Of a stretch of DNA of 64,000 nucleotides, positions 1-64,000 are shown piece after piece (the first letter of the stretch is position 1; every line of letters begins with the position of its first letter). The stretch lies in contig JAHVKF010000001.1 in the NCBI GenBank assembly GCA_019800895.1, forward strand, positions 62,001 to 126,000, written 5' to 3'. The DNA comes from Halomonas denitrificans. Its GTDB lineage: Bacteria; Pseudomonadota; Gammaproteobacteria; Xanthomonadales; Wenzhouxiangellaceae. The notes beneath the pieces were generated by a model. The model was not told the DNA's origin and ran no database searches. It saw only the letters and a program-made list of their open reading frames with translations. The position numbers and the translations under genes were made by a program.

Positions 1-484
1 GTTCTGGTCCGCGCCGGATGCGCGCGACCGACTGCGCCCGGTCCAGACCGGCTGGCGGATGTGGCCCGACATGTTCGATTTCGACCGGGACGACACCTCC
101 ATTCCCCGGCACGCGCGACGCTTCGAACCGGGCACCCTGAACACGGCCGGAATCCACGGCCTGGATGCAGCGCTCGGTCTTCTGCTGTCCACTCCGGCGG
201 CCGAGCGTGGCGCTCGACTGCTGGCCGCCACCCGCCGCCTGATCGACGGCCTGGCCGCACTGCCCGGCATCGACGTCCTGACCCCGGGCGACGACCGACG
301 GCGCGCCGGGATCGTGACCTTCCGCTGCACCGGTCGGGACCCTCGCCGGGTGCTTGCAGCACTGCGCGCCGGGTCCGTGGTCGCTGCGCCGCGCTCGGGA
401 GGACTGCGCTTGTCCCCGCACTGGTACACCCCCACGGACCAGATCGATCGCGCGCTCGACGTCATCGAGTCCGCCCTACGCTGA
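1..484 (+). CDS. Class V (PLP) aminotransferase, C-terminal part
   Basis: The gene enters from the left edge and is open in frame 2; about 160 residues are visible, ending in TGA at 482-484. The block RRFEPGTLNTAGIHGLDAAL, with its Glu-Gly-Thr and Asn positions, is the hallmark of class V aminotransferases (cysteine desulfurase, selenocysteine lyase and isopenicillin N epimerase-like). The closing segment GGLRLSPHWYTPTDQID matches their C-terminal small domain. The PLP lysine lies upstream of the window, so the substrate cannot be inferred. A Csd-like or epimerase-like protein is equally possible. The next gene is 148 bp away on the same strand. Confidence 0.8.
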   Translation, partial: FWSAPDARDRLRPVQTGWRMWPDMFDFDRDDTSIPRHARRFEPGTLNTAGIHGLDAALGLLLSTPAAERGARLLAATRRLIDGLAALPGIDVLTPGDDRRRAGIVTFRCTGRDPRRVLAALRAGSVVAAPRSGGLRLSPHWYTPTDQIDRALDVIESALR

Positions 485-632
485 CTTGAGGCACAGCACG
501 TTCCGCACGCGCTCCTGTGCCGAACGTCTCGGACGGGGGCCGTGCCGCTCGTTCAACGCCCCTCTGCTGCTTGACGGGTTCCGGATCGGCGAGTAGTTTC
601 GATCGTTCCCCCCTCCCCCAACGGACACGACC

Positions 633-1229
633 ATGTTCAACAAGAAGGAAGCCCAGGACGGCGCGCCGGAAGCCAGCGCCACGAATCGAAGCGAACCACC
701 GCCGCGCACGGCCGCACCGGCCCGGACCGGCGGCCAGGTCGCGACCATCGGACCGTCGATCCGGATCGACGGCGACCTGCAGGGCGACGAGGATCTCGTC
801 GTCGAGGGCCGCGTCACGGGAACGGTCCAACTTCGCAGCAACACCCTGACCATCGGCTCCCAGGGCGAGGTCAAGGCCCGGGTCTATGCCCATACCATCC
901 TGGTCGAGGGCAAGGTCAACGGCGACCTGTATGCCTCGGAGCGGATCAGCATCCGCGAATCGGCCCGGATCGAGGGCAACATCTACGCGCCCCGGATCAG
1001 CCTCGATGACGGTGCGCGTTTCCGCGGCGCAATCGATATGGACACCGAGACCGAGAGTTTCCGAAAAGCCTTCGGCAATGCCCAGGGCGCCGCCAGCTCG
1101 TCGAAGTCCGCCGCCAGCTCGTCGAAGTCTGCCGGCGAGCCTTCCGGCAACGGCTCCTCGGACCGGTCGTCGAGCAGCGCAGGGTCGACCAAGCCGGCCG
1201 CCGCCAACTCGACCAGTTCCGCGGCCTGA
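633..1229 (+). CDS. Bactofilin family cytoskeletal protein
   Basis: The 198-residue protein has a central region (about residues 45-135) of short repeated beta-strand motifs such as IRIDGDLQGDEDLVVEGRV, KVNGDLYASERISI and ARIEGNIYAPRIS. This is the right-handed beta-helix of bactofilins (DUF583), which self-assemble into membrane-associated filaments and scaffold cell-wall or shape functions. The N-terminus is polar and Pro/Ala rich. The C-terminus is a low-complexity Ser/Lys/Ala tail that includes a 21-bp tandem duplication at 1089-1130, encoding a repeated Ser-Ser-Ser-Lys heptad. ATG at 633 is the only start that keeps the polar N-terminus typical of the family; its Shine-Dalgarno site is weak. 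The neighbouring methyltransferase-like gene follows after 21 bp. Confidence 0.9.
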   Translation: MFNKKEAQDGAPEASATNRSEPPPRTAAPARTGGQVATIGPSIRIDGDLQGDEDLVVEGRVTGTVQLRSNTLTIGSQGEVKARVYAHTILVEGKVNGDLYASERISIRESARIEGNIYAPRISLDDGARFRGAIDMDTETESFRKAFGNAQGAASSSKSAASSSKSAGEPSGNGSSDRSSSSAGSTKPAAANSTSSAA

Positions 1230-1250
1230 CCGGGCCGGCGCGCAGCGGCC

Positions 1251-1865
1251 GTGACGGCAGTGCGAGACGCCATTCCGGTGGATCCGGAAAACGGCTCCAC
1301 CGAGGAGCGACTGCGGCTGCCCCTGCTCAGGGAGCGCCTCGATCGAATCGGCGCCGACCGGGAGCACTGGCTGGACTTCGGGGGAGTCCAGCCGGCCCTG
1401 GTCGATCGCCTGGCCGCCGGGCCGAATCGCCTGGTGGTGGCCCGCCTGTCCCTGAAGTCGCGCGACGACGCCCTGCCCGTGTCCTTCCACCTGCTCGAGC
1501 GATCGCCGGCACCCGAGACCTTCGATGTGCTGCTGGCCTGGGACTGGCTGAATCATTTCGACGCAGCCGACCTCCAGCGCCTGGGCGCACGACTGGCTCG
1601 ACACGCCCGCAGCGGTGCACGCCTGCACGCCCTGATCCATTACGCGAGCAAGGCGATGCCGGCGGCACCGGTCGACTATCGCTTGACCGCTGACGGCGAC
1701 GTTCTCTTCGAGCGGACCGATCCCGGTCCCCGACCGGCGCCGCGCTACAGCCCGAAAGCGCTGGAGAAGGCGATGCCCGACTGGCAGGTCGATCGAACCA
1801 TGCTGCTGAACAACGGCATGCAGGAATTCGTCCTGATGCGACGGGAAACCCGGGCCGGCGACTGA
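1251..1865 (+). CDS. Methyltransferase-like protein of unknown function
   Basis: A 204-residue soluble protein starts at GTG 1251, 21 bp after the bactofilin stop, so the two are probably cotranscribed. The middle segment FDVLLAWDWLNHF, followed by a helix and HALIHYASK, resembles motifs IV-V of class I SAM-dependent methyltransferases, and the C-terminal LLNNGMQEFVLMRR resembles their last strands. The glycine-rich SAM-binding motif I is not recognisable: the matching place reads LDFGGVQPALVDRL. It may be a degenerate or non-catalytic relative. The start is uncertain because no good ribosome binding site precedes the GTG. Function is not known. Confidence 0.65.
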   Translation: MTAVRDAIPVDPENGSTEERLRLPLLRERLDRIGADREHWLDFGGVQPALVDRLAAGPNRLVVARLSLKSRDDALPVSFHLLERSPAPETFDVLLAWDWLNHFDAADLQRLGARLARHARSGARLHALIHYASKAMPAAPVDYRLTADGDVLFERTDPGPRPAPRYSPKALEKAMPDWQVDRTMLLNNGMQEFVLMRRETRAGD

Positions 1866-1976
1866 TCGAGCGCCGGCGGCGAGCCGCCAGCGCCCTCCTC
1901 GGATCGCCGTGGTCGGAGGCCAGGCAAGGCTCGACAACCATGGATGTCTGGTCGCGCCGGGATCGGGGCGGACACG

Positions 1977-2002
1977 AAAAAGGCGCCGGACGGGCCGGCG
2001 CC
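1977..2002 (-). terminator. Rho-independent terminator of hsp20
   Basis: An 8-bp perfect stem (1982-1989 pairs with 1995-2002, loop 1990-1994) reads on the minus strand as a GC-rich hairpin followed by five T. It lies about 70 bp past the stop of the minus-strand hsp20 gene. The convergent plus-strand gene ends at 1865. Confidence 0.8.
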
Positions 2003-2069
2003 CCTGTCGGTCATTCACCGTGCGGAGAGCGAGCGGCGCAACGCCGCGTCGTTCACCGGTCCGGATGGA

Positions 2070-2534
2070 TCAGGCCGCTTCGGAGCGGTCCGACGCGTCC
2101 TCGAGGACCCGGTCGCCACCGCCGATCTCGATCCGGCGCGGCTTCATGCGCTCGGGCAGTTCGCGCCGGAGCTCGATGTGGAGCAGGCCGTTCTCCATCG
2201 TTGCGGTTTCCACGCGGACGTGATCGGCGAGCTGGAAGCGCCGCTCGAAGGAACGATTGGCGATGCCCCGATACAGGAATTCACCGTCCTGCTCGTTCTC
2301 GTCGCTCTTCTTGCCCGAGATCGTGAGCGTGTTCTGTTCGCTGACGATTTCGATGTCGTCCTGCGAGAAGCCGGCCACGGCCATGGTGATCCGATACTGG
2401 TCTTCTCCGCGCGACTCGATGTTGTACGGCGGATAGCCGTTGCCGTCGACGCGCGCAGCGTTGCTGAGCATGTCGGCCAGGCGGTCGAAGCCGATCGCGG
2501 TGCGGTACAGGGGGGTCAGATCGAACGTGTTCAT
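2070..2534 (-). CDS. Hsp20/alpha-crystallin small heat-shock protein (IbpA-like)
   Basis: This ATP-independent holdase binds unfolding proteins and hands them to DnaK/ClpB. The 154-residue protein has a short N-terminal arm (MNTFDLTPLYRTAIGFDRL, as in IbpA/IbpB). An alpha-crystallin domain spans about residues 35-130, with the strand motif YRITMAVAGFSQDDIEI, and the GLLHIELRRELPE block with the family's interface strand follows. The start at 2534 is set by a strong GGAGGA ribosome site; a longer open frame upstream has no family match. A sigma-32-type promoter lies about 100 bp upstream and a terminator follows, so it is probably a single-gene transcript. Confidence 0.95.
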   Translation of the reverse strand: MNTFDLTPLYRTAIGFDRLADMLSNAARVDGNGYPPYNIESRGEDQYRITMAVAGFSQDDIEIVSEQNTLTISGKKSDENEQDGEFLYRGIANRSFERRFQLADHVRVETATMENGLLHIELRRELPERMKPRRIEIGGGDRVLEDASDRSEAA

Positions 2535-2632
2535 GGGTCTATCCTCCAATGAGCAATAGGTTGGTTGTTCCGTCGGAAATCGCCGTGAATCGGCCGATTC
2601 CGGAGGCCCCTGTCGGCGGCCTCGAGAGAAAG

Positions 2633-2658
2633 ATAGGGGCAGTTCGCCCAGGTTCAAG
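2633..2658 (-). promoter_or_regulatory. Sigma-32 (RpoH) heat-shock promoter of hsp20
   Basis: On the minus strand CTTGAA (2658-2653) is followed after exactly 13 bp by CCCCTAT (2639-2633). This fits the RpoH consensus CTTGAA-N13/14-CCCCAT. Initiation about 7 bp downstream would give a leader of roughly 90 nt. That leader holds two possible hairpins (a GAGGCC/GGCCTC pair and the palindrome GAATCGGCCGATTC) before the ribosome site. Confidence 0.8.
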
Positions 2659-2689
2659 TCCGGGATGAATCCCCGGATCCAGTCCGGGT

Positions 2690-3811
2690 TCAGGGCCCCG
2701 GCTGCGTGCCGGAGCGATCGACACCGCATTCGGGACAGCCGGGATCCCGGGGTACGTCGAAGCGGCGCCAGCGCCCTGCCAGCCCCTCGAAGGTCGCGAC
2801 CCAACCGACCGGCAGCGAGGCGGCCGGCGCGCCCGCCCGATCGGCCGTCAGCCACTTGATCGCTTCGAGCGCCTGCATTGCGCCGATGATCCCGGGCAGC
2901 ACCCCGAGCACGCCCGCTTCCGCACAGGACATGGCCGCGGACTCGGCGTCGAGGTCCGGAAACAGGCACCGGTAGCACGCCCCATCGGGAGAGCCGGGGT
3001 GGAACAGGCCGACCTGCCCTTCAAAGCGCTCCACGGCGCCGTAGACCAGCGGCGTGCGCGCCCGGACGCAGGCCCGGTTGACCACGCAGCGGGTCGGAAA
3101 ATTGTCGCTGCCGTCGACCACCAGGTCGTGGGCCGGGACCAGCCGTTCGGCCAGATTCTCGTCGAGCCGTTGGTCGATTGCCGCTAGCTCCACGTCTGGA
3201 TTGAGGGCCGCCAGGCGCTCGCGCGCCGACGCGGCTTTGGCCCGGCCCAGGCCGGCCTCGTCGTGGATGACCTGGCGCTGGAGGTTGCTGCGCTCGACCC
3301 GGTCGTCATCGACCAGGGTCAGTCGTCCAACGCCGGCGGCGGCCAGGTACATGGCCGCCGGCGACCCCAGGCCCCCGCAGCCCACCAGCAGCACGCGCGA
3401 GCGCTTCAGCGCGAGCTGCCCGGCTTCGCCGAAGCTCGGCAGCGCCAGGTGCCGCTGGTAGCGCTCGCGTTCGCGCAGCGAGAGTTCGGAGTCGGGCACG
3501 TCGACCGGCAACGCGTGTCGTCGCCACGCCTCGAACCCGCCTTCGACATCGGCGGCATCGATCCCGGCGGCTCGAAGCGCATCGGCGCCGGCGCGCGAAC
3601 GCCGTCCGCTACCGCAGATCAGCACGGCCCGCTGCGCGCCTGGGGCGGCTCCAGCGAGCAGTTCCTCGACCGTTCGATGCTCCGCGCCGCTCGGGGTACC
3701 GAGCAGCCATTCATCGCGGCGACGGATGTCGACGAGCCGGATCGCGCCATCGACGAAGGCCCGGCGCGCCTCGCTCGGCGTCAGGCGGTCCTTGCGCTCC
3801 GGTCCGGCCAT
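2690..3811 (-). CDS. moeB: Rhodanese-MoeB/ThiF fusion (sulfur-carrier adenylyltransferase)
   Basis: An E1-like enzyme that adenylates the C-terminal glycine of a ThiS/MoaD-type sulfur carrier. The 373 residues hold an N-terminal rhodanese domain (about 8-105) with active-site Cys66 in LICGSGRRSR. The ThiF/MoeB domain (about 110-373) has the ATP loop GCGGLGSPAA (144-153), catalytic-loop Cys296 and two zinc CxxC pairs (279/282 and 359/362). ATG 3811 shares one base with the der stop (TGATG), implying translational coupling. The rhodanese precedes the E1 domain, the reverse of eukaryotic MOCS3/Uba4. No carrier gene is in the window, so molybdopterin, thiamine or tRNA thiolation cannot be separated. 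Confidence 0.9.
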   Translation of the reverse strand: MAGPERKDRLTPSEARRAFVDGAIRLVDIRRRDEWLLGTPSGAEHRTVEELLAGAAPGAQRAVLICGSGRRSRAGADALRAAGIDAADVEGGFEAWRRHALPVDVPDSELSLRERERYQRHLALPSFGEAGQLALKRSRVLLVGCGGLGSPAAMYLAAAGVGRLTLVDDDRVERSNLQRQVIHDEAGLGRAKAASARERLAALNPDVELAAIDQRLDENLAERLVPAHDLVVDGSDNFPTRCVVNRACVRARTPLVYGAVERFEGQVGLFHPGSPDGACYRCLFPDLDAESAAMSCAEAGVLGVLPGIIGAMQALEAIKWLTADRAGAPAASLPVGWVATFEGLAGRWRRFDVPRDPGCPECGVDRSGTQPGP

Positions 3812-5214
3812 CAGCGTTTGCGCTTGCGGATCCGTTGCCTGCGCTTGACCTGCCTCGGGGTCAGCGTGTTCTTGCGTCCCGCGTACGGGTTCACGGAATC
3901 CCTGAAGATCAGCTGGATCGGTACGCCGACCAGCTCGAAACGGTCGCGGAACCGGTTGACCAGGTAGCGACGGTAGGCCGGCTGCACGTGTTCGGTCCGG
4001 TTGCCGTGGATGACGATGCGGGTCGGGAAATTGCCGCCCGCGTGGGCGAATCGGAGCTTCGGCGCGAATCGCTGGACTACCGGCGGGGCGTGCGCCTCGA
4101 CCGCCTGTTCCAGCGTTCGCGAAAGCGCCCCGGATCCCGGGCTCTGGCACGCAGCACGATAGACGGTCTGGACCGCGTCGAGCAGCTCGCCGATGCCGCT
4201 GCCGTGGAGCGCGGAAAGAATCACCACGGGCGCCCATGAAACGAATTTCAGGTCGTCCGCGGCGTCCTTCAGGATCTCGTTGCGGGCCTTCTCGTCGAGG
4301 CCGTCCCACTTGTTGAATACCACCACCAGCCCGCGCCCCGCCTCGACCACGTGCCCGGCCAGGCGTGCGTCCTGGTCGGTGATCCCCTCGGTCGCATCGA
4401 CCAGCAGGCAGACCACGTCCGCCTGTTCCATGGCCTGAAGCGCCTTCAGCGTACTCAGCGATTCGACCGCTTCGTGCTGGGAACGTCGGCGGCGGATTCC
4501 GGCCGTGTCGACCAGGTCGTAGGACCAGCCGTCCCGCTCCAGGCCCGCGCGAACCGGATCGCGGGTCGTGCCGGGCCGGTTCGCGGTGACCGCACGTTCC
4601 TCACCGAGCAGCCGGTTGAGCAGCGTCGACTTGCCGACGTTGGGCCGGCCGATCAGGGCCAGGCGGATTCGATCGCCGTCGGCACGGTCGACCGCATCGT
4701 CGGCGGGTACGGGCGGAAGCGCTTCGACGATGTCGCCGGCCAGGGCGTCCAGGCCTCGCCGGTGAGCGGCAGCGATCGGAACCAGGCCCGGCAGCCCGAG
4801 GGCGGCCACCTCGGCCAGCGCCCCATCGAGGTCGATTCCGTCGGTCTTGTTCACGGCCACGCGGACCGGCTTGTCCAGGCGCCGGAGCGCCGAAGCGATC
4901 TCGAAGTCCTCGCCGCCGACCGGTGCCCGGCCGTCGACCACGAAGACCACGACGTCGGCTTCGTCGAGGGCGGCGCGAGTCTGGGCCTGGGCGCGCTGGT
5001 TCAGGCCGTCCCCATCCGGGTCCAGTCCGCCCGTGTCGACCAGCAGCACCTCGCGTCCGTCGAGGCGGGCGCGTCCGTAGATGCGATCGCGTGTCACGCC
5101 GGGTTGATCGGCGACCAGCGCGTCGCGCGTCCGGGTCAAGGCATTGAACAACGTCGACTTGCCGACGTTCGGCCGGCCGGCAATGACGACGACGGGAAGT
5201 CGCGACTCGGTCAT
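3811..5214 (-). CDS. der: Ribosome biogenesis GTPase Der (EngA)
   Basis: An essential double GTPase for 50S subunit assembly. The 467-residue length is normal for the family. G domain 1 has GRPNVGKS at residues 13-20, with DTGG and NKTD downstream. G domain 2 repeats GRPNVGKS, with DTAG and NKWD. A C-terminal KH-like domain ends in a very basic tail (RRQRIRKRKR). ATG 5214 is the natural start because VVIAGRPNVGKS follows directly. It sits 23 bp downstream of bamB in the conserved bamB-der arrangement. Confidence 0.98.
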   Translation of the reverse strand: MTESRLPVVVIAGRPNVGKSTLFNALTRTRDALVADQPGVTRDRIYGRARLDGREVLLVDTGGLDPDGDGLNQRAQAQTRAALDEADVVVFVVDGRAPVGGEDFEIASALRRLDKPVRVAVNKTDGIDLDGALAEVAALGLPGLVPIAAAHRRGLDALAGDIVEALPPVPADDAVDRADGDRIRLALIGRPNVGKSTLLNRLLGEERAVTANRPGTTRDPVRAGLERDGWSYDLVDTAGIRRRRSQHEAVESLSTLKALQAMEQADVVCLLVDATEGITDQDARLAGHVVEAGRGLVVVFNKWDGLDEKARNEILKDAADDLKFVSWAPVVILSALHGSGIGELLDAVQTVYRAACQSPGSGALSRTLEQAVEAHAPPVVQRFAPKLRFAHAGGNFPTRIVIHGNRTEHVQPAYRRYLVNRFRDRFELVGVPIQLIFRDSVNPYAGRKNTLTPRQVKRRQRIRKRKR

Positions 5215-5237
5215 GGGTCGCCCTCGGGGGCGGTGGA

Positions 5238-6398
5238 TCAGCCCGTTCCGCCGGCGCGCCAGGCCGACAGCCGGCCGTCGCGGTCCAGCAGGTACAGCGT
5301 GGTACCGATGACCAGCGGAGCGCTGGCCGGGCGGTCCTTGGACGCGCGCACCCGTGCCGCGAATTCTCCGGTCTCGGCGTCGAGCCAGTGGAGATGGCCG
5401 GAACGGTCGGCCACCACCACGAACCCGCCCTGGAAGGTCGGCCGGGTCAGGTGGCGCCGCAGCAACTGCTCGTTCTGCCAGACGGTCGCGCCACTGAGTC
5501 GGTCGACCATCCACACCGTGTCGTCCGACGCGGTCGTGGCAAGGCGGGTGCGCGACACGGCCAGTCCCGAGTGCGACGCGATGTCCTTGACCCACTGGAT
5601 CCGACCGGACTCCAGCGCCAGGGATGCCATCCGGCCGTGCTGGGTGACCGCATACAGGTCGCCGCCCACGACGGCCATCGGCCCGTCGATGTCGGACAGG
5701 CGCTCCAGCTCGGAACGGCCTTCCGGGATGCTGACCCGCTGTTCCCACAGCAGCGCCCCGTCGGCGATGCGCAGGGCGGCCACCGTGCCGTCGTCGTAGC
5801 CGACGAACACCTGGCCGGCGCGCAGCAGCGGGTCGGAGTTTCCGCGCAGGGTCAACAGCGGCACGCTTCGGTCGTAGATCCAGTCACGGCGACCGGAGTC
5901 CACGGCCAGCCCGAACACGCGACCGTCGATGCACCGGGCGACGACGGTCTCGTCGCGCAGCACCGGCATGGCCAGGACCTCGGACGACAGCTGCGCACGC
6001 CACTGGATGGCTCCGGTCGCCCGGTCGAGCAGCGCGACCTGGCCGCCGACGGTGCCGATCAGCACCCGCTGACCGAAGACCGACGGTCCGGCGGCGATCT
6101 CGAGCCCCGTATCGAAACGGCGAAGCACGTCGCCGCGATCGGCATCGACCACGGTGATTCGCCCTTCGTGGTCGGCGACCCACAGTTCGCCGTCGATGAA
6201 GAACGGCTTGATGTTCGGCGCCGATCGGTCGAGCCCGGCCCCCGTGTCGGTTTCCCAGAGGCGCTCGACCGCCAGGCGCTGGTCGAACTCGACCAGCTCC
6301 ATCGGTTCGCGCGCCTCGTCCTTCTTTCCGAACCCGCTGCAGCCGGCGGTCAGCAGTACGAGCGAGACGAGTCCCGCGATTCGCAGCAGCTGGATCAC
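5238..6398 (-). CDS. bamB: Outer membrane assembly lipoprotein BamB
   Basis: A beta-propeller lipoprotein of the BAM complex that helps insert outer-membrane proteins. The 386-residue sequence has a lipoprotein signal peptide with lipobox LTAGC (Cys20). It is followed by PQQ-like propeller repeats with recurring patterns such as WRAQLSSEVLAMP, GYDDGTVAAL and GHLHWLDAETG. The start is GTG at 6398, overlapping the yfgM stop by 4 nt (GTGA) and preceded by GGAGG at good spacing. Both neighbours match the usual yfgM-bamB-der order. Confidence 0.96.
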   Translation of the reverse strand: MIQLLRIAGLVSLVLLTAGCSGFGKKDEAREPMELVEFDQRLAVERLWETDTGAGLDRSAPNIKPFFIDGELWVADHEGRITVVDADRGDVLRRFDTGLEIAAGPSVFGQRVLIGTVGGQVALLDRATGAIQWRAQLSSEVLAMPVLRDETVVARCIDGRVFGLAVDSGRRDWIYDRSVPLLTLRGNSDPLLRAGQVFVGYDDGTVAALRIADGALLWEQRVSIPEGRSELERLSDIDGPMAVVGGDLYAVTQHGRMASLALESGRIQWVKDIASHSGLAVSRTRLATTASDDTVWMVDRLSGATVWQNEQLLRRHLTRPTFQGGFVVVADRSGHLHWLDAETGEFAARVRASKDRPASAPLVIGTTLYLLDRDGRLSAWRAGGTG

Positions 6399-7051
6399 GA
6401 CGCCTCCGGGGTGCCGGTGCGTGACCGGAGCGCGTCGAGCTTGACCTCGACCAGGCGCGCGCTGTTGCCCTCTCCCCGGAGCTGATCGGCCGCGCCGGCA
6501 TAGGCTTCGATCGCCTCGTCGGCTCGACCCAGCCCGGCAAGGAGGTCGCCACGGACTTCGAGCCACAGCGACTCGAAGCCGGTCGGGGCATCGCCGTCGA
6601 GCAGCGCCAGGCCCTGTTCGCCCTGGCCCTGCGCCGCATGCAGTCGCGCCAGTCGCAGCCGGATCAGCGGCTCGAGCGCGCTCTCGGCATTGCGATCCAG
6701 AAGTGCCTGGTAGCGCTGCTGCGCAGCAGCGACCTCACCGGCCTCCACCTCCGCGGCCGCCAGCAGCATCGCCGCGAGGTCGGCGTAGGTATGTCCCTCG
6801 ACCGCGTTCTGCATCTCGGCGAACTGGTCCTGCGCCGCAGCGAGGCGATCCTCTTCGAGTTCCAGCTGGATCGCGGTGTAGTACTCGCTGGCCAGCAGGT
6901 CGCGCGAGTCCTGGTAAGCGATCCACTGGCGCCAGCCGAAGATCCCGGCGAGCGCAAGGCCGACCCCGATCATCAGGGACGCCCCGTTCTCTCGCAGCCA
7001 GCCGCGTACGCGTTCGCTTTGTTCGTGTTCGTCGTAGAGTTCAACCGCCAT
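6395..7051 (-). CDS. yfgM: YfgM family membrane-anchored TPR protein
   Basis: A 218-residue protein with the family start MAVELYDEHEQSERVRGWLRE, one transmembrane helix (about residues 24-42, SLMIGVGLALAGIFGWRQW) and a periplasmic TPR domain. E. coli YfgM is an ancillary SecYEG subunit linked to periplasmic chaperones, and here it likewise sits directly before bamB. The acidic motif near the N-terminus and the length match the family (about 206 residues). It overlaps bamB by 4 nt, so the two are cotranslated. Confidence 0.93.
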   Translation of the reverse strand: MAVELYDEHEQSERVRGWLRENGASLMIGVGLALAGIFGWRQWIAYQDSRDLLASEYYTAIQLELEEDRLAAAQDQFAEMQNAVEGHTYADLAAMLLAAAEVEAGEVAAAQQRYQALLDRNAESALEPLIRLRLARLHAAQGQGEQGLALLDGDAPTGFESLWLEVRGDLLAGLGRADEAIEAYAGAADQLRGEGNSARLVEVKLDALRSRTGTPEAS

Positions 7052-7124
7052 GATGGATTTCCAGCGTAGTCGTTTGAGGAGTCGGGCATCGGTGCCGTCG
7101 CCCGGCCCGGTCTGATGACCGGCA

Positions 7125-7151
7125 ATGATAAATCAGTCTGCGCCGCAGCAA
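7125..7151 (-). promoter_or_regulatory. Candidate internal promoter before yfgM
   Basis: The 164-bp gap between hisS and yfgM is the largest inside this gene string and has an unusually AT-rich patch. On the minus strand TTGCTG (7151-7146) and TATCAT (7130-7125) are 15 bp apart, shorter than the ideal 17. It may allow yfgM-bamB-der-moeB to be transcribed apart from hisS. Support is weak. Confidence 0.3.
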
Positions 7152-7215
7152 CCCGCGAATCCGGCCAGGGCTTCGCGGCAAGCCGCCGTGACGACCCCGC
7201 GCCGACGGCGCCGGG

Positions 7216-8484
7216 TCAGGCCGCCTCGAACCGCTCGCGCAGTGCCGCGGCGAGTCGGTCCCTGGGAACGCTCTGCTGGGGCGCGTCGCCGCGAAGGTCC
7301 TTGACCGTGACCTCGCCGGCGGCGAGCTCCCCTTCGCCGAGAACCAGCGCAACGGCCGCTCCCGAGCGATCGGCCCGCTTGAACTGGGCCTTGAAACTGC
7401 CGCCCTGGAGGTCGGTCAGCAAGCGGATGTCCGGCCAGGCATCGCGCAGCGATTCGGCAAGGCCCAGACGATGTTCGGCCGCTTCGCTGCTGACGAGATA
7501 CGCATGCGGCGCGCGGCCGAAGCGTCGACCGGAGGCTTCGACCAGGGCGAGGAGCCGTTCCATGCCCAGCGCGAAGCCGATCCCGGGCGTCGGACGTCCC
7601 CCCTGGATCTCGATCAGGTCGTCGTAGCGGCCGCCGGCGCACACGGTGCCCTGGGCGCCCAGTGCATCGGTGGTCCACTCGAACACGGTGCGGCCGTAGT
7701 AATCGAGGCCGCGGACCAGGCCCGGGTTGTGCGTCCACGCGATTCCGAGCGCGCCGAGCATGCCGGTCACGGCTTCGAAATGCGCCGCCGCCTCGTCGCC
7801 GAGATGATCGTGCAGGCGCGGTGCGTCGGCAAGCAGCGCCTGGGTGTCCGGGTTCTTGCTGTCGAGAATGCGCAGTGGATTGCTTTCGAGACGGCGCTGG
7901 CTGTCGGGGTCGAGACGATCGGCCAGCGGGCGCAGGAAATCGACCAGGGCGTTCCGGTACCGCTGGCGGTCGTCGCGATCCCCCAGGCTGTTGATTTCGA
8001 GCGTCAGCTGGTCGTCGACGCCGAGATCGGTCCACAGCCGGGTCGCCATGGCGATCAGTTCGGCGTCCACCTCCGGGGTCGCCACACCGAACACTTCGAC
8101 ACCGGTCTGATGGAACTGGCGTTGCCGGCCCTTCTGCGGCCGCTCGTGCCGGAACATCGGACCGGTGTACCAGACCTTCAGCCCCGGCGGGTTGAGCAGA
8201 CCGTGCTGCAGCGCGGCCCGGACCACCCCCGCGGTGCCTTCGGGACGCAGGCAGAGGCTCTCGCCGTTGCGGTCGTCGAAGGCGTACATCTCCTTCTCGA
8301 CCACGTCGGTGCCCTGCCCGATCGCGCGAGTGAACAATTCGGTCTTCTCGACCAGCGGGATCCGGATTTCGGTGTACCCGTAGGCATTCAGTCGATCGGC
8401 CAGCCGCGCTTCCAGCCATTGCCAGCCGGCAATGTCGGCCGGAAGGATATCGTGCATGCCCCGAACGGCTTGCAGGGTATTCAT
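7216..8484 (-). CDS. hisS: Histidyl-tRNA synthetase
   Basis: A class II synthetase that charges tRNA-His. The 422-residue length matches bacterial HisRS. The start [21 protein letters not shown] is diagnostic. Class II motif 2 ([21 protein letters not shown]), the HisRS-specific signature [15 protein letters not shown] and motif 3 ([14 protein letters not shown]) are all present, followed by the anticodon-binding domain. It lies 41 bp downstream of rodZ. In many gammaproteobacteria ispG sits between these two genes, but it is absent here. Confidence 0.98.
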
Positions 8485-8525
8485 CGGGAAATCTCCATGG
8501 TCGCCGCCCGCGAGCGGCGGGATGG

Positions 8526-9641
8526 TCAGCCGGCCGGTCCGTCGTCCACCGGGCCGCGCGCGCCGCCCGCCGGGGCTTCGAGCGTGAATTCGGCGACGCT
8601 GCCCCGGTCGGCGCCCTCGAAGCGGACCGCTTCGCCGTCGAAGCTCAGTTCGACCGCACTGCCGCGTCCCACCAGGACGCGGACCGGGGGCTGGGCCTCG
8701 TAGCTGCGGCGAGTCCCGGCGCGAAGCAGGTCGAACTCCAGCCGTTCCCCGCGAGCATCGTTGATCTCGACCCAGCTGTCTTCGAGCAGCTCGAGGACGA
8801 TGGGATGGAGATTCGATTCACTCGATCGGGGGCTCGACGATGAACCGGTGATCCGGGCCCCATCGCTCGGTGTGCCTGCGCTCTGTTCGGCGTCCGACAG
8901 CACGCCGGAATCGATCGAAGCATCACCCGCTCGCAACGGGGAGAGCGGCAGCGTGGATGCCGACAGCGGGCCGTCGGCGTCCGGGTCGCCGTTGTCGAGG
9001 CTCAGCGCACGCGCGATGCGGCGCGTGACGCCCTCGCGGGCGCCCTCGGGGCGGTCACCGGCGCCGGCGGAACCTTCGGAGCCGAGGCCTTCTCCCGCGA
9101 CCAGCGAAGGCGGGCCCGAATCACCCGGATCGTCACCGAAGTCGAACAGCCGGGTTCCACCGGTGACGAAGAAATAGACCAGTGGAGGGACGATCAAGGT
9201 GGTGACGAGAAAATAGGTCGCGAATCGCACGAAACGATCGACCCGATCCGTCGGCGCCGGCGGCGGCAGGACCCCCTTCAGGGGCGGCGGCTCGTCGGTC
9301 GCATTCGGATCGACGAACCGATCGGCCGGAACTCCGAGTTCGCGGGCGTAGTTCGCGATGTATCCCCGGCGGTAGATCGGCGCGATGCGTTCGAAACGGT
9401 CGGCTTCGATGGACTCGATGGTCGACCGCGAGAGCTTCATGGCCGCGGCCACGTCGGCCACGCTGCGACCCTGCTCCTCGCGCAGGGAAGCGAGGCGTCT
9501 GCCCACCGAGGGCTCGGGCGCGGAGGAAGGGTTCGATGCACCGGTCGACGGAATTTCCGAGGATTCCTCGATGTCCGGATCCGTCTTCGAATCGCCCGCG
9601 CTCGAGGGCGTGGAGCTCGGGGGCGTGAATTGATCGTTCAT
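8526..9641 (-). CDS. rodZ: RodZ-like cytoskeletal membrane protein
   Basis: RodZ links MreB filaments to the inner membrane to maintain rod shape. The 371-residue protein has an N-terminal helix-turn-helix (about residues 48-110, [19 protein letters not shown] to [12 protein letters not shown]), one transmembrane helix (about 137-160, [19 protein letters not shown]) and a low-complexity Ser/Gly/Asp linker. A C-terminal DUF4115 beta domain follows ([18 protein letters not shown]). Its position between pilW (3 bp) and hisS is the conserved one. Confidence 0.93.
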
Positions 9642-9644
9642 GGC

Positions 9645-10417
9645 TCAGGAATCGCCTGCTCGCAGTTGTTCGGCTTGCAGCGATTCAGGATAACGCGATC
9701 GCAGCTGCATTGCATATCGCTCTGCTTCTTCGGGGCTGTTCAGCGCCCGCTCGACCCGCACGCCGAGCAGCAAGGCATCCGGGCCCAGCGGGCCCGTCGC
9801 CTCGAGGCGCTGCAGGAAGGCCCGGGCGGGAAAGGCGCGGCCGGACTCGAAGGACAGGCTGGCGAGATTGAACAGGGCCAACCGGTTGCGCGGGTCGATT
9901 TCCAGCGCCTGGCGGAGGTAGTTCTCGGCCTCCCCGTCGCGTCCGGCGCGCCGGGCGCAGGAGCCCGCATTGGCCAGGACGACCTCCGGAGTCGGGTAGA
10001 ACGGGTCCTCCAGCGCTTCCCGGAAGTGTCGATCCGCGTCGTCGAAGCGCTCGACGCGGCACAGCAACGCGGCGTAACTGTTGTGAACCGCGCCGTCTTC
10101 GGGCGCCAGACGCGCCGCACGCTCGAGATGTCCGAGTGCTCGCCGGTCGCGGCCGATCCGCTCGTAGACGATGCCCAGGGCGAGATGCGCAGGCACGTGG
10201 TGCGGGTCCTGCGAGACCGCGAGCTCCAGCTTCTCCAGCGCCAGCTGGACCTGGCCCCGTTCGAGGTAGCCGACGCCCAGGCGTGTATTGATGTCGGCCG
10301 CTCGGACGGGGCTGACCCGTTCGACGGCAGAGCCCGTTCGCTGCGGATTGAGTTCGTCGCCCGTCGATGCACAGCCGGCGACGATCAGGACGAAGGCCAG
10401 CGTGACGACGCGGCCGG

Positions 10418-10421
<4 letters not shown>
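9645..10421 (-). CDS. pilW: Type IV pilus biogenesis lipoprotein PilW/PilF
   Basis: A pilotin that supports assembly of the PilQ secretin. The 258-residue protein has a lipoprotein signal with lipobox VAGC (Cys17). It then has TPR repeats beginning [22 protein letters not shown], the signature start of the PilF/PilW family. It overlaps the end of rlmN by 4 nt, and rodZ follows after 3 bp. No other pilus gene is in the window. Confidence 0.94.
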
Positions 10422-11521
<1,100 letters not shown>

Positions 11522-11565
11522 GGAGTTCAGCCATTGATTTCAACGCGTTGCGCCCTGCTCTTCAA

Positions 11566-11985
11566 TCAGCGCGAGTATATCTCATCGTCTCCGAAGAAGA
11601 AGCGGATTTCCTCGGCCGCGGTTTCCTCGGCATCCGAGCCGTGGACGGCGTTCGCGTCGATGCTGCTGGCGAAATCGGCGCGGATGGTGCCGGGCGCCGC
11701 TTCGCGGGGGTCGGTCGCGCCCATCAGTTCGCGGTTGCGAGCGATGGCGTCGTCGCCCTCGAGCACCTGGATCATCACCGGGCCGGAGGTCATGAACTCG
11801 ACCAGGTCGTTGAAGAACGGACGCTCCTTGTGCACGGCGTAGAAGCCTTCGGCGTCGGCCCGCGAGAGGTGCTTCATGCGAGCCGCGACGACCTTCAGGC
11901 CGGCCCGCTCGAACCGGGTGTAGATCTCGCCGATGACGTTCTTGGCCACGGCGTCGGGCTTGATGATGGACAGGGTGCGCTGCAT
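11566..11985 (-). CDS. ndk: Nucleoside diphosphate kinase
   Basis: Transfers gamma-phosphate from ATP to NDPs via a phosphohistidine. At 139 residues it has normal length. [16 protein letters not shown] is the classic start and NAVHGSDA carries the active-site His. ATG 11985 has an AGGAG ribosome site. It heads the minus-strand ndk-rlmN-pilW-rodZ-hisS string. Confidence 0.98.
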
Positions 11986-12286
11986 GGGTCGGAAACTCCT
12001 GGGTTCTGGTGATCGAATGTGGAATGGTGGCTGGCGCGGACGGCGACCCGACGTCGCCGGCCTGCTGCGGACCGCAGGTAGCGCGCGTCGTTCGTGATGC
12101 GCGCCGGATGCGGCCCGGCCTCCGCCTGGATCGCTTCGGGCTGGCTCGAGCGCCATCGGCGCAACCGACGATCCAACCCGCAATTCTAGCGCGATCTTCG
12201 CCCCGATCGAAAGTCGATGCGCCACCGGTTCCGCATCGGTAAGCGGGATCCGCCGGGACGACGCGCGGCCGGGCGTCGTCCGGAAC
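11986..12286. other. Intergenic region upstream of ndk
   Basis: About 300 bp with no supportable gene; short open frames here have no family features. On the minus strand TAGAAT (12188-12183) is a good -10 candidate for ndk, with no convincing -35. It would give a leader near 190 nt. Nothing else was recognised. Confidence 0.5.
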
Positions 12287-12347
12287 TTGCCTGCCCGTGC
12301 CGACGGTGGTAGGATTCAAACACACGTTTGAAGCGCTTGTTTCAAGC
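12287..12347 (+). promoter_or_regulatory. Promoter and palindromic operator of the psrA-like/fad operon
   Basis: TTGCCT (12287-12292) and TAGGAT (12310-12315) are 17 bp apart, a good sigma-70 promoter. Starting on the last base of the -10 is a perfect 7-bp inverted repeat, TTCAAAC-N4-GTTTGAA (12315-12332), followed by a second repeat GCTTG-TTT-CAAGC (12335-12347). The first contains CAAAC-N4-GTTTG, which matches the published Pseudomonas PsrA operator pattern as I recall it. Its position over the expected start site implies autorepression by the TetR protein encoded next. Confidence 0.75.
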
Positions 12348-12457
12348 ACGCGTTTCAAGGAGCGATCGAAGCGCAGGCCCTGCGCCTCGGTCCCCGGCCC
12401 GCCGCTGGCAGCCACCGCTCCTGCGCAGGCCGCGCAACGCCCGCTGGAGGAACACGC

Positions 12458-13108
12458 TTGACCGACTCGACCGCCAACCGGATTCTCGACACCGCGGAGC
12501 AGCTGTTTGCCGATCGAGGATTCCACGCGACGACGCTGCGCCAGATCACCCAGGCTGCCGGCGTCAACCTGGCCGCCGTGAATTATCACCACGGCTCCAA
12601 GGACGCGCTGATCCTCGCGGTCTTCCAGCGCCGGCTCGACGAACTCAACAGCGAGCGCCTTGCCCGCCTGAGCGAAGCGCTCGACGCCGCCGACCCACCC
12701 CGGCTCGAAGACGTGCTCGAAGCCTTCATCCACCCCGCGCTCCGGATGAGCACCCAGTCCTCGGGCGACGGTGGTCGCTTCATGCGCTTGCTGATGAGAG
12801 CCTGGTCGGAGAACGCCACCCAGCTCCACGGCGTGATCCGGCGTCAGTATTCCCACGTGATGCGCGCCTTCGCCGATGCGGTCAGCCGCTCGCTGGGCAC
12901 GGCGCCCGAGAACCTCCGCCAGCAGCTCGATTTCCTGATCGGCGCGCTGACCTACACCATGGCCGAGACCAACGACGACGACGTCGAACCCACGGCGCGG
13001 GCGTTGATCCGCTTCGGCTGCGCCGGCCTGCGCGATTCGGTGTCCGCAACGACCCGCGACCCGGCCGCGCAGCGCCAACCCAACCTGTTCGAGGAGACTT
13101 CCGCATGA
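12458..13108 (+). CDS. TetR-family regulator, PsrA-like
   Basis: The 216-residue protein has an N-terminal TetR helix-turn-helix (ILDTAEQLFADRGFHATTLR, then AGVNLAAVNYHHGSKDALI, about residues 8-57). This is very close to Pseudomonas PsrA, a fatty-acid-responsive repressor of beta-oxidation genes. The rest is an all-helical ligand domain. The start is TTG 12458, 7 bp after GGAGG. The stop overlaps the fadE start by 4 nt (ATGA), so the two are cotranslated. With the operator upstream, the likely role is acyl-CoA or fatty-acid-relieved repression of this operon. Confidence 0.88.
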   Translation: MTDSTANRILDTAEQLFADRGFHATTLRQITQAAGVNLAAVNYHHGSKDALILAVFQRRLDELNSERLARLSEALDAADPPRLEDVLEAFIHPALRMSTQSSGDGGRFMRLLMRAWSENATQLHGVIRRQYSHVMRAFADAVSRSLGTAPENLRQQLDFLIGALTYTMAETNDDDVEPTARALIRFGCAGLRDSVSATTRDPAAQRQPNLFEETSA

Positions 13109-15555
13109 CCATCCTTGCCCTGCTTGCCGTTGTCCTGTTGCCGCTGATAATGGCCTATTTCGCGGCTCCGGCCTGGCTTGCCGCCCTGCTCACGTCCGCG
13201 GCGGCGGCCCTGTCCATCGCGACGGGCGCGTCGCTCGCCGTAGCCATCGTCGCGGTGCTGATCGCCGTTCCGCTGATCGTCGCCGCCCTGCCCCCGCTGC
13301 GGCGAGCCCTTCTGACCAATCGCCTCTACGGCTGGTTCCGGAAGGTCCTGCCGGCGATGTCGGCGACCGAGCGCGAAGCCCTCGAATCGGGCACGACCTG
13401 GTGGGATGCAGAGCTGTTCTCGGGCCGTCCGGACTGGACGAAGCTCCAGAACCATCCTGCGCCGTCCCTGACCGCCGAGGAGCAGGCGTTTCTCGACGGC
13501 CCGGTGGAGGAACTGTGCACCATGCTCGACGAATGGCAGATCGAGCAGGATCGGGACCTGCCGCCGGAGGTCTGGGACTTCCTGCGCGAGCACCGGTTCT
13601 TCTCGATGATCATTCCGAAGGAGTACGGCGGACTCGGCTTCTCTTCGCAGGGCAACGCGGCGGTCGTGACCAAGATCTCGACCTGCAACCAGACCGCCGC
13701 GGTGACCGTCATGGTGCCCAATTCGCTCGGCCCGGGCGAACTCCTGCACTACTTCGGAACCGAGGACCAGAAGAACCACTACCTGCCGCGGCTGGCGACC
13801 GGGCAGGACGTTCCCTGTTTCGCGCTGACCTCGCCGTACGCGGGTTCGGACGCGGCGTCGATGCCGGACAAGGGCATCGTGTGCAAGGGCGAATTCAACG
13901 GCGAGGAAGTGCTCGGCATCCGGGTCACCTGGGACAAGCGCTACATCACGCTGGCGCCGGTCGCGACCGTGGTCGGCCTGGCCTTCAAGTGCTTCGACCC
14001 CGACGGCCTGCTGGGTGGCGAGAAGAGCCTCGGGATCACCTGCGCGCTGATCCCGGCCGACACCCCCGGCGTCGAGACCGGCAATCGCCACCTGCCGGGC
14101 GGCTCGCCGTTCATGAACGGCACGACCCGCGGCAAGGACGTGTTCATTCCGATGGACTGGGTGATCGGCGGCCAGGAGCGCGTCGGCCAGGGCTGGAGCA
14201 TGCTGATGCACTGCCTGTCCGCAGGGCGCGCCATCTCGCTGCCCGCCCAGGCGGTCGCCGGCGGCAAGATCTGCAGCCTGCTGACCGGCGCCTATGCCCG
14301 GGTCCGCTACCAGTTCAAGCAACCGATCGGTCAGTTCGAAGGCATCCAGGAGCCGCTGGCCCGGATCGGCGGTGAGACCTATCGCATGGACGCCGCTCAC
14401 CAGATGACGCTCGTCGCGCTCGACCAGGGCGAGAAGCCGGCGGTGATCTCGGCCATCCTCAAGGCCAACCTGACCGAGGCGAACCGGCGCGTCGTTGCCG
14501 ACGCGATGGATATCCACGGCGGCAAGGCCGTCGTCCTCGGACCGCGCAACTATCTGGCGCAGGGCTACCAGGCCCTGCCGATCTCGATCACCGTCGAAGG
14601 CGCCAACATCCTGACCCGGTCGATGATCATCTTCGGCCAGGGCGCGATCCGCTGCCATCCCTGGCTGCTCAAGGAAATGATGGCGGCGACCAGCCAGGCG
14701 CCGAACGCCCGCCGGGACTTCGACAAGGCGTTCTTCGGTCACATCGGCTACACGATCGGTAATGCCGTCCGGTCGCTCGTGCTGGGACTGACCGGCGGCC
14801 GGCTGAGTCCGGCGCCGTTCGGCGGCGTACTGAAGCGCGACGTGCAGCGGATCAACCGCCTGGCCGCCGCGTTCACGCTGATCGCCGACTTCACGCTGCT
14901 CATCCTCGGCGGCAAGTTCAAGTTCGCCGAGAAACTGTCGGGTCGCTTTGCCGACGCACTGAGCCATCTCTACCTGGCCTCCGCCGTGGTCAAGCGCTTC
15001 GAGGACGACGGCCGTCCCGACGCCGACCTGCCGATGGCCCGCTGGGCGATGGCCGACAGCCTGAATCGCGTCGAATCCGCGCTGTTCGGCATCCTGGCCA
15101 ACTTCCCGGTTCCCGCGTTGGGCCGGGTTCTTCGGGTCTGGGCGTTTCCGTTCGGGCGCAGTCACCACCCGGCCGACGACAGGACCGGTCAGGCGATCGC
15201 CGAGCTGCTGCTGTCGAACAACCCCTCGCGTGATCGACTGACCCACGACACGTTCCGCGCCCGGGACGGTGTCGGCGCTGCAATGGTGCTGAAGGCCTTC
15301 GACGCCATGCTCGAAGCGGCCGAGGCCGAGCGTGCGGTCTTCAACGGCCTCAAGCGCATGCCGACGCCGGTCAACGTGGATCGCCTGGCCCGCCAGGCGG
15401 TCGAGGCGGGCCTGATCGACGACGCGCAGGCCGAACGTTTGATCGAGGCCCAGCGCCTGGCCGCCGAGGTCATCGCGGTCGACGAGTTCGAACCCGACGC
15501 GCTGGATCGGGCCCGGACCGGGGAACCCGAAGCGCCGCTCAAGAAAGCCAGCTGA
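13105..15555 (+). CDS. fadE: Acyl-CoA dehydrogenase FadE
   Basis: The first, FAD-dependent step of fatty-acid beta-oxidation. The 816 residues match E. coli FadE length (814). Two hydrophobic helices at residues 1-60 anchor it to the membrane. The dehydrogenase core follows, with ALTSPYAGSDAASMPD, TWDKRYITLAPVATVVGLAF and ITVEGANILTRSMIIFGQGA, then the long C-terminal extension of the FadE subfamily. ATG 13105 overlaps the regulator's stop and has GAGGAG upstream. Confidence 0.96.
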   Translation: MTILALLAVVLLPLIMAYFAAPAWLAALLTSAAAALSIATGASLAVAIVAVLIAVPLIVAALPPLRRALLTNRLYGWFRKVLPAMSATEREALESGTTWWDAELFSGRPDWTKLQNHPAPSLTAEEQAFLDGPVEELCTMLDEWQIEQDRDLPPEVWDFLREHRFFSMIIPKEYGGLGFSSQGNAAVVTKISTCNQTAAVTVMVPNSLGPGELLHYFGTEDQKNHYLPRLATGQDVPCFALTSPYAGSDAASMPDKGIVCKGEFNGEEVLGIRVTWDKRYITLAPVATVVGLAFKCFDPDGLLGGEKSLGITCALIPADTPGVETGNRHLPGGSPFMNGTTRGKDVFIPMDWVIGGQERVGQGWSMLMHCLSAGRAISLPAQAVAGGKICSLLTGAYARVRYQFKQPIGQFEGIQEPLARIGGETYRMDAAHQMTLVALDQGEKPAVISAILKANLTEANRRVVADAMDIHGGKAVVLGPRNYLAQGYQALPISITVEGANILTRSMIIFGQGAIRCHPWLLKEMMAATSQAPNARRDFDKAFFGHIGYTIGNAVRSLVLGLTGGRLSPAPFGGVLKRDVQRINRLAAAFTLIADFTLLILGGKFKFAEKLSGRFADALSHLYLASAVVKRFEDDGRPDADLPMARWAMADSLNRVESALFGILANFPVPALGRVLRVWAFPFGRSHHPADDRTGQAIAELLLSNNPSRDRLTHDTFRARDGVGAAMVLKAFDAMLEAAEAERAVFNGLKRMPTPVNVDRLARQAVEAGLIDDAQAERLIEAQRLAAEVIAVDEFEPDALDRARTGEPEAPLKKAS

Positions 15556-15575
15556 CCGACGCTGGAGCTGCCGTC

Positions 15576-15599
15576 GATGCCGGCCGGGGTGCCGGCATC
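15576..15599 (+). terminator. Hairpin between fadE and the FadN-type gene
   Basis: A perfect 9-bp stem (15576-15584 with 15591-15599, loop CGGGGT). No T-tract follows directly, so it may be an RNA-stabilising or attenuating hairpin rather than a true terminator. Confidence 0.45.
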
Positions 15600-15652
15600 G
15601 CGCGCTGTACACCTGCATCTTCCTTTTCAACGAACGACAGGAACCTGACCTG

Positions 15653-18019
15653 ATGTCCGAGAATCGCTTCATTGTTCGCAAGGCCGCCGTCCTCGGCGCG
15701 GGCGTGATGGGCGCGCAGATCGCCGCCCACCTGACCGCGGCCGGTATTCCCGTGCGCCTGTTCGACCTGCCCGCCGACGAAGGGGGCCGAAACGACCGGG
15801 TCAAGGGCGCGATCCAGCGCCTGGCCAAGCTGAAGCCGCCCCCGCTGGCTCGCAAGGACCTGGCCTCGGCGCTGGAACCGGCGAACTTCGAGGACGATCT
15901 CGAGACGCTCGCGGATTGCGATTTCGTCATCGAGGCGGTGGCCGAACGGATGGACATCAAGAAGTCGCTGTACGAGCGCCTGGTGCCCCACCTGCCGGCC
16001 GATGCGATCTTCGCCAGCAATACCTCGGGCCTGTCGATCACCGAGCTGGCGCAGGTGGTTCCCGAGAGTCACCGCGACCGATTCTGCGGGGTGCACTTCT
16101 TCAATCCGCCGCGCTACATGCACCTGGTCGAACTGATCCCCCACGCCGGCACGAAGACCGAGGTCCTGGACCGGCTCGAGGCGTTCATGACGGAAACGCT
16201 GGGCAAGGGCGTGGTCCGGGCCCGCGACACGGTCAACTTCATCGCCAACCGGGTCGGGGTGTTCTCGATGATCTCGACCGTGCACCACGCCAGGCGGCTC
16301 GGCCTCGGCTTCGACACGGTCGATGCGTTGACCGGGCCGGCGATCGGCCGGCCGAAATCGGCGACTTTCCGGCTCGCCGACGTGGTCGGGCTCGACACGA
16401 TGGCCAACGTGATCTCGACGATGCAGGACAAGCTCGAGGATGACCCCTGGCACGCCGTCTACGAGAAACCGGCGTGGATGACCGGGCTGATCGAGGCCGG
16501 CGCGCTCGGCCAGAAGGCCGGCGCCGGCGTGTTCCGCAAGGAAGGCAAGGCGATCCGCGTCCTCGATCCCGTCTCGGGCGAATACCGCGACACCGACTAT
16601 TCGCTCGACGACGACGTCAAGCAGGCCCTGGCGATCCGCGATCCGGCCGAGAAGATGAAGGCGTTCGCCGAGTCCGATCGACCCGAACTCCAGTTCCTGT
16701 GGGCCATCCACCGCGACCTGTTCCACTACTGCGCGGTGCACCTGGCCGAAATCGCCGATTCGGCCCGCGAGATCGATCTCGCGATGCGCTGGGGCTACGG
16801 CTGGGATCTGGGCCCGTTCGAGATCTGGCAGGCCGCCGGCTGGAACGACGTGACGCGCTGGATCCGGCGCGACATCGAGGCCGGCACCGCGCTGGCCGAT
16901 GCGCCCCTGCCCGGCTGGGTGGACGACGCCGATGCCGCCCACGGCGACGCGGGCTCGATCGCCGGGGACGGCGCAACGATCGCCCGTCCCGACCTGCCCG
17001 TCTACCGGCGCCAGATGCAGCCGCCCCGCCTGATCGGCGAGTCGGCCCGCTCCGGGACCACGGTCGCCGACCTGGCCGGTGCACGCCTGTGGACGCTGGA
17101 GGACGATGTCCTGATCGTGTCTCACAAGTCGAAGATGAACGTGATCGACACCGGCGTGATCGACGGTCTCAACGAGGCCATCGAACGCGCGGAGAAGGAC
17201 TTCGCCGGGCTGGTGATCTGGCAGCCGAAGGGGCCCTTCTCCGCCGGCGCCAACCTGAAGGCCGCGATGGACTGGGTGGCCGACGATGCATTCGACAAGG
17301 TCGAGGGCCTGGTCGCCGACTTCCAGGCCGCCAACCTTCGACTGCGTTACGCGGCGGTCCCGAGCGTCGCCGCCGTGCGAGGCCTGGCGCTGGGCGGTGG
17401 CCTGGAGCTCGCCATGCACGCCAGCCGGATCGTCGCCCACCTCGAGTCCTACATGGGCCTGGTCGAGGCCGGTGTCGGCCTGCTGCCGGCCGGCGGCGGA
17501 CTGGGCACGCTGGCCTTCCGCGTCCACGATCAGACGCAGGCCGGCGACAGCTACGCGCTCCTCGAGAAGCGCTACAAGCAGGTCGCGATGGGCCAGGTTT
17601 CGGGTAGCGCGATGGAAGCGCGCGAGATGGGCTATCTGACCGCTTCGGATTCGATCGTGATGCACGAGCACGAGCTGCTCCATGCGGCGCACGGCGTGAT
17701 CCGCGGCCTGGACGCAGCCGGCTATCGCGCGCCGCTGCCGGGCCGGACGATTCCTGCCGCGGGCGACGTCGGCATCGCGACGCTGAAGATGCTGTTGGCC
17801 AACATGCACGAGGGCCATTTCATCAGCGATCACGACCGGGAGATCGGCGAGCGCATCGCCGACACGATCTGCGGCGGCGCGATCGATCGGGCGACCCCGG
17901 TCGACGAGCGATGGCTCTACGCACTGGAACGCAAGCACTTCGTCGAACTCGCCCGGACGAAGGCGACGCAGGAGCGCATCCTGCATATGCTGAAGACGGG
18001 GAAACCGCTGCGGAACTAG
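15653..18019 (+). CDS. 3-hydroxyacyl-CoA dehydrogenase/enoyl-CoA hydratase (FadN type)
   Basis: A bifunctional enzyme for the hydration and second oxidation steps of beta-oxidation. The 788 residues begin with the NAD-binding motif VLGAGVMGAQIAAHLTAAG and the dehydrogenase signature FCGVHFFNPPRYMHLVEL (about residues 1-410). An enoyl-CoA hydratase domain follows (about 480-700), with SAGANLKAAM and GLALGGGLELAMHASR forming the oxyanion hole. The order dehydrogenase-then-hydratase is the reverse of E. coli FadB and resembles Bacillus FadN. It lies between fadE and fadA and should form a complex or channel with the thiolase. Confidence 0.94.
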   Translation: MSENRFIVRKAAVLGAGVMGAQIAAHLTAAGIPVRLFDLPADEGGRNDRVKGAIQRLAKLKPPPLARKDLASALEPANFEDDLETLADCDFVIEAVAERMDIKKSLYERLVPHLPADAIFASNTSGLSITELAQVVPESHRDRFCGVHFFNPPRYMHLVELIPHAGTKTEVLDRLEAFMTETLGKGVVRARDTVNFIANRVGVFSMISTVHHARRLGLGFDTVDALTGPAIGRPKSATFRLADVVGLDTMANVISTMQDKLEDDPWHAVYEKPAWMTGLIEAGALGQKAGAGVFRKEGKAIRVLDPVSGEYRDTDYSLDDDVKQALAIRDPAEKMKAFAESDRPELQFLWAIHRDLFHYCAVHLAEIADSAREIDLAMRWGYGWDLGPFEIWQAAGWNDVTRWIRRDIEAGTALADAPLPGWVDDADAAHGDAGSIAGDGATIARPDLPVYRRQMQPPRLIGESARSGTTVADLAGARLWTLEDDVLIVSHKSKMNVIDTGVIDGLNEAIERAEKDFAGLVIWQPKGPFSAGANLKAAMDWVADDAFDKVEGLVADFQAANLRLRYAAVPSVAAVRGLALGGGLELAMHASRIVAHLESYMGLVEAGVGLLPAGGGLGTLAFRVHDQTQAGDSYALLEKRYKQVAMGQVSGSAMEAREMGYLTASDSIVMHEHELLHAAHGVIRGLDAAGYRAPLPGRTIPAAGDVGIATLKMLLANMHEGHFISDHDREIGERIADTICGGAIDRATPVDERWLYALERKHFVELARTKATQERILHMLKTGKPLRN

Positions 18020-18147
18020 GAACGCGGAGCCGGGGAGCAAGGGGCCAGAGGGAAAGGAGGCAGGTCGAAGCCACTCGCCCCTGACCCCTCCCCTCTGCCC
18101 GACACCCGCCCGAACCTTACGAATTCGAACAGTCTGAGGAATAGCAA
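18020..18147 (+). other. Spacer with imperfect purine/pyrimidine inverted repeat
   Basis: A purine-rich arm (about 18034-18062) and a pyrimidine-rich arm (about 18080-18102) can fold imperfectly on each other. Composition differs from the flanking genes. It could be a degenerate repeat element or a processing hairpin. The fadA ribosome region (CTGAGGAATAGCAA) lies at its end. Confidence 0.35.
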
Positions 18148-19329
18148 ATGAGCAACGCATATATCGTCTCCGCGGTGCGCACGCCGGTGGCCAAGGCCTT
18201 CAAGGGCGGGTTTCGCACCACGCGGCCCGACGACCTGCTGGCCCACGTGATCCGCACGGCGCTGGACGACGTGCCGGGCGTCGATCCGGCCGCGATCGAG
18301 GACGTGATCGTCGGCTGCGCGATGCCGGAGGCCGAACAGGGCATGAACGTGGCGCGGATCGGCGCCCTGCTGGCCGGACTGCCCGACAACGTCCCCGGCG
18401 TGACCGTCAACCGGTTCTGTTCTTCCGGCCTTCAGACCGTGGCGATGGCTGCAGACCGGATCCGCCTCGGCGAGGCCGACGTCATGATCGCCGGCGGCAC
18501 GGAAACCATGACCATGGTCCCGATGATGGGTCACAAGGTCGCGATGAATCCGAAGGTCTTCGAGGATGACAACATCGCCATCGCCTACGGCATGGGCATC
18601 ACGGCCGAGAAGGTCGCGGAGAAGTACGGTGTTTCGCGACAGGACCAGGACGAATTCGGCTATCGCAGCCACCAGAAGGCCATTGCGGCGATCGACGGCG
18701 GGGAATTCACCGAGATCCGGCCGTACACCGTCCACCACCGCTACCCGGACCCGTCGTCCGGCGCCATCCGCACGGTCGAACAGGTCATCGACACGGACGA
18801 AGGCCCGCGCCGCGACACGACGCCCGAGGCGCTCGGCAAGCTCCGCCCCGTATTCCGTGCCGACGGCGTGGTCACGGCCGGCACCAGTTCGCAGATGTCC
18901 GATGGCGCCGGCGCACTCGTCATGGTCTCGGAAAAGGCCCTGAAAAAGTACGACCTGGAACCGTTGGCGGTCTTCCGCGGCTTTTCCGTCGCTGGCGTGC
19001 CGCCGGAAATCATGGGCATCGGCCCGATCGCCGCGATTCCGAAGGTCCTGAAGCAGACCGGGATCAAGCTGGATCAACTCGACTGGATCGAACTCAACGA
19101 GGCGTTCGCTGCCCAGGCGCTGGCTGTCATCCGGGACGTCGGCCTCGACCCCGAAAAGGTCAACCCGCTCGGCGGCGCCATCGCGCTCGGTCACCCGCTC
19201 GGCGCGACCGGGTCGATCCTGTCGGCCAAACTGATCCACGGCATGCGCCGCAGGAAGCAGAAGTACGGCATGGTCACGATGTGCATCGGCACGGGAATGG
19301 GAGCGGCCGGCATCATCGAAGCGCTGTGA
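18148..19329 (+). CDS. fadA: Acetyl-CoA C-acyltransferase (3-ketoacyl-CoA thiolase)
   Basis: Thiolytic cleavage, the last step of beta-oxidation. The 393-residue protein has the nucleophile Cys in VTVNRFCSSGLQTVA. The catalytic His is in GGAIALGHPLGATGS and the second Cys in MVTMCIGTGMGAAG, at the expected places. ATG 18148 is preceded by a GAGGA site. It is the third enzyme of the fadE-FadN-fadA set and is followed by a strong hairpin. Confidence 0.96.
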   Translation: MSNAYIVSAVRTPVAKAFKGGFRTTRPDDLLAHVIRTALDDVPGVDPAAIEDVIVGCAMPEAEQGMNVARIGALLAGLPDNVPGVTVNRFCSSGLQTVAMAADRIRLGEADVMIAGGTETMTMVPMMGHKVAMNPKVFEDDNIAIAYGMGITAEKVAEKYGVSRQDQDEFGYRSHQKAIAAIDGGEFTEIRPYTVHHRYPDPSSGAIRTVEQVIDTDEGPRRDTTPEALGKLRPVFRADGVVTAGTSSQMSDGAGALVMVSEKALKKYDLEPLAVFRGFSVAGVPPEIMGIGPIAAIPKVLKQTGIKLDQLDWIELNEAFAAQALAVIRDVGLDPEKVNPLGGAIALGHPLGATGSILSAKLIHGMRRRKQKYGMVTMCIGTGMGAAGIIEAL

Positions 19330-19335
19330 GGAGCC

Positions 19336-19363
19336 GGGACCGGCGCCCTGCGGCGCCGGTCCC
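19336..19363. terminator. Strong hairpin between convergent fadA and kinase genes
   Basis: A perfect 12-bp stem (19336-19347 with 19352-19363) and 4-nt loop CTGC lie 7 bp past the fadA stop and 13 bp past the kinase stop. There is no long T-tract on either side, so it is probably a bidirectional end structure. Confidence 0.6.
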
Positions 19364-19375
19364 GTTCGATCGCCC

Positions 19376-21793
19376 CTAGTCTGCAGCCCGCAACTCGATC
19401 ACCAGTTCGTCACCCAGCTGCTGGGCCGCGTCCAGCCATGCCGGGTCGACCCCTTGCGCGCTTCGATAGATCTCGATGGCGGTCGTGATCTCGCGCAGCG
19501 CCGCTTCATGGCGACCCTGGGCTCGCAGGACGATCCCCAGCGCTTCATGCGCCTTGCCGATTCGCGGATGCCCGGCATCGTAGCCGTTCCGCGCGACCTC
19601 CAACGCTTCCCGCGCCAGTCCTTCCGCTTCGACGAGGTTTCCCGCCAGGGTCTGCAGCCGGGCGAGGTTGAACAGCGCGGTGGCCGTCTGCGGATGGTCG
19701 CTGCCGAGCGTTGCGCGACGGATTCGCACCGACTCGGTCATCGCCTCGACCGCATCTCCGAGGCGATCGAGTGCGAAGAACAGCAAGGCCTGGTTGTTCA
19801 GCACGATGGCGTAGCTCGGATGCATCTCCCCGGTCGCCTGCCGCTGCAATTCGACCGTGCGCTCGAACGCATCCAGCGCTTCCTGATAGCGTTGCTGGCC
19901 TTCTCGCGCGGTGGCCAGCGACGACCAGATCGAGGCCCGGGTCTCGAGATCGATCGCCGACTCGTCCGCCGCGTCGATCGCCGGGGGCTCGTCGGCCAGC
20001 GCCAGAGCTTCGAGCGCGAGCGCCTCGCTTCCCTCGTAATCACCGGAATCGATCCGCATCGCGGCCCAGTTGGCCAGCAGTCCGATCTCGATCCTCCGGG
20101 AGATCGGGGTCCGTGCCTCCGTTCGCGCGAGCAGGTCGCGCGCCTCGGCGAAGCGTCGTTCTGCGCGTTCGAAATCACTTTCCCACCAGTCCACGATGGC
20201 GAGGCCATCGAGCGTTTCGGCCTGGCCGACTCGATTCCCCGTCTCGATCCGCGTTTCCAGCGCCTGCTCGAGCTGGAAGCGGGCCGGCCCGATCTCGCCG
20301 AGGTTCTGCAGTGCATAGCCGATGGCATGACGGAGATCGGCTTCCAGTTCCGGCTGCCCGGCGAAACGTTCCGCGATGTCCGGAATCGCCATCTTCAGCG
20401 CACCGGCAAGCGTCGGCTCATCGGCATTCTCGAAGGGATCCGCACGTTGAATCATCTCGACCAGGAACACCTTGGCCGCCTCGGCACGCTCTGCCTGCTG
20501 ACGGGCGAGGTCCCGCTGGCGTTGCGCTTCCTCGGCCTGGTGCCGAACCGCGAGCAGGCCGCCAAGCAGCACCGCGAACACGATCGCCGTCGCGGCCACG
20601 GCACCCCGGTAGCGCTTGACGAAGTGCCAGGCTCGATAGCGCCGCGACGCCCCGCGCGCCCGCACCGGCTCGCCACGCAGATAGCGGTCGAGGTCTTCGC
20701 CCAGTTCGAGCGCGTCGGCGTAGCGGTCGGCGGGGTCCTGGCGCAGGCCGGTCATCACGATCCGGTCCAGGTCGCCGCGCAGGTGACGGCGGAGTCCCTT
20801 GATGCCCCCGAGGCCGCGCGGCGGCGTTCCGCCGTCGCGCCCGATGGCCGCACTGGGATCCGGTGGAACCGTTTCGCAGACCTTGCGTTCGGCTTCGGTC
20901 GCCGACAGACCGGCCAGGCGGTGGGGCCGGGCCCCGGTCAACAGCTCGTACAGCACGACCGCCAGGGAATAGACGTCGCTGGCCCGCGTGACCCGCTTGC
21001 CGAGCAGCTGCTCGGGGCTCGCATAGGCAGGGGTCATCAGTCGCGCCTCGTACCGCGTCTCGGGCTGATCGAGATCGATCGAACCCCGATCCAGCACCTT
21101 GGCGATACCGAAGTCGATCAGCCGGGCCTGCCCGTGGTCGTCGACCAGGATGTTGGAGGTCTTGAGGTCGCGGTGGACGATGCCCGCTTCGTGGGCGTGC
21201 GCCAGCGCGTCGCAGGTCGACCGGATCAACCGGAGCCGGGTCCGGAGATCGGCGGAATGCGATTCGCACCATCGATCGATCGGTTCGCCCCGGACCAGTT
21301 CCATGGCCAGGTACGGCGTGCCGTCGGCCGTCGTGCCTCCGTCGATGACCCGCGCGATCCCCGGATGTTCCAGGGTCGCGGCGATTCGCCGTTCGGCGTC
21401 GAAGCGCTGCATTGCCGTGTCGTCGAGATGCGCAGCCGCGAACAGTTTCACCGCCACGTCCTGTTCGAACGCGCCGTCGGCACGTCGCGCCCGATAGACC
21501 ACGCTCATGCCGCCGACGCCGATCATTTCGGTCAGCTCGAACGCGCCCACGCGCTCACCGCTGCGGTCGGTGAGCCGCGGCGCGGAGCTTGCCGACGGCA
21601 CGGAGCCCGGCTCCAGGAACGACGTGGTGGCCGGCTCTCTGGCCAACAGGTCCAGCACCCGTTCACGGACCGGAGCCGGCACGTCGGTCCGCGCGATCAC
21701 GAACTCGGTCCGCCGGTCCGCCGGTTGGTCCAGCGCTTCTTCGAGCAGCGCGAGCGCCTGCGCTTCCCCCGCGTCGTCGAGCCGGTTGTTCAT
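19376..21793 (-). CDS. Membrane Ser/Thr protein kinase with TPR sensor domain
   Basis: A Hanks-type kinase of 805 residues. The kinase domain (about 84-375) has the glycine loop IGVGGMSVVY, Lys116 in DVAVKLFAA, HRD (207-209) with KTSNIL, DFG (227-229) and ASPEQ, all intact. One transmembrane helix spans about 398-416, then a coiled-coil-like Arg/Glu/Ala stretch. The C-terminal half is TPR repeats (for example LNNQALLFFALDRLGDAVEAM), expected on the periplasmic side. A gene for an ECF sigma factor lies just upstream on the same strand, so the two probably form one signalling unit. Mini-ORFs precede the ATG at 21793. The target is not evident. Confidence 0.92.
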   Translation of the reverse strand: MNNRLDDAGEAQALALLEEALDQPADRRTEFVIARTDVPAPVRERVLDLLAREPATTSFLEPGSVPSASSAPRLTDRSGERVGAFELTEMIGVGGMSVVYRARRADGAFEQDVAVKLFAAAHLDDTAMQRFDAERRIAATLEHPGIARVIDGGTTADGTPYLAMELVRGEPIDRWCESHSADLRTRLRLIRSTCDALAHAHEAGIVHRDLKTSNILVDDHGQARLIDFGIAKVLDRGSIDLDQPETRYEARLMTPAYASPEQLLGKRVTRASDVYSLAVVLYELLTGARPHRLAGLSATEAERKVCETVPPDPSAAIGRDGGTPPRGLGGIKGLRRHLRGDLDRIVMTGLRQDPADRYADALELGEDLDRYLRGEPVRARGASRRYRAWHFVKRYRGAVAATAIVFAVLLGGLLAVRHQAEEAQRQRDLARQQAERAEAAKVFLVEMIQRADPFENADEPTLAGALKMAIPDIAERFAGQPELEADLRHAIGYALQNLGEIGPARFQLEQALETRIETGNRVGQAETLDGLAIVDWWESDFERAERRFAEARDLLARTEARTPISRRIEIGLLANWAAMRIDSGDYEGSEALALEALALADEPPAIDAADESAIDLETRASIWSSLATAREGQQRYQEALDAFERTVELQRQATGEMHPSYAIVLNNQALLFFALDRLGDAVEAMTESVRIRRATLGSDHPQTATALFNLARLQTLAGNLVEAEGLAREALEVARNGYDAGHPRIGKAHEALGIVLRAQGRHEAALREITTAIEIYRSAQGVDPAWLDAAQQLGDELVIELRAAD

Positions 21794-21837
21794 CGCTTGC
21801 TCATCGCTTGCTCATCGCTCGCTTATGGATCGCTCAT
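21790..21837 (-). promoter_or_regulatory. Chain of overlapping mini-ORFs before the kinase start
   Basis: On the minus strand an 11-bp near-tandem repeat creates ATGs at 21837, 21815 and 21804 ahead of the kinase ATG at 21793. They encode MSDP-stop, MSKR-stop and MSKR-stop. The stop of the second overlaps the next ATG, and the stop of the third overlaps the kinase ATG (ATGA). This could tune kinase translation by reinitiation, or it may be a simple slippage repeat. Confidence 0.5.
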
Positions 21838-21866
21838 CGGTCCCCGAGCGAGTGTGCAGCGCGTAA

Positions 21867-22436
21867 TCATCGGCCGCCCCCCGGCTCCAGCTCGTCCCGA
21901 AGCCATGTACGCGCCGCCCGCCAGGCCCGGTTCACGGTCGCGACGGAAACGTCGAGAACCTCGGCAACCTCCGGGACCGTGAGGCCCCCGAAACAGCGCA
22001 GCTCGACGACCTTCGCCTGATTCGGATTCAGCCGCTCGAGACGCTCCAGAGCACGCTCGAGGTCGAGCACATCGACCCGCTCGGCCTCCTCGCCGTGCAG
22101 GGTCGTGGTCAGCGGTGGATCCGGGGTTCGCTTGTCGGCGCTTCGCTTGCGGCCGGCATCGACCAGCACCTGGCGCATGACCCGGGCGGCCACCGCCAGG
22201 AAATGGACCCGATTGCGCCACTCGACGCTGGAGCCCTGCGCGATCTTGAGGTAGGCCTCGTGGACGAGCGCCGTGGGCTGCAACGTATGGCCGGCGCGTT
22301 CCTTGGACAGCCGCGAACGCGCCATCCCACGCAGCGTTCCATAGACCTCCTCGAGCAGCGCGGCTTCAGCGCCGGGCTCGCCGTCCGCCCACTGGCGGAG
22401 GATCAGAGTGAGTTCGTGGCTGGACCCCTTGGTCAT
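21867..22436 (-). CDS. ECF-family RNA polymerase sigma factor
   Basis: A sigma-70-like factor of 189 residues from ATG 22436. Region 2 spans LEEVYGTLRGMARSRLSKE through HFLAVAARVMRQVLVDAGR, with the ALVHEAYLK segment typical of the kinase-linked ECF group. Region 4 is the helix-turn-helix VVELRCFGGLTVPEVAEVLDVS (quoted in part). In-frame starts at 22445 and at GTG 22457 are also possible; a GGAG sits between them and favours the inner ATG. It precedes the kinase by 73 bp, so kinase control of the sigma factor is likely. No separate anti-sigma gene is seen. Confidence 0.9.
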   Translation of the reverse strand: MTKGSSHELTLILRQWADGEPGAEAALLEEVYGTLRGMARSRLSKERAGHTLQPTALVHEAYLKIAQGSSVEWRNRVHFLAVAARVMRQVLVDAGRKRSADKRTPDPPLTTTLHGEEAERVDVLDLERALERLERLNPNQAKVVELRCFGGLTVPEVAEVLDVSVATVNRAWRAARTWLRDELEPGGGR

Positions 22437-22596
22437 GCGAGGCATCGACTCCGGCACATTCGTCGGACCGCTCCGTCGAGTCTATCCGTAGCCCTTCCCG
22501 GCCACAAGCGGGCGCGAATCCGGCGATACGATCGGGTCGCGGTTCGCGCTAGGGAAGACAAGGCCCGACTTCGTTCCTCTCGATGGAGAACCCGCC

Positions 22597-24087
22597 ATGA
22601 CCCGATCGATCGCCACCGTGATTTCCAACGGAATGCGTCGCCCCATGGCCGCGCTGTTCCTGCTCGGCTTGCTGACCGGACCGGCCTGGGGACAGTTTCC
22701 CGTCCCCGCCGACGTGATGTACCGGGCCGGTTTCGAGGGCGATTCGATCGCCCCGGCCTTCCCGGTCGTGGGCGGCGACTACGTTCTTCCGCCGGAACCG
22801 ATCGGCGACCGGCTCCAGTGGTTGATCGACGAGCTCGCGGTCGGTGAAACGACGACCCTGGCCGAGGTGCAGGCGAGATTCTCCCCCGCCTTCGATCCCG
22901 CCTCGATCCGCGATTTCATCAACGACGTGCTCCGGGTCGAGTTCCCGAACGGCCGGATCATCGACCTGATTTCCCTGACTCCCGTCCGGGCTACCGTTGT
23001 GATCGACGGCGACAGCGGCCCGGCCACATCGGGATTCCTGCAGTTCGGCGTCGAGTACGCGGGCTCGAACCTGATCACGCTGCTCCAGGTCAGCAACTTC
23101 GGCGGCACCGTGCAGTTCCCCGCCGACCAGACCCTGACCCTCGCGCAGGCGGCCGACAAGTTCATGACCTTCCATCCCGAGAACGGGTTGTTCGTCGGCT
23201 ACGTCGACCTGGCCGGCCGCTGCCAGCCGATCGAAGTCCGCGATCCGGACGTCGCGCGCGGCCTGGGCTCGATCTTCAAGACCTGGGTCCTCGGCGCCGT
23301 GGCCGCCGACATCGCCGATGGCATCGTCGATCGATCCGATCCGATCCCGCTGGTGGCCGACGAACGGGCCGCGGGCGGCACGATCAACAGCGAGCCGCTC
23401 GGCACCGTATTCGACGTCCAGGACATGGGCACGTTGATGATGGGCATCAGCGACAACACGGCGACCGATCACCTGCACGAGCTGACCGGCCGGATCCGGG
23501 CCGGCGAGATCGTCCAGCAGTACGGAATCGCCGATCCCGACGAACTGCTTCCCTTCCTGAACATCAGCGAGCAGTTCCACGTGTTCACGCGCTTCGACCT
23601 GCCGACGGCGGAATCCTACGTCGACGGCACGGAGGCCTTCCAGGACAATTTCCTGAGCACGATGATCGAGCCCGAGGGACCGTCGTTCCCGGTCTCGTTC
23701 CCGTTCTTCCACGAGTCCTTGCTCACGTCCGGAACCTGGCGGGCGACGGCGTCGGACATCTGCCGAACCCTGGCCGGACTCCGATCGACGCCCGAGGACT
23801 TCGGCGCCTTCGAATTCGTCGACCGGGCGATGGGCTCGCAGGCGGCGCAACCGAATATCCGGGCCGCCTGGGATCGCACCTGGTACAAGGGCGGCAGCCT
23901 GACGTCGGGGGTTTCCGGAAATCACGTGCTGACGCACGCGTGGCTGCTGGAGAACGAGGGGGACTTTCCGCCCTTCGTGATCGTCGCCCTGGCCAACAAC
24001 CCGGCCGGCGGCATCGATCCGTTCGAGATCCAGTCGGTGACCAACCGGATGGCGGAACTGCTGGCCGGGTTCCAGCCCTGGGACTGA
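22597..24087 (+). CDS. Secreted serine hydrolase with class A beta-lactamase fold
   Basis: The 496-residue protein has an N-terminal signal peptide (about 1-32, AALFLLGLLTGPAWG). A roughly 160-residue N-terminal domain of unknown fold follows. The C-terminal region has the ordered motifs of penicillin-recognising enzymes: SxxK as Ser225-I-F-Lys228, SDN at 285-287 and a KTG-like KGG at 431-433. It should therefore be an active-serine acylating enzyme, exported to the periplasm or outside. Class A lactamases are about 290 residues, so this is much larger, and the deacylating Glu166 equivalent could not be placed. It could be a lactamase, a peptidase or an esterase. Confidence 0.82.
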   Translation: MTRSIATVISNGMRRPMAALFLLGLLTGPAWGQFPVPADVMYRAGFEGDSIAPAFPVVGGDYVLPPEPIGDRLQWLIDELAVGETTTLAEVQARFSPAFDPASIRDFINDVLRVEFPNGRIIDLISLTPVRATVVIDGDSGPATSGFLQFGVEYAGSNLITLLQVSNFGGTVQFPADQTLTLAQAADKFMTFHPENGLFVGYVDLAGRCQPIEVRDPDVARGLGSIFKTWVLGAVAADIADGIVDRSDPIPLVADERAAGGTINSEPLGTVFDVQDMGTLMMGISDNTATDHLHELTGRIRAGEIVQQYGIADPDELLPFLNISEQFHVFTRFDLPTAESYVDGTEAFQDNFLSTMIEPEGPSFPVSFPFFHESLLTSGTWRATASDICRTLAGLRSTPEDFGAFEFVDRAMGSQAAQPNIRAAWDRTWYKGGSLTSGVSGNHVLTHAWLLENEGDFPPFVIVALANNPAGGIDPFEIQSVTNRMAELLAGFQPWD

Positions 24088-24100
24088 TGGCGCGCGGCGG

Positions 24101-24138
24101 ATGAAAAAAAGGCACCCGGGCAGAGAGTCCCGGGTGCC
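24101..24138 (-). terminator. Rho-independent terminator of the FAD oxidase gene
   Basis: A perfect 10-bp stem (24111-24120 with 24129-24138) is followed, reading the minus strand, by seven T (24110-24104). It points left, so it serves the minus-strand gene ending at 24247. It may also stop readthrough from the left-hand hydrolase gene. Confidence 0.85.
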
Positions 24139-24246
24139 CCGAACCCCGGAAGCTGCGTCCCCCGGGGTCACCCCACGCAGCGCATCCTACCCGCAGCGAC
24201 CGCGACCGGTCATCGGAAGATTTCCTACAAGCGCCGCGGACGCCGA

Positions 24247-25539
24247 TCAGCCGCTACTGCGCCAGGCCCGAATCGCGTCGCGCGCCTGATACGCCCAGTA
24301 CGACGCCTGGGCCGTCCACCGCCCCAGCGGCCCTCCGGCCCAACTCGGCCCCCAGGAGCGAAACGCTTCGAGTCGGTCCCCCTCGCCGTCCAGGGCTTCG
24401 GCGATCACTTCGCCGGCCATCGTGGTCGGCGCCATGCCGTGTCCGCCGAAAGCACTGGCGGCCCAGAGGCCGGGCTCCAGCTCGCCGAGAATCGGCATCT
24501 GGTGGCGCGCGTAACTCATCCAGCCACCCCAGGAATGGGTGAAGCGAACGTCCGCCAGGGACGGGAAGACCCGTGCGACGTCACGCCGCATCAGGGCTTC
24601 GATCGCATCCGGATCGCGATCAGCGATCGAGATCCGCCCGCCCCACAGGAGGCGGTCGCCGATTCGCCGGTAATAGTCGAAGGCGAAACGCGTGTCGTAG
24701 ACGGCGGCGGTTCCCGGGATCAGCGCCTCGAGTCGGCCGGGCAGAGGCTCGGTCACGGCCACGTAGGTCCCGATCGGATGGATGCTGCGCACCAGCCGTG
24801 GCACCAGTCGACGATCGTATCCGCCGGTCGACACGACCACCCGGTCCGCGCGCACCGTCGCGTCACGGGTCCGAAGCCGCCATCCGCCACCGGCCCGCTC
24901 GATGCGCTCGACGGCCGAATCACCGTGGACGGAAAGCCCGGATGCGTCGAGTTCGTCGGCAAGCGCCCGCACATAGGCCAGCGGATTGAAGTGGAAGGCT
25001 CCCGGCTCGAGCAGTCCGCCGCCGTAGCGATCGGAGCACACCCAGGCCGATCGCTGCGCTCGATCGAGCGCGAGGAGCTCGAGGCCGGTCGCCCGATGGA
25101 TCGCGTCTCGAAGCGCGTCCAGCCCCTTGCGGTTGCGAAACCAGTCGGCCAGCAGAACGCCCTCCCCGTCGAGCGAGACGCCAAGGGCGGCGCAGCGGCC
25201 GCGAACCCGGTCGACGGCCTCGTGGGTCCATCGCTGCATGACCCGGGCACGGTCGAGTCCGACCCGGCGCACCAGCGGCTCTGGGCCCAGCGAGAAGCCG
25301 CCGAAGACGAAGCCCCCGTTTCGCCCCGAGGCACCTTCACCGGGCTGTCCGGCTTCGAGCACGACGACATCGCGATGACCGCGCTCGAGCAGACTGAAGG
25401 CAGTGCTGAGACCCGCCAGACCGGCGCCGATCACCGCGACCCGGACGGAGCGGTCCGATTCGATGCGAGGGAACCGACGCGCCGCGATGCGGTCCTCGTA
25501 CCAGGTGGGGGAATGGAATCGGGGCCATCCCGTGGGCAT
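24247..25539 (-). CDS. FAD-dependent amine oxidase (DadA/PuuB-like)
   Basis: The 430-residue protein has the dinucleotide-binding motif VAVIGAGLAGLSTAFSLLERG at about residues 33-53 and EGASGRNGGFVFGGF. The C-terminal FAD motif is GLWAASAFGGHGMAPTTMAGE. This pattern fits the DAO family that includes gamma-glutamylputrescine oxidase PuuB, and the start MPTGWPRFHSPTWYE is typical of it. Oxidation of a secondary amine or polyamine derivative is likely, but no other puu gene is nearby. ATG 25539 is chosen because a GAGG site precedes it; a longer open frame upstream has no family match. It is divergent from phhA. Confidence 0.85.
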   Translation of the reverse strand: MPTGWPRFHSPTWYEDRIAARRFPRIESDRSVRVAVIGAGLAGLSTAFSLLERGHRDVVVLEAGQPGEGASGRNGGFVFGGFSLGPEPLVRRVGLDRARVMQRWTHEAVDRVRGRCAALGVSLDGEGVLLADWFRNRKGLDALRDAIHRATGLELLALDRAQRSAWVCSDRYGGGLLEPGAFHFNPLAYVRALADELDASGLSVHGDSAVERIERAGGGWRLRTRDATVRADRVVVSTGGYDRRLVPRLVRSIHPIGTYVAVTEPLPGRLEALIPGTAAVYDTRFAFDYYRRIGDRLLWGGRISIADRDPDAIEALMRRDVARVFPSLADVRFTHSWGGWMSYARHQMPILGELEPGLWAASAFGGHGMAPTTMAGEVIAEALDGEGDRLEAFRSWGPSWAGGPLGRWTAQASYWAYQARDAIRAWRSSG

Positions 25540-25693
25540 GGCAAGATCCTCGGTCGGGGCTGATAGACTTGCCCGCCAGAATACGCGACCGAACGAGCCC
25601 CGGACCCACCGATCGCAGCGGGAACCCCCGCGCGCATCGCACGAATCGGGGCGGCCGTCGGCGACGCGGGCAGCCTCGAAACGGAGACGCAAC

Positions 25694-26494
25694 ATGGGCA
25701 AATCAAGCAAGTACGAAGCGAAGGTCCCGGACGAGAACGGGATCATCCACTACACGGACGAGGAGCACGCGATCTGGGGCGAGCTCTACGCCCGGCAGAT
25801 CGAGATCATCCAGGACCGGGTCTGCGACCAGTTCTTCAACGGCCTGAAGACCCTCGATCTTCCTGCGGACCGGATTCCCCAGCCCCGGGACGTGTCCGAT
25901 GTGCTGCGCGAGCGGACCGGCTGGGAAGTCGCGCCGGTCCCCGCCCTGATCAACTTCGATCGCTTCTTCAAGCTGCTGTCCGAGAAGAAGTTCCCGGCCG
26001 CGTCGTTCATCCGTACGCGCGAGGAGATGGAGTACCTGCAGGAGCCGGACATCTTCCACGAGATCTTCGGCCATACGGCCATGCTGACCGACGAGGCCTT
26101 CGCCAATTTCACGCACGCCTACGGCAGGGCCGGCGTGCAGGCCAGCAAGGAGGAGCGCGTTTTCCTCGCACGCCTCTACTGGTTCACGGTGGAATTCGGG
26201 CTGCTGCGAACCGACGCCGGCACCCGCATCTACGGCGGCGGGATCGCCTCTTCGCCCGGGGAAACGGTCTATTCGCTCGAAAGCGACGAGCCGATCCGCC
26301 GACCCTTCGATCCGATCGACGCGTTGCGCACACCGTACCGGATCGACATCTTCCAGACCGTCTACTACGTGCTCGACTCGATGGACGATCTGTTCGAACT
26401 GGCCGAGATGGACCTGCTCAAGCTCATTCGCAAGGCCCGCGCGCTTGGCCAGTTCGCCCCGACTTTCCCGCCCAAACAGAAGGACGCTGCCTGA
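25694..26494 (+). CDS. phhA: Phenylalanine 4-monooxygenase
   Basis: Converts phenylalanine to tyrosine with tetrahydrobiopterin and oxygen. At 266 residues it matches bacterial PhhA. The iron ligands are His122 and His127 in HEIFGH, and Glu167 in YWFTVEFGL. The start is ATG 25694. The pterin-recycling phhB follows after 2 bp, the standard operon. Confidence 0.97.
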   Translation: MGKSSKYEAKVPDENGIIHYTDEEHAIWGELYARQIEIIQDRVCDQFFNGLKTLDLPADRIPQPRDVSDVLRERTGWEVAPVPALINFDRFFKLLSEKKFPAASFIRTREEMEYLQEPDIFHEIFGHTAMLTDEAFANFTHAYGRAGVQASKEERVFLARLYWFTVEFGLLRTDAGTRIYGGGIASSPGETVYSLESDEPIRRPFDPIDALRTPYRIDIFQTVYYVLDSMDDLFELAEMDLLKLIRKARALGQFAPTFPPKQKDAA

Positions 26495-26496
26495 CC

Positions 26497-26835
26497 ATGA
26501 GTGACGAACTCCAGGAAAAGAAATGCACGCCGTGCGAAGGCGGCACCCAGCCGCTCGACAAGGAACGGATCGACAAGCTGCTGCCACAGGTTCCGGGATG
26601 GCAGGTCGACGACGACGGCAAGCGGATCGTTCGGCGTTTCGAGTTCAAGGGTTTCTACAAGACCATGGCGTTCATCAACGCGATGGCGTGGGTGGCAAAC
26701 CGCGAAGCGCATCACCCGGACTTCGAAGCAGGCTACAACTTCTGTCGTGTGACCTTCCAGACCCACGCCATCGACGGCCTGAGCGAGAACGACTTCATCT
26801 GCGCGGCCAAGCTCAACGCCTTGCTGGATGACTGA
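26497..26835 (+). CDS. phhB: Pterin-4a-carbinolamine dehydratase
   Basis: Dehydrates the 4a-hydroxypterin made by PhhA so the cofactor can be recycled. The 112-residue protein has the active-site block EAHHPDFEAGY (His72, His73) and the family end GLSENDFICAAKLNAL. It is translationally linked to phhA (2 bp gap) and overlaps the next gene by 8 bp. Confidence 0.97.
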   Translation: MSDELQEKKCTPCEGGTQPLDKERIDKLLPQVPGWQVDDDGKRIVRRFEFKGFYKTMAFINAMAWVANREAHHPDFEAGYNFCRVTFQTHAIDGLSENDFICAAKLNALLDD

Positions 26836-27787
26836 TCCGGCCGCTCGCATCGACCCGGCGGCCGCCGATGGCTCGGCGGCCGAGCGCCTGCAGCGTGCGG
26901 TCGATGCGGTGAACGGCGTTGTTCTCGGCAAGCCCGAGGCCGTCCACCTGGCCTTCTCGGCACTTCTCGCCGGCGGTCACCTGCTGATCGAAGACCTGCC
27001 CGGGGTGGGCAAGACCACGCTGGCCCAGGCCATGGCGATCGTGACCGGCGGATCGTGGCAGCGCATCCAGTTCACCAGCGACCTGCTGCCGGCCGACATC
27101 CTCGGCGTCTCGATCTGGCGCCGTGCCGACGAGACCTTCGAGTTCCGACCCGGTCCGGTCTTCGCCAACGTCGTTCTCGCCGACGAGATCAACCGGGCGA
27201 CGCCGCGCACCCAGAGCGCGCTGCTCGAGGCGATGGCCGAGCGCCAGGTCAGTGTCGACGGCAGCACGCACCCGCTGCCGCGACCCTTCTTCGTGATCGC
27301 GACCCAGAACCCACTGGACCTGGTCGGCACCTATCCGCTGCCGGATTCCCAGCTCGATCGGTTCCTCCTCCGGATCGGCCTCGGCTACCCGGATCGTGCC
27401 GAAGAGCGACGCTTGCTGAGAGAACCCGACCGGCGCGACCTGCTCGAGGCCCTTCCCACCTGCCTCGACGACAGCGACGTGAGGTGCTTGATGGACCGCG
27501 CCCGCGACGTCCACCTGTCGGAACCGGTGGTCGACTACCTGCAGGCCCTGATCCAGGCCACCCGCGAACACCCATCGCTGCGCGCCGGCCTGTCGCCGCG
27601 CGCGACGCTTGCGCTGGCCGCCACGGCCCGCGCCCACGCGCTCCTCGACGGCCGCGATCACGTCCTCCCCGATGACGTCAAGCGCGTCTTTCCGGCGCTG
27701 GCGACGCACCGCGTTCAGGTCCGCGCCGAGTCCGAGGCACCGGCCGATGTCATCGCACGCATCCTCGAGCGTACGCCGATTTCCTGA
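26828..27787 (+). CDS. MoxR-family AAA+ ATPase
   Basis: The 319-residue protein has Walker A GVGKTTLAQAM, Walker B VLADEINRATPRTQSALLE and sensor residues in FFVIATQNP, diagnostic for MoxR chaperone-like ATPases. It begins the conserved MoxR-DUF58-transglutaminase set. It overlaps phhB by 8 bp and the DUF58 gene by about 41 bp. Its role in this set is probably maturation or remodelling of the membrane partners. Confidence 0.95.
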   Translation: MTDPAARIDPAAADGSAAERLQRAVDAVNGVVLGKPEAVHLAFSALLAGGHLLIEDLPGVGKTTLAQAMAIVTGGSWQRIQFTSDLLPADILGVSIWRRADETFEFRPGPVFANVVLADEINRATPRTQSALLEAMAERQVSVDGSTHPLPRPFFVIATQNPLDLVGTYPLPDSQLDRFLLRIGLGYPDRAEERRLLREPDRRDLLEALPTCLDDSDVRCLMDRARDVHLSEPVVDYLQALIQATREHPSLRAGLSPRATLALAATARAHALLDGRDHVLPDDVKRVFPALATHRVQVRAESEAPADVIARILERTPIS

Positions 27788-28736
27788 AGCTGTCCGGCAG
27801 CGCTTCGCGCGCTGGCTGGATGGCGCCCTGCGCCGCCGCGGGCCGATCGATCCGCCGCTGACCCTGCGTTATCGCCAGGTCTTCATCCTGCCGACCGCCT
27901 TCGGCTGGATGATCGCCCTGCTCCTGCACGGCATGCTGCTCGGTAGCCTCAACTTCAACAACAGCATGGGCCTGCTGACGACCTTCCTCCTGGCCTGCCT
28001 CGGCCTGTTGTCCATGCACCTGGCGTTCCGCAACCTCGAGGGCATTCGGGTCGAAGCGGTTCATGTCCGGCCGGTCTTTGCAGGCCAGGCGGTGGACGTG
28101 CACATCGAGCTCGCCGAAGCGGCCGGCCGACCGAGGCTCGGTATCGTCTGCCGCCGGCCCGGCAGCGCAGACGGCGAGGGCGTCGACCTCGAGGCGAACG
28201 CTACGGCGGTGGCCCGACTGGCGCTCGCGACCGAACGGCGCGGTCGTCTGCCCGTGGGTCGGCTGCGGATCCGGACCCGGCAGCCGCTCGGCCTGTTCGA
28301 GGCCTGGTCCTGGGTCGACAGCCGGGCGACGGTCCGGGTCTGGCCCCGGCCGGCCGACCGCCCTCCTCCGCCCCCGTGGACCGCCGCGTCACGTCCTTCG
28401 TCGCGCCCCGGCGACGAAAGCGACGAGTTTCACGGGCTACGCCCCTGGCGCGAGGGCGATCCCGTCCACCGCATCGCATGGAAAGCCAGTCAACGCCATG
28501 ACCAGCTGCTGGCGCGGCAGTTCACGCGACCGGAGCGCGGCCGGATCGTCTTCCGCCTCGACCAGGTCCCGGCGACCGACCTCGAGGACCGGCTGTCGAT
28601 CCTCTGCCGATGGATCCTCGACGCCGAGCGCGACGGCCTTCGCTACGGCCTCGAACTCGGCGCCTGGCAAACCGCGCCGGACCATGGCGAGCCCCATCTC
28701 CGTCGATGTCTCGACGCGCTGGCCGACCATCCATGA
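27747..28736 (+). CDS. DUF58 membrane protein
   Basis: The 329-residue product (from ATG 27747) has two transmembrane helices (about residues 38-80, GWMIALLLHGMLLGSL and LLTTFLLACLGLLSM). It then has a soluble domain with the DUF58 signature FHGLRPWREGDPVHRIAWKA. DUF58 proteins accompany MoxR ATPases and have a VWA-like fold. The start lies inside moxR and is uncertain. The stop overlaps the transglutaminase start by 4 nt. Confidence 0.88.
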   Translation: MSSHASSSVRRFPEAVRQRFARWLDGALRRRGPIDPPLTLRYRQVFILPTAFGWMIALLLHGMLLGSLNFNNSMGLLTTFLLACLGLLSMHLAFRNLEGIRVEAVHVRPVFAGQAVDVHIELAEAAGRPRLGIVCRRPGSADGEGVDLEANATAVARLALATERRGRLPVGRLRIRTRQPLGLFEAWSWVDSRATVRVWPRPADRPPPPPWTAASRPSSRPGDESDEFHGLRPWREGDPVHRIAWKASQRHDQLLARQFTRPERGRIVFRLDQVPATDLEDRLSILCRWILDAERDGLRYGLELGAWQTAPDHGEPHLRRCLDALADHP

Positions 28737-30709
28737 GAGTCCGTCTCGGCGCCTCGACCGTTGTCTTCGTGCTGGCCGCATTCCTCGTCGCCGCGGGACC
28801 TCACCTGCTGGCCATCCCGGCCTGGCTCGGCGTGTTCGTGCTCGCTGGGGTCGCATGGCGCGGCGCGGCCGAGTTCCGCGGCTGGCGTCCGCCGGGACGC
28901 CTGGTCCGGATCGGCGTGACCTTCCTGGGTCTGGGCCTGGTCATCGCCGCCTACGGCACCCTGTGGGGTCGCAGGGCGGCCACGGCGCTGCTGTGCGTCA
29001 TGCTGGCGTCGAAGCTGCTGGAGATGTACCGGCTGCGTGACGGCCGGATGGTCGCCGCCCTTTCGTTCTTCCTGGTCGCCACCCAGTTCCTGTTCAGCCA
29101 GCGTCTCGAGCTCGTGGTCTGGCTGCTGGCGGCGTGCTGGCTGGCCACGATTGCGCTGCTGCGGATCCAGCGCGACGAGGATGCGCCTCGTGCCGGTACC
29201 GGGAGCGCTACGGCTCCTGTCCGCAGCACGATCCGGGGTGCCGCCGCGATGATGCTGCTTGCGCTGCCCTTCGCGCTGGTCCTGTTCGTGCTCTTTCCGC
29301 GCCTCGCCTCGCCGCTCTGGGGCCTTCCCGAAGAGGCGCTGGACGGCCGAACGGGACTGTCCGACGAGATGTCCGTCGGCGAAATCGCCAGCCTCTTCGA
29401 GGACGACAGCCCGGCGTTCCGCGTCACCTTCCAGGGCGAGCCGCCTCCGCGTTCGGAGCTCTACTGGCGCGGACCGGTCCTGTGGCGCTTCGACGGCCGC
29501 ACCTGGACGCGCGTGTTCTACGTCAACCAGGCGCCGGAGCGCGTCCCCGACGTCGGCCCCGGTGCCCTGCGCTATACGGTCCAGATCGAGCCCACCGAGC
29601 GGCGCTGGCTGTTCGCGCTGGACCACCCGGCCCGCTGGCCCGACCGGACCCGCGTCTCGATGGCCTTCGAGCTGCTGCGCGACGAACCGCTGACCGCCCT
29701 CACGCCCTACGACGTCATCAGCCAGCCCGACTTCGTCGATACGCCGACGCTGCTCCCGCTCTACCGGAACCTGGCGCTGGACCTGCCCGAGGACAGCAAC
29801 CCGCGCACCCGCCGGTACGCGCGGGAACTCCGCGAGCGGTTTCCCGACGACGACGCTGCCCTCATCGGCGAAGTCCTCCGCTGGTTCAACGAGGGCCCGT
29901 TCTACTACAGCCTCGATACGGCGCCCCTGGGCCGGCACGGCGCCGACGAGTTCCTGTTCGACCTGCGCACCGGTTACTGCGAGTACTACGCGTCGGCCTT
30001 CGCGGTACTGATGCGTCACGCCGGCATTCCGACCCGGGTCGTGACGGGTTACCAGGGCGGCTACTGGCAGGCCGCCGACGAATACCTCCTGGTCCGCAAC
30101 TCCGACGCGCACGCGTGGAATGAAGTGTGGCTCGAGGGTCGCGGCTGGACGCGGGTCGACCCGACGTCCGCGGTGTCGCCGACGCGCATTCTCGACGGCG
30201 CCCGCAGCGCGCTTCCCGGTGCGGGCGGATGGCTGAGCGCCGACTGGGCCTTCCAGCTGAGGAACCAGTACGACCGGCTGCAGCACCTGTGGAATCGCTG
30301 GGTGCTCGGCTTCGATGCGGACCGTCAGGAATCGATGCTTCGCCGCCTCGGTTTGCAGACCCTGGGCCTGGCCGGACAGGCGGCGCTGATGGTCGCGGCC
30401 ATATTGCTGCTGGCGCCGCTGGCATGGTGGCTGCGCGGGCTGCTGGCCGGCGCGCGCCGAACGCCGGACCCGCTGGTCCGTGCCTGGCGGCGCGTCGAGC
30501 AGCGGCTGGGCCGGGCCGGGCCGTCGCGCCGGGCCCACGAGACCGTGCGCGAATGGATGCCGCGTGCCGCGGCGACGCTGCAGAACCGGGACGAGCTGCT
30601 TGCCCTGGCCGATCGCTACCAACGGCTTCGCTACGGACCTGACCCGGCCGACGCCGCGATCCGGACCTTCGTCGAGCGCTGCCGCCGATGGCGACCCCGT
30701 TTTCGGTGA
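28733..30709 (+). CDS. TgpA-type membrane transglutaminase
   Basis: The 658-residue protein has about five N-terminal transmembrane helices. A large periplasmic transglutaminase-like domain follows, with Cys in TGYCEYYASAFAVLMRHAG, His in SDAHAWNEVW and Asp in RVDPTSA forming the papain-like triad. There is one more helix (about 555-575) and a cytoplasmic tail. It resembles P. aeruginosa TgpA, which is essential there, though its substrate is unknown. ATG 28733 overlaps the DUF58 stop (ATGA). It is third in the MoxR operon. Confidence 0.93.
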   Translation: MRVRLGASTVVFVLAAFLVAAGPHLLAIPAWLGVFVLAGVAWRGAAEFRGWRPPGRLVRIGVTFLGLGLVIAAYGTLWGRRAATALLCVMLASKLLEMYRLRDGRMVAALSFFLVATQFLFSQRLELVVWLLAACWLATIALLRIQRDEDAPRAGTGSATAPVRSTIRGAAAMMLLALPFALVLFVLFPRLASPLWGLPEEALDGRTGLSDEMSVGEIASLFEDDSPAFRVTFQGEPPPRSELYWRGPVLWRFDGRTWTRVFYVNQAPERVPDVGPGALRYTVQIEPTERRWLFALDHPARWPDRTRVSMAFELLRDEPLTALTPYDVISQPDFVDTPTLLPLYRNLALDLPEDSNPRTRRYARELRERFPDDDAALIGEVLRWFNEGPFYYSLDTAPLGRHGADEFLFDLRTGYCEYYASAFAVLMRHAGIPTRVVTGYQGGYWQAADEYLLVRNSDAHAWNEVWLEGRGWTRVDPTSAVSPTRILDGARSALPGAGGWLSADWAFQLRNQYDRLQHLWNRWVLGFDADRQESMLRRLGLQTLGLAGQAALMVAAILLLAPLAWWLRGLLAGARRTPDPLVRAWRRVEQRLGRAGPSRRAHETVREWMPRAAATLQNRDELLALADRYQRLRYGPDPADAAIRTFVERCRRWRPRFR

Positions 30710-30771
30710 ACCCTCCATGGGATTTCTGTTCAAATAGGGTTGATCGAACCGCAACGCGAGGAGCCTTCGAG

Positions 30772-31395
30772 ATGAATGGATCCGGACCCGTTTCCGCACT
30801 CGTCGCCGGTGCCGCATTGCTCGGCCTGACCGGCTGCGCGAGCATTCCTGCGCCGCTCGAGGGCGAGTACGCCGAGCGGCCCGCCCCGTCCGCAACCACG
30901 CCGACGCAGGTCGGCGAGACCTTCCGCTGGGGCGGCACGGTGGTGGCGACCCGACCGGGAGAAGCCGCGACCTGCCTGGAGCTGCTCGCGCGCGAACTCG
31001 ATCGAAGCCATCGGCCCCGAGAAAGCGATCGCGGGCTGGGACGGTTCCGCGCCTGCCACGATGGTTTCCTCGACCCCGAGATCTTCGCGCCCGGTCGCGA
31101 GGTCACCGTCATCGGTCGGCTTCAGGGGTTCGAGACCGACAGCGTCGGCGATTATCCGTACCGGTTTCCGCGGCTGGAAACGCGGTCGGTCTACCTCTGG
31201 CCCGAGCGCGTCGAACTGGACGAACGATACGACCCGCTCTTCCACGGGCCGATGTGGCGCTACCACGCCTGGCCCTACTGGCCGTACGGCGGCCCGTACT
31301 GGATCGGTCGGCATCGCTACTTCATGCCCTATCCGGCGCGTGACCACCTCCGCTCGGCCTCGCCCGCCACTTCGGCCCCGAAGGCCGAAGGGTAA
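30772..31395 (+). CDS. slp: Slp-family outer membrane lipoprotein
   Basis: The 207-residue protein has a lipoprotein signal with lipobox LTGC (Cys22). Its body matches starvation-inducible Slp (RWGGTVVATRPGEAATCLELLAR, quoted in part, and REVTVIGRLQGFE). The C-terminus is rich in Trp, Tyr, His and Pro (WPYWPYGGPYWIG). The start is ATG 30772 with a GAGGAG site about 10 bp upstream. It stands alone between the transglutaminase and lexA. Confidence 0.88.
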   Translation: MNGSGPVSALVAGAALLGLTGCASIPAPLEGEYAERPAPSATTPTQVGETFRWGGTVVATRPGEAATCLELLARELDRSHRPRESDRGLGRFRACHDGFLDPEIFAPGREVTVIGRLQGFETDSVGDYPYRFPRLETRSVYLWPERVELDERYDPLFHGPMWRYHAWPYWPYGGPYWIGRHRYFMPYPARDHLRSASPATSAPKAEG

Positions 31396-31479
31396 CGCTC
31401 GCCCCCTGTAGCCGAAGGGCTTCCGGTCGGAACGGCGGACCGGTGTGTGGGCAACGGTGCGCGTGGCCTGCAAGAACCA

Positions 31480-31495
31480 CTGTATTTTGATATAG
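31480..31495 (+). promoter_or_regulatory. SOS (LexA) box overlapping the lexA promoter
   Basis: CTGTATTTTGATATAG matches the E. coli LexA consensus at 12 of 16 positions, counting by eye, including the CTGT and terminal AG. A -10-like TATAGT (31491-31496) overlaps it, so repressor binding would block RNA polymerase. Confidence 0.7.
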
Positions 31496-31503
31496 TGCGT
31501 GTC

Positions 31504-32130
31504 ATGAAACTATCGCCCCGCCAAGCCGAGATTCTCGCGTTCATCCGCGATTCCATCGACCAGGACGGCCTGCCGCCCACGCGCAGCGAGATCAACGCCC
31601 ATTTCGGGTTCAAGTCGCCGAACGCGGCGCAGTCCCACCTCAAGGCGCTGGCCGCCAAGGGTGCGATCCGGCTGGATGCGCGGACTGCGCGCGGCATCGT
31701 GCCCACGGTCGACGACGAGCCCGCGCCGCCGAACCCGGGAAGCCTGGTGGAGCTGCCGTTGATCGGTCGCGTTGCCGCCGGCGCCCCCCTGCTGGCGCTG
31801 GCGCATCAGGAGCGGCGCGTCCCGGTCGATGTCTCGCTGTTCCGGCCGGCCCCGCATTACCTGCTTCGCGTCCACGGCGACAGCATGAAGGAGATCGGCA
31901 TTCTCGACGGCGACCTGCTCGCCGTGCATCGCACGCAGACGGCGCGCGACGGCCAGATCGTGGTCGCCCGGATCGATGACGAAGTGACCGTGAAGCGGTT
32001 CCAGCGCGACGGCGAACGGATCCGCCTGAAGGCAGAGAACGCCGACTACGACGACATCGTGGTCGCCGACGAGGGGCAACGGGAGTTCGTGATCGAAGGC
32101 CTGGCGGTCGGCGTCGTGCGCCGGCTGTGA
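31504..32130 (+). CDS. lexA: LexA SOS repressor
   Basis: The 208-residue protein has a winged helix-turn-helix (residues 1-65, LSPRQAEILAFIRDSI) and a self-cleaving peptidase domain. The scissile Ala92-Gly93 is in GRVAAGAP, the nucleophile is Ser127 in HGDSMKE and the general base is Lys164 in EVTVKRF. An SOS box sits 9-24 bp upstream, giving autoregulation. No Shine-Dalgarno precedes ATG 31504, and the -10 candidate ends only 7 bp before it, so the mRNA may be leaderless. recA is not adjacent. Confidence 0.95.
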   Translation: MKLSPRQAEILAFIRDSIDQDGLPPTRSEINAHFGFKSPNAAQSHLKALAAKGAIRLDARTARGIVPTVDDEPAPPNPGSLVELPLIGRVAAGAPLLALAHQERRVPVDVSLFRPAPHYLLRVHGDSMKEIGILDGDLLAVHRTQTARDGQIVVARIDDEVTVKRFQRDGERIRLKAENADYDDIVVADEGQREFVIEGLAVGVVRRL

Positions 32131-32164
32131 TTCGACCGACCCGGACGGAGCTGTTCGGCCGAGA

Positions 32165-32938
32165 CTACTCGACGCGGTAACGATCCCGGTCGGCCAGGAA
32201 CGGGAATTTCTCACGTACACCGCGTACCGCCGCCGGGTCGAGGACGAACTCGGCCACGTCCTCCGCGCCGTCCAGTTCCAGCAGTGGTTCGCCGAGCGCA
32301 TCGTAGGCCCGCGAACTGCCGGGATACTCGACGCCCTTGCCGTCCGTTCCGCAGCGGTTGACCCCGATCACGACGGCCTGGTTCTCGATCGCCCGGGCCT
32401 TCAGCAGCGTGCGCCACGCCTCCACACGCGGTGACGGCCAATTGGCTGGAAAGAGCTGGACGTCGAAGGCGTCGTCATTGCGGCACCAGACCGGGAATCG
32501 CAGGTCGTAGCAGATCTGCAGATCGAAGCGCCACCCGCGCCAGGCCACGCGCACGCGGTGATCGCCGGCCGAATAGCGGTCGCCTTCGCCCCCGTAGCCG
32601 AACAGGTGGCGCTTGTCGTAGTGCGTGCTCCCACCGTCCGGCGTGGCGAACACCAGCCGATTGAATCGCTGCCCGTTCTCGACCACCGCGACCCCGGCGA
32701 CCACGGCCGCCCCGCGCCGCTCCGATTCGGAGACGACCCACGCCAGGTCGGCCGCTCCTTGCTCGCGCTCGCCCTCGTCGGGCAGGTCACCGAGAAATCC
32801 GGTGGTGCAGGTCTCCGGCAGCACGAACAGGTCCGCCGCATCAACGCGGTCCATCAGCTTGGAAAGGTGCTTTCGATTCGCATCGCGGTCGGCCCAGCGC
32901 GTGTCGGGCTGGATGACCACCGTCTTCAGAGCGTCCAT
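32165..32938 (-). CDS. Nitrilase-superfamily amidase (YafV/omega-amidase-like)
   Basis: A carbon-nitrogen hydrolase of 257 residues, close to E. coli YafV (256). The catalytic triad is Glu in VLPETCTTGF, Lys in HYDKRHLFGYGGE and Cys in LQICYDLRFPVW. YafV homologues act as omega-amidases on alpha-ketoglutaramate and similar products (metabolite repair). The start is placed at 32938; an in-frame ATG at 32986 is possible. It is convergent with lexA. Confidence 0.9.
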   Translation of the reverse strand: MDALKTVVIQPDTRWADRDANRKHLSKLMDRVDAADLFVLPETCTTGFLGDLPDEGEREQGAADLAWVVSESERRGAAVVAGVAVVENGQRFNRLVFATPDGGSTHYDKRHLFGYGGEGDRYSAGDHRVRVAWRGWRFDLQICYDLRFPVWCRNDDAFDVQLFPANWPSPRVEAWRTLLKARAIENQAVVIGVNRCGTDGKGVEYPGSSRAYDALGEPLLELDGAEDVAEFVLDPAAVRGVREKFPFLADRDRYRVE

Positions 32939-33005
32939 GGGGCAAGCGTACACGCGACCGATGGCACCGTGCCAGAATGTCGGCACGTCTCCGGGAGCCT
33001 TCCCA

Positions 33006-33728
33006 ATGATTCTTCGCCGTCTCGCGTTCGCAGCTTCGCTTCTCGCCCTCGTGCTACTGCTCGCTGGAGGCCCCGGCTACCGGCTCGGGCTCTGGGAACT
33101 CGGCTTCGGCCTGCTCGGTGTCCTGCGTTATGCGCTGTACCTTGGGGCGGCCGGTGCGCTGCTCGCCGTGATCGGCTTGCTGGTCCCGAAAATCCGCAGA
33201 CAGGGCGCCGGCGTGTTGATCGTCGCGCTGGTCCTCGGGGTCTCGGTGGCCCTGGTCCCGATCGGCGTTCGCCAGGCCGCTGAAAGCAAGCCCTTCATCC
33301 ACGACATCACCACCGACCTCGACGACCCACCGGAATTCGTCGCCGTCGCGCCCTTGCGCGCCGACGCCCCGAACCCGGCCAGCTACGGCGGGGACGAGGT
33401 CGCCCGGCAGCAGCGCGAAGGCTATCCGGATCTCGGCCCGGCACGATTCGCCGCCTCGATGGCCGACGTGTTCAATGCCGCGCTTGAGACCGTCGACGCC
33501 ATGGGCTGGGAGCGCGTCGCGGCGGAGCGCAGCGAAGGACGGATCGAGGCCACCGACACGACGTTCTGGTACGGGTTCAAGGACGACGTCGTCATCCGGA
33601 TCGGACGCGAGGATGGCCGCACCCGAGTCGACGTTCGCTCGAAGTCCCGGGTCGGCGGCAGCGACCTCGGCAAGAACGCGCAGCGGATCGAAGCGTTTCT
33701 CGACGCGCTCGCATCGCGGGTCGACTGA
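33006..33728 (+). CDS. DUF1499 membrane protein
   Basis: The 240-residue protein has three N-terminal transmembrane helices (about residues 5-20, 33-60 and 70-88). A DUF1499 domain follows (MADVFNAALETVDAMGWERV and FWYGFKDDVVIRI, ending in DLGKNAQRIEAFL). Its function is unknown. ATG 33006 gives a hydrophobic N-terminus, and the longer upstream frame lacks family features. Confidence 0.85.
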   Translation: MILRRLAFAASLLALVLLLAGGPGYRLGLWELGFGLLGVLRYALYLGAAGALLAVIGLLVPKIRRQGAGVLIVALVLGVSVALVPIGVRQAAESKPFIHDITTDLDDPPEFVAVAPLRADAPNPASYGGDEVARQQREGYPDLGPARFAASMADVFNAALETVDAMGWERVAAERSEGRIEATDTTFWYGFKDDVVIRIGREDGRTRVDVRSKSRVGGSDLGKNAQRIEAFLDALASRVD

Positions 33729-33774
33729 ACGACTCGGACGAATGACTCGAACGGACCATCGGAAGGAGCACTCG

Positions 33775-36252
33775 ATGAGCGCACCGGTATTTCTTCCCCT
33801 ACGGCGCTGGCGGGAACTGCTCGTGCTGCTGCTGCTCCCCGCGGTCGGCGTCGCACAGTGGACGAACCACTATCCCAAGCTGGATGACTTCGGCCACCAT
33901 GTCTACCTCGAACAGCACGAGCTGCCGATCCTGGCGCACGGTCCCAGCGACCCCGCTCCCGCGCCCGACGGACGGCGCCTCGCGTTCGCGGCACAGGGGT
34001 GGCTGTGGATCCTCGATCTCGACAGCGGTGTGGCGACGCGATTGACCGATGGCCCCCACCTCGACGCGCGGCCCCGGTGGTCCCCCGACGGCCGGCGACT
34101 GGCCTTCGTGCGCGATAGCGGAGACGCGACCTGGATCGTGGTCCGCGAGATGGCATCCGGAACGGAGACCCGCATCGGCTCGCCCGATGCGATTCACCTG
34201 GACCCGGAGTTCTCGACCGACGGCGCGACCCTGTTCTACACCGCGGCGGTCGACGGCAGCCTGCAGCTGCTCGCGAATCGCCTCGATGCCGGTACCGTCG
34301 ACGTGCTGACCGAACTTCCGCAGGTCGTCCGCAACGCGCGTCGCTTGCCCGACGGCAGCGGACTGCTCTACCTGCACGGCGACGGTGCGCACCGCGTACT
34401 GCGCGAACGGAGCCTCGCCACCGGCTCCGATCGGATCGCGCATGCGGAAACGCTGGCCTACCACCTGACCGCCGACGTGCATCCGACCCGACGACTGATC
34501 GTCTACAGCGCGCCGATCGACAACGACTATCACCTGTGGACCCTGGACCTCGACGATCCCCGCGTCCGCCACCGCCTGACCGGGGGCTCGCCCTACGCGA
34601 CCTCCCCGGCCTTCAGCGCCGACGGCGATCACGTCTACTTCGTCGAACCCGACCAGGACCGCCGACTCCGCTTGATGCGCATCGCGACCTACGGCGGCCC
34701 GCCGTCGCAGGTCGAGATCCGCGACTGGGACTACGGCAGGCCGACCGGCGATCTGGCGGTCGAAGTGCGCGACAGCGACGGCCGACCGACCGCGGCGCGC
34801 GTAGCCATCGAAGGCGATGATGGCCATCCGGTCGCCGTTCCCGACGACGCCACCTTCGTCGACCCTCAGTCCGGCCGGCACTACTTCTACGTGGACGACA
34901 CGGCGCGACTTCGCGTTCCGGCCGGCCGGTACCGGGTGACCGCCGCACGGGGTCCGATGACGCCGCTCATCGAAACCGAAGTCGAGGTCTCCGGCGACGG
35001 CGCGGCCCGCGTCCGGCTCGTGCCGACTCCGATCTGGGACGCGCGAGCCGAAGGCTACGTGGCGGCCGATCACCATGTCCATCTCAACGGCGACGGCCAC
35101 TTTCGCGCCGACCACGGCGACGCGCTTCGCGCGATGGCGGGCGAGGACCTGGACCACCTGGCGCCGCAGTCCTGGAACCGCTGGGAGCGGCGGATCGATG
35201 CCCCGATCCTCGGTCGGACCACGGTCCGCGACGGCCGCGTCGTCCACCAGGGCCAGGAGGTCCGGTCCCACTTCCACGGCCACATCGGCCTGGTCGGCGT
35301 CGATACGCCCTATGCACCCTGGTTCTTCGGGCCTCACAACCCCACCCTCGGCGATCCCGATCGGACCAACGGCGACGTGATCGCGTTCGCCGAGCGGTCC
35401 GCCGCGTTCCCGACCTACGTGCATCCGATCGCCGATGACCGTGATCCCTTCACGCACCTCGAGGACCTGCCGATTCCGCTGGAGCTGGTCTCCGACGGCG
35501 TACTCGCCGAACGGATGGGGCTCGAACTCGTCTGCGCCTGGACCAGCCCGCTGGGCAACGCCGAAGTCTGGTATCGCCTGCTGAACATCGGTCGCCCGAT
35601 CGCGGCGATGTCCGGCACCGATGGCTGGATCGATTTTCATCGCACGCCCGCCGTCGGCACCGGCCGGAACTACCTCCGCGTGGCGCCGGACCACGCAACC
35701 CTGGAGGCCGTGATCGAAGCCGCGGCGGCCGGACGGGGCTTCGTCACCACCGGCCCGGCGCTTGTCTTCGAGCTCGACGACGGTTCAAGGCCGGGGGACG
35801 TGACCTCCAGCGGACGGCACGGCTGGACGGCCACCCTGGCCAGCGCAACGCCGGTCGACGTCGTCGAGCTCGTCGTCAATGGCGATATCGTGGGAACCGC
35901 GAAGGGTGTCGGCGCCGGAGAGACGCGCGAACTGCGCGGCGAGGTCGACCTGCCCGAGGGCGGCTGGGTCGCCATCCGGGCCTACTCGTCCGAAATGCAG
36001 GACGATGCGTGGCCCACCATGCACGCCCGGCCCTTCGCCCACTCGTCGCCGATCTGGATCGGCCGGGTGGGTTCGATCGATCCGCGCGCCCGCACGGCCT
36101 CGGCTCGGGATCTGCTGCGAGCGGTCGAGGCGTCGATCGCTGCGTTCGACGAAGCCTACGGAGACGTGCCGACGCCGAGGCTCGACGCGCGGCTGGACGA
36201 AGCTCGGCTGCGCCTCGAAGCGATGATTCCCGTCGAGGCGACGCCGCGGTAA
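33775..36252 (+). CDS. Secreted TolB-propeller plus CehA/McbA-type PHP protein
   Basis: An 825-residue exported protein. It has a signal peptide (about 1-28, LLVLLLLPAVGVAQ) and a WD40/TolB-like beta-propeller (about 50-320) with PRWSPDGRRLAF and PAFSADGDHVYF repeats. A small beta-sandwich segment (about 325-420) follows. A CehA/McbA-type PHP metallohydrolase domain (about 425-740) begins with the metal-binding AADHHVHLNGDGH and includes HFHGHIGLVG. Phosphoesterase or amidohydrolase activity is plausible but the substrate is unknown. ATG 33775 has GGAAGGAG upstream. A tRNA repeat array begins 48 bp later. Confidence 0.82.
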   Translation: MSAPVFLPLRRWRELLVLLLLPAVGVAQWTNHYPKLDDFGHHVYLEQHELPILAHGPSDPAPAPDGRRLAFAAQGWLWILDLDSGVATRLTDGPHLDARPRWSPDGRRLAFVRDSGDATWIVVREMASGTETRIGSPDAIHLDPEFSTDGATLFYTAAVDGSLQLLANRLDAGTVDVLTELPQVVRNARRLPDGSGLLYLHGDGAHRVLRERSLATGSDRIAHAETLAYHLTADVHPTRRLIVYSAPIDNDYHLWTLDLDDPRVRHRLTGGSPYATSPAFSADGDHVYFVEPDQDRRLRLMRIATYGGPPSQVEIRDWDYGRPTGDLAVEVRDSDGRPTAARVAIEGDDGHPVAVPDDATFVDPQSGRHYFYVDDTARLRVPAGRYRVTAARGPMTPLIETEVEVSGDGAARVRLVPTPIWDARAEGYVAADHHVHLNGDGHFRADHGDALRAMAGEDLDHLAPQSWNRWERRIDAPILGRTTVRDGRVVHQGQEVRSHFHGHIGLVGVDTPYAPWFFGPHNPTLGDPDRTNGDVIAFAERSAAFPTYVHPIADDRDPFTHLEDLPIPLELVSDGVLAERMGLELVCAWTSPLGNAEVWYRLLNIGRPIAAMSGTDGWIDFHRTPAVGTGRNYLRVAPDHATLEAVIEAAAAGRGFVTTGPALVFELDDGSRPGDVTSSGRHGWTATLASATPVDVVELVVNGDIVGTAKGVGAGETRELRGEVDLPEGGWVAIRAYSSEMQDDAWPTMHARPFAHSSPIWIGRVGSIDPRARTASARDLLRAVEASIAAFDEAYGDVPTPRLDARLDEARLRLEAMIPVEATPR

Positions 36253-36300
36253 GTCGGCATCCATTGCGATCGGCTGCGTGATTGCGGGCTCGCCGCTTGA

Positions 36301-36932
36301 TGGCGGAGAGGGAGGGATGACTCGCGCCTGCGGCGCTCGTGAGCTCGCCGCTGCGCGGCTCGGTTCGTACCCTTGGCGCTGCTCGACCGCGTTGCGACCC
36401 GGAGGGCGTGCGTCCTGGGACGTCGGCCTTCGTTCGTCCCTGCAGGATTCGAACCTCCAGCCCGCTTCGTCATCCATGAAAAAACCCCGCGCAAGGCGGG
36501 GCTTTTTCATGGATGGCGGAGAGGGAGGGATGACTCGCGCCTGCGGCGCTCGTGAGCTCGCCGCTGCGCGGCTCGGTTCGAACCCGGGTTCCAATCCGTG
36601 GTCCCCGCTCCCCGATCAACAAAAAACCCCGCTCGAGACGGGGTTTTCTGTTGATGGCGGAGAGGGAGGGATGACTCGCGCTGCGCGCTCGTGAGCTCGC
36701 CGCTGCGCGGCTCGGTTCGAACCCGGGTTCCAATCCGTGGTCCCCGCTCCCCGATCAACAAAAAACCCCGCTCGAGACGGGGTTTTCTGTTGATGGCGGA
36801 GAGGGAGGGATGACTCGCGCTGCGCGCTCGTGAGCTCGCCGCTGCGCGGCTCGGTTCGAACCCGGGTTCCAATCCGTGGTCCCCGCTCCCCGATCAACAA
36901 AAAACCCCGCTCGAGACGGGGTTTTCTGTTGA
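36301..36932 (-). repeat. Tandem array of tRNA-Ser 3' tails with terminators
   Basis: Reading the minus strand from the tRNA-Ser gene, units follow head to tail. Each has a terminator inverted repeat, about 80 bp of spacer and then an exact copy of the last 18 nt of the tRNA including CCA. On the plus strand the tail copies lie at 36301-36318, 36514-36531, 36655-36672 and 36794-36811; the genuine tail is 36933-36950. The spacings are 213, 141, 139 and 139 bp. The two 139-bp units (36655-36793 and 36794-36932) look identical base for base, and the 141-bp unit differs mainly by a 2-bp insertion. The oldest unit diverges and carries another T-arm-like fragment near 36441-36460. The layout resembles the rtT repeats after E. 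coli tyrT. No coding gene is supported here. Confidence 0.9.
36473..36513. terminator. Bidirectional terminator in the oldest repeat unit
   Basis: An 18-bp inverted repeat with one A-C mismatch and a 5-nt loop (GCAAG). It has A runs on one arm and T runs on the other, so it reads as a terminator in both directions. It would also end transcription from the plus-strand gene finishing at 36252. Confidence 0.85.
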
Positions 36933-36933
36933 T
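36893..36933 (-). terminator. Terminator of the tRNA-Ser gene
   Basis: A 17-bp inverted repeat with one mismatch and a 7-nt loop starts exactly at the last base of the tRNA CCA. On the minus strand the hairpin ends in six T. Copies lie at 36754-36794 and 36615-36655 in the repeat units. Confidence 0.88.
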
Positions 36934-37023
36934 GGCGGAGAGGGAGGGATTCGAACCCTCGAACCGGGGTTACCGGTTAACGGTTTTCGAGACCGCCGCA
37001 TTCGACCACTCTGCCACCTCTCC
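36933..37023 (-). tRNA. tRNA-Ser (anticodon CGA)
   Basis: A 91-nt class II tRNA with encoded CCA. The acceptor stem GGAGAGG pairs with CCTCTCC. The anticodon arm GCGGT-CTCGAAA-ACCGT has a 7-nt loop with anticodon CGA, reading UCG. The long variable arm AACCGG-TAACC-CCGGTT is diagnostic of serine, and the T-arm is GAGGG-TTCGAAT-CCCTC. A -10 candidate TACAAT (37038-37033) lies just upstream. Confidence 0.97.
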
Positions 37024-37249
37024 GAAACTTGAATTGTAGTGATCAGATCGCTCTGATCGGCGGTCCGTTGGACCGCGAGACCGCCGCATGGACTGCGCAG
37101 CTCCGCTGCTTGCCCTCCGGGTGGCTTCAACCGCTTCGCGGTCTTCGCATCGAGCTCGCTGCGCTCGGTTCGACCACTCTGCCACCTCTCCGAAACTTGA
37201 CGTAGTGATCAGATCGCTCTGATCGGCGGTCCGTTGGACCGCGAGACCG
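37024..37249 (-). repeat. Duplicated tRNA-Ser upstream region
   Basis: The 60 bp upstream of the tRNA (37024-37083) recurs at 37192-37249 with only small changes. Each copy holds two perfect inverted repeats, GATCAGA-N4-TCTGATC and CGGTCC-GTT-GGACCG. The TACAAT -10 candidate of the real gene is altered to TACGTC in the copy, so the distal promoter is probably dead. Beyond 37250 I see only a TAGAAT -10-like element (37334-37339) before alaX. Confidence 0.85.
37076..37191 (-). pseudogene. Broken 5' half of tRNA-Ser
   Basis: The minus strand from 37191 begins with the first 23 nt of the tRNA-Ser gene, exactly. After a 79-nt insertion (37090-37168) it resumes with the next 14 nt up to the anticodon stem (37089-37076), then runs into the duplicated promoter region. 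The 3' half is missing, so no functional tRNA can form. Confidence 0.85.
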
Positions 37250-37368
37250 GCGAATTGGTGCGTTACCGATCAAGCTCGCCAGTATATCCGATCTGGAGTT
37301 TTCGGTACAGCCCCCTTCCTTGTTTTCCAGCCGTAGAATCCGTGCATCAACCCGCCACGGACCCGCCG

Positions 37369-38064
37369 ATGACCGACGCCCTGTTCGCCGATGACGCCTA
37401 CCTCACCCAGTGCACCGCCGTGGTCACCGAGGCCGGACCCGAGGGCGTGGTGCTGGATCGGACGGTGTTCTATCCACTCGGGGGCGGCCAACCCGGTGAC
37501 CGCGGGGTGCTGGAGTGGGGAGACACGCAGCTTCGGATCGTCGATACGCGAAGACGGCGTCCCGACGGCGCGATCCTCCACCTGCCGGACGAGCAGGTGC
37601 CCCTGCCCCCGGCCGATACGGAGGTCACCGCCCGCATCGACTGGGACCTGCGCTATCGGCACATGCGGATGCATACTTGCCTGCACCTGCTCGGTGCCGT
37701 GCTCAAGTACCCGGTCACGGGGGGAAACATCTCCGCCGACCGGAGCCGCCTTGATTTCGACCTGCCCGACGCGCCCGACAAGGACGCGATCACCGCCGAA
37801 CTCAACGCGTTGATCCGGGCCGGCCATCCGGTCGGCTCGCGCTGGATCGACGAGGAGGACCTCGATCCGGCGCTGATCCGAACGATGTCGGTGAAGCCGC
37901 CGTCGGGCGTCGGTCGCATCCGGCTGCTTGAGATACCCGGCGTGGACCTGCAGCCCTGCGGCGGCACGCACGTCCGCCGCACCGACGAGATCGGTTCGGC
38001 CACGGTGGTCAAGGTCGAGAAGAAGGGACGCCGTAATCGGCGCGTGCACGTCGTGCTCGACTGA
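37369..38064 (+). CDS. Alanyl-tRNA editing protein AlaX-like
   Basis: A free-standing editing domain that hydrolyses mischarged Ser- or Gly-tRNA-Ala. The 231-residue protein has the zinc-site motifs RMHTCLHLLGAV (HxxxH) and QPCGGTHVRRT (CxxxH), and the start TVFYPLGGGQPGDRG typical of AlaX and AlaRS editing domains. ATG 37369 is chosen because the longer frame runs into the tRNA repeat region. Seryl-tRNA relevance next to a tRNA-Ser gene is probably coincidental. Confidence 0.9.
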   Translation: MTDALFADDAYLTQCTAVVTEAGPEGVVLDRTVFYPLGGGQPGDRGVLEWGDTQLRIVDTRRRRPDGAILHLPDEQVPLPPADTEVTARIDWDLRYRHMRMHTCLHLLGAVLKYPVTGGNISADRSRLDFDLPDAPDKDAITAELNALIRAGHPVGSRWIDEEDLDPALIRTMSVKPPSGVGRIRLLEIPGVDLQPCGGTHVRRTDEIGSATVVKVEKKGRRNRRVHVVLD

Positions 38065-38087
38065 AGCCGGGGTCGGACGCCGGTGCC

Positions 38088-38648
38088 TCAGCCGGCTCGG
38101 CCGGGGTGCGTGGTCGAGAATTCGCCGATTTCCTCCCAGTACGCCAGCACCCGTCCCAACGTCCGGAAGGGTTGCGCGTCGATCCGCTCGCGGAAGGCCG
38201 CCCAGCTCAGGTAGCAGGCGAGCCGCAGGCCGTCGTCGTCGCCGGGATCGATGCCGTCGAAGCGGCGGTCGAGTTCGACGAGACTGCTCTCGACCCGGTC
38301 GCGCTGCCGCCCGAGATAGGGCACGTCGTCGGGCCGCAGGCCGTCGCGTTCGAGCAGGAACAGGTTGACCGTGCTGTCCAGGGCCGTGGTTGCCAACAGG
38401 TAGCGATCGAAGGCGGCGGGATCGGAAAGGAACGCGCCGCCCTGCCGCTCCCGGGTCCACCGCAGGATGCTCGACGAGTCGGTGAGCCGAAGGCCGTCGA
38501 CCTCGAGGAACGGGACGCGGCGGGTCGGCGACTGGCGCGCGCTGGCGGCGTAGTCGGTCTCGACGAAGTCGAACTCGAGACCCTGCTGGATCAGCGCGAC
38601 CCGGCAATGGCGGACATAGGGCGAGGTGTAGCTTCCGTAGAGTTTCAT
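38088..38648 (-). CDS. Glutathione S-transferase-like protein
   Basis: The 186-residue protein has a thioredoxin-like N-terminal domain (MKLYGSYTSPYVRHCRVAL, then RVPFLEVDGLRLTDSSSIL, the cis-Pro and gamma-glutamyl binding Ser). A short helical C-terminal domain follows. The substrate is unknown. It lies 61 bp downstream of the helicase gene on the same strand, with a small hairpin between them (38679-38696). Confidence 0.88.
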   Translation of the reverse strand: MKLYGSYTSPYVRHCRVALIQQGLEFDFVETDYAASARQSPTRRVPFLEVDGLRLTDSSSILRWTRERQGGAFLSDPAAFDRYLLATTALDSTVNLFLLERDGLRPDDVPYLGRQRDRVESSLVELDRRFDGIDPGDDDGLRLACYLSWAAFRERIDAQPFRTLGRVLAYWEEIGEFSTTHPGRAG

Positions 38649-38709
38649 CCCTGCTTCTCCGGTTCGACGACCGCTACCGGTCCGGACGCCCGGACCCCGA
38701 TAGCGGCGT

Positions 38710-40653
38710 TCACTTGGTCCGATGCTTCTTCTTCGACCCGCGGCTCGGCCGCTTCTTGCGGGATTCGAGCAGCGCCTTCCGCTCGGCGCGGGTCCGCGCC
38801 GGCCGCCGCGGCGGCTTGCCGCCGTCCTCGGTCCGGGACCGCCCCTTCGAACCTTCGCTGCGCCCGTCTTCCGGCCCGGATGCCGTGCCCGAGGACGGTG
38901 CGGCGCGGCGCGCCTGCGAGGTTCCCGGCGAGGTCTCTGCAGCGGGTCTCCCGGACCTCGACGACCCGTCCCGGCGTCGATCGCCTCCCCTTCGGTCCAG
39001 CGCGATGCGGAGAGCCTGGCCCGCCACGCGGACGGTACCGAGATGCTCGACCACTTGCGGATCGAGATCGGCGGGAAGATCGACGATGCTGAACGTCGGT
39101 TGGATGTCGATCCGGCCGATCCGGCTCGCGTCGAGCCCGGCCTCGTTCGCGATCGCACCGACGATGTTGCCCGGCTTGACCCCGTGCCGCGCCCCGACCT
39201 CGATCCGGTAGCCCACGAGGCCCTCGTCACGCGCCGGCTGTGCCGCCGGAGCGGGCCGTCCTCGTCGCGCGCCGGTGCGTTCCGGGCCACCGTCCGCCGG
39301 CGGTTCTTCGAAGCGGACCGATGGACGGTCGACGCCGAGTCGCGGCGCATCGCCGCGTGCGATCACCGCGAGCGCCGCGGCCAGGTCCTCGGGCGTCACG
39401 CCGAGGGCCTCGCGGGCCCGCGAGACGATCTCGCGTCCGGCTTCGAGGTCATCGCCCTCGAGCGCAGCCCGGATGCGCGCCTGGAAGCGCTCGGCCCGGC
39501 GGGCTTCGACATCGCCCACGGTCGGCAGGTCCATCGCCTCGATCGGCTGCCGCGTGGCCCGCTCGATCGCGCGCAGCATGCCGCGTTCGCGCGGCGCGGC
39601 GAACAGGATGGCCTCGCCGGACCGCCCGGCCCGGCCGGTCCGGCCGATCCGGTGCACGTAGGCTTCCGTGTCGTAGGGGATGTCGTAGTTGACCACGTGG
39701 CTGATCCGCTCCACGTCGAGCCCGCGGGCCGCCACGTCGGTGGCCGCGAGGATGTCGATCTCGCCCCGCTTCAGCCGTTCGACGATCCGTTCGCGCTGCT
39801 GCTGGGGCACGTCGCCGTTCAGCGCCGCCGCGGCGAAGCCGCGCGCCTCGAGGCGCTGGGCGAGCTGCTCGGTCGCGACCCGGGTCCGCGCGAACACGAT
39901 CATCGCATCGAAGGTCTCGACCTCGAGGATGCGGGTCAGCGCGTCGAGCTTGTGCACGCCGCTGACGACCCAGTAGCGCTGCCGGATATTGGCCGCCGTG
40001 GTCGTGCTCGCGCGGATCGTGATGTGCTCGGCATCGCTCATGTGGCGCTCGGCGATCCGGCGGATCGCGTCGGGCATGGTTGCCGAGAACAGTGCCTTCT
40101 GGCAGCTGGCCGGGATCCGTTCCATGACGTCGCGGACGTCGTCGATGAACCCCATCCGCAGCATCTCGTCGGCTTCGTCGAGGACCAGGGTCTGCAGCTG
40201 ATCGATCTGCAGCGTGCCCTTGCCCAGGTGATCCATGATCCGCCCGGGGGTACCGACCACGACATCGGCGCCCCGGCGCAGGCCCTTGAGCTGCGGCGCA
40301 TAGGCCTGGCCGCCGTAGATCGGCAGGACGTGGAAGCCCGCCAGGCCGCGCGCATAGCTCTGGAAGGCCTCGGCCACCTGGATCGCCAGTTCCCGGGTCG
40401 GCGCCAGGACCAGCGCCGACGGACGGGACGACGCGGCGTCCAGCCGGGCCAGGATCGGCAGGGCGAACGCGGCGGTCTTGCCGGTCCCCGTCTGGGCCTG
40501 ACCCAGCACGTCGCGGCCGGCCAGCAGGGCGGGGATCGTTGCCGCCTGGATCGGCGATGGCGCTTCGTAGCCCAGCTCGGCCAGGGTGGTCAGCAAGGGC
40601 GCGGGAAGCCCCAGGTCGTCGAAGCCCGGATCGGCTGCGTCGGAATCGGACAT
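38710..40653 (-). CDS. deaD: DEAD-box ATP-dependent RNA helicase (DeaD/CsdA-like)
   Basis: An RNA helicase for ribosome assembly and cold or structured RNA. The 647-residue protein has the Q motif and motif I AQTGTGKT, motif II DEAD, motif III SAT, and motif VI HRIGRTGRAG. A DbpA-like RNA-binding domain (about 485-560, YRIEVGARHGVKPGNIVGAIA) follows. A long basic Arg/Lys/Gly tail ends in RGSKKKHRTK. ATG 40653 starts the family N-terminus. It is divergent from liuB across 132 bp. Confidence 0.96.
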   Translation of the reverse strand: MSDSDAADPGFDDLGLPAPLLTTLAELGYEAPSPIQAATIPALLAGRDVLGQAQTGTGKTAAFALPILARLDAASSRPSALVLAPTRELAIQVAEAFQSYARGLAGFHVLPIYGGQAYAPQLKGLRRGADVVVGTPGRIMDHLGKGTLQIDQLQTLVLDEADEMLRMGFIDDVRDVMERIPASCQKALFSATMPDAIRRIAERHMSDAEHITIRASTTTAANIRQRYWVVSGVHKLDALTRILEVETFDAMIVFARTRVATEQLAQRLEARGFAAAALNGDVPQQQRERIVERLKRGEIDILAATDVAARGLDVERISHVVNYDIPYDTEAYVHRIGRTGRAGRSGEAILFAAPRERGMLRAIERATRQPIEAMDLPTVGDVEARRAERFQARIRAALEGDDLEAGREIVSRAREALGVTPEDLAAALAVIARGDAPRLGVDRPSVRFEEPPADGGPERTGARRGRPAPAAQPARDEGLVGYRIEVGARHGVKPGNIVGAIANEAGLDASRIGRIDIQPTFSIVDLPADLDPQVVEHLGTVRVAGQALRIALDRRGGDRRRDGSSRSGRPAAETSPGTSQARRAAPSSGTASGPEDGRSEGSKGRSRTEDGGKPPRRPARTRAERKALLESRKKRPSRGSKKKHRTK

Positions 40654-40785
40654 GCGGGAATCCACTGCGGAATTGCCAATGATAGCGGCTGTCGACGTCC
40701 TGCCGTCCAAGCCGCCCGGAATCGAAGGCGATCGAGCGGGTAAACTAGCGCGTTGTTCGCGTGTCCACTCCAAGGCAAGGAAAAC

Positions 40786-42393
40786 ATGCCCCGTATCGAA
40801 TCGCAGGTCAATCGCAAGGACCCGGAGTTCGTCAGCCGGGCCGAGCATCATCGGGCACTGGCCGCCGACCTGCGCGAGCGGTTGGAACGCACCGCCCTCG
40901 GCGGCCCCGAACGCTCCCGTGAAAAGCACGTCGCACGCGGCAAGCTGCTGCCACGGGAACGCGTCCGGACCCTGCTCGACCCGGGCAGCCCCTTTCTCGA
41001 GGTTTCACCGATGGCGGCCAACGGTCTGTACGACGATGCGGCACCGGCCGCGGGCGTGGTCGCGGGCATCGGCCGCATCCGTGGAACGGAATGCATGGTC
41101 GTGGCCAACGACGCGACGGTCAAGGGCGGCACCTACTACCCGATGACGGTCAAGAAGCACCTGCGCGCGCAGGAAATCGCGCTGGAGAATGACCTGCCCT
41201 GCATCTACCTCGTCGATTCCGGCGGCGCCTTCCTGCCCCTGCAGGACGAAGTGTTTCCCGACAAGGAGCACTTCGGCCGGATCTTCTACAACCAGGCCCG
41301 GCTCTCGGCGGCCAACATCCCCCAGATCGCGGTCGTGATGGGCTCCTGCACGGCCGGTGGTGCCTATGTGCCCGCGATGTGCGACGAGGCGATCATCGTC
41401 CGGGAACAGGGCACGATCTTTCTCGGCGGGCCGCCGCTGGTCAAGGCGGCCACGGGCGAAGAGGTCGACGCCGAGACGCTCGGCGGCGCCGACGTCCACA
41501 CCCGCCTGTCGGGCGTCGCCGATCATTTCGCCGAGAACGACACCCACGCGCTGGCCATGGCCCGGGACATCGTCGGCCACCTGAATCGGAAGCCGCCTGC
41601 CGCTCCGGCCCGGCGCGAAATCGAGGCGCCCGCCTACCCGGCCGACGACCTGTACGGCATCCTGCCCACCGATACCCGCTATCCCTTCGAGGTCCGGGAG
41701 ATCATCGCCCGACTGGTCGACGGCTCCGAGTTCGGCGAGTTCAAGGCGCGCTACGGCACCACCCTGGTCTGCGGCTTCGCGCACATCCACGGCATGCCGG
41801 TCGGCATCGTGGCCAACAACGGCATCCTGTTTTCCGAGTCGGCCCTGAAGGGCGCGCACTTCATCGAACTCTGCAACCAGCGCGACATCCCGCTGGTCTT
41901 CCTCCAGAACATCACCGGTTTCATGGTCGGAAAGAAGTACGAGCAGTCCGGTATCGCTCGCGACGGGGCCAAGATGGTCACGGCTGTGGCGTGCTCGCAT
42001 GTACCGAAGTTCACGGTGATCATCGGCGGCTCCTTCGGCGCCGGCAACTACGCAATGTGCGGACGGGCCTACGGCGCACGCTTCCTCTGGACCTGGCCGA
42101 ACGCCCGGATCTCGGTCATGGGCGGCGAACAGGCCGCCAGCGTCCTGGCCACGGTGAAGCGCGACGGTCTCGAGCGCGCCGGAAAGGACTGGAGCGACGC
42201 CGAAGAGGAGGAGTTCAAGGCGCCGATCCGGGACCAGTACGAGCACCAGGGCCACCCCTACTACGCCACGGCGCGCCTCTGGGACGACGGGGTGATCGAC
42301 CCGGCCGATACCCGGCGAGTCCTCGGCCTGGCGATCGCCGCATCGCTCAACGCGCCGATCGAGAAGGGACGCTTCGGCGTCTTCCGGATGTAG
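40786..42393 (+). CDS. liuB: Methylcrotonyl-CoA carboxylase beta subunit
   Basis: The carboxyltransferase half of the leucine-degradation carboxylase. The 535-residue protein has [27 protein letters not shown] and the C-terminal oxyanion block [16 protein letters not shown], a strong match to MCC beta. ATG 40786 has AAGGA upstream, and TAAACT (40741-40746) is a possible -10. It leads the liuB-C-D-E order known from Pseudomonas. Confidence 0.96.
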
Positions 42394-42401
42394 GGGATAC
42401 C

Positions 42402-43199
42402 ATGCTGAACTTCGCCATCGAAGACCATGGGGTCGCCACGCTGACGCTCGATCGACCCGACGTCCACAACGCCTTCAATGCCGAACTGATCGCCGCGCTG
42501 ACGCAACACTTCGAACGCCTGGCCGAAACGCCACCCCGGGTGCTGGTCCTGGCCGGCGCCGGACGGTCCTTTTCCGCCGGGGCGGACCTCACCTGGATGC
42601 GCGGCATGGCCGAAGCCGGCGAAGAAGAGAACCGCGCCGACGCCGAGCGCCTGGCCGCCATGTTCCGGGCGCTCGACGCCCTGCCCTGCCCGGTAATCGC
42701 CCGCGTCCACGGACCGGCCTTCGGCGGCGGCGTGGGCCTCGTGGCCTGCTGCGACATGGCCATTGCGGCCGCCGACGCCCGCTTCGGTCTGACCGAGGTG
42801 CGCCTGGGGCTGATCCCGGCGACCATCGCGCCCTTCGTGCTGGCCCGGATCGGAACGACGGCGGCCCGCCGCTACTTCCTCACCGGGGAACGCTTCGACG
42901 CGACCGAAGCGCTTCGCATCGGCCTGATCGACGAAGTGGTCGACGCCGACCGGCTCGACGACGCACTCGCGGAACGCATCGATGCGCTCCTGGCCTCCGG
43001 CCCCAGGGCCATTGCCGAGTGCAAGGCGCTGATCCAGCGCGTGGCCGACTTCGAGGGCGGCCTGCAGGAGCTCGATGCGATCACCGCCGAGTGGATCGCA
43101 CGAATTCGCGTCTCGGAGGAAGGCCAGACCGGCCTCCGAGCCTTTCTCGACAAGCAGCGGCCGGACTGGAGCCGGCGCGACCGGACCCCCGAGCCCTGA
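42402..43199 (+). CDS. liuC: Methylglutaconyl-CoA hydratase
   Basis: A crotonase-family enzyme converting 3-methylglutaconyl-CoA to HMG-CoA. The 265-residue protein has the oxyanion-hole motifs SFSAGADLTWMRGMAE and GPAFGGGVGLVACCD, and a catalytic Glu in GLTEVRLGLIPA. The specific role is inferred from its place between the two carboxylase subunits. It starts 9 bp after liuB and ends 1 bp before liuD. Confidence 0.92.
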   Translation: MLNFAIEDHGVATLTLDRPDVHNAFNAELIAALTQHFERLAETPPRVLVLAGAGRSFSAGADLTWMRGMAEAGEEENRADAERLAAMFRALDALPCPVIARVHGPAFGGGVGLVACCDMAIAAADARFGLTEVRLGLIPATIAPFVLARIGTTAARRYFLTGERFDATEALRIGLIDEVVDADRLDDALAERIDALLASGPRAIAECKALIQRVADFEGGLQELDAITAEWIARIRVSEEGQTGLRAFLDKQRPDWSRRDRTPEP

Positions 43200-43200
43200 C

Positions 43201-45192
<1,992 letters not shown>

Positions 45193-45286
45193 GCGGCGGC
45201 TCGGGCGGCCTGCGGAGCGGACCGGCGGCCGGGAGCGAACCTGTAGAATGGCGGGCTGTTGAACGCGCAACCGGGACGTCCTCCAG

Positions 45287-46192
45287 ATGGCTGCAGATTC
45301 GGTCAAGATCGTTGAAGTCGGGCCGCGAGACGGGCTGCAGGACGAATCCCGCTACGTGCCGGTCGAGACCAAGCTGAAACTGATTCACAGACTGGCCGAC
45401 TGCGGGATCCCCGTGGTCGAGGCAACCAGCTTCGTGCATCCGCGCTGGGTGCCGCAGCTGGCCGACGCGGACGAACTGATGGCCGGCCTCCAGCGTCGGG
45501 AAGGCGCTCGCTACCCCGTCCTCGTTCCGAACGAAAAAGGCTACGACCGCGCCCGTGCAGCCGGCGCCGACGAGGTCGCGGTGTTCTCGGCCGCCTCGGA
45601 AGCCTTCAATCAGCGCAACATCAACTGCAGCATCGACGAATCGTTCGAGCGCTTTCGACCGGTGCTCGAGCGGGCCCGCGCCGATGGCGTGCGCGTTCGC
45701 GGCTACATCTCCTGCGTGCTGGGCTGCCCCTACCAGGGCGAGGTTCCCATCTCCGATGTCGTTCGAGTCGCCGAGGCACTGATCGAAGCCGGCTGCGTCG
45801 AAATCTCGCTCGGCGACACGATCGGCGTGGGCACGGCGGGAAAGGCGCGTACGATGCTGAAGGCCGTGCTCGGATCGGTGCCGGCAGAGAAGCTCGCGGT
45901 GCACTACCACGACACCTACGGGCAGGCGATCGCCAACATCCTGGTCTCGCTGGAGCTCGGCCTGCGCACCGTGGATTCCTCGGTGGCCGGCATCGGCGGC
46001 TGCCCCTACGCTCGAGGCGCCACCGGCAACGTGGCCACCGAGGACGTGGTCTACCTGATCGAGGGCCTCGGCCTGGAAACGGGTGTCGACCTGGATGCGC
46101 TGGCCGGTGTCGGTCGCTGGATCGCCGGCACGCTGGGTCGCCAGGGCAGCCGAGCGGGCACCGCGATCTACAACAAGAACAATTCCGATTGA
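45287..46192 (+). CDS. liuE: Hydroxymethylglutaryl-CoA lyase
   Basis: Cleaves HMG-CoA to acetoacetate and acetyl-CoA, the last step of leucine degradation. The 301-residue protein has EVGPRDGLQDE at the start of the DRE-TIM barrel, the metal-binding HYHDTYGQ and the signature cysteine in GIGGCPYARGATGN. It lies 94 bp after liuD. TAGAAT (45244-45249) is a -10-like element in the gap. Confidence 0.96.
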   Translation: MAADSVKIVEVGPRDGLQDESRYVPVETKLKLIHRLADCGIPVVEATSFVHPRWVPQLADADELMAGLQRREGARYPVLVPNEKGYDRARAAGADEVAVFSAASEAFNQRNINCSIDESFERFRPVLERARADGVRVRGYISCVLGCPYQGEVPISDVVRVAEALIEAGCVEISLGDTIGVGTAGKARTMLKAVLGSVPAEKLAVHYHDTYGQAIANILVSLELGLRTVDSSVAGIGGCPYARGATGNVATEDVVYLIEGLGLETGVDLDALAGVGRWIAGTLGRQGSRAGTAIYNKNNSD

Positions 46193-46226
46193 CCCATACA
46201 ATTCATACAGTTGAGGAGAGTTCCTG

Positions 46227-46997
46227 ATGAAGTTTGAAGGCATCCGCGCGATCATCACCGGCGGCGTGTCCGGGCTGGGCTTCGGCGTTGCCGAACACTT
46301 CGTGGCCCACGGCGCGAAGGTCGCCCTGTTCGACGTCAACGAAGACGCTGCCGGCGACGCGCTCCGGACGCTCGGCGCGGACCGCGCGAGCTTCCGCAAG
46401 GTCGACGTCACGGACGAAGACGCGGTCGCCTCGGCCGTGACCGGAGCAGCCGACGAGATGGGCGGCCTGAACGTCACGGTCAACTGCGCCGGCATCCTCG
46501 GCGCCGGCCGCGTACTGGGACGCGAAGCCCCGATGCCGCTGGAACGGTTCCGGTCCACGGTCATGGTCAACCTGGTCGGCAGCTTCAACGTCGCCAAGGC
46601 CAGCGCCGATCGGATGCAGAAGAACGACCCGAACGAGGACGGCGAGCGCGGCGTGATCATCAATACGGCTTCCGTGGCGGCCTGGGAAGGCCAGATCGGC
46701 CAGGCGGCCTACTCGGCCTCCAAGGGTGGCGTGGTCGGCATGACCCTGCCGATGGCCAGGGAATTCACCCGCTTCGGCATCCGCGTGATGACGATCGCGC
46801 CGGGCGTGTTCCATACCCCGATGGTCGACACCATGCCCGAGGAGGTCCAGCAGGCGCTGGCCGACTCGGTGCCGTTCCCGAAGCGGCTCGGCAAGACCGA
46901 GGAATTCGCCTCGCTGTGCCGGACGATCGTCGAGAACGCCTACTTCAACGGCTCGGCGATCCGCCTCGACGGCGCGATCCGCCTGGAGCCGAAGTAA
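46227..46997 (+). CDS. Short-chain 3-hydroxyacyl-CoA dehydrogenase (HSD17B10-like)
   Basis: An NAD-dependent short-chain dehydrogenase of 256 residues. It has TGGVSGLGFGVAEH as nucleotide site, NCAGILGAGR, catalytic Ser in NTASVAAWEGQ and YSASKGGVVGM (Tyr and Lys). The AWEGQIGQAAYSASKGG pattern is that of human HSD17B10-type enzymes, which oxidise 2-methyl-3-hydroxybutyryl-CoA in isoleucine breakdown. That fits its place after liuE (34 bp). GAGGAGAG precedes the ATG. Confidence 0.9.
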   Translation: MKFEGIRAIITGGVSGLGFGVAEHFVAHGAKVALFDVNEDAAGDALRTLGADRASFRKVDVTDEDAVASAVTGAADEMGGLNVTVNCAGILGAGRVLGREAPMPLERFRSTVMVNLVGSFNVAKASADRMQKNDPNEDGERGVIINTASVAAWEGQIGQAAYSASKGGVVGMTLPMAREFTRFGIRVMTIAPGVFHTPMVDTMPEEVQQALADSVPFPKRLGKTEEFASLCRTIVENAYFNGSAIRLDGAIRLEPK

Positions 46998-47401
46998 TGG
47001 ATACGTTTTCCGAAATCGCGGAGCACGTGGAAACCCACTTCAACGTGGTGCACAAGGAGAAGTTCGTGCTGGGCCTCGAGGTTCCCGTGTCGGAATCCCG
47101 CCGGCAGAGCGTGTTCCTGGCCGAGCTCAAGGACGACGACGATCGGCGGATCCTGCGCCTCGAAACCACCGTCTGCCCGCTCGGCGAACAGGATCCGGTC
47201 AAGGTGCTGCGCGTCAACCTGCTGCTTCGCGGCGGCTACCTGGCGATCGGCGACATGGAGGGCGTGCCCTTCCTGAAGCTGTGCGACAACCTGCAGGTCC
47301 GTCACCTCTCCGCGGCCGCGCTGAGCGATCGCATCAAGCGCCTGGCCAAGCTCGGTGACGAGATGGAGGAAACGCTGACCCACGGTCACGATTACTTCTG
47401 A
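46997..47401 (+). CDS. Small conserved-looking protein of unknown function
   Basis: A 134-residue acidic soluble protein whose ATG shares one base with the preceding stop (TAATG), showing tight coupling to the dehydrogenase. The sequence alternates strands and helices (EKFVLGLEVPVSESRRQ, LRVNLLLRGGYLAIGD, IKRLAKLGDEMEETL). It loosely recalls YbjN or secretion-chaperone-like small proteins. No catalytic motif is visible. Its function is not known. Confidence 0.75.
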   Translation: MDTFSEIAEHVETHFNVVHKEKFVLGLEVPVSESRRQSVFLAELKDDDDRRILRLETTVCPLGEQDPVKVLRVNLLLRGGYLAIGDMEGVPFLKLCDNLQVRHLSAAALSDRIKRLAKLGDEMEETLTHGHDYF

Positions 47402-47489
47402 ACGACCGGCCTGCGCTAGGCTTCATCGCCATCGAACCCGAAACCCACGAACCATCGTGCCGATGCGAAGGCATGGAAGGGAGTAACCC

Positions 47490-48317
47490 ATGGACGCCGT
47501 AATCGACTACCTCAGCAACCTGGACACCGCGACGCTCCTCGGCTGGGCCTGGAAGCTCGTCGCCGCGCTGCTGATCTTCTTCATCGGGCGCATCGTCGCC
47601 AAGCTGATCAGCGGCTTCCTCGCCAAGCTGATGCGCAAGCGCGGCATCGACGACATGCTGGCCAACTTCCTCAGCGTGGTGCTCTACGCCATCCTGCTCG
47701 TCGCCGTGATCATCGCCGCGATCTCGCAGCTCGGCATCCAGACCACGCCGCTGATCGCCGTACTGGGTGCGGCCGGCCTCGCCGTCGGTCTCGCGCTGCA
47801 GAATTCGCTGGGTAACCTCGCCGCGGGCGTGATGCTGGTGCTGTTCAGGCCGTTCACGAAAGGCGATTACGTCGAGGCCGGGGGGACGTCGGGCACGGTC
47901 ACCGACGTCGGCCTGTTCCAGTCGGTGTTGAACACTCCGGACAACCGGAAGGTCATCGTGCCTAACGGCCAGATCACCAGCGACACCATCACGAATTATT
48001 CGGCCTACGACACCCGCCGCATCGACCTGATCATCGGCGTCGGTTACGGCGACGACTTGAAGGTCGCGCGCAGCACGATCGAGAAGGTCCTCGAGGCCCA
48101 CGAGAAGGTACTGGACGACCCCGCGCCGGTCATCTGGGTAATGGAGCTCGGCGATTCCAGCGTCAATTTCGCCGTGCGTCCGTGGGTCAAGGCCGCCGAC
48201 TACTGGGGCGTTCGAAGCGAGCTGCTCGAATCCCTGAAGGTCGAGCTCGAAGACGCCGGCTGCGAGATCCCGTTTCCGCAGCGCGACGTTCACCTGCACC
48301 AGGTGGAAGCCGACTGA
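47490..48317 (+). CDS. mscS: Small-conductance mechanosensitive channel MscS
   Basis: Opens under membrane tension to release solutes during hypo-osmotic shock. The 275 residues are close to E. coli MscS (286). There are three transmembrane helices, with the pore helix LGAAGLAVGLALQNSLGNLA (Gly/Ala packing). The beta domain follows (VEAGGTSGTVTDVGLFQSVL and VIVPNGQITSDTITNYS). It sits alone after the small unknown gene. Confidence 0.96.
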   Translation: MDAVIDYLSNLDTATLLGWAWKLVAALLIFFIGRIVAKLISGFLAKLMRKRGIDDMLANFLSVVLYAILLVAVIIAAISQLGIQTTPLIAVLGAAGLAVGLALQNSLGNLAAGVMLVLFRPFTKGDYVEAGGTSGTVTDVGLFQSVLNTPDNRKVIVPNGQITSDTITNYSAYDTRRIDLIIGVGYGDDLKVARSTIEKVLEAHEKVLDDPAPVIWVMELGDSSVNFAVRPWVKAADYWGVRSELLESLKVELEDAGCEIPFPQRDVHLHQVEAD

Positions 48318-48356
48318 CGTCGGCCGTCCTGCGGGTCGCCCGGCGATCCGGAGCGC

Positions 48357-48743
48357 TCAGGAGGGGTCGCCCTGCGGCCCCCAGAGCATCCGGTCCAAAG
48401 CCCGTTCGGGGCTGTAGGCGTCGAGATCGATCTTTCCGTCGACGAACACCACCCCCTCGTCCTCCAGCCGCTGGCGCTGGAGTCGATAGGGCGCCGATCC
48501 CGGCTTGAAGCTGATCGCCCCCTGGGCGTTGACGACCCGGTGCCAGGGCAGCTCCAGGCGCTTCGGTGCACGGCCCAACGCGCGGCCGACCATTCGCGCG
48601 CGACCGGCGAGCCCGGCCAGCCGCGCGACTTCGCCGTAGTTCAATACCGAGCCGGAAGGAATGCCGGCAACCACCGCCCAGATTCGCTGGAAGCGGTCAT
48701 CCGGTGCGTCGGTCGTCGTCGTGCGGGTCGGGGTCGAAGCCAC
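48357..48743 (-). CDS. Alkyltransferase-like protein (ATL)
   Basis: A DNA-binding homologue of the O6-alkylguanine alkyltransferase C-terminal domain. The active-site PCHR is replaced by PWHR (LELPWHRVVNAQGAISF), which defines ATL proteins that flag alkylated guanine for nucleotide excision repair. The helix-turn-helix GSVLNYGEVARLAGLAGRAR is present. The start is uncertain: GTG 48743 gives 128 residues and overlaps trmJ by 47 bp; ATG 48782 would overlap it by 86 bp. Confidence 0.88.
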   Translation of the reverse strand: MASTPTRTTTTDAPDDRFQRIWAVVAGIPSGSVLNYGEVARLAGLAGRARMVGRALGRAPKRLELPWHRVVNAQGAISFKPGSAPYRLQRQRLEDEGVVFVDGKIDLDAYSPERALDRMLWGPQGDPS

Positions 48744-49461
48744 GTGCACGTGCTGCGCTGAGGGTGCGCGAGAGCATACCATTGAGCATGTTCAGCTCGT
48801 CGTCATCGGGGCGCGCCCGCAGGAACACCCTGCGCAGCCGGCGATGCAGCGTCTCGTCCTGGCCGGGCGTGCTGAATCGGATGACCCGAAGCGTTTCCTC
48901 CAGACGCTGGAAGAACACCTCGAGGCGCTCGGCGGACGCCGGCGGGGCCGCGGGCCGAGCCGGGCGGGTCGGCGCCTCGCGCCCGGCCAGGTGGAACTCG
49001 TAGGCCAGGACCTGGACGGCCTGCGCAAGGTTCAACGAGGTGTAGTCGGGACCCGTGGGAATCTGGACCAGCGCGTTGCACCGGTCCATCGCCGAATTGT
49101 CGAGGCCCGAACGCTCGCAGCCGAACAGCACCGCGACCGGCCCGGGCTGCTGCAGCGCCTGGTGAGCCGATTCCCGTGGCTCGAGCAGGGGCTGGGCCAC
49201 GTCGCGGGCGCGGTGGCTCGTCCCGACGACCCAGACACAATCCTCGAGCGCCTCGCCCAGCGAGCCGTGGACGCCGGCCCGGGCGAGGAGATCGTCGGCG
49301 CCGGCCGCGAGCGCGGTGGCCTCGGCGCTGGGGAAGGTCGCGGGCGACACCAGGCGCAGGTCGGACAGCCCCATGACCTTCATCGCCCGCGCCGCCGAGC
49401 CGATGTTGCCCGGGTGCGAGGTGCGCTCGAGAACGAAGCGGATGGGTGCGAGGCGGTCCAT
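48697..49461 (-). CDS. trmJ: tRNA (cytidine/uridine-2'-O-)-methyltransferase TrmJ
   Basis: A SPOUT-family enzyme that methylates the ribose at tRNA position 32. The 254-residue protein has ERTSHPGNIGSAARAMKVMG, VAVLFGCERSGLDN and the knot segment IPTGPDYTSLNLAQAVQVL, plus a C-terminal dimer extension with LNMLNGMLSR. It is divergent from suhB, as in many gammaproteobacteria. Confidence 0.95.
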   Translation of the reverse strand: MDRLAPIRFVLERTSHPGNIGSAARAMKVMGLSDLRLVSPATFPSAEATALAAGADDLLARAGVHGSLGEALEDCVWVVGTSHRARDVAQPLLEPRESAHQALQQPGPVAVLFGCERSGLDNSAMDRCNALVQIPTGPDYTSLNLAQAVQVLAYEFHLAGREAPTRPARPAAPPASAERLEVFFQRLEETLRVIRFSTPGQDETLHRRLRRVFLRARPDDDELNMLNGMLSRTLSAARARGFDPDPHDDDRRTG

Positions 49462-49585
49462 CCGCGCAGTCTAGCCGTTCGCGGCCGGGGCGATGCGCAG
49501 GGCGTACGGAGACTGCCCGATGGTTCGTCGGCCGGCTTCGGTCTGCTATCCTTGCCGGCTTGCCCTGGATCGAGAACGAGACCCG

Positions 49586-50422
49586 GTGACGAACCCGTTC
49601 CTGAACACCGCCATCGAAGCTGCCCACAAGGGCGGCGACCTGTTGATGAAGTACCGCGACCGGGTCGATTCCATCCCGGTCGAGCGCAAGGCGCGCGGCG
49701 ACTATGCCAGCGAGATCGATCGCGCCTGCGAAGCGCTGATCCGGACCGAACTCAAGCGCCGCTACCCGGACCACGCGGTCGTCGGCGAGGAAGACGGCAA
49801 GTCCGGCGACAGCGAGCATGTCTGGCTGGTCGACCCGATCGACGGCACCAGCAACTACCTGCGGGGCATTCCGCACTACGCGATCTCGATCGCCCAGGTC
49901 GTCAAGGGGCGCGTCGAGCACGGCGTGGTCTACGATCCCGCCCGCGACGAGCTGTTCGCCGCCAGCCGCGGCCAGGGCGCGACCCTGAACAACCGCCGGA
50001 TTCGCGTATCCGGTCGCAACGCCCTGTCCGGGGCGGTGCTCGGTGCCGCCTTCCCGTTCCGCTCGCGCCGCCTCATGCCGGCCTACATGGGCATGTTCGA
50101 AGCGCTGTTCGAGGAAGCCGAGGATGTCCGGCGCGCCGGTGCCGCATCGCTGGACCTGGCCTACGTCGCCTGCGGCCGCCTCGACGGCTATTGGGAACTC
50201 GCGCTCAAGCCCTGGGACATCGCCGCCGGCGCACTGTTGGTCCAGGAAGCCGGCGGGGTCGTCATGGACATCGCCGGCGGCGATCGCTGGCTCCAGTCGG
50301 GCCATGTCCTGGCGGCGCCGTTCAAGTTGATCACGCCCCTGCGCAAGGCGATCGAACCGCACCTGACCGAGTCGCTGATCGCCCGCACGCGCGGCGCGGA
50401 TTCGTCCGACGCCCCGGCCTGA
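49586..50422 (+). CDS. suhB: Inositol-1-monophosphatase (SuhB)
   Basis: A Mg-dependent phosphatase; E. coli SuhB also aids rRNA transcription antitermination. The 278-residue protein starts with GTG 49586, giving TNPFLNTAIEAAHKGGDLL. It has metal-binding VGEEDG, WLVDPIDGTSNYLRGIPHYA and the C-terminal motif LALKPWDIAAGALLVQEAGG. It converges on cydC. Confidence 0.95.
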   Translation: MTNPFLNTAIEAAHKGGDLLMKYRDRVDSIPVERKARGDYASEIDRACEALIRTELKRRYPDHAVVGEEDGKSGDSEHVWLVDPIDGTSNYLRGIPHYAISIAQVVKGRVEHGVVYDPARDELFAASRGQGATLNNRRIRVSGRNALSGAVLGAAFPFRSRRLMPAYMGMFEALFEEAEDVRRAGAASLDLAYVACGRLDGYWELALKPWDIAAGALLVQEAGGVVMDIAGGDRWLQSGHVLAAPFKLITPLRKAIEPHLTESLIARTRGADSSDAPA

Positions 50423-50464
50423 TCGAGCGGTCGAGCGTCCTTCCCGCATAGGGCTTTCGCAGCG

Positions 50465-52162
50465 TCAGGCGGCGCCCCCGGCCACCAGCCGGCCGCGCTC
50501 GAGCACGAGTTCACGGTCGGGACGCAGGCTCCCGGCCGCGTCGTGCGACAGAACGACCACGGTGCGATCGGCCAGCCAGGGCTCGATGCCCTCCGCGACC
50601 CGCGATGCGGTCGCCTCGTCGAGGCCGGCGAACGGTTCATCGAGAACCAGCAGGCCGCGTCGCGTCAGCAGCAGGCGAGCCAGCGCCAGGCGCCGCGCCT
50701 GGCCACCCGACAGTCCGGCCCCCCGCTCACCCAGCCAGGTCGAGAGACCGCGGGGCAGATCGCGGGCCCAACCGGCGAGGTCCACCGCATCGAGCACGGC
50801 GTCGAGGCGCGCGGTCGATGCCTCGGGATCGCCGAGACGCAGGTTGGCCTCCAGCGTATCGCTGAACAGCGTCGGGGCCTGTTCGAGAATCCCGGACCGC
50901 GCCAGGCGCACGGCTTCGTCGATCGCGAACGCGTCCGCGCCGTCGATCCGCACCGAGCCCCGACCAGGATCCAGCTCGCCGGCGATGATCCGGCCCAGGG
51001 TGGACTTGCCGCAACCGCTGTCGCCACCGATGACGACCCGTTCCCGCGGCGCCAACGACAGGTCGAGCCCGTCGAGTACCGGCGCCTGGACCCGGCTCCA
51101 GCGAAACCCGACGTCGTCGAGCTCCAGCCGCGGTGCGGGCGACCGACCGGCACCCGAAGATCCTGGCGCGCCGTGCGTCGATCGTCGGCGCGCATCTGCC
51201 GGGGGTGCCCCTCCGAGCTGTTCGATCCTGCGCGCGGCCGCTTCGCAGTTCGCCCGCAGTATCCAGCCGCCCGGCAAGGCCTGCAGCGCCTCGACCAACC
51301 CGAGCATCAGCAGCGACAGACCCGCAGCAGCGGGCCCCGTGAGCCGCCCCGCGTCGACCATCAGCAGGCCGCCGATCAGCACGGCCCAGAACGCGACGTA
51401 GCCCAACGCGCTGGTGCTGGCCTGGCCCAGCGCCTCGAGCCGGCGCTGCCGGTGCTGCGCACGGACCTGTAGAACGGCGCGGTTGACGACGCACTCGGCC
51501 CGCTCGGCGGCGCGACCCACGCTGACGAGCTCGGCCAGTCCGTCGACCCAGCTGGTCAGGTCCGCGCGCATCCGCGCGTTGTCGCGCACGATACGGCGCC
51601 CCGGCGCGGCGCCGGCTCTCTGCAGGAGCGACAGCACCGGCACCGTGGCCAGCGGAAGAACGATCACGATCGGCAGGAGCTCGGGTGCCAGCAGCAGCGT
51701 TGCACAGATCGCGATCGCGAACCCGCCGAGCGCGGCCACGCCGGGCAGCAGCCAGCGCGGGACCAGCAGCTCCAGCGTGTCGATATCGCGGGTCAGGCGC
51801 GTCAGCAGGTCGCCCTCGGCCACCGCGCCGAGCCAGCGTACGGGCCGCGTCATCAGCCGCCGGAAGGCGCGTCGCCGAAGCGCCGAGAGATGTCGGAGCA
51901 TGGCGTCGTGACCGGCCAGTCGCTCGCCGTAGCGAGTCACGGTGCGGCCCACCGCCGCGGCCCGGATCGCCGCGCCGGGCGCGAAGATGTCGATCATGGG
52001 GATCATCGATAGCCCGACCAGTCCCGCCGCCGTGATCAGCCAGCCGGAAATCGCCAGGAGGGCCGCCGCGAACCCGGTTCCCAGCACCGCCAGCGCGGCC
52101 GCCAGGACGATCCGGCCGCGGACCCGGCCAGCGCTCCGTGCGATGCGGCGCAGCGCGCTCAT
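50465..52162 (-). CDS. cydC: Thiol reductant ABC exporter subunit CydC
   Basis: Half of the CydDC transporter needed to mature cytochrome bd by controlling periplasmic thiols and heme. The 565-residue protein has an N-terminal six-helix domain. The nucleotide-binding domain has Walker A GGDSGCGKST, signature LSGGQARRLALARLL and Walker B LLVLDEPFAGLDE. It overlaps cydD by 4 nt and is last in the cydABDC operon. Confidence 0.95.
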   Translation of the reverse strand: MSALRRIARSAGRVRGRIVLAAALAVLGTGFAAALLAISGWLITAAGLVGLSMIPMIDIFAPGAAIRAAAVGRTVTRYGERLAGHDAMLRHLSALRRRAFRRLMTRPVRWLGAVAEGDLLTRLTRDIDTLELLVPRWLLPGVAALGGFAIAICATLLLAPELLPIVIVLPLATVPVLSLLQRAGAAPGRRIVRDNARMRADLTSWVDGLAELVSVGRAAERAECVVNRAVLQVRAQHRQRRLEALGQASTSALGYVAFWAVLIGGLLMVDAGRLTGPAAAGLSLLMLGLVEALQALPGGWILRANCEAAARRIEQLGGAPPADARRRSTHGAPGSSGAGRSPAPRLELDDVGFRWSRVQAPVLDGLDLSLAPRERVVIGGDSGCGKSTLGRIIAGELDPGRGSVRIDGADAFAIDEAVRLARSGILEQAPTLFSDTLEANLRLGDPEASTARLDAVLDAVDLAGWARDLPRGLSTWLGERGAGLSGGQARRLALARLLLTRRGLLVLDEPFAGLDEATASRVAEGIEPWLADRTVVVLSHDAAGSLRPDRELVLERGRLVAGGAA

Positions 52163-53931
52163 CGCACGCTCAGCTCTGCCACGCGCCCCGCATCGATGCG
52201 CACGACGCGGTCGGCACGCTCGATCATTTCCGGCCGGTGACTGGCTGCGACGACCGTGACGTCGCGGCTCTCGAGCAGCGATGACAGCGCGTCCAGCACC
52301 CGCCGCTCGCCCCGTCGATCGAGATGCGCGGTGGGTTCATCGAGCAGCAGCACCGGCCTCGGCCTGAGGAGTGCACGGGCCAACGCCACCCGCTGGATCT
52401 GCCCGCCCGACAGGCGTTCCCCACGCTCGCCCACCGCGCTGTCGAGGCCCCGGTCCAGACGATGCGCGAAGTCCATCACTCCGGCGGACTCGGCGATCGC
52501 CTCGACCTCCTCGGTCGTTGCCTCGGCCCATCCGAGCGCGATGTTCTCGTAGAGCGTGCCCGGAAACAGCGTCGGCCTCTGGCCCAACCAGGCGACGCGG
52601 GCGGCCCGCTCGGTCTCGGACCATGGCGCGGCGTCTTCGCCGCCGATCTCGATACGGCCGGCCGCCGGGTGGAGGAACCCGGCCAGCAGGTCGATCAGCG
52701 TGCTCTTGCCGCCGCCGCTCGGCCCGCTGAGCACCACCCGCTCCCCGCGTTCGAAGGCCAGGTCCAGTCCGTCGAACAGCACGGGACGATCCGGGTAGGC
52801 GAAGCACAGGCCACGGATTCGAACCGGCGCGGCCGTCACGACCGAGCAAGCGCCGGCCGGCGCGCTCGCTGCCGACCCGGTTCGGGAGACGCCCGGCCCG
52901 TCCGACGAGCCGGATGCCGCTTGACGCCCTGCCCTGCTGGCGGGTTCGGCCCCCGGGTCCGCGGGCCCGAGAACGGTCGCGACTTCCGCGACCGCGGCAC
53001 GCGCATCGGCCCGGTCGTGCCAGCCCTGCGCCATCGCACGCAGCGGCGCGAAGAACTCCGGCGCGAGCAGCAGCACGAACAGCCCGCCGGCCAGCGTCAG
53101 GTCGGCGGCCGGACCAAACGAGAGGAAACCGAGCAGGCCCATGCCGACGTAGATCGCGACCGCCGCGATCGCGACCGACGCGAAGAACTCCAGCACGGCG
53201 GACGACAGGAACGCGAGCTGCAGGACCCTCATCGACGCCCGGCGCAGCGCGTCGGTCCGCTCGAGCACCTGGCCGTCGGTCTCTCCTTCGGCGCCGAATC
53301 GCTTCAACGTCGCGGCGCCGCGCAGGCGATCGAGAAACCAGCCACCGAGGCGCCCCAGCGCGTCGACCTGGGCCCGCGCGCGCGCCTCGGCGCCCCAGCC
53401 CACGAGGACCATGAACAGGGGAATCAGCGGTGCGCTCAACAGCAGGAAGGCACCGGCCACCCAGTCGACGACGAAAACCACCGCGAGCACCATGGCCGGC
53501 ACGATCGCGGCCGCGAACTGCTGCGGCAGGAACCGCGCGTAGTAGGCATCGAGCTTCTCGATCTGGTCGTCGAAGGCGGCCAGGACCCGCCCGGTCGGCG
53601 GCGCGACCGCCGGTCCGGCGTTCCGAAGGGCGTCGAGCATGCGTCGACGAAGATCGACCCGGATGCCGGCGGACGCGCCCGAGGCCAGCGCCGACCGCGC
53701 ACCGAGCACGACGGCCCGCAGCAGCAGCGCGGCCAGCAGACCGGCAGCAAGCGCCATGGCCGGCGTTCGGGACTCGACGACCACCTGGCGGACCAGCGCA
53801 GCGATCGCGCCGGCCTGGGCGAGGATCAGCCCGGCTTCGATCACGGCCAGGCCGGCCATCGCGGGACGAAGCCAGCCGGGCGCCTGCCGGCCCAGCCAGG
53901 CGCCGGTCGAACGATCAGTGACCGCCGGCAC
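52159..53931 (-). CDS. cydD: Thiol reductant ABC exporter subunit CydD
   Basis: The 590-residue partner of CydC. The transmembrane domain (about 20-320) is followed by an ATPase domain with Walker A GPSGGGKST, signature LSGGQIQRVALARALL and Walker B PVLLLDEPTAHLD. A low-complexity Ala/Ser/Gly linker (about 330-365) separates the two. Its start lies 17 bp inside the end of cydB. Confidence 0.95.
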   Translation of the reverse strand: MPAVTDRSTGAWLGRQAPGWLRPAMAGLAVIEAGLILAQAGAIAALVRQVVVESRTPAMALAAGLLAALLLRAVVLGARSALASGASAGIRVDLRRRMLDALRNAGPAVAPPTGRVLAAFDDQIEKLDAYYARFLPQQFAAAIVPAMVLAVVFVVDWVAGAFLLLSAPLIPLFMVLVGWGAEARARAQVDALGRLGGWFLDRLRGAATLKRFGAEGETDGQVLERTDALRRASMRVLQLAFLSSAVLEFFASVAIAAVAIYVGMGLLGFLSFGPAADLTLAGGLFVLLLAPEFFAPLRAMAQGWHDRADARAAVAEVATVLGPADPGAEPASRAGRQAASGSSDGPGVSRTGSAASAPAGACSVVTAAPVRIRGLCFAYPDRPVLFDGLDLAFERGERVVLSGPSGGGKSTLIDLLAGFLHPAAGRIEIGGEDAAPWSETERAARVAWLGQRPTLFPGTLYENIALGWAEATTEEVEAIAESAGVMDFAHRLDRGLDSAVGERGERLSGGQIQRVALARALLRPRPVLLLDEPTAHLDRRGERRVLDALSSLLESRDVTVVAASHRPEMIERADRVVRIDAGRVAELSVR

Positions 53932-54919
53932 CGTCCTTGACCTTGCCTCGGAACACCCAGTAGTTGAAGACGGTGTAGAGCAGGATGATCGGAATCAGGA
54001 ACAGCATGCCCAGGAGCAGGAACAGTTGACTGCCCGGCGCCGATGCCGCGTCCCAGAACGTGTAGTCCGGCGGCACGGCGTAGGGCCACATGGAGATCAG
54101 CAGCCCGAGATAGAACAGGCCGAACAGCACCATGGACCCGACGAAGGGAACGACGTCGCGACGCTCGCGGATCGCCCGCCAGACCCACAGCAACGCGGCA
54201 AGCGTCGCGACCGGAAAGATCCAGAGCCAGGCCATGCCGTCCAGCCAGCGCTGCTGGACGAAATCCTTGCTCAGCGGCGTCCACAGGCTGACCAGCAGGA
54301 AGAACGCGAAAACGGCGATCAGCAGCCGCTCGCTCGCCTTGAACGCCCACTCCTGCGTATGGCCCTCGGTTTTAAGCACCGTCCAGGTGGCTCCGAGCAG
54401 CGCATAGCCGGTGACGACGCCCAGGCCGGTCATGACCGTGAACGGCGTCAGCCAGTCGAAGGGCCCGCCCGCGTACTGGAAGTCGACGACTTCGAACCCC
54501 TGGAGATACGCGCCCACGACCGCGCCCTGGGCGAAGGAGGCCACCGTCGAGCCGATGCTGAAGGAACGATCCCACCAGCGACGCGACCGATCGCTGGATT
54601 TGAACCGGAACTCGAAGGCGATGCCGCGGAAGATCAGGCCGGCGACCAGCAGGAAGATGCCGATGTACAGCGCCGGCAGAAACACCGCATAGACCAGCGG
54701 AAACGCGGCGAGCAGTCCGGCGCCGCCGAGGATCAGCCAGGTCTCGTTGCCGTCCCAGATCGGCGCGACCGAATTCATCATGCGGTCGCGGGACAGGTCG
54801 TCGGGTGCGAACGGGAACAGGATGCCGACGCCGAGATCGAAACCGTCCATCAATACGTACATGAAGATGCCGATGCCGATGATCACGACCCAGATCAGGG
54901 TCAGGTCGATGGTTTCCAC
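53915..54919 (-). CDS. cydB: Cytochrome bd-type quinol oxidase subunit II
   Basis: A 334-residue polytopic protein of CydB/CioB type (start METIDLTLIWVVIIGIGIF, with MYVLMDGFDLGVGILFPF and VAPIWDGNETWLILGG as signatures). It pairs with CydA to reduce oxygen. The length is closer to CioB than to E. coli CydB (379). It starts 2 bp after cydA. Confidence 0.95.
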   Translation of the reverse strand: METIDLTLIWVVIIGIGIFMYVLMDGFDLGVGILFPFAPDDLSRDRMMNSVAPIWDGNETWLILGGAGLLAAFPLVYAVFLPALYIGIFLLVAGLIFRGIAFEFRFKSSDRSRRWWDRSFSIGSTVASFAQGAVVGAYLQGFEVVDFQYAGGPFDWLTPFTVMTGLGVVTGYALLGATWTVLKTEGHTQEWAFKASERLLIAVFAFFLLVSLWTPLSKDFVQQRWLDGMAWLWIFPVATLAALLWVWRAIRERRDVVPFVGSMVLFGLFYLGLLISMWPYAVPPDYTFWDAASAPGSQLFLLLGMLFLIPIILLYTVFNYWVFRGKVKDGAGGH

Positions 54920-54921
54920 GC

Positions 54922-56328
54922 TCAGGCCTCCTTCGGCACGGCGCCGGTCATCGTCAGCGGATTCGCCGACAGCGGGCGCTTGGGGCGCGCGGATTCGTCA
55001 TCCTCGAGGTGTTCGATCGGATCGGGTCCGGCCATGACCACGCGCCGCAGGTAGTAGAGCCCGGCGCCGAAGACCACCGCGTAGACCGCGATGTAGCCGA
55101 TCAGCGTGGCCAGGGCCATCCCGCCGGTCAGCGACGGCGTGATCGCCTCGTCCACCCGCATCATTCCGTAGACCACCCAGGGCTGACGGCCGATCTCGGT
55201 GGTGAACCAACCCGCGAGAACGGCCACGAACGGTAGAGGACCGACCCAGGACAGTACCTTGAGCAGGCGCGGCGAGTCGAACAGGCACCCCCGCATCAGC
55301 TGGACCGCGGCAACCCAGGACAGGAGGATGAACAGTACGCCGAGCCCGACCATGACGCGGAAACTCCAGAACACCGGCCCGACCGGCGGACGATCCTCGG
55401 CCGGTACCGACTTCAGACCCCGCACCTCCCCGTCCAACGAGTGGGTCAGGATCAGGCTGCCGAGCTTCGGGATCGCGACCTCGAAAAGGTTCTCCTCGGC
55501 GTCGGCGTCCGGGATCGCGAACAGGATCAGCGGGGCCCCTCGCTGCGTTTCCCAGTGCCCCTCCATGGCCGCCACCTTCATCGGCTGGTATTCGAACGTG
55601 TTCAGCCCGTGCAGATCGCCGATGAACATCTGCAGCGGCGTGGCCACGGCGAGCATGACCACGGTCATCCTCAGCGCCATTCGACCCGATCTCGGGTTGC
55701 GGCCGCGCACGAGGTACCAGGCACTGACCGCAGCCACGACCAGGCCGCCCGTGATGAACGAGGCCAGCGCCATGTGCGCGAAGCGATACGGCAGCGAAGG
55801 ATTGAAGATCGCCTCGATCCACGAGGTGACCTGGAAACGGCCATCGATCAGCTCGACACCGGCCGGGGTATGGAACCAGCTGTTGGTCGACAGGATCCAG
55901 AACGAGGAAATGAACGTCCCCAGCGCGACCATGCAGGCGGCCAGCAGGTGCAGTCCCGGCGGTACCCGATCGCGGCCGAACAGCAGGACGCCGAGGAAGG
56001 TTGCCTCGAGGAAGAACGCGGTGACCACTTCGTAGCTGAGCGCGGGGCCGAGGAAATTCGACGCGGACAGCGAGAACTGCGACCAATTGGTACCGAACTG
56101 GAACGCCATCACGATTCCCGACACGACACCCATGCCGAACACCACCGCGAAGATCTTGATCCAGAAGCGGGAAAGCTTTTCCCTCACCGGATCCGGACGC
56201 CGGTAGTTCAGCGCCTCGAGGAGCGCGATCCACGCGGCCAGTCCGATCGTGAAGACCGGAAAGATGGCGTGAAAGGAAACGACGAACGCGAACTGGATTC
56301 GCGAAAGGAAGACCGGGTCGAGCTCCAT
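54922..56328 (-). CDS. cydA: Cytochrome bd-type quinol oxidase subunit I (CIO-like)
   Basis: The 468-residue heme subunit. His20 in VVSFHAIFPVFTIGL matches the high-spin heme ligand, and WFTTEIGRQPWVVYGMMR is the conserved GRQPW region. It is about 50 residues shorter than E. coli CydA and lacks the long Q-loop, as in cyanide-insensitive oxidases (CIO). That assignment is inference. The start has GGAGA upstream. A half-site array covers its promoter region. No cydX-like gene follows cydB. Confidence 0.93.
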   Translation of the reverse strand: MELDPVFLSRIQFAFVVSFHAIFPVFTIGLAAWIALLEALNYRRPDPVREKLSRFWIKIFAVVFGMGVVSGIVMAFQFGTNWSQFSLSASNFLGPALSYEVVTAFFLEATFLGVLLFGRDRVPPGLHLLAACMVALGTFISSFWILSTNSWFHTPAGVELIDGRFQVTSWIEAIFNPSLPYRFAHMALASFITGGLVVAAVSAWYLVRGRNPRSGRMALRMTVVMLAVATPLQMFIGDLHGLNTFEYQPMKVAAMEGHWETQRGAPLILFAIPDADAEENLFEVAIPKLGSLILTHSLDGEVRGLKSVPAEDRPPVGPVFWSFRVMVGLGVLFILLSWVAAVQLMRGCLFDSPRLLKVLSWVGPLPFVAVLAGWFTTEIGRQPWVVYGMMRVDEAITPSLTGGMALATLIGYIAVYAVVFGAGLYYLRRVVMAGPDPIEHLEDDESARPKRPLSANPLTMTGAVPKEA

Positions 56329-56669
56329 CGATGTTCTCCGACAACGAGCTGTTACATTGTAACTTTGGTTACGGTGCAGCGCGGTCGCGGAAGCGGCTGC
56401 GATCGTGGGCTTCGAAGCGCTGCCGCCCCCCCCCGAGCACCTGCCAACAGTAGCATTCCGGCGTCATCGCGAGGACAAGGAACGGCAGGTTCCACGCGGA
56501 CCGGCGGACGGAACCGCGGGCTTCCCGGATCGGCTAAAATAGTCGGCTGAATCGAGCCCGGTGCGGACCCGTCCGGACCGAGTTCGGCTCGCTCATCTCC
56601 ACCGGTCTCGGGGGCCGGTGTTGTCGCCGTCGATTCGCGCCGAAAGAAGCGCGAAGCCTGGAGGATTGA
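56329..56669. other. Divergent cydA / leucine dehydrogenase intergenic region
   Basis: A 341-bp gap without a supportable gene. Near cydA is the GTTAC half-site array. A run of nine C lies at about 56426-56434. TAAAAT (56535-56540) is a -10-like element for the leucine dehydrogenase gene, which would have a leader of about 120 nt. No FNR-type TTGAT-N4-ATCAA site was seen by eye. Confidence 0.5.
56351..56372 (-). promoter_or_regulatory. Half-site array over the cydA promoter
   Basis: GTTAC (56351-56355), GTAAC (56359-56363) and GTTAC (56368-56372) form two overlapping inverted repeats with 3- and 4-bp spacers. On the minus strand TACAAT (56361-56356) inside the first repeat is a fair -10 for cydA. 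No -35 is evident, suggesting control by a DNA-binding protein that could not be identified. Confidence 0.5.
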
Positions 56670-57773
56670 ATGAATCTTTTCGAAACCATCCATACGACCC
56701 AGCACGAACAGGTCGTGTTCTGCCACAACAAGGATGCCGGCCTGAAGGGCATCATCGCGATCCACAACACCACGCTCGGCCCCGCCCTCGGCGGTCTGCG
56801 GATGTGGCCCTATGCCACCGAGCAGGAAGCGCTCGACGACGTGTTGCGCCTTTCTCGCGGCATGACCTACAAGGCCGCAGTGGCCGGCCTGAACCTCGGC
56901 GGCGGCAAGTCCGTGCTGATCGGCGACCCGCGCACGGACAAGTCCGAAGCGTTGTTCCGCGCCTTCGGCCGCTTCATCGATTCGCTGAACGGCCGCTACA
57001 TCACGGCCGAGGACGTCGGCATCGATGTCAACGACATGGAGTACGTGTTCCAGGAAACCGACAACTGCGTCGGCGTCCACCAGGTCCACGGCGGATCCGG
57101 CGATCCGTCCCCGTTCACCGCGTTCGGCACGCTGCAGGGTATCCGTGCCAGCCTGCAGCACAAGTTCGGCAACGAAGAGGTCGGCAATTACTCCTACGCC
57201 GTGCAGGGTGTCGGCCACGTCGGCTTCGAACTGGTCAAGCTGCTGCGCAACGAAGGCGCCAAGGTCTTCGTGACCGACATCAACGACGAAGCCGTCCAGG
57301 CCTGCGTCGATCTCGGCTGCGAAGCCGTGGGACTCGACGAAATCTACGATGTCGACGCCGACGTGTTCTGCCCGACCGCGCTGGGCGCGATCGTCAACGA
57401 GCAGACCATCCCGCGCTTCAAGTTCAAGATCGTCTGCGGCGCAGCCAACAACCAGCTGGCCACCGACGAATGCGGAAACGAACTGGCCAGCCGCGGCATC
57501 CTGTACGCACCGGACTATGCCGTCAACGCAGGCGGCCTGATGAACGTCTCGATCGAGTTCGAGGGCTACAACCGCGAGCGCGCCAAGCGCATGATGCGCA
57601 CCATCTACTACAACGTCTCGAAGATCTTCCAGATCGCCGACCGCGACGGAATCCCGACCTGGAAGGCGGCCGACCGCATGGCCGAGGAGCGGGTCGCGAC
57701 CATCGGCAAGCTGAAGCTGCCGTTCATGGGCCGGGCGCATCGCTTCCCGGGCCGCGAGCGCGGCAATCACTGA
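56670..57773 (+). CDS. Leucine dehydrogenase (Glu/Leu/Phe/Val dehydrogenase family)
   Basis: Oxidative deamination of leucine and other branched amino acids to keto acids with NAD. The 367-residue protein has substrate-site Lys in GMTYKAAVAGLNLGGGKSV, GPALGGLRMWPYATE and the Rossmann loop AVQGVGHVGFELVKLL. The length and motifs match leucine dehydrogenases; phenylalanine dehydrogenase is the main alternative. It supplies the first step for the liu pathway genes nearby. Confidence 0.92.
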   Translation: MNLFETIHTTQHEQVVFCHNKDAGLKGIIAIHNTTLGPALGGLRMWPYATEQEALDDVLRLSRGMTYKAAVAGLNLGGGKSVLIGDPRTDKSEALFRAFGRFIDSLNGRYITAEDVGIDVNDMEYVFQETDNCVGVHQVHGGSGDPSPFTAFGTLQGIRASLQHKFGNEEVGNYSYAVQGVGHVGFELVKLLRNEGAKVFVTDINDEAVQACVDLGCEAVGLDEIYDVDADVFCPTALGAIVNEQTIPRFKFKIVCGAANNQLATDECGNELASRGILYAPDYAVNAGGLMNVSIEFEGYNRERAKRMMRTIYYNVSKIFQIADRDGIPTWKAADRMAEERVATIGKLKLPFMGRAHRFPGRERGNH

Positions 57774-57784
57774 TCGGGGCGACG

Positions 57785-57806
57785 GCGCCGCGGCCCTCCG
57801 CGGCGC
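57785..57806 (+). terminator. Hairpin after the leucine dehydrogenase gene
   Basis: A perfect 9-bp stem (57785-57793 with 57798-57806, loop CCCT) starts 12 bp after the stop. The downstream TCTC is only weakly T-rich, so termination is uncertain. Confidence 0.45.
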
Positions 57807-57909
57807 TCTCCCCGCCAGCCCCGGTGCAAGCGCCCCGGAGGCCGGTCGACCCTCTTTCTATCCGACCGCGTGAGAGCTTGCGGTCCGCCAGACTCCGGAG
57901 ACTCCAGCC

Positions 57910-59058
57910 ATGAAGCTGTCCGAAGACCTCGAACTCCTGCGTGAATCCGTCCGGCGCTTCGCCGAGGACACGATCGCGCCGCGCGCCGCCGAGATCGACG
58001 AATCCAACGAGTTCCCGCAGGACCTGTGGACCGCGCTCGGGAAAATGGGCCTGCTCGGGATCACGGTGCCGGAATCGCTGGGCGGCTCGGACATGGGCTA
58101 CCTCGCGCACCTGGTCGCCATGGAAGAGATTTCCCGCGCTTCGGCCTCGGTCGGGCTGTCCTACGGCGCGCACTCCAACCTGTGCCTTGACAACCTGTAC
58201 CGCAACGGCAACGAGGAGCAGCGCCGGAAGTTCGTTCCGAAGCTGGTCAGCGGTGAGTTCAAGGGTGCGCTGGCGATGTCCGAACCCGGTGCAGGCTCCG
58301 ACGTGGTCGGCTCGATGGCCTGTCGAGCCGAGCAGCGCGGCGACGTCTGGATCGCCAACGGCTCCAAGATGTGGATCACCAACGGGCCGGAGGCGGACGT
58401 GGTTCTCGTCTACATGCGCACCGCCGGCAAGGACGCCGGCTCGCGCTGCATGACGGCCTTCCTGGTCGAGAAGGACATGCCGGGATTCCGCAAGGCTCAG
58501 AAACTCGACAAGCTCGGCATGCGCGGATCGAACACCTGCGAGCTGGTCTTCGAGAACTGCGAGATCCCGGCCGCGAACGTCCTCGGGGACGTCCACGAGG
58601 GCGTGAAGATCCTGATGTCCGGACTGAATTCGGAGCGGCTCGTGCTTTCCGGCGGCCCGATCGGCATCATGCAGGCCTGCATGGACAATGTCCTGCCCTA
58701 CGTGCGGGAACGGAAGCAGTTCGAACGTCGGCTCGGCGATTTCGGCCTGATGCAGGCCAAGATCGGCGACATGTACACCGCGCTGCAGTCCTCGCGCGGC
58801 TTCGCCTACCAGCTCGGCGCGGCCTACGACGCCGGCGAGCGTTCGCGCATCGACGCGGCAAGCTGTCTGCTCCATGCCTCGCGCAGTGCCGTCGAGGTGG
58901 CGCTGGAAGCGATCCAGGCCCTCGGCGGGAACGGCTACATCAACGAGTATCCCACCGGCCGCCTGCTGCGCGACGCCAAGCTCTACGACATCGGCGCCGG
59001 CACCAACGAGATCCGACGGATGCTGATCGGACGCGAACTGGTCGAGGAGCGCGGCTGA
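57910..59058 (+). CDS. liuA: Isovaleryl-CoA dehydrogenase
   Basis: The FAD-dependent third step of leucine degradation. The 382-residue acyl-CoA dehydrogenase has ALAMSEPGAGSDVVGSM, WITNGPEADVVLVYMRT, the catalytic-Glu region around LVLSGGPIGIMQACMD and the end YEIGAGTNEIRR-like block (here YDIGAGTNEIRRMLIGR). It closely resembles IVD. It lies 137 bp after leucine dehydrogenase and 12.7 kb from liuE, whereas in Pseudomonas liuA is next to liuB. Confidence 0.92.
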   Translation: MKLSEDLELLRESVRRFAEDTIAPRAAEIDESNEFPQDLWTALGKMGLLGITVPESLGGSDMGYLAHLVAMEEISRASASVGLSYGAHSNLCLDNLYRNGNEEQRRKFVPKLVSGEFKGALAMSEPGAGSDVVGSMACRAEQRGDVWIANGSKMWITNGPEADVVLVYMRTAGKDAGSRCMTAFLVEKDMPGFRKAQKLDKLGMRGSNTCELVFENCEIPAANVLGDVHEGVKILMSGLNSERLVLSGGPIGIMQACMDNVLPYVRERKQFERRLGDFGLMQAKIGDMYTALQSSRGFAYQLGAAYDAGERSRIDAASCLLHASRSAVEVALEAIQALGGNGYINEYPTGRLLRDAKLYDIGAGTNEIRRMLIGRELVEERG

Positions 59059-59155
59059 CGCCGCATCGCGGGGCCGCCCACGCGCGGTCGGCCCACCCCT
59101 CGGAACCTTTCGTGTTCTGGGGTACGCTACGCCCTCCTCAATCCGGGGTTCCTGC

Positions 59156-60985
59156 ATGACCTTCGAAATCGCATTGGTGTTCGTGATCATCGGCTGCGCG
59201 CTGTACCTGTTCGCCACCGAGAAGCTTCCGGTGGACGTCACGGCGCTGGCGATCCTGGTCACGGTCATGGCGATCCCGGTGCTGTTCCATTCCGAATGGC
59301 TGGTGGCGCGCGGCGTCGACCTCGAGGCGGCGTTCCCGACCGTTTCCGAGAGCCTGTCCGGCCTGTCCAGCACGGCCACGGTCACCGTGCTCTGCATGTT
59401 CATCCTGTCCGGCGGCATCCAGCGCTCCGGCCTGGTCCACCTGCTCGGCCGCAAGCTGTTCCCCATGGTCGGCACCTCGGAGATCCGGCAGATGATCGTG
59501 ATCGGCGTGCTGGTCGGCGTGGTCTCCGGCTTCATCAACAACACGGCCGCCGTCGCGATCGCGATCCCGCTGGTGCTCGACATGGCCAAGCGCTCCAACC
59601 TGCGGGCCTCGCGGGTGCTGATCCCGGTCAGCTTCTTCGGCATGCTCGGCGGCACCCTGACCCTGATCGGCACTTCGACCAACATCCTGGCCTCGGCGAT
59701 CCTCGCCGAGGAACCGGGCGTGGAACGTCAGCTGGGCATGTTCGAGTTCACCCACGTCGGCCTGATCGTCCTCGTCACCGGGCTGATCTATTTCCTGACC
59801 CTCGGCCGCTGGCTGCTGCCGAATCGCGATGCGCGACCGGTCAACGAACAGGACGAAGAAACCTTCGTCATCGAACTGGGGGTGCCGAGCGGCAGCCCGC
59901 TGATCGACAAGACGCTCGAAGAGGCGAAATTCGAGACCGCGACCGGCGTCGAGGTGATGAAACTCACCCGCGAGGAAAAGACCTGGATCAAGCGCGCCCG
60001 CTCCACCGCCGTGAGCGCGGGCGACATCGTCCTGGCCCGGGCCACCGTGCGCCAGATCATGGACCTGATCAAGGAGGACATGGTCGACGTCCTGTCGGAC
60101 TTCGGAGACACGCGCAAGGCGCGACCGGACGGGCAGCTGGTCCCGATCCTGCTGCGCAATCGCGGACTGTTCAACGGCCGTACCGCGCGCGCAGTGGATT
60201 TCTGGAAGCGCTACCAGGGACGACTGATCGGCCTGGACACGAGATCGATCCGATCCCGCCGGATGGCCCAGGAAAAACTGCACGTCGGCGAGATCGCGCT
60301 GCTCGAGATTTCCAAGACCGCGCTGGCCCGGCTGGTGAGGAATTCCGACGTGGTCGTCCTCGACGAGTACGAGGACGACTTCGACACCCGCAAGATGCTG
60401 ATCGCCGGCGGCATCGTCGCCGCCGTCATCCTGCTCGCCGCGCTGACGCCGCTGCCGATCGTTCTCACCGCGATCGGCGGCGTGATCGCGATGGTGGCGA
60501 CCGGCACGATCGCCAAGCAGGACATGTACGACGACGTGTCCTGGGACGTGATCTTCCTGCTGGCAGGCATCATCCCGCTCGGCATCGCGATGACCAAGTC
60601 CGGCGCCGCGGACTGGGTCAGTTCGCTGCTGGCCGGCTACGCCGCCGGCTGGGACCCGATCTTCGTGGTCATGGCCCTCTACGCGGTCACGACGCTGCTG
60701 ACCAGCATTCTCAGCAACAATGCCTCGGTCGTCATCCTGGTGCCGGTCGCGATCGCCCTGGGAGAGATGCTCGAGCTCAACCCGATTCCGCTGACCATCG
60801 CCGTGATGTTCGCGGCCTCGAACAGCTTCCTGACCCCGGTCGGCTACCAGACCAACACGATGATCTTCGGTACCGGCGTGCTGCGCTTTTCCGACTTTCC
60901 CAAGGTCGGCGCCCCGCTGAACGTGATCCTGATGATCGTGACCAGCTACGCGGTGACCTGGTTCTGGCCGCTGCAGCTGACCTGA
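59156..60985 (+). CDS. SLC13-type anion transporter with RCK_C domains
   Basis: A 609-residue membrane protein with two clusters of transmembrane helices (about residues 3-190 and 415-605). They flank a hydrophilic segment with two TrkA-C/RCK_C-like modules (about 220-300 and 330-400). NNTAAVAIAIPLVLDMAK and the second-half SNNASVVILVPVAIAL are the paired substrate-site motifs of the divalent anion:sodium symporter/CitT superfamily. Substrate (dicarboxylate, sulfate or other) cannot be told. Confidence 0.88.
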   Translation: MTFEIALVFVIIGCALYLFATEKLPVDVTALAILVTVMAIPVLFHSEWLVARGVDLEAAFPTVSESLSGLSSTATVTVLCMFILSGGIQRSGLVHLLGRKLFPMVGTSEIRQMIVIGVLVGVVSGFINNTAAVAIAIPLVLDMAKRSNLRASRVLIPVSFFGMLGGTLTLIGTSTNILASAILAEEPGVERQLGMFEFTHVGLIVLVTGLIYFLTLGRWLLPNRDARPVNEQDEETFVIELGVPSGSPLIDKTLEEAKFETATGVEVMKLTREEKTWIKRARSTAVSAGDIVLARATVRQIMDLIKEDMVDVLSDFGDTRKARPDGQLVPILLRNRGLFNGRTARAVDFWKRYQGRLIGLDTRSIRSRRMAQEKLHVGEIALLEISKTALARLVRNSDVVVLDEYEDDFDTRKMLIAGGIVAAVILLAALTPLPIVLTAIGGVIAMVATGTIAKQDMYDDVSWDVIFLLAGIIPLGIAMTKSGAADWVSSLLAGYAAGWDPIFVVMALYAVTTLLTSILSNNASVVILVPVAIALGEMLELNPIPLTIAVMFAASNSFLTPVGYQTNTMIFGTGVLRFSDFPKVGAPLNVILMIVTSYAVTWFWPLQLT

Positions 60986-61063
60986 CCGCGCCCCGGCCCG
61001 ACCCGACGCGGAGTCGAACCTGCGATAATGCCCGACTGGCTTTTCGCAACGGATTCAGCATCC

Positions 61064-62233
61064 ATGACCGACTCCATCGTCATCGTGGCCGCGCGCCGCA
61101 CCGCCATCGGCTCGTTCCAGGGCCAGTTCTCTCCCGTCTCCGCGCCCCAGCTCGGTAGCGCCGCGATCCGAGCCGCCGTCGCCGACGCCGGTATCGAAGG
61201 CCCGGAGGTGTCCGAAGTGCTGATGGGTTGCGTCCTTCCGGCCGGGGTCGGCCAGGCACCGGCCCGCCAGGCGGCGCTCGGCGCCGACCTGCCGATCTCG
61301 GTCGCCTGCACGACCCTGAACAAGGTCTGCGGATCCGGCATGAAGGCCGTGATGCAGGGCCACGACGCCCTGGTCGCCGGTTCGTCGGATGTCGTCGTTG
61401 CCGGCGGTATGGAATCGATGACGAACGCGCCGTACCTGGTCAAGCGAGGGCTGCGGATGGGCCACGACCAGCTGCTCGATCACATGTTCTTCGACGGCCT
61501 CCAGAACCCCTATGACGGCCAGATGATGGGCCAGTTCGGCGAGCAGTGCGCGTCGAAGTACGACTTCACCCGCGAGCAGCAGGACGCGTTCTCGCGCGCC
61601 TCGGCCGAACGCGCGCAGGCCGCCATCGAGTCCGGTGACTTCGCCGCCGAAATCGCGCCGGTCACGGTCCGCACCCGCAAGGGCGAGCTCGAGATCGGCG
61701 TCGACGAGGAACCGGGGCGGATCGACCTCGACAAGATCGAGAAACTGCGCCCGGCCTTCGCCAAGGACGGCACGATCACCGCGGCGAGTTCGTCCAAGAT
61801 TTCCGACGGTGCCGCCGCCCTGGTGTTGATGCGCGAAGTCGATGCGGGTGCGCGCGGCGCGAAGCCGCTTGCCCGGATCGTCGTCCATGCGACGCACTCG
61901 CAGGAGCCCGAATGGTTCACCACCGCCCCCGTCGGCGCGCTGAAGAAGGTGCTCGACAAGGCCGGCTGGAACGCCGCGGACGTCGACCTGTTCGAGATCA
62001 ACGAAGCCTTCGCCACCGTGACCATGGCCGCCATGAAGGAACTGGACCTGCCGCACGAGAAGGTCAACGTCCACGGCGGCGCCTGCGCCCTCGGACACCC
62101 GATCGGCGCCAGCGGTGCACGGATTCTCGTGACCCTGATCCACGCACTGAAGGCGCGCGGCGGCAAGCGCGGGGTCGCCTCCCTGTGCATCGGCGGCGGC
62201 GAAGCCACCGCGATCGCCGTCGAGCTGGCCTGA
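61064..62233 (+). CDS. atoB: Acetyl-CoA acetyltransferase
   Basis: A thiolase II of 389 residues. The nucleophile Cys is in TTLNKVCGSGMKAVM, catalytic His in GGACALGHPIGASGA and the second Cys in ASLCIGGGEATAIAVE. It resembles biosynthetic/acetoacetyl-CoA thiolases rather than FadA. It can cleave the acetoacetyl-CoA produced from leucine and fatty-acid breakdown. ATG 61064 gives the family start TDSIVIVAARRTAIGSF. Confidence 0.94.
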   Translation: MTDSIVIVAARRTAIGSFQGQFSPVSAPQLGSAAIRAAVADAGIEGPEVSEVLMGCVLPAGVGQAPARQAALGADLPISVACTTLNKVCGSGMKAVMQGHDALVAGSSDVVVAGGMESMTNAPYLVKRGLRMGHDQLLDHMFFDGLQNPYDGQMMGQFGEQCASKYDFTREQQDAFSRASAERAQAAIESGDFAAEIAPVTVRTRKGELEIGVDEEPGRIDLDKIEKLRPAFAKDGTITAASSSKISDGAAALVLMREVDAGARGAKPLARIVVHATHSQEPEWFTTAPVGALKKVLDKAGWNAADVDLFEINEAFATVTMAAMKELDLPHEKVNVHGGACALGHPIGASGARILVTLIHALKARGGKRGVASLCIGGGEATAIAVELA

Positions 62234-62324
62234 ACGGCCCGGGCGAGCTCCGCCCGCCCGCACGCCGTACGCCCGGGTGAATCCGCCCGGGTGCAGGCTG
62301 GAAACGACCACACCGGACGCCGCG

Positions 62325-62432
62325 ATGCAGCCGACCCCGATCCGACCGGACCTGTCCCATCGGCTTGCGCGAATCGCCGCCGCCATCGCCTGCGACGCGA
62401 TGGCGCGGACCGAGCGCTGCGAGGTCGGCTGA
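62325..62432 (+). CDS. Possible 35-residue peptide coupled to yjbQ
   Basis: A short frame (start MQPTPIRPDLSHRLARI, end TERCEVG) whose TGA overlaps the yjbQ ATG by one base (TGATG). It has no recognised domain and no clear ribosome site. It may be a leader that couples translation, or chance in GC-rich DNA. Confidence 0.3.
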   Translation: MQPTPIRPDLSHRLARIAAAIACDAMARTERCEVG

Positions 62433-62842
62433 TGCACGGGACGAGGGTCTCGATCGATACGCCGGGCCGGGGGCTGGTCGACGTCACGCGGCAGGTGGCC
62501 TCGGTGGTGCGGGAAAGCGGCATTCGGCTCGGCCTGTGTCACGTGTTCATCCTGCACACCTCGGCCTCGCTCCTGATCACCGAGAACGCCGATCCCGACG
62601 TCCTCCATGACCTCGAGACCGTGTTTGCCGGCCTCGCGCCGGACGGCGACCCTCGCTATCGCCATACGGCCGAGGGGCCTGACGACATGTCGGCGCACGT
62701 CCGATCGGCGCTGACCGGCACGTCGTTGACCGTGCCGGTTCGAGACGGTCGGCTCGAGCTCGGCACCTGGCAGGGAATCTTCCTCTGGGAGCACCGAACG
62801 CGTCCGCACGCACGGACCCTGTCGATCACGGTCGCCGGTTGA
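62432..62842 (+). CDS. yjbQ: YjbQ family protein (UPF0047, thiamine phosphate synthase-like)
   Basis: The 136-residue protein has the family signature HVFILHTSASLLITENADPDVLHDLE and the closing GRLELGTWQGIFLWEHRTRPHARTL (each quoted in part by family convention). Some YjbQ proteins have side thiamine phosphate synthase activity; the true role is unclear. ATG 62432 sits at the end of the possible short frame. Confidence 0.93.
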   Translation: MHGTRVSIDTPGRGLVDVTRQVASVVRESGIRLGLCHVFILHTSASLLITENADPDVLHDLETVFAGLAPDGDPRYRHTAEGPDDMSAHVRSALTGTSLTVPVRDGRLELGTWQGIFLWEHRTRPHARTLSITVAG

Positions 62843-62970
62843 CTTGGACCCGGCTTTTCGGGCAAGTTGTCGGACTTGATCGGCGCCCCGTCCGACCCCT
62901 GCCGACCTCGGGGTCGTCGCACTACGGGCGGCCGAACACTACATAACGAACCTTTCATCGGGGAACCTTC

Positions 62971-64000
62971 ATGAATCAACCGACACCCGCTGCCGGCACG
63001 CCGGGCAAGACCTTCTTCGGTCATCCCGCCGGACTCGGCACGCTGTTCTTCACGGAGCTCTGGGAGCGTTTCAGCTACTACGGGATGCGCGCACTCCTCG
63101 TGCTCTTCATGGTCGCCACCCTGGCTGAAGGCGGCCTGGGCTTCGACGACGCAACGGCCACGGCGATCTACGGCCTGTACACGGCCGGCGTCTACCTCGC
63201 CGCGTTGCCCGGTGGCTGGCTCGCCGACCGCGTGTTCGGCCAGCGTGACGCGATCTGGTACGGCGGCATCATCATTGCCGCCGGCCACCTGGTGCTGTCG
63301 CTGCCCGGCTTCGGCCTCGTCGGCGAGCACTACGGCTTCTTCATCGGCCTGATCCTCATCGTGATCGGCACCGGCCTGCTCAAGCCGAACATCTCGAGCT
63401 GCGTCGGCGAGCTCTATCCGGAGGGTGGATCCCGTCGCGATTCCGGCTACGTGCTCTATTACATGGGCATCAACCTCGGCGCGTTCCTCGGCCCGCTGGT
63501 CTGCGGCTTCCTGCGCGTGAACATGGGCTGGCACTGGGGCTTCGCGGCCGCTGCGGTGGGCATGATCGCCGGCCTGGTCGTCTACAAGTGGACCGAACGG
63601 CACCTCGGTGACTTCGGCCGGGATCCCCACCCCACTCCGCCCGGCAAGGAAGGCCAGACGGCGGCAATGAAATGGGCCACCTACGGGGGTACGGCCCTGC
63701 TGTTCCTGATCGCCGTGCTCGCGCTCGAGGGCGTGTTCACGATCGACGCGGTCTCGCTGTCGCAGTACACCGTCTACGCCATCGTCGGCGTCGCCGCCCT
63801 GTTCTTCGGCCGGGTCCTCTTCGACCCCTCGCTGACCACGCTGGAACGCAACCGCACCATCGTGCTGGTCGCCCTGTTCATCGGCGCGGCCCTGTTCTGG
63901 TCCGGCTTCGAGCAGGCCGGCTCGTCGCTGAACCTGTTCGCGGAACGCTACACGGCACGCGAGATGCTCGGCCTGGTGATCCCGGCCGAGGTCTTCCAGT
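62971..64000 (+). CDS. POT family proton-dependent peptide transporter (N-terminal part)
   Basis: Starts at ATG 62971 and runs off the right edge; 343 residues are visible. The proton-coupling motif ExxERF (Glu29-Leu-Trp-Glu32-Arg33-Phe34, then SYYGMRALLVL) is diagnostic of POT/PTR peptide transporters. The signature GLLKPNISSCVGELY follows. About nine of the expected 12-14 transmembrane helices are present. It would import di- and tripeptides by proton symport. GGGGAACC lies just before the start. Confidence 0.93.
   Translation, partial: MNQPTPAAGTPGKTFFGHPAGLGTLFFTELWERFSYYGMRALLVLFMVATLAEGGLGFDDATATAIYGLYTAGVYLAALPGGWLADRVFGQRDAIWYGGIIIAAGHLVLSLPGFGLVGEHYGFFIGLILIVIGTGLLKPNISSCVGELYPEGGSRRDSGYVLYYMGINLGAFLGPLVCGFLRVNMGWHWGFAAAAVGMIAGLVVYKWTERHLGDFGRDPHPTPPGKEGQTAAMKWATYGGTALLFLIAVLALEGVFTIDAVSLSQYTVYAIVGVAALFFGRVLFDPSLTTLERNRTIVLVALFIGAALFWSGFEQAGSSLNLFAERYTAREMLGLVIPAEVFQ

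Follow-up and report, generated by a model that had tools for sequence, protein, structure and literature searches.

Transfer RNA-linked repeats (TLRs), the kind of repeat that includes rtT, were first described in 1978, and Escherichia coli carries 22 of them at ten loci, each ending in 18–19 bp identical to the end of the upstream gene (PMC8144298). A 2021 paper on them still gives no known function and notes that an early starvation claim was withdrawn (PMC8144298). The rRNA-linked repeats rrA, rrB and rrF of E. coli give RNAs that undergo processing, that bind both Hfq and CsrA and whose phenotypes are modest; rrB, linked to 5S, is flanked by two terminators (PMC8144298).

The array described here is an array of TLRs on tRNA-Ser(CGA), and thus of a known kind. 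It lies within a window of 64,000 nucleotides, the whole stretch analysed, from an assembly of Halomonas denitrificans (Wenzhouxiangellaceae; contig JAHVKF010000001.1, positions 62,001 to 126,000). The gene, located with ARAGORN, and the array directly downstream of it are both on the minus strand. Four further exact copies of the 18-nt tail ATCCCTCCCTCTCCGCCA follow along that strand at spacings, from the gene outward, of 139, 139, 141 and 213, and agree with a first-pass annotation made from the letters alone. Two units that looked identical in that annotation have 0 differences (36546–36684 and 36685–36823); the third copy in this register (36824–36962) has 10 differences from the 139-bp units because it runs into the real tRNA. 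The following features were assigned, in order along the minus strand from the gene outward, with the upstream copy last.

36933..37023, minus strand: intact tRNA-Ser(CGA) gene with encoded CCA (ARAGORN; Rfam tRNA, 60.3 bits)
36933-36950, minus strand: the gene's own 18-nt tail (exact ATCCCTCCCTCTCCGCCA)
36893..36933, minus strand: tRNA gene terminator, starting on the last A of CCA (hairpin and T-run)
36864..36892, minus strand: unit 1, piece that mirrors the tRNA 3' half imperfectly (by eye; 28-nt arms of an inverted repeat, complementarity 86%)
36855..36863, minus strand: unit 1, T-arm 5' half GGGTTCGAA (sequence reading)
36812..36854, minus strand: unit 1, T-loop hairpin insert of 43 nt (R1, 34.7 bits)
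36794..36811, minus strand: unit 1, 18-nt tail copy (exact match)
36754..36794, minus strand: unit 1, terminator, the same as the gene's (sequence comparison)
36673..36715, minus strand: unit 2, T-loop hairpin insert of 43 nt (R1, 34.7 bits)
36655..36672, minus strand: unit 2, 18-nt tail copy (exact match)
36615..36655, minus strand: unit 2, terminator, the same as the gene's (sequence comparison)
36532..36576, minus strand: unit 3, T-loop hairpin insert of 45 nt (R1, 35.2 bits)
36514..36531, minus strand: unit 3, 18-nt tail copy (exact match)
36472..36514, minus strand: unit 3, terminator unlike the gene's, with the same junction (sequence comparison)
36319..36363, minus strand: unit 4, hairpin insert of 45 nt behind GGGTACGAA (R1, 27.5 bits)
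36301..36318, minus strand: unit 4, 18-nt tail copy with no terminator (exact match)
37169..37191, minus strand: upstream copy of the tRNA 5' half, up to GGTCGAA of the D-loop (sequence comparison)
37090..37168, minus strand: D-loop hairpin insert of the upstream copy, 79 nt (R1, 48.1 bits, E 2.5e-7)

The tail copies had been taken to be free-standing, and what was missed is that each stands behind a GC-rich hairpin insert of 43–45 nt with the form CCGAGC...GAGTC, which itself follows a T-arm 5' half (GGGTTCGAA in the first three units, GGGTACGAA in the fourth). Each unit in the window is a tRNA 3' end with its T-loop opened between TTCGAA and TCC, and the tails are not bare copies because each is the far side of an opened T-loop. 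Units 1 to 3 run in the order mirror piece (imperfect, judged by eye, and matching the tRNA 3' half), T-arm half, insert, tail and terminator; unit 4 has another spacer in place of the mirror piece. The claim that every tail meets its terminator as the real gene does was borne out for three of the four copies, each terminator starting on the last A of CCA; those of units 1 and 2 are the gene's own and that of unit 3 is a different one with the same junction. It failed for the fourth tail, which has no terminator. Upstream of the gene, at 37090–37191, a copy of the tRNA 5' half has its D-loop interrupted by an insert of similar make. Rfam at gathering thresholds returned the tRNA as its sole match.

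The piece after the terminator that imperfectly mirrors the tRNA 3' half, at 36864–36892 in the window, was also seen at loci L272, L046, L266 and L317. Mirror pieces in several loci have GGATGAGAACCC in place of GGATTCGAACCC, and RtT has the same piece. Neighbouring units may pair into long helices by way of these pieces.

A covariance model of the insert, R1, was built from 30 aligned long inserts, one of which belongs to a different tRNA of the same genome and none to the window; the remaining inserts, among them at least six whose third hairpin is extended, did not enter the model. RNAalifold on the 30 inserts gave 19 pairs, 9 of them changed on both sides. R1 scored 34.7, 34.7, 35.2 and 27.5 bits on the four window units and 48.1 bits on the D-loop insert upstream, and it matched all four E. 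coli K-12 tyrT units with E values of 1.1e-7 to 3.5e-5 in 2.6 kb. A hairpin cassette in common with E. coli TLRs, a mark of membership that we add to the published ones, is therefore present for tyrT. Matches were weak at argVYZQ and lysV (E 0.018, 0.019, 0.14 and 0.72), and R1 found no match in the rrnB 5S repeat of E. coli K-12, where a CCCGGAGGG hairpin stands ahead of the repeated 5S end. Tail copies were present at tyrT/V, argVYZQ and lysV among the nine E. coli K-12 stretches examined.

Scanned permissively, the Rfam model RF00391 (RtT) matched 5 of 13 related stretches at 39.5–44.2 bits, under its gathering score of 45: L332 at 44.2, L335 at 42.4, L317 at 41.9 twice over the whole model, L333 at 40.4 and 32.6, and L334 at 39.5. 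Three of the five aligned along the whole model or nearly so, and E. coli lysV itself passes at 47.3 bits. RtT was not matched in L088, L145, L132 and L023 (E 0.5), in L021, L022, L272 and L083 (E 0.05), or in window positions 36200–37300 (E 1). Since the window units fall below the gathering score they are not filed as RF00391, though they are TLRs by the definition of PMC8144298. The RtT consensus shows these same parts, and in identical order: mirror GGAUGAGAACC, GGUUCGA, GAGCGAAGCGAG, CCCGAAGGG, GAGUAAUCC and tail. The resemblance to rtT that the first-pass annotation had drawn is thus more than an analogy, given that a model holding no window sequences joins the window to tyrT and that RtT reaches relatives. 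The contrast it drew, a terminator in every unit as against rtT, does not hold, since the units of E. coli lysV each carry the tRNA terminator and rrB lies between two terminators (PMC8144298). The account of TLRs as T-loop inserts was not found in the literature searched; two works cited in PMC8144298 (Rudd 1999; Egan and Landy 1978) lie outside that scope, hence no claim is made that the account is unpublished.

Arrays elsewhere in the same genome were first located by searching it with one window unit. Insert-plus-tail copies occur at 5 of the 43 tRNA genes scanned there (Ser CGA, Ser GGA, Glu TTC, Thr CGT and Arg ACG); Ser TGA has inserted units with degenerate tails, and Gln CTG has a more degenerate array (R1 E 0.6). 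With the best 150 of 7822 first-look candidates scored, R1 gave 32 matches in this genome, of which tRNA arrays account for the best 16 (E up to 0.048). Next in rank, the 17th match, C2:271094 (L280:1500-1560, genome G000; E 0.051), is not at a tRNA and has a similar motif, possibly as a non-tRNA copy or by chance; further weak matches are also away from tRNAs. Across eight other genomes, six of which had matches among the best 150 candidates scored per genome, 51 of 54 matches (E up to 0.07) fell on stretches with an ARAGORN tRNA, and the other three were two units beside a 5'-truncated tRNA-Thr (L268) and one contig end (L277). Seven more genomes all had R1 matches, with tRNA proximity checked for part of them. 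Among 369 Gammaproteobacteria, with the best 11 candidates scored per genome, R1 matched in five genomes, our own and four from three other families. Four of the five new loci are at tRNA copies (Ser GCT, Gln TTG and Ser TGA twice) and one is near a contig end with no tRNA; at L332 an upstream tRNA copy has both loops interrupted. The family of genome G302 had R1 matches in 4 of 23 genomes. Exclusiveness to tRNA loops is not proven by these scans and non-tRNA copies could be missed, because only the best 150 first-look candidates per genome (11 in the 369-genome scan) were scored.

The 14-mer GGTTCGAACCGAGC was present in 17 of 25 genomes of Wenzhouxiangellaceae, our own included, and in 2 of 16 genomes from other families of the order, where ARAGORN found no tRNA on the 4.1-kb stretches concerned; the reversed 14-mer, used as a control, occurred at most once per strand and genome. 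From the fetched loci, 96 distinct inserts were gathered at Ser, Thr, Arg, Glu, Cys and Val tRNAs and at one doubtful Phe (L035). Flanks of Ser(GCT) differ from genome to genome, and several draft contigs terminate within such arrays. The two proteins that flank Ser(CGA) yielded no usable syntenic match by which empty and filled sites could be compared.

Three loci depart from the common layout. At L104:1864-2222 (G002:C38) a tRNA-Ser(GCT) has one D-loop insert and two head-to-tail T-loop inserts; an intact tRNA-Ser(GCT) was not found in the G002 assembly (85% complete), which may be explained by assembly collapse or by a missing part of the genome. At L268:1460-1930 (G015:C1:3055760-3056230) the 5' half of a tRNA-Thr is replaced, and its 3' half is kept together with two TLR-like units that have a different left end. 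At L108:4000-5000 (G004:C33) at least four degenerate units with tRNA-Arg(ACG)-like tails lie about 4 kb from that gene, with no tRNA of their own; the L108 arrays are 2.7–3.6 kb apart, and the ORFs of L108 were read by eye with a possible cargo-carrying version in mind.

An exact-pattern scan of a genome collection returned 100 stretches, all of which were scored for tRNA and strand and 80 of which were listed by title; beyond Wenzhouxiangellaceae, the stretches listed include Gemmatimonadota, with tandem units behind tRNA-Ser, and Bacteroidales, with a full copy of tRNA-Cys or tRNA-Val that carries a T-loop insert and stands beside an intact copy. The cassette motif CCGAGC...GAGCTC is at the same T-loop position in the three phyla. 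Within 1 kb of a tRNA were 91 of the 128 pattern occurrences, and 90 of these 91 were on the strand of the tRNA; the odd one, in a Bradyrhizobium stretch, was taken for a chance match. The remaining 37 comprise 19 within 300 bases of a stretch edge and 18 elsewhere, and these 18 are chance matches or remnants. Viral contigs gave a single matching stretch, which had no tRNA, and in plasmids the best matches spanned only ~90–110 bases at the tRNA itself. To what is described for TLRs the present analysis adds the T-loop insert at one position in Wenzhouxiangellaceae, other Gammaproteobacteria, Gemmatimonadota and Bacteroidales, the fixed strand, and three further observations: inserts alike across the tRNAs of one genome, C(GNA)G loops, and lysV alleles of 0, 1 or 2 units.

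Relatedness was tested on 52 inserts from the genomes given G numbers here. The nearest relative was an insert at another tRNA of the same genome in 18 of 52 cases (4.1 expected at random), one at the same tRNA of another genome in 10 (6.1 expected), and neither in 24 (41.8 expected). Inserts at Thr(TGT) and at Ser(CGA) in genome G020 are the same at all but 1–2 of 40 positions, with flanks that are unlike. Cassettes in head-to-tail arrangement share their ends, ...AA|CCGAGC.... Hairpin loops were analysed in 93 of the 96 inserts, the doubtful Phe candidate and two inserts with N being dropped. These contained 197 hairpins, 140 of them triloops, and 102 of the 140 read C(GNA)G; 50 mononucleotide shuffles gave a mean of 1.5 and a maximum of 5, and the opposite strand gave 2. 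Of 43 tetraloops 25 read C(GNNA)G, 11 as GNRA and 14 as GNYA, so there is no preference for GNRA. In DNA, loops of the GNA and GNNA types form very stable minihairpins when they sit on G-C stems (PMC4686876). G-T pairs made up 1.8% (21/1163) of pairs in insert stems and 4.5% (23/515) in tRNA stems, a weak comparison in that the hairpin finder penalises G-T.

Unit number varies in E. coli. At lysV (L344, L348, L349 and L350) different strains have alleles with 0 (L348, L349), 1 (K-12) and 2 (L350) exact 156-bp units, each unit including the tRNA terminator, and recombination between repeats could have removed the units where there are 0. Annotations of "RtT sRNA" at tyrT number 0 to 5 among 40 listed of 5391 records, and an rtT length difference of 175 bp is reported between two Paratyphi A strains (PMC2658671).

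Our preferred reading, to which we give about even chances, is that the compact multi-hairpin cassette is an element, small and without coding sequence, which spreads in DNA form among tRNA loops and is moved by an enzyme encoded elsewhere. Spread as DNA is favoured because inserts are alike within a genome, cassettes stand head to tail, loops read C(GNA)G and G-T pairs are few, the last a weak point. The R1 matches in the window and at tyrT, their concentration at tRNAs, the common strand and the lysV unit numbers also count in favour of the reading. What the data show is the architecture, the kinship with E. coli TLRs, the place of the insert in the loop, the strand bias, the likeness of inserts at different tRNAs of a genome and the E. 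coli unit-number alleles; mobility, a single-stranded intermediate and a trans-acting enzyme are inferred. The cassette would enter tRNA loops at GAA|T sites, probably in the form of single-stranded DNA that is folded, by means of an enzyme supplied in trans, and cells would retain it where a neighbouring tRNA copy stays intact. Direct repeats of tail and terminator would then permit exact duplication or loss of units, and small RNAs could arise if transcription ran on beyond terminator 1 and the product were cleaved at the tail copies; such processing is shown for the E. coli rRNA-linked repeats only (PMC8144298). Against spread, no fresh insertion at an empty site was seen among the loci compared, and units may have been lost from the 0-unit alleles; the likeness of inserts within a genome could also come from gene conversion, and covariation in the insert would also fit an RNA function. 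The absence of Y1 transposases and reverse transcriptases from several carriers, the motif-like R1 match away from a tRNA at C2:271094 and the lack of an RtT match in the window units at E 1 weigh on the same side.

Two candidates for the moving activity were considered. A RAYT/Y1 transposase, a possible mover, is present in our own genome, G000, and gave no match in the carriers G001, G006 and G010, all drafts. Reverse transcription primed by a tRNA 3' end is disfavoured, RVT_1 being found in 5 of 18 carriers and absent from our own genome; the 18-nt tail has the length of a primer-binding site of reverse transcription.

It is rather unlikely, in our judgement, that TLRs are kept instead for an RNA function, in which enzymes that process tRNA or 5S RNA would cut the read-through transcript at its tail copy, and the structured small RNA so made would bind a regulator of the CsrA or Hfq type and couple it to tRNA synthesis. 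The compensatory changes in 9 of 19 consensus pairs and the fixed strand of inserts relative to the tRNA speak for this, as do the processed, Hfq- and CsrA-binding rrA, rrB and rrF RNAs, although the source that describes them reports modest phenotypes only and gives no known TLR function (PMC8144298). Copies also lie upstream of tRNAs and in D-loops, however, unit number falls to zero in some E. coli, and the loop types C(GNA)G and C(GNNA)G, among which GNRA is not preferred, suit DNA better.

That there is no dedicated element at all, and that DNA synthesis made fold-back and template-switch errors at the hairpins of tRNAs and terminators, which slippage between direct repeats then amplified, we regard as unlikely. 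Such errors would leave imperfect mirrors of the tRNA 3' half behind the terminator, as in several loci, and perfect stems with few G-T pairs, and slippage agrees with the exact gain or loss of units at lysV. Yet independent errors could hardly place one motif, CCGAGC...GAGCTC, at one T-loop position in three phyla, or yield R1 matches at tRNAs of unrelated families.

Elements that integrate at tRNA genes break the gene in the T-loop, and the displaced 3' end comes to stand at their far side. The first-pass annotation had raised repeated integration and excision at a tRNA att site. A larger element that came and went in this way would leave tandem scars, and the T-loop break with tRNA 3' end and terminator on its far side is in keeping with it. 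This is nevertheless highly improbable here: as that annotation also noted, no integrase is nearby (no integrase domain among the 10 proteins tested, 28.6–48.3 kb of the window), the units are gene-free and below 200 bp, the same cassette is at many different tRNAs, and there are D-loop and upstream copies. A recombinase may, for its part, act in trans. The chance that the array is an assembly artefact, as the two identical units and the draft contigs ending in arrays might suggest, is negligible, since the same architecture recurs in other genomes, including E. coli K-12 and the one-contig assemblies G015, G017 and G022, a recurrence that also speaks against chance.

Beyond the spread of the cassette as DNA, we suggest tentatively that TLRs, E. 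coli rtT included, may form one old family of tiny hairpin elements entering tRNA genes as single-stranded DNA at the T-loop (and the D-loop) in at least three phyla. The tail copy would be the 3' side of the interrupted T-loop, and the repeated tail would be 18–19 nt long because a TLR is an insert in the T-loop. In the boldest form of this suggestion some tRNA genes live with the insert, and that in the tRNA-Ser(GCT) of G002 would need removal at the RNA level, like an intron. A view of TLRs as T-loop and D-loop cassettes yields a search model that finds them outside Enterobacterales, and it divides the matter of their purpose into two that can be tested: by which enzyme a hairpin comes to be inserted in a tRNA loop, and whether the RNA acts; the lysV alleles with 0, 1 and 2 units are natural comparisons in E. 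coli.

Set beside known systems, the array is like an integrase att site at a tRNA in its T-loop break and the displaced 3' end on the far side, and differs in lacking a nearby integrase (10 proteins) or cargo, in its tandem units below 200 bp and in its D-loop copies. REP and BIME sequences with RAYT transposases are likewise small, GC-rich, gene-free palindromes, thought to move as single-stranded hairpins (PMC2817692, PMC3733652). REPs, in contrast, have a GTAG or CGTC tag and are numerous and mostly extragenic, whereas the window inserts, read by eye, contain neither tag and have their copies in tRNA loops; instead of many dispersed extragenic copies, the 16 best of 32 R1 matches, with the best 150 of 7822 candidates scored, were at tRNA arrays. 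From the E. coli TLRs the window units differ in being on a tRNA-Ser in Wenzhouxiangellaceae, in a shorter insert of two hairpins without CCCGAAGGG, and in the upstream 5'-half copy with its D-loop insert, which the account of TLRs in PMC8144298, as far as consulted, does not describe. With those TLRs (rtT behind tyrT/tyrV, and the repeats at argVYZQ, lysV and three 5S genes) the array has in common the 18–19-bp copy of the gene's 3' end, tandem units on the same strand, and the succession of mirror piece, GGTTCGA, hairpins (with CCCGAAGGG in E. coli) and AATCC or ATCC with the tail, and with lysV it also has in common terminators between the units.
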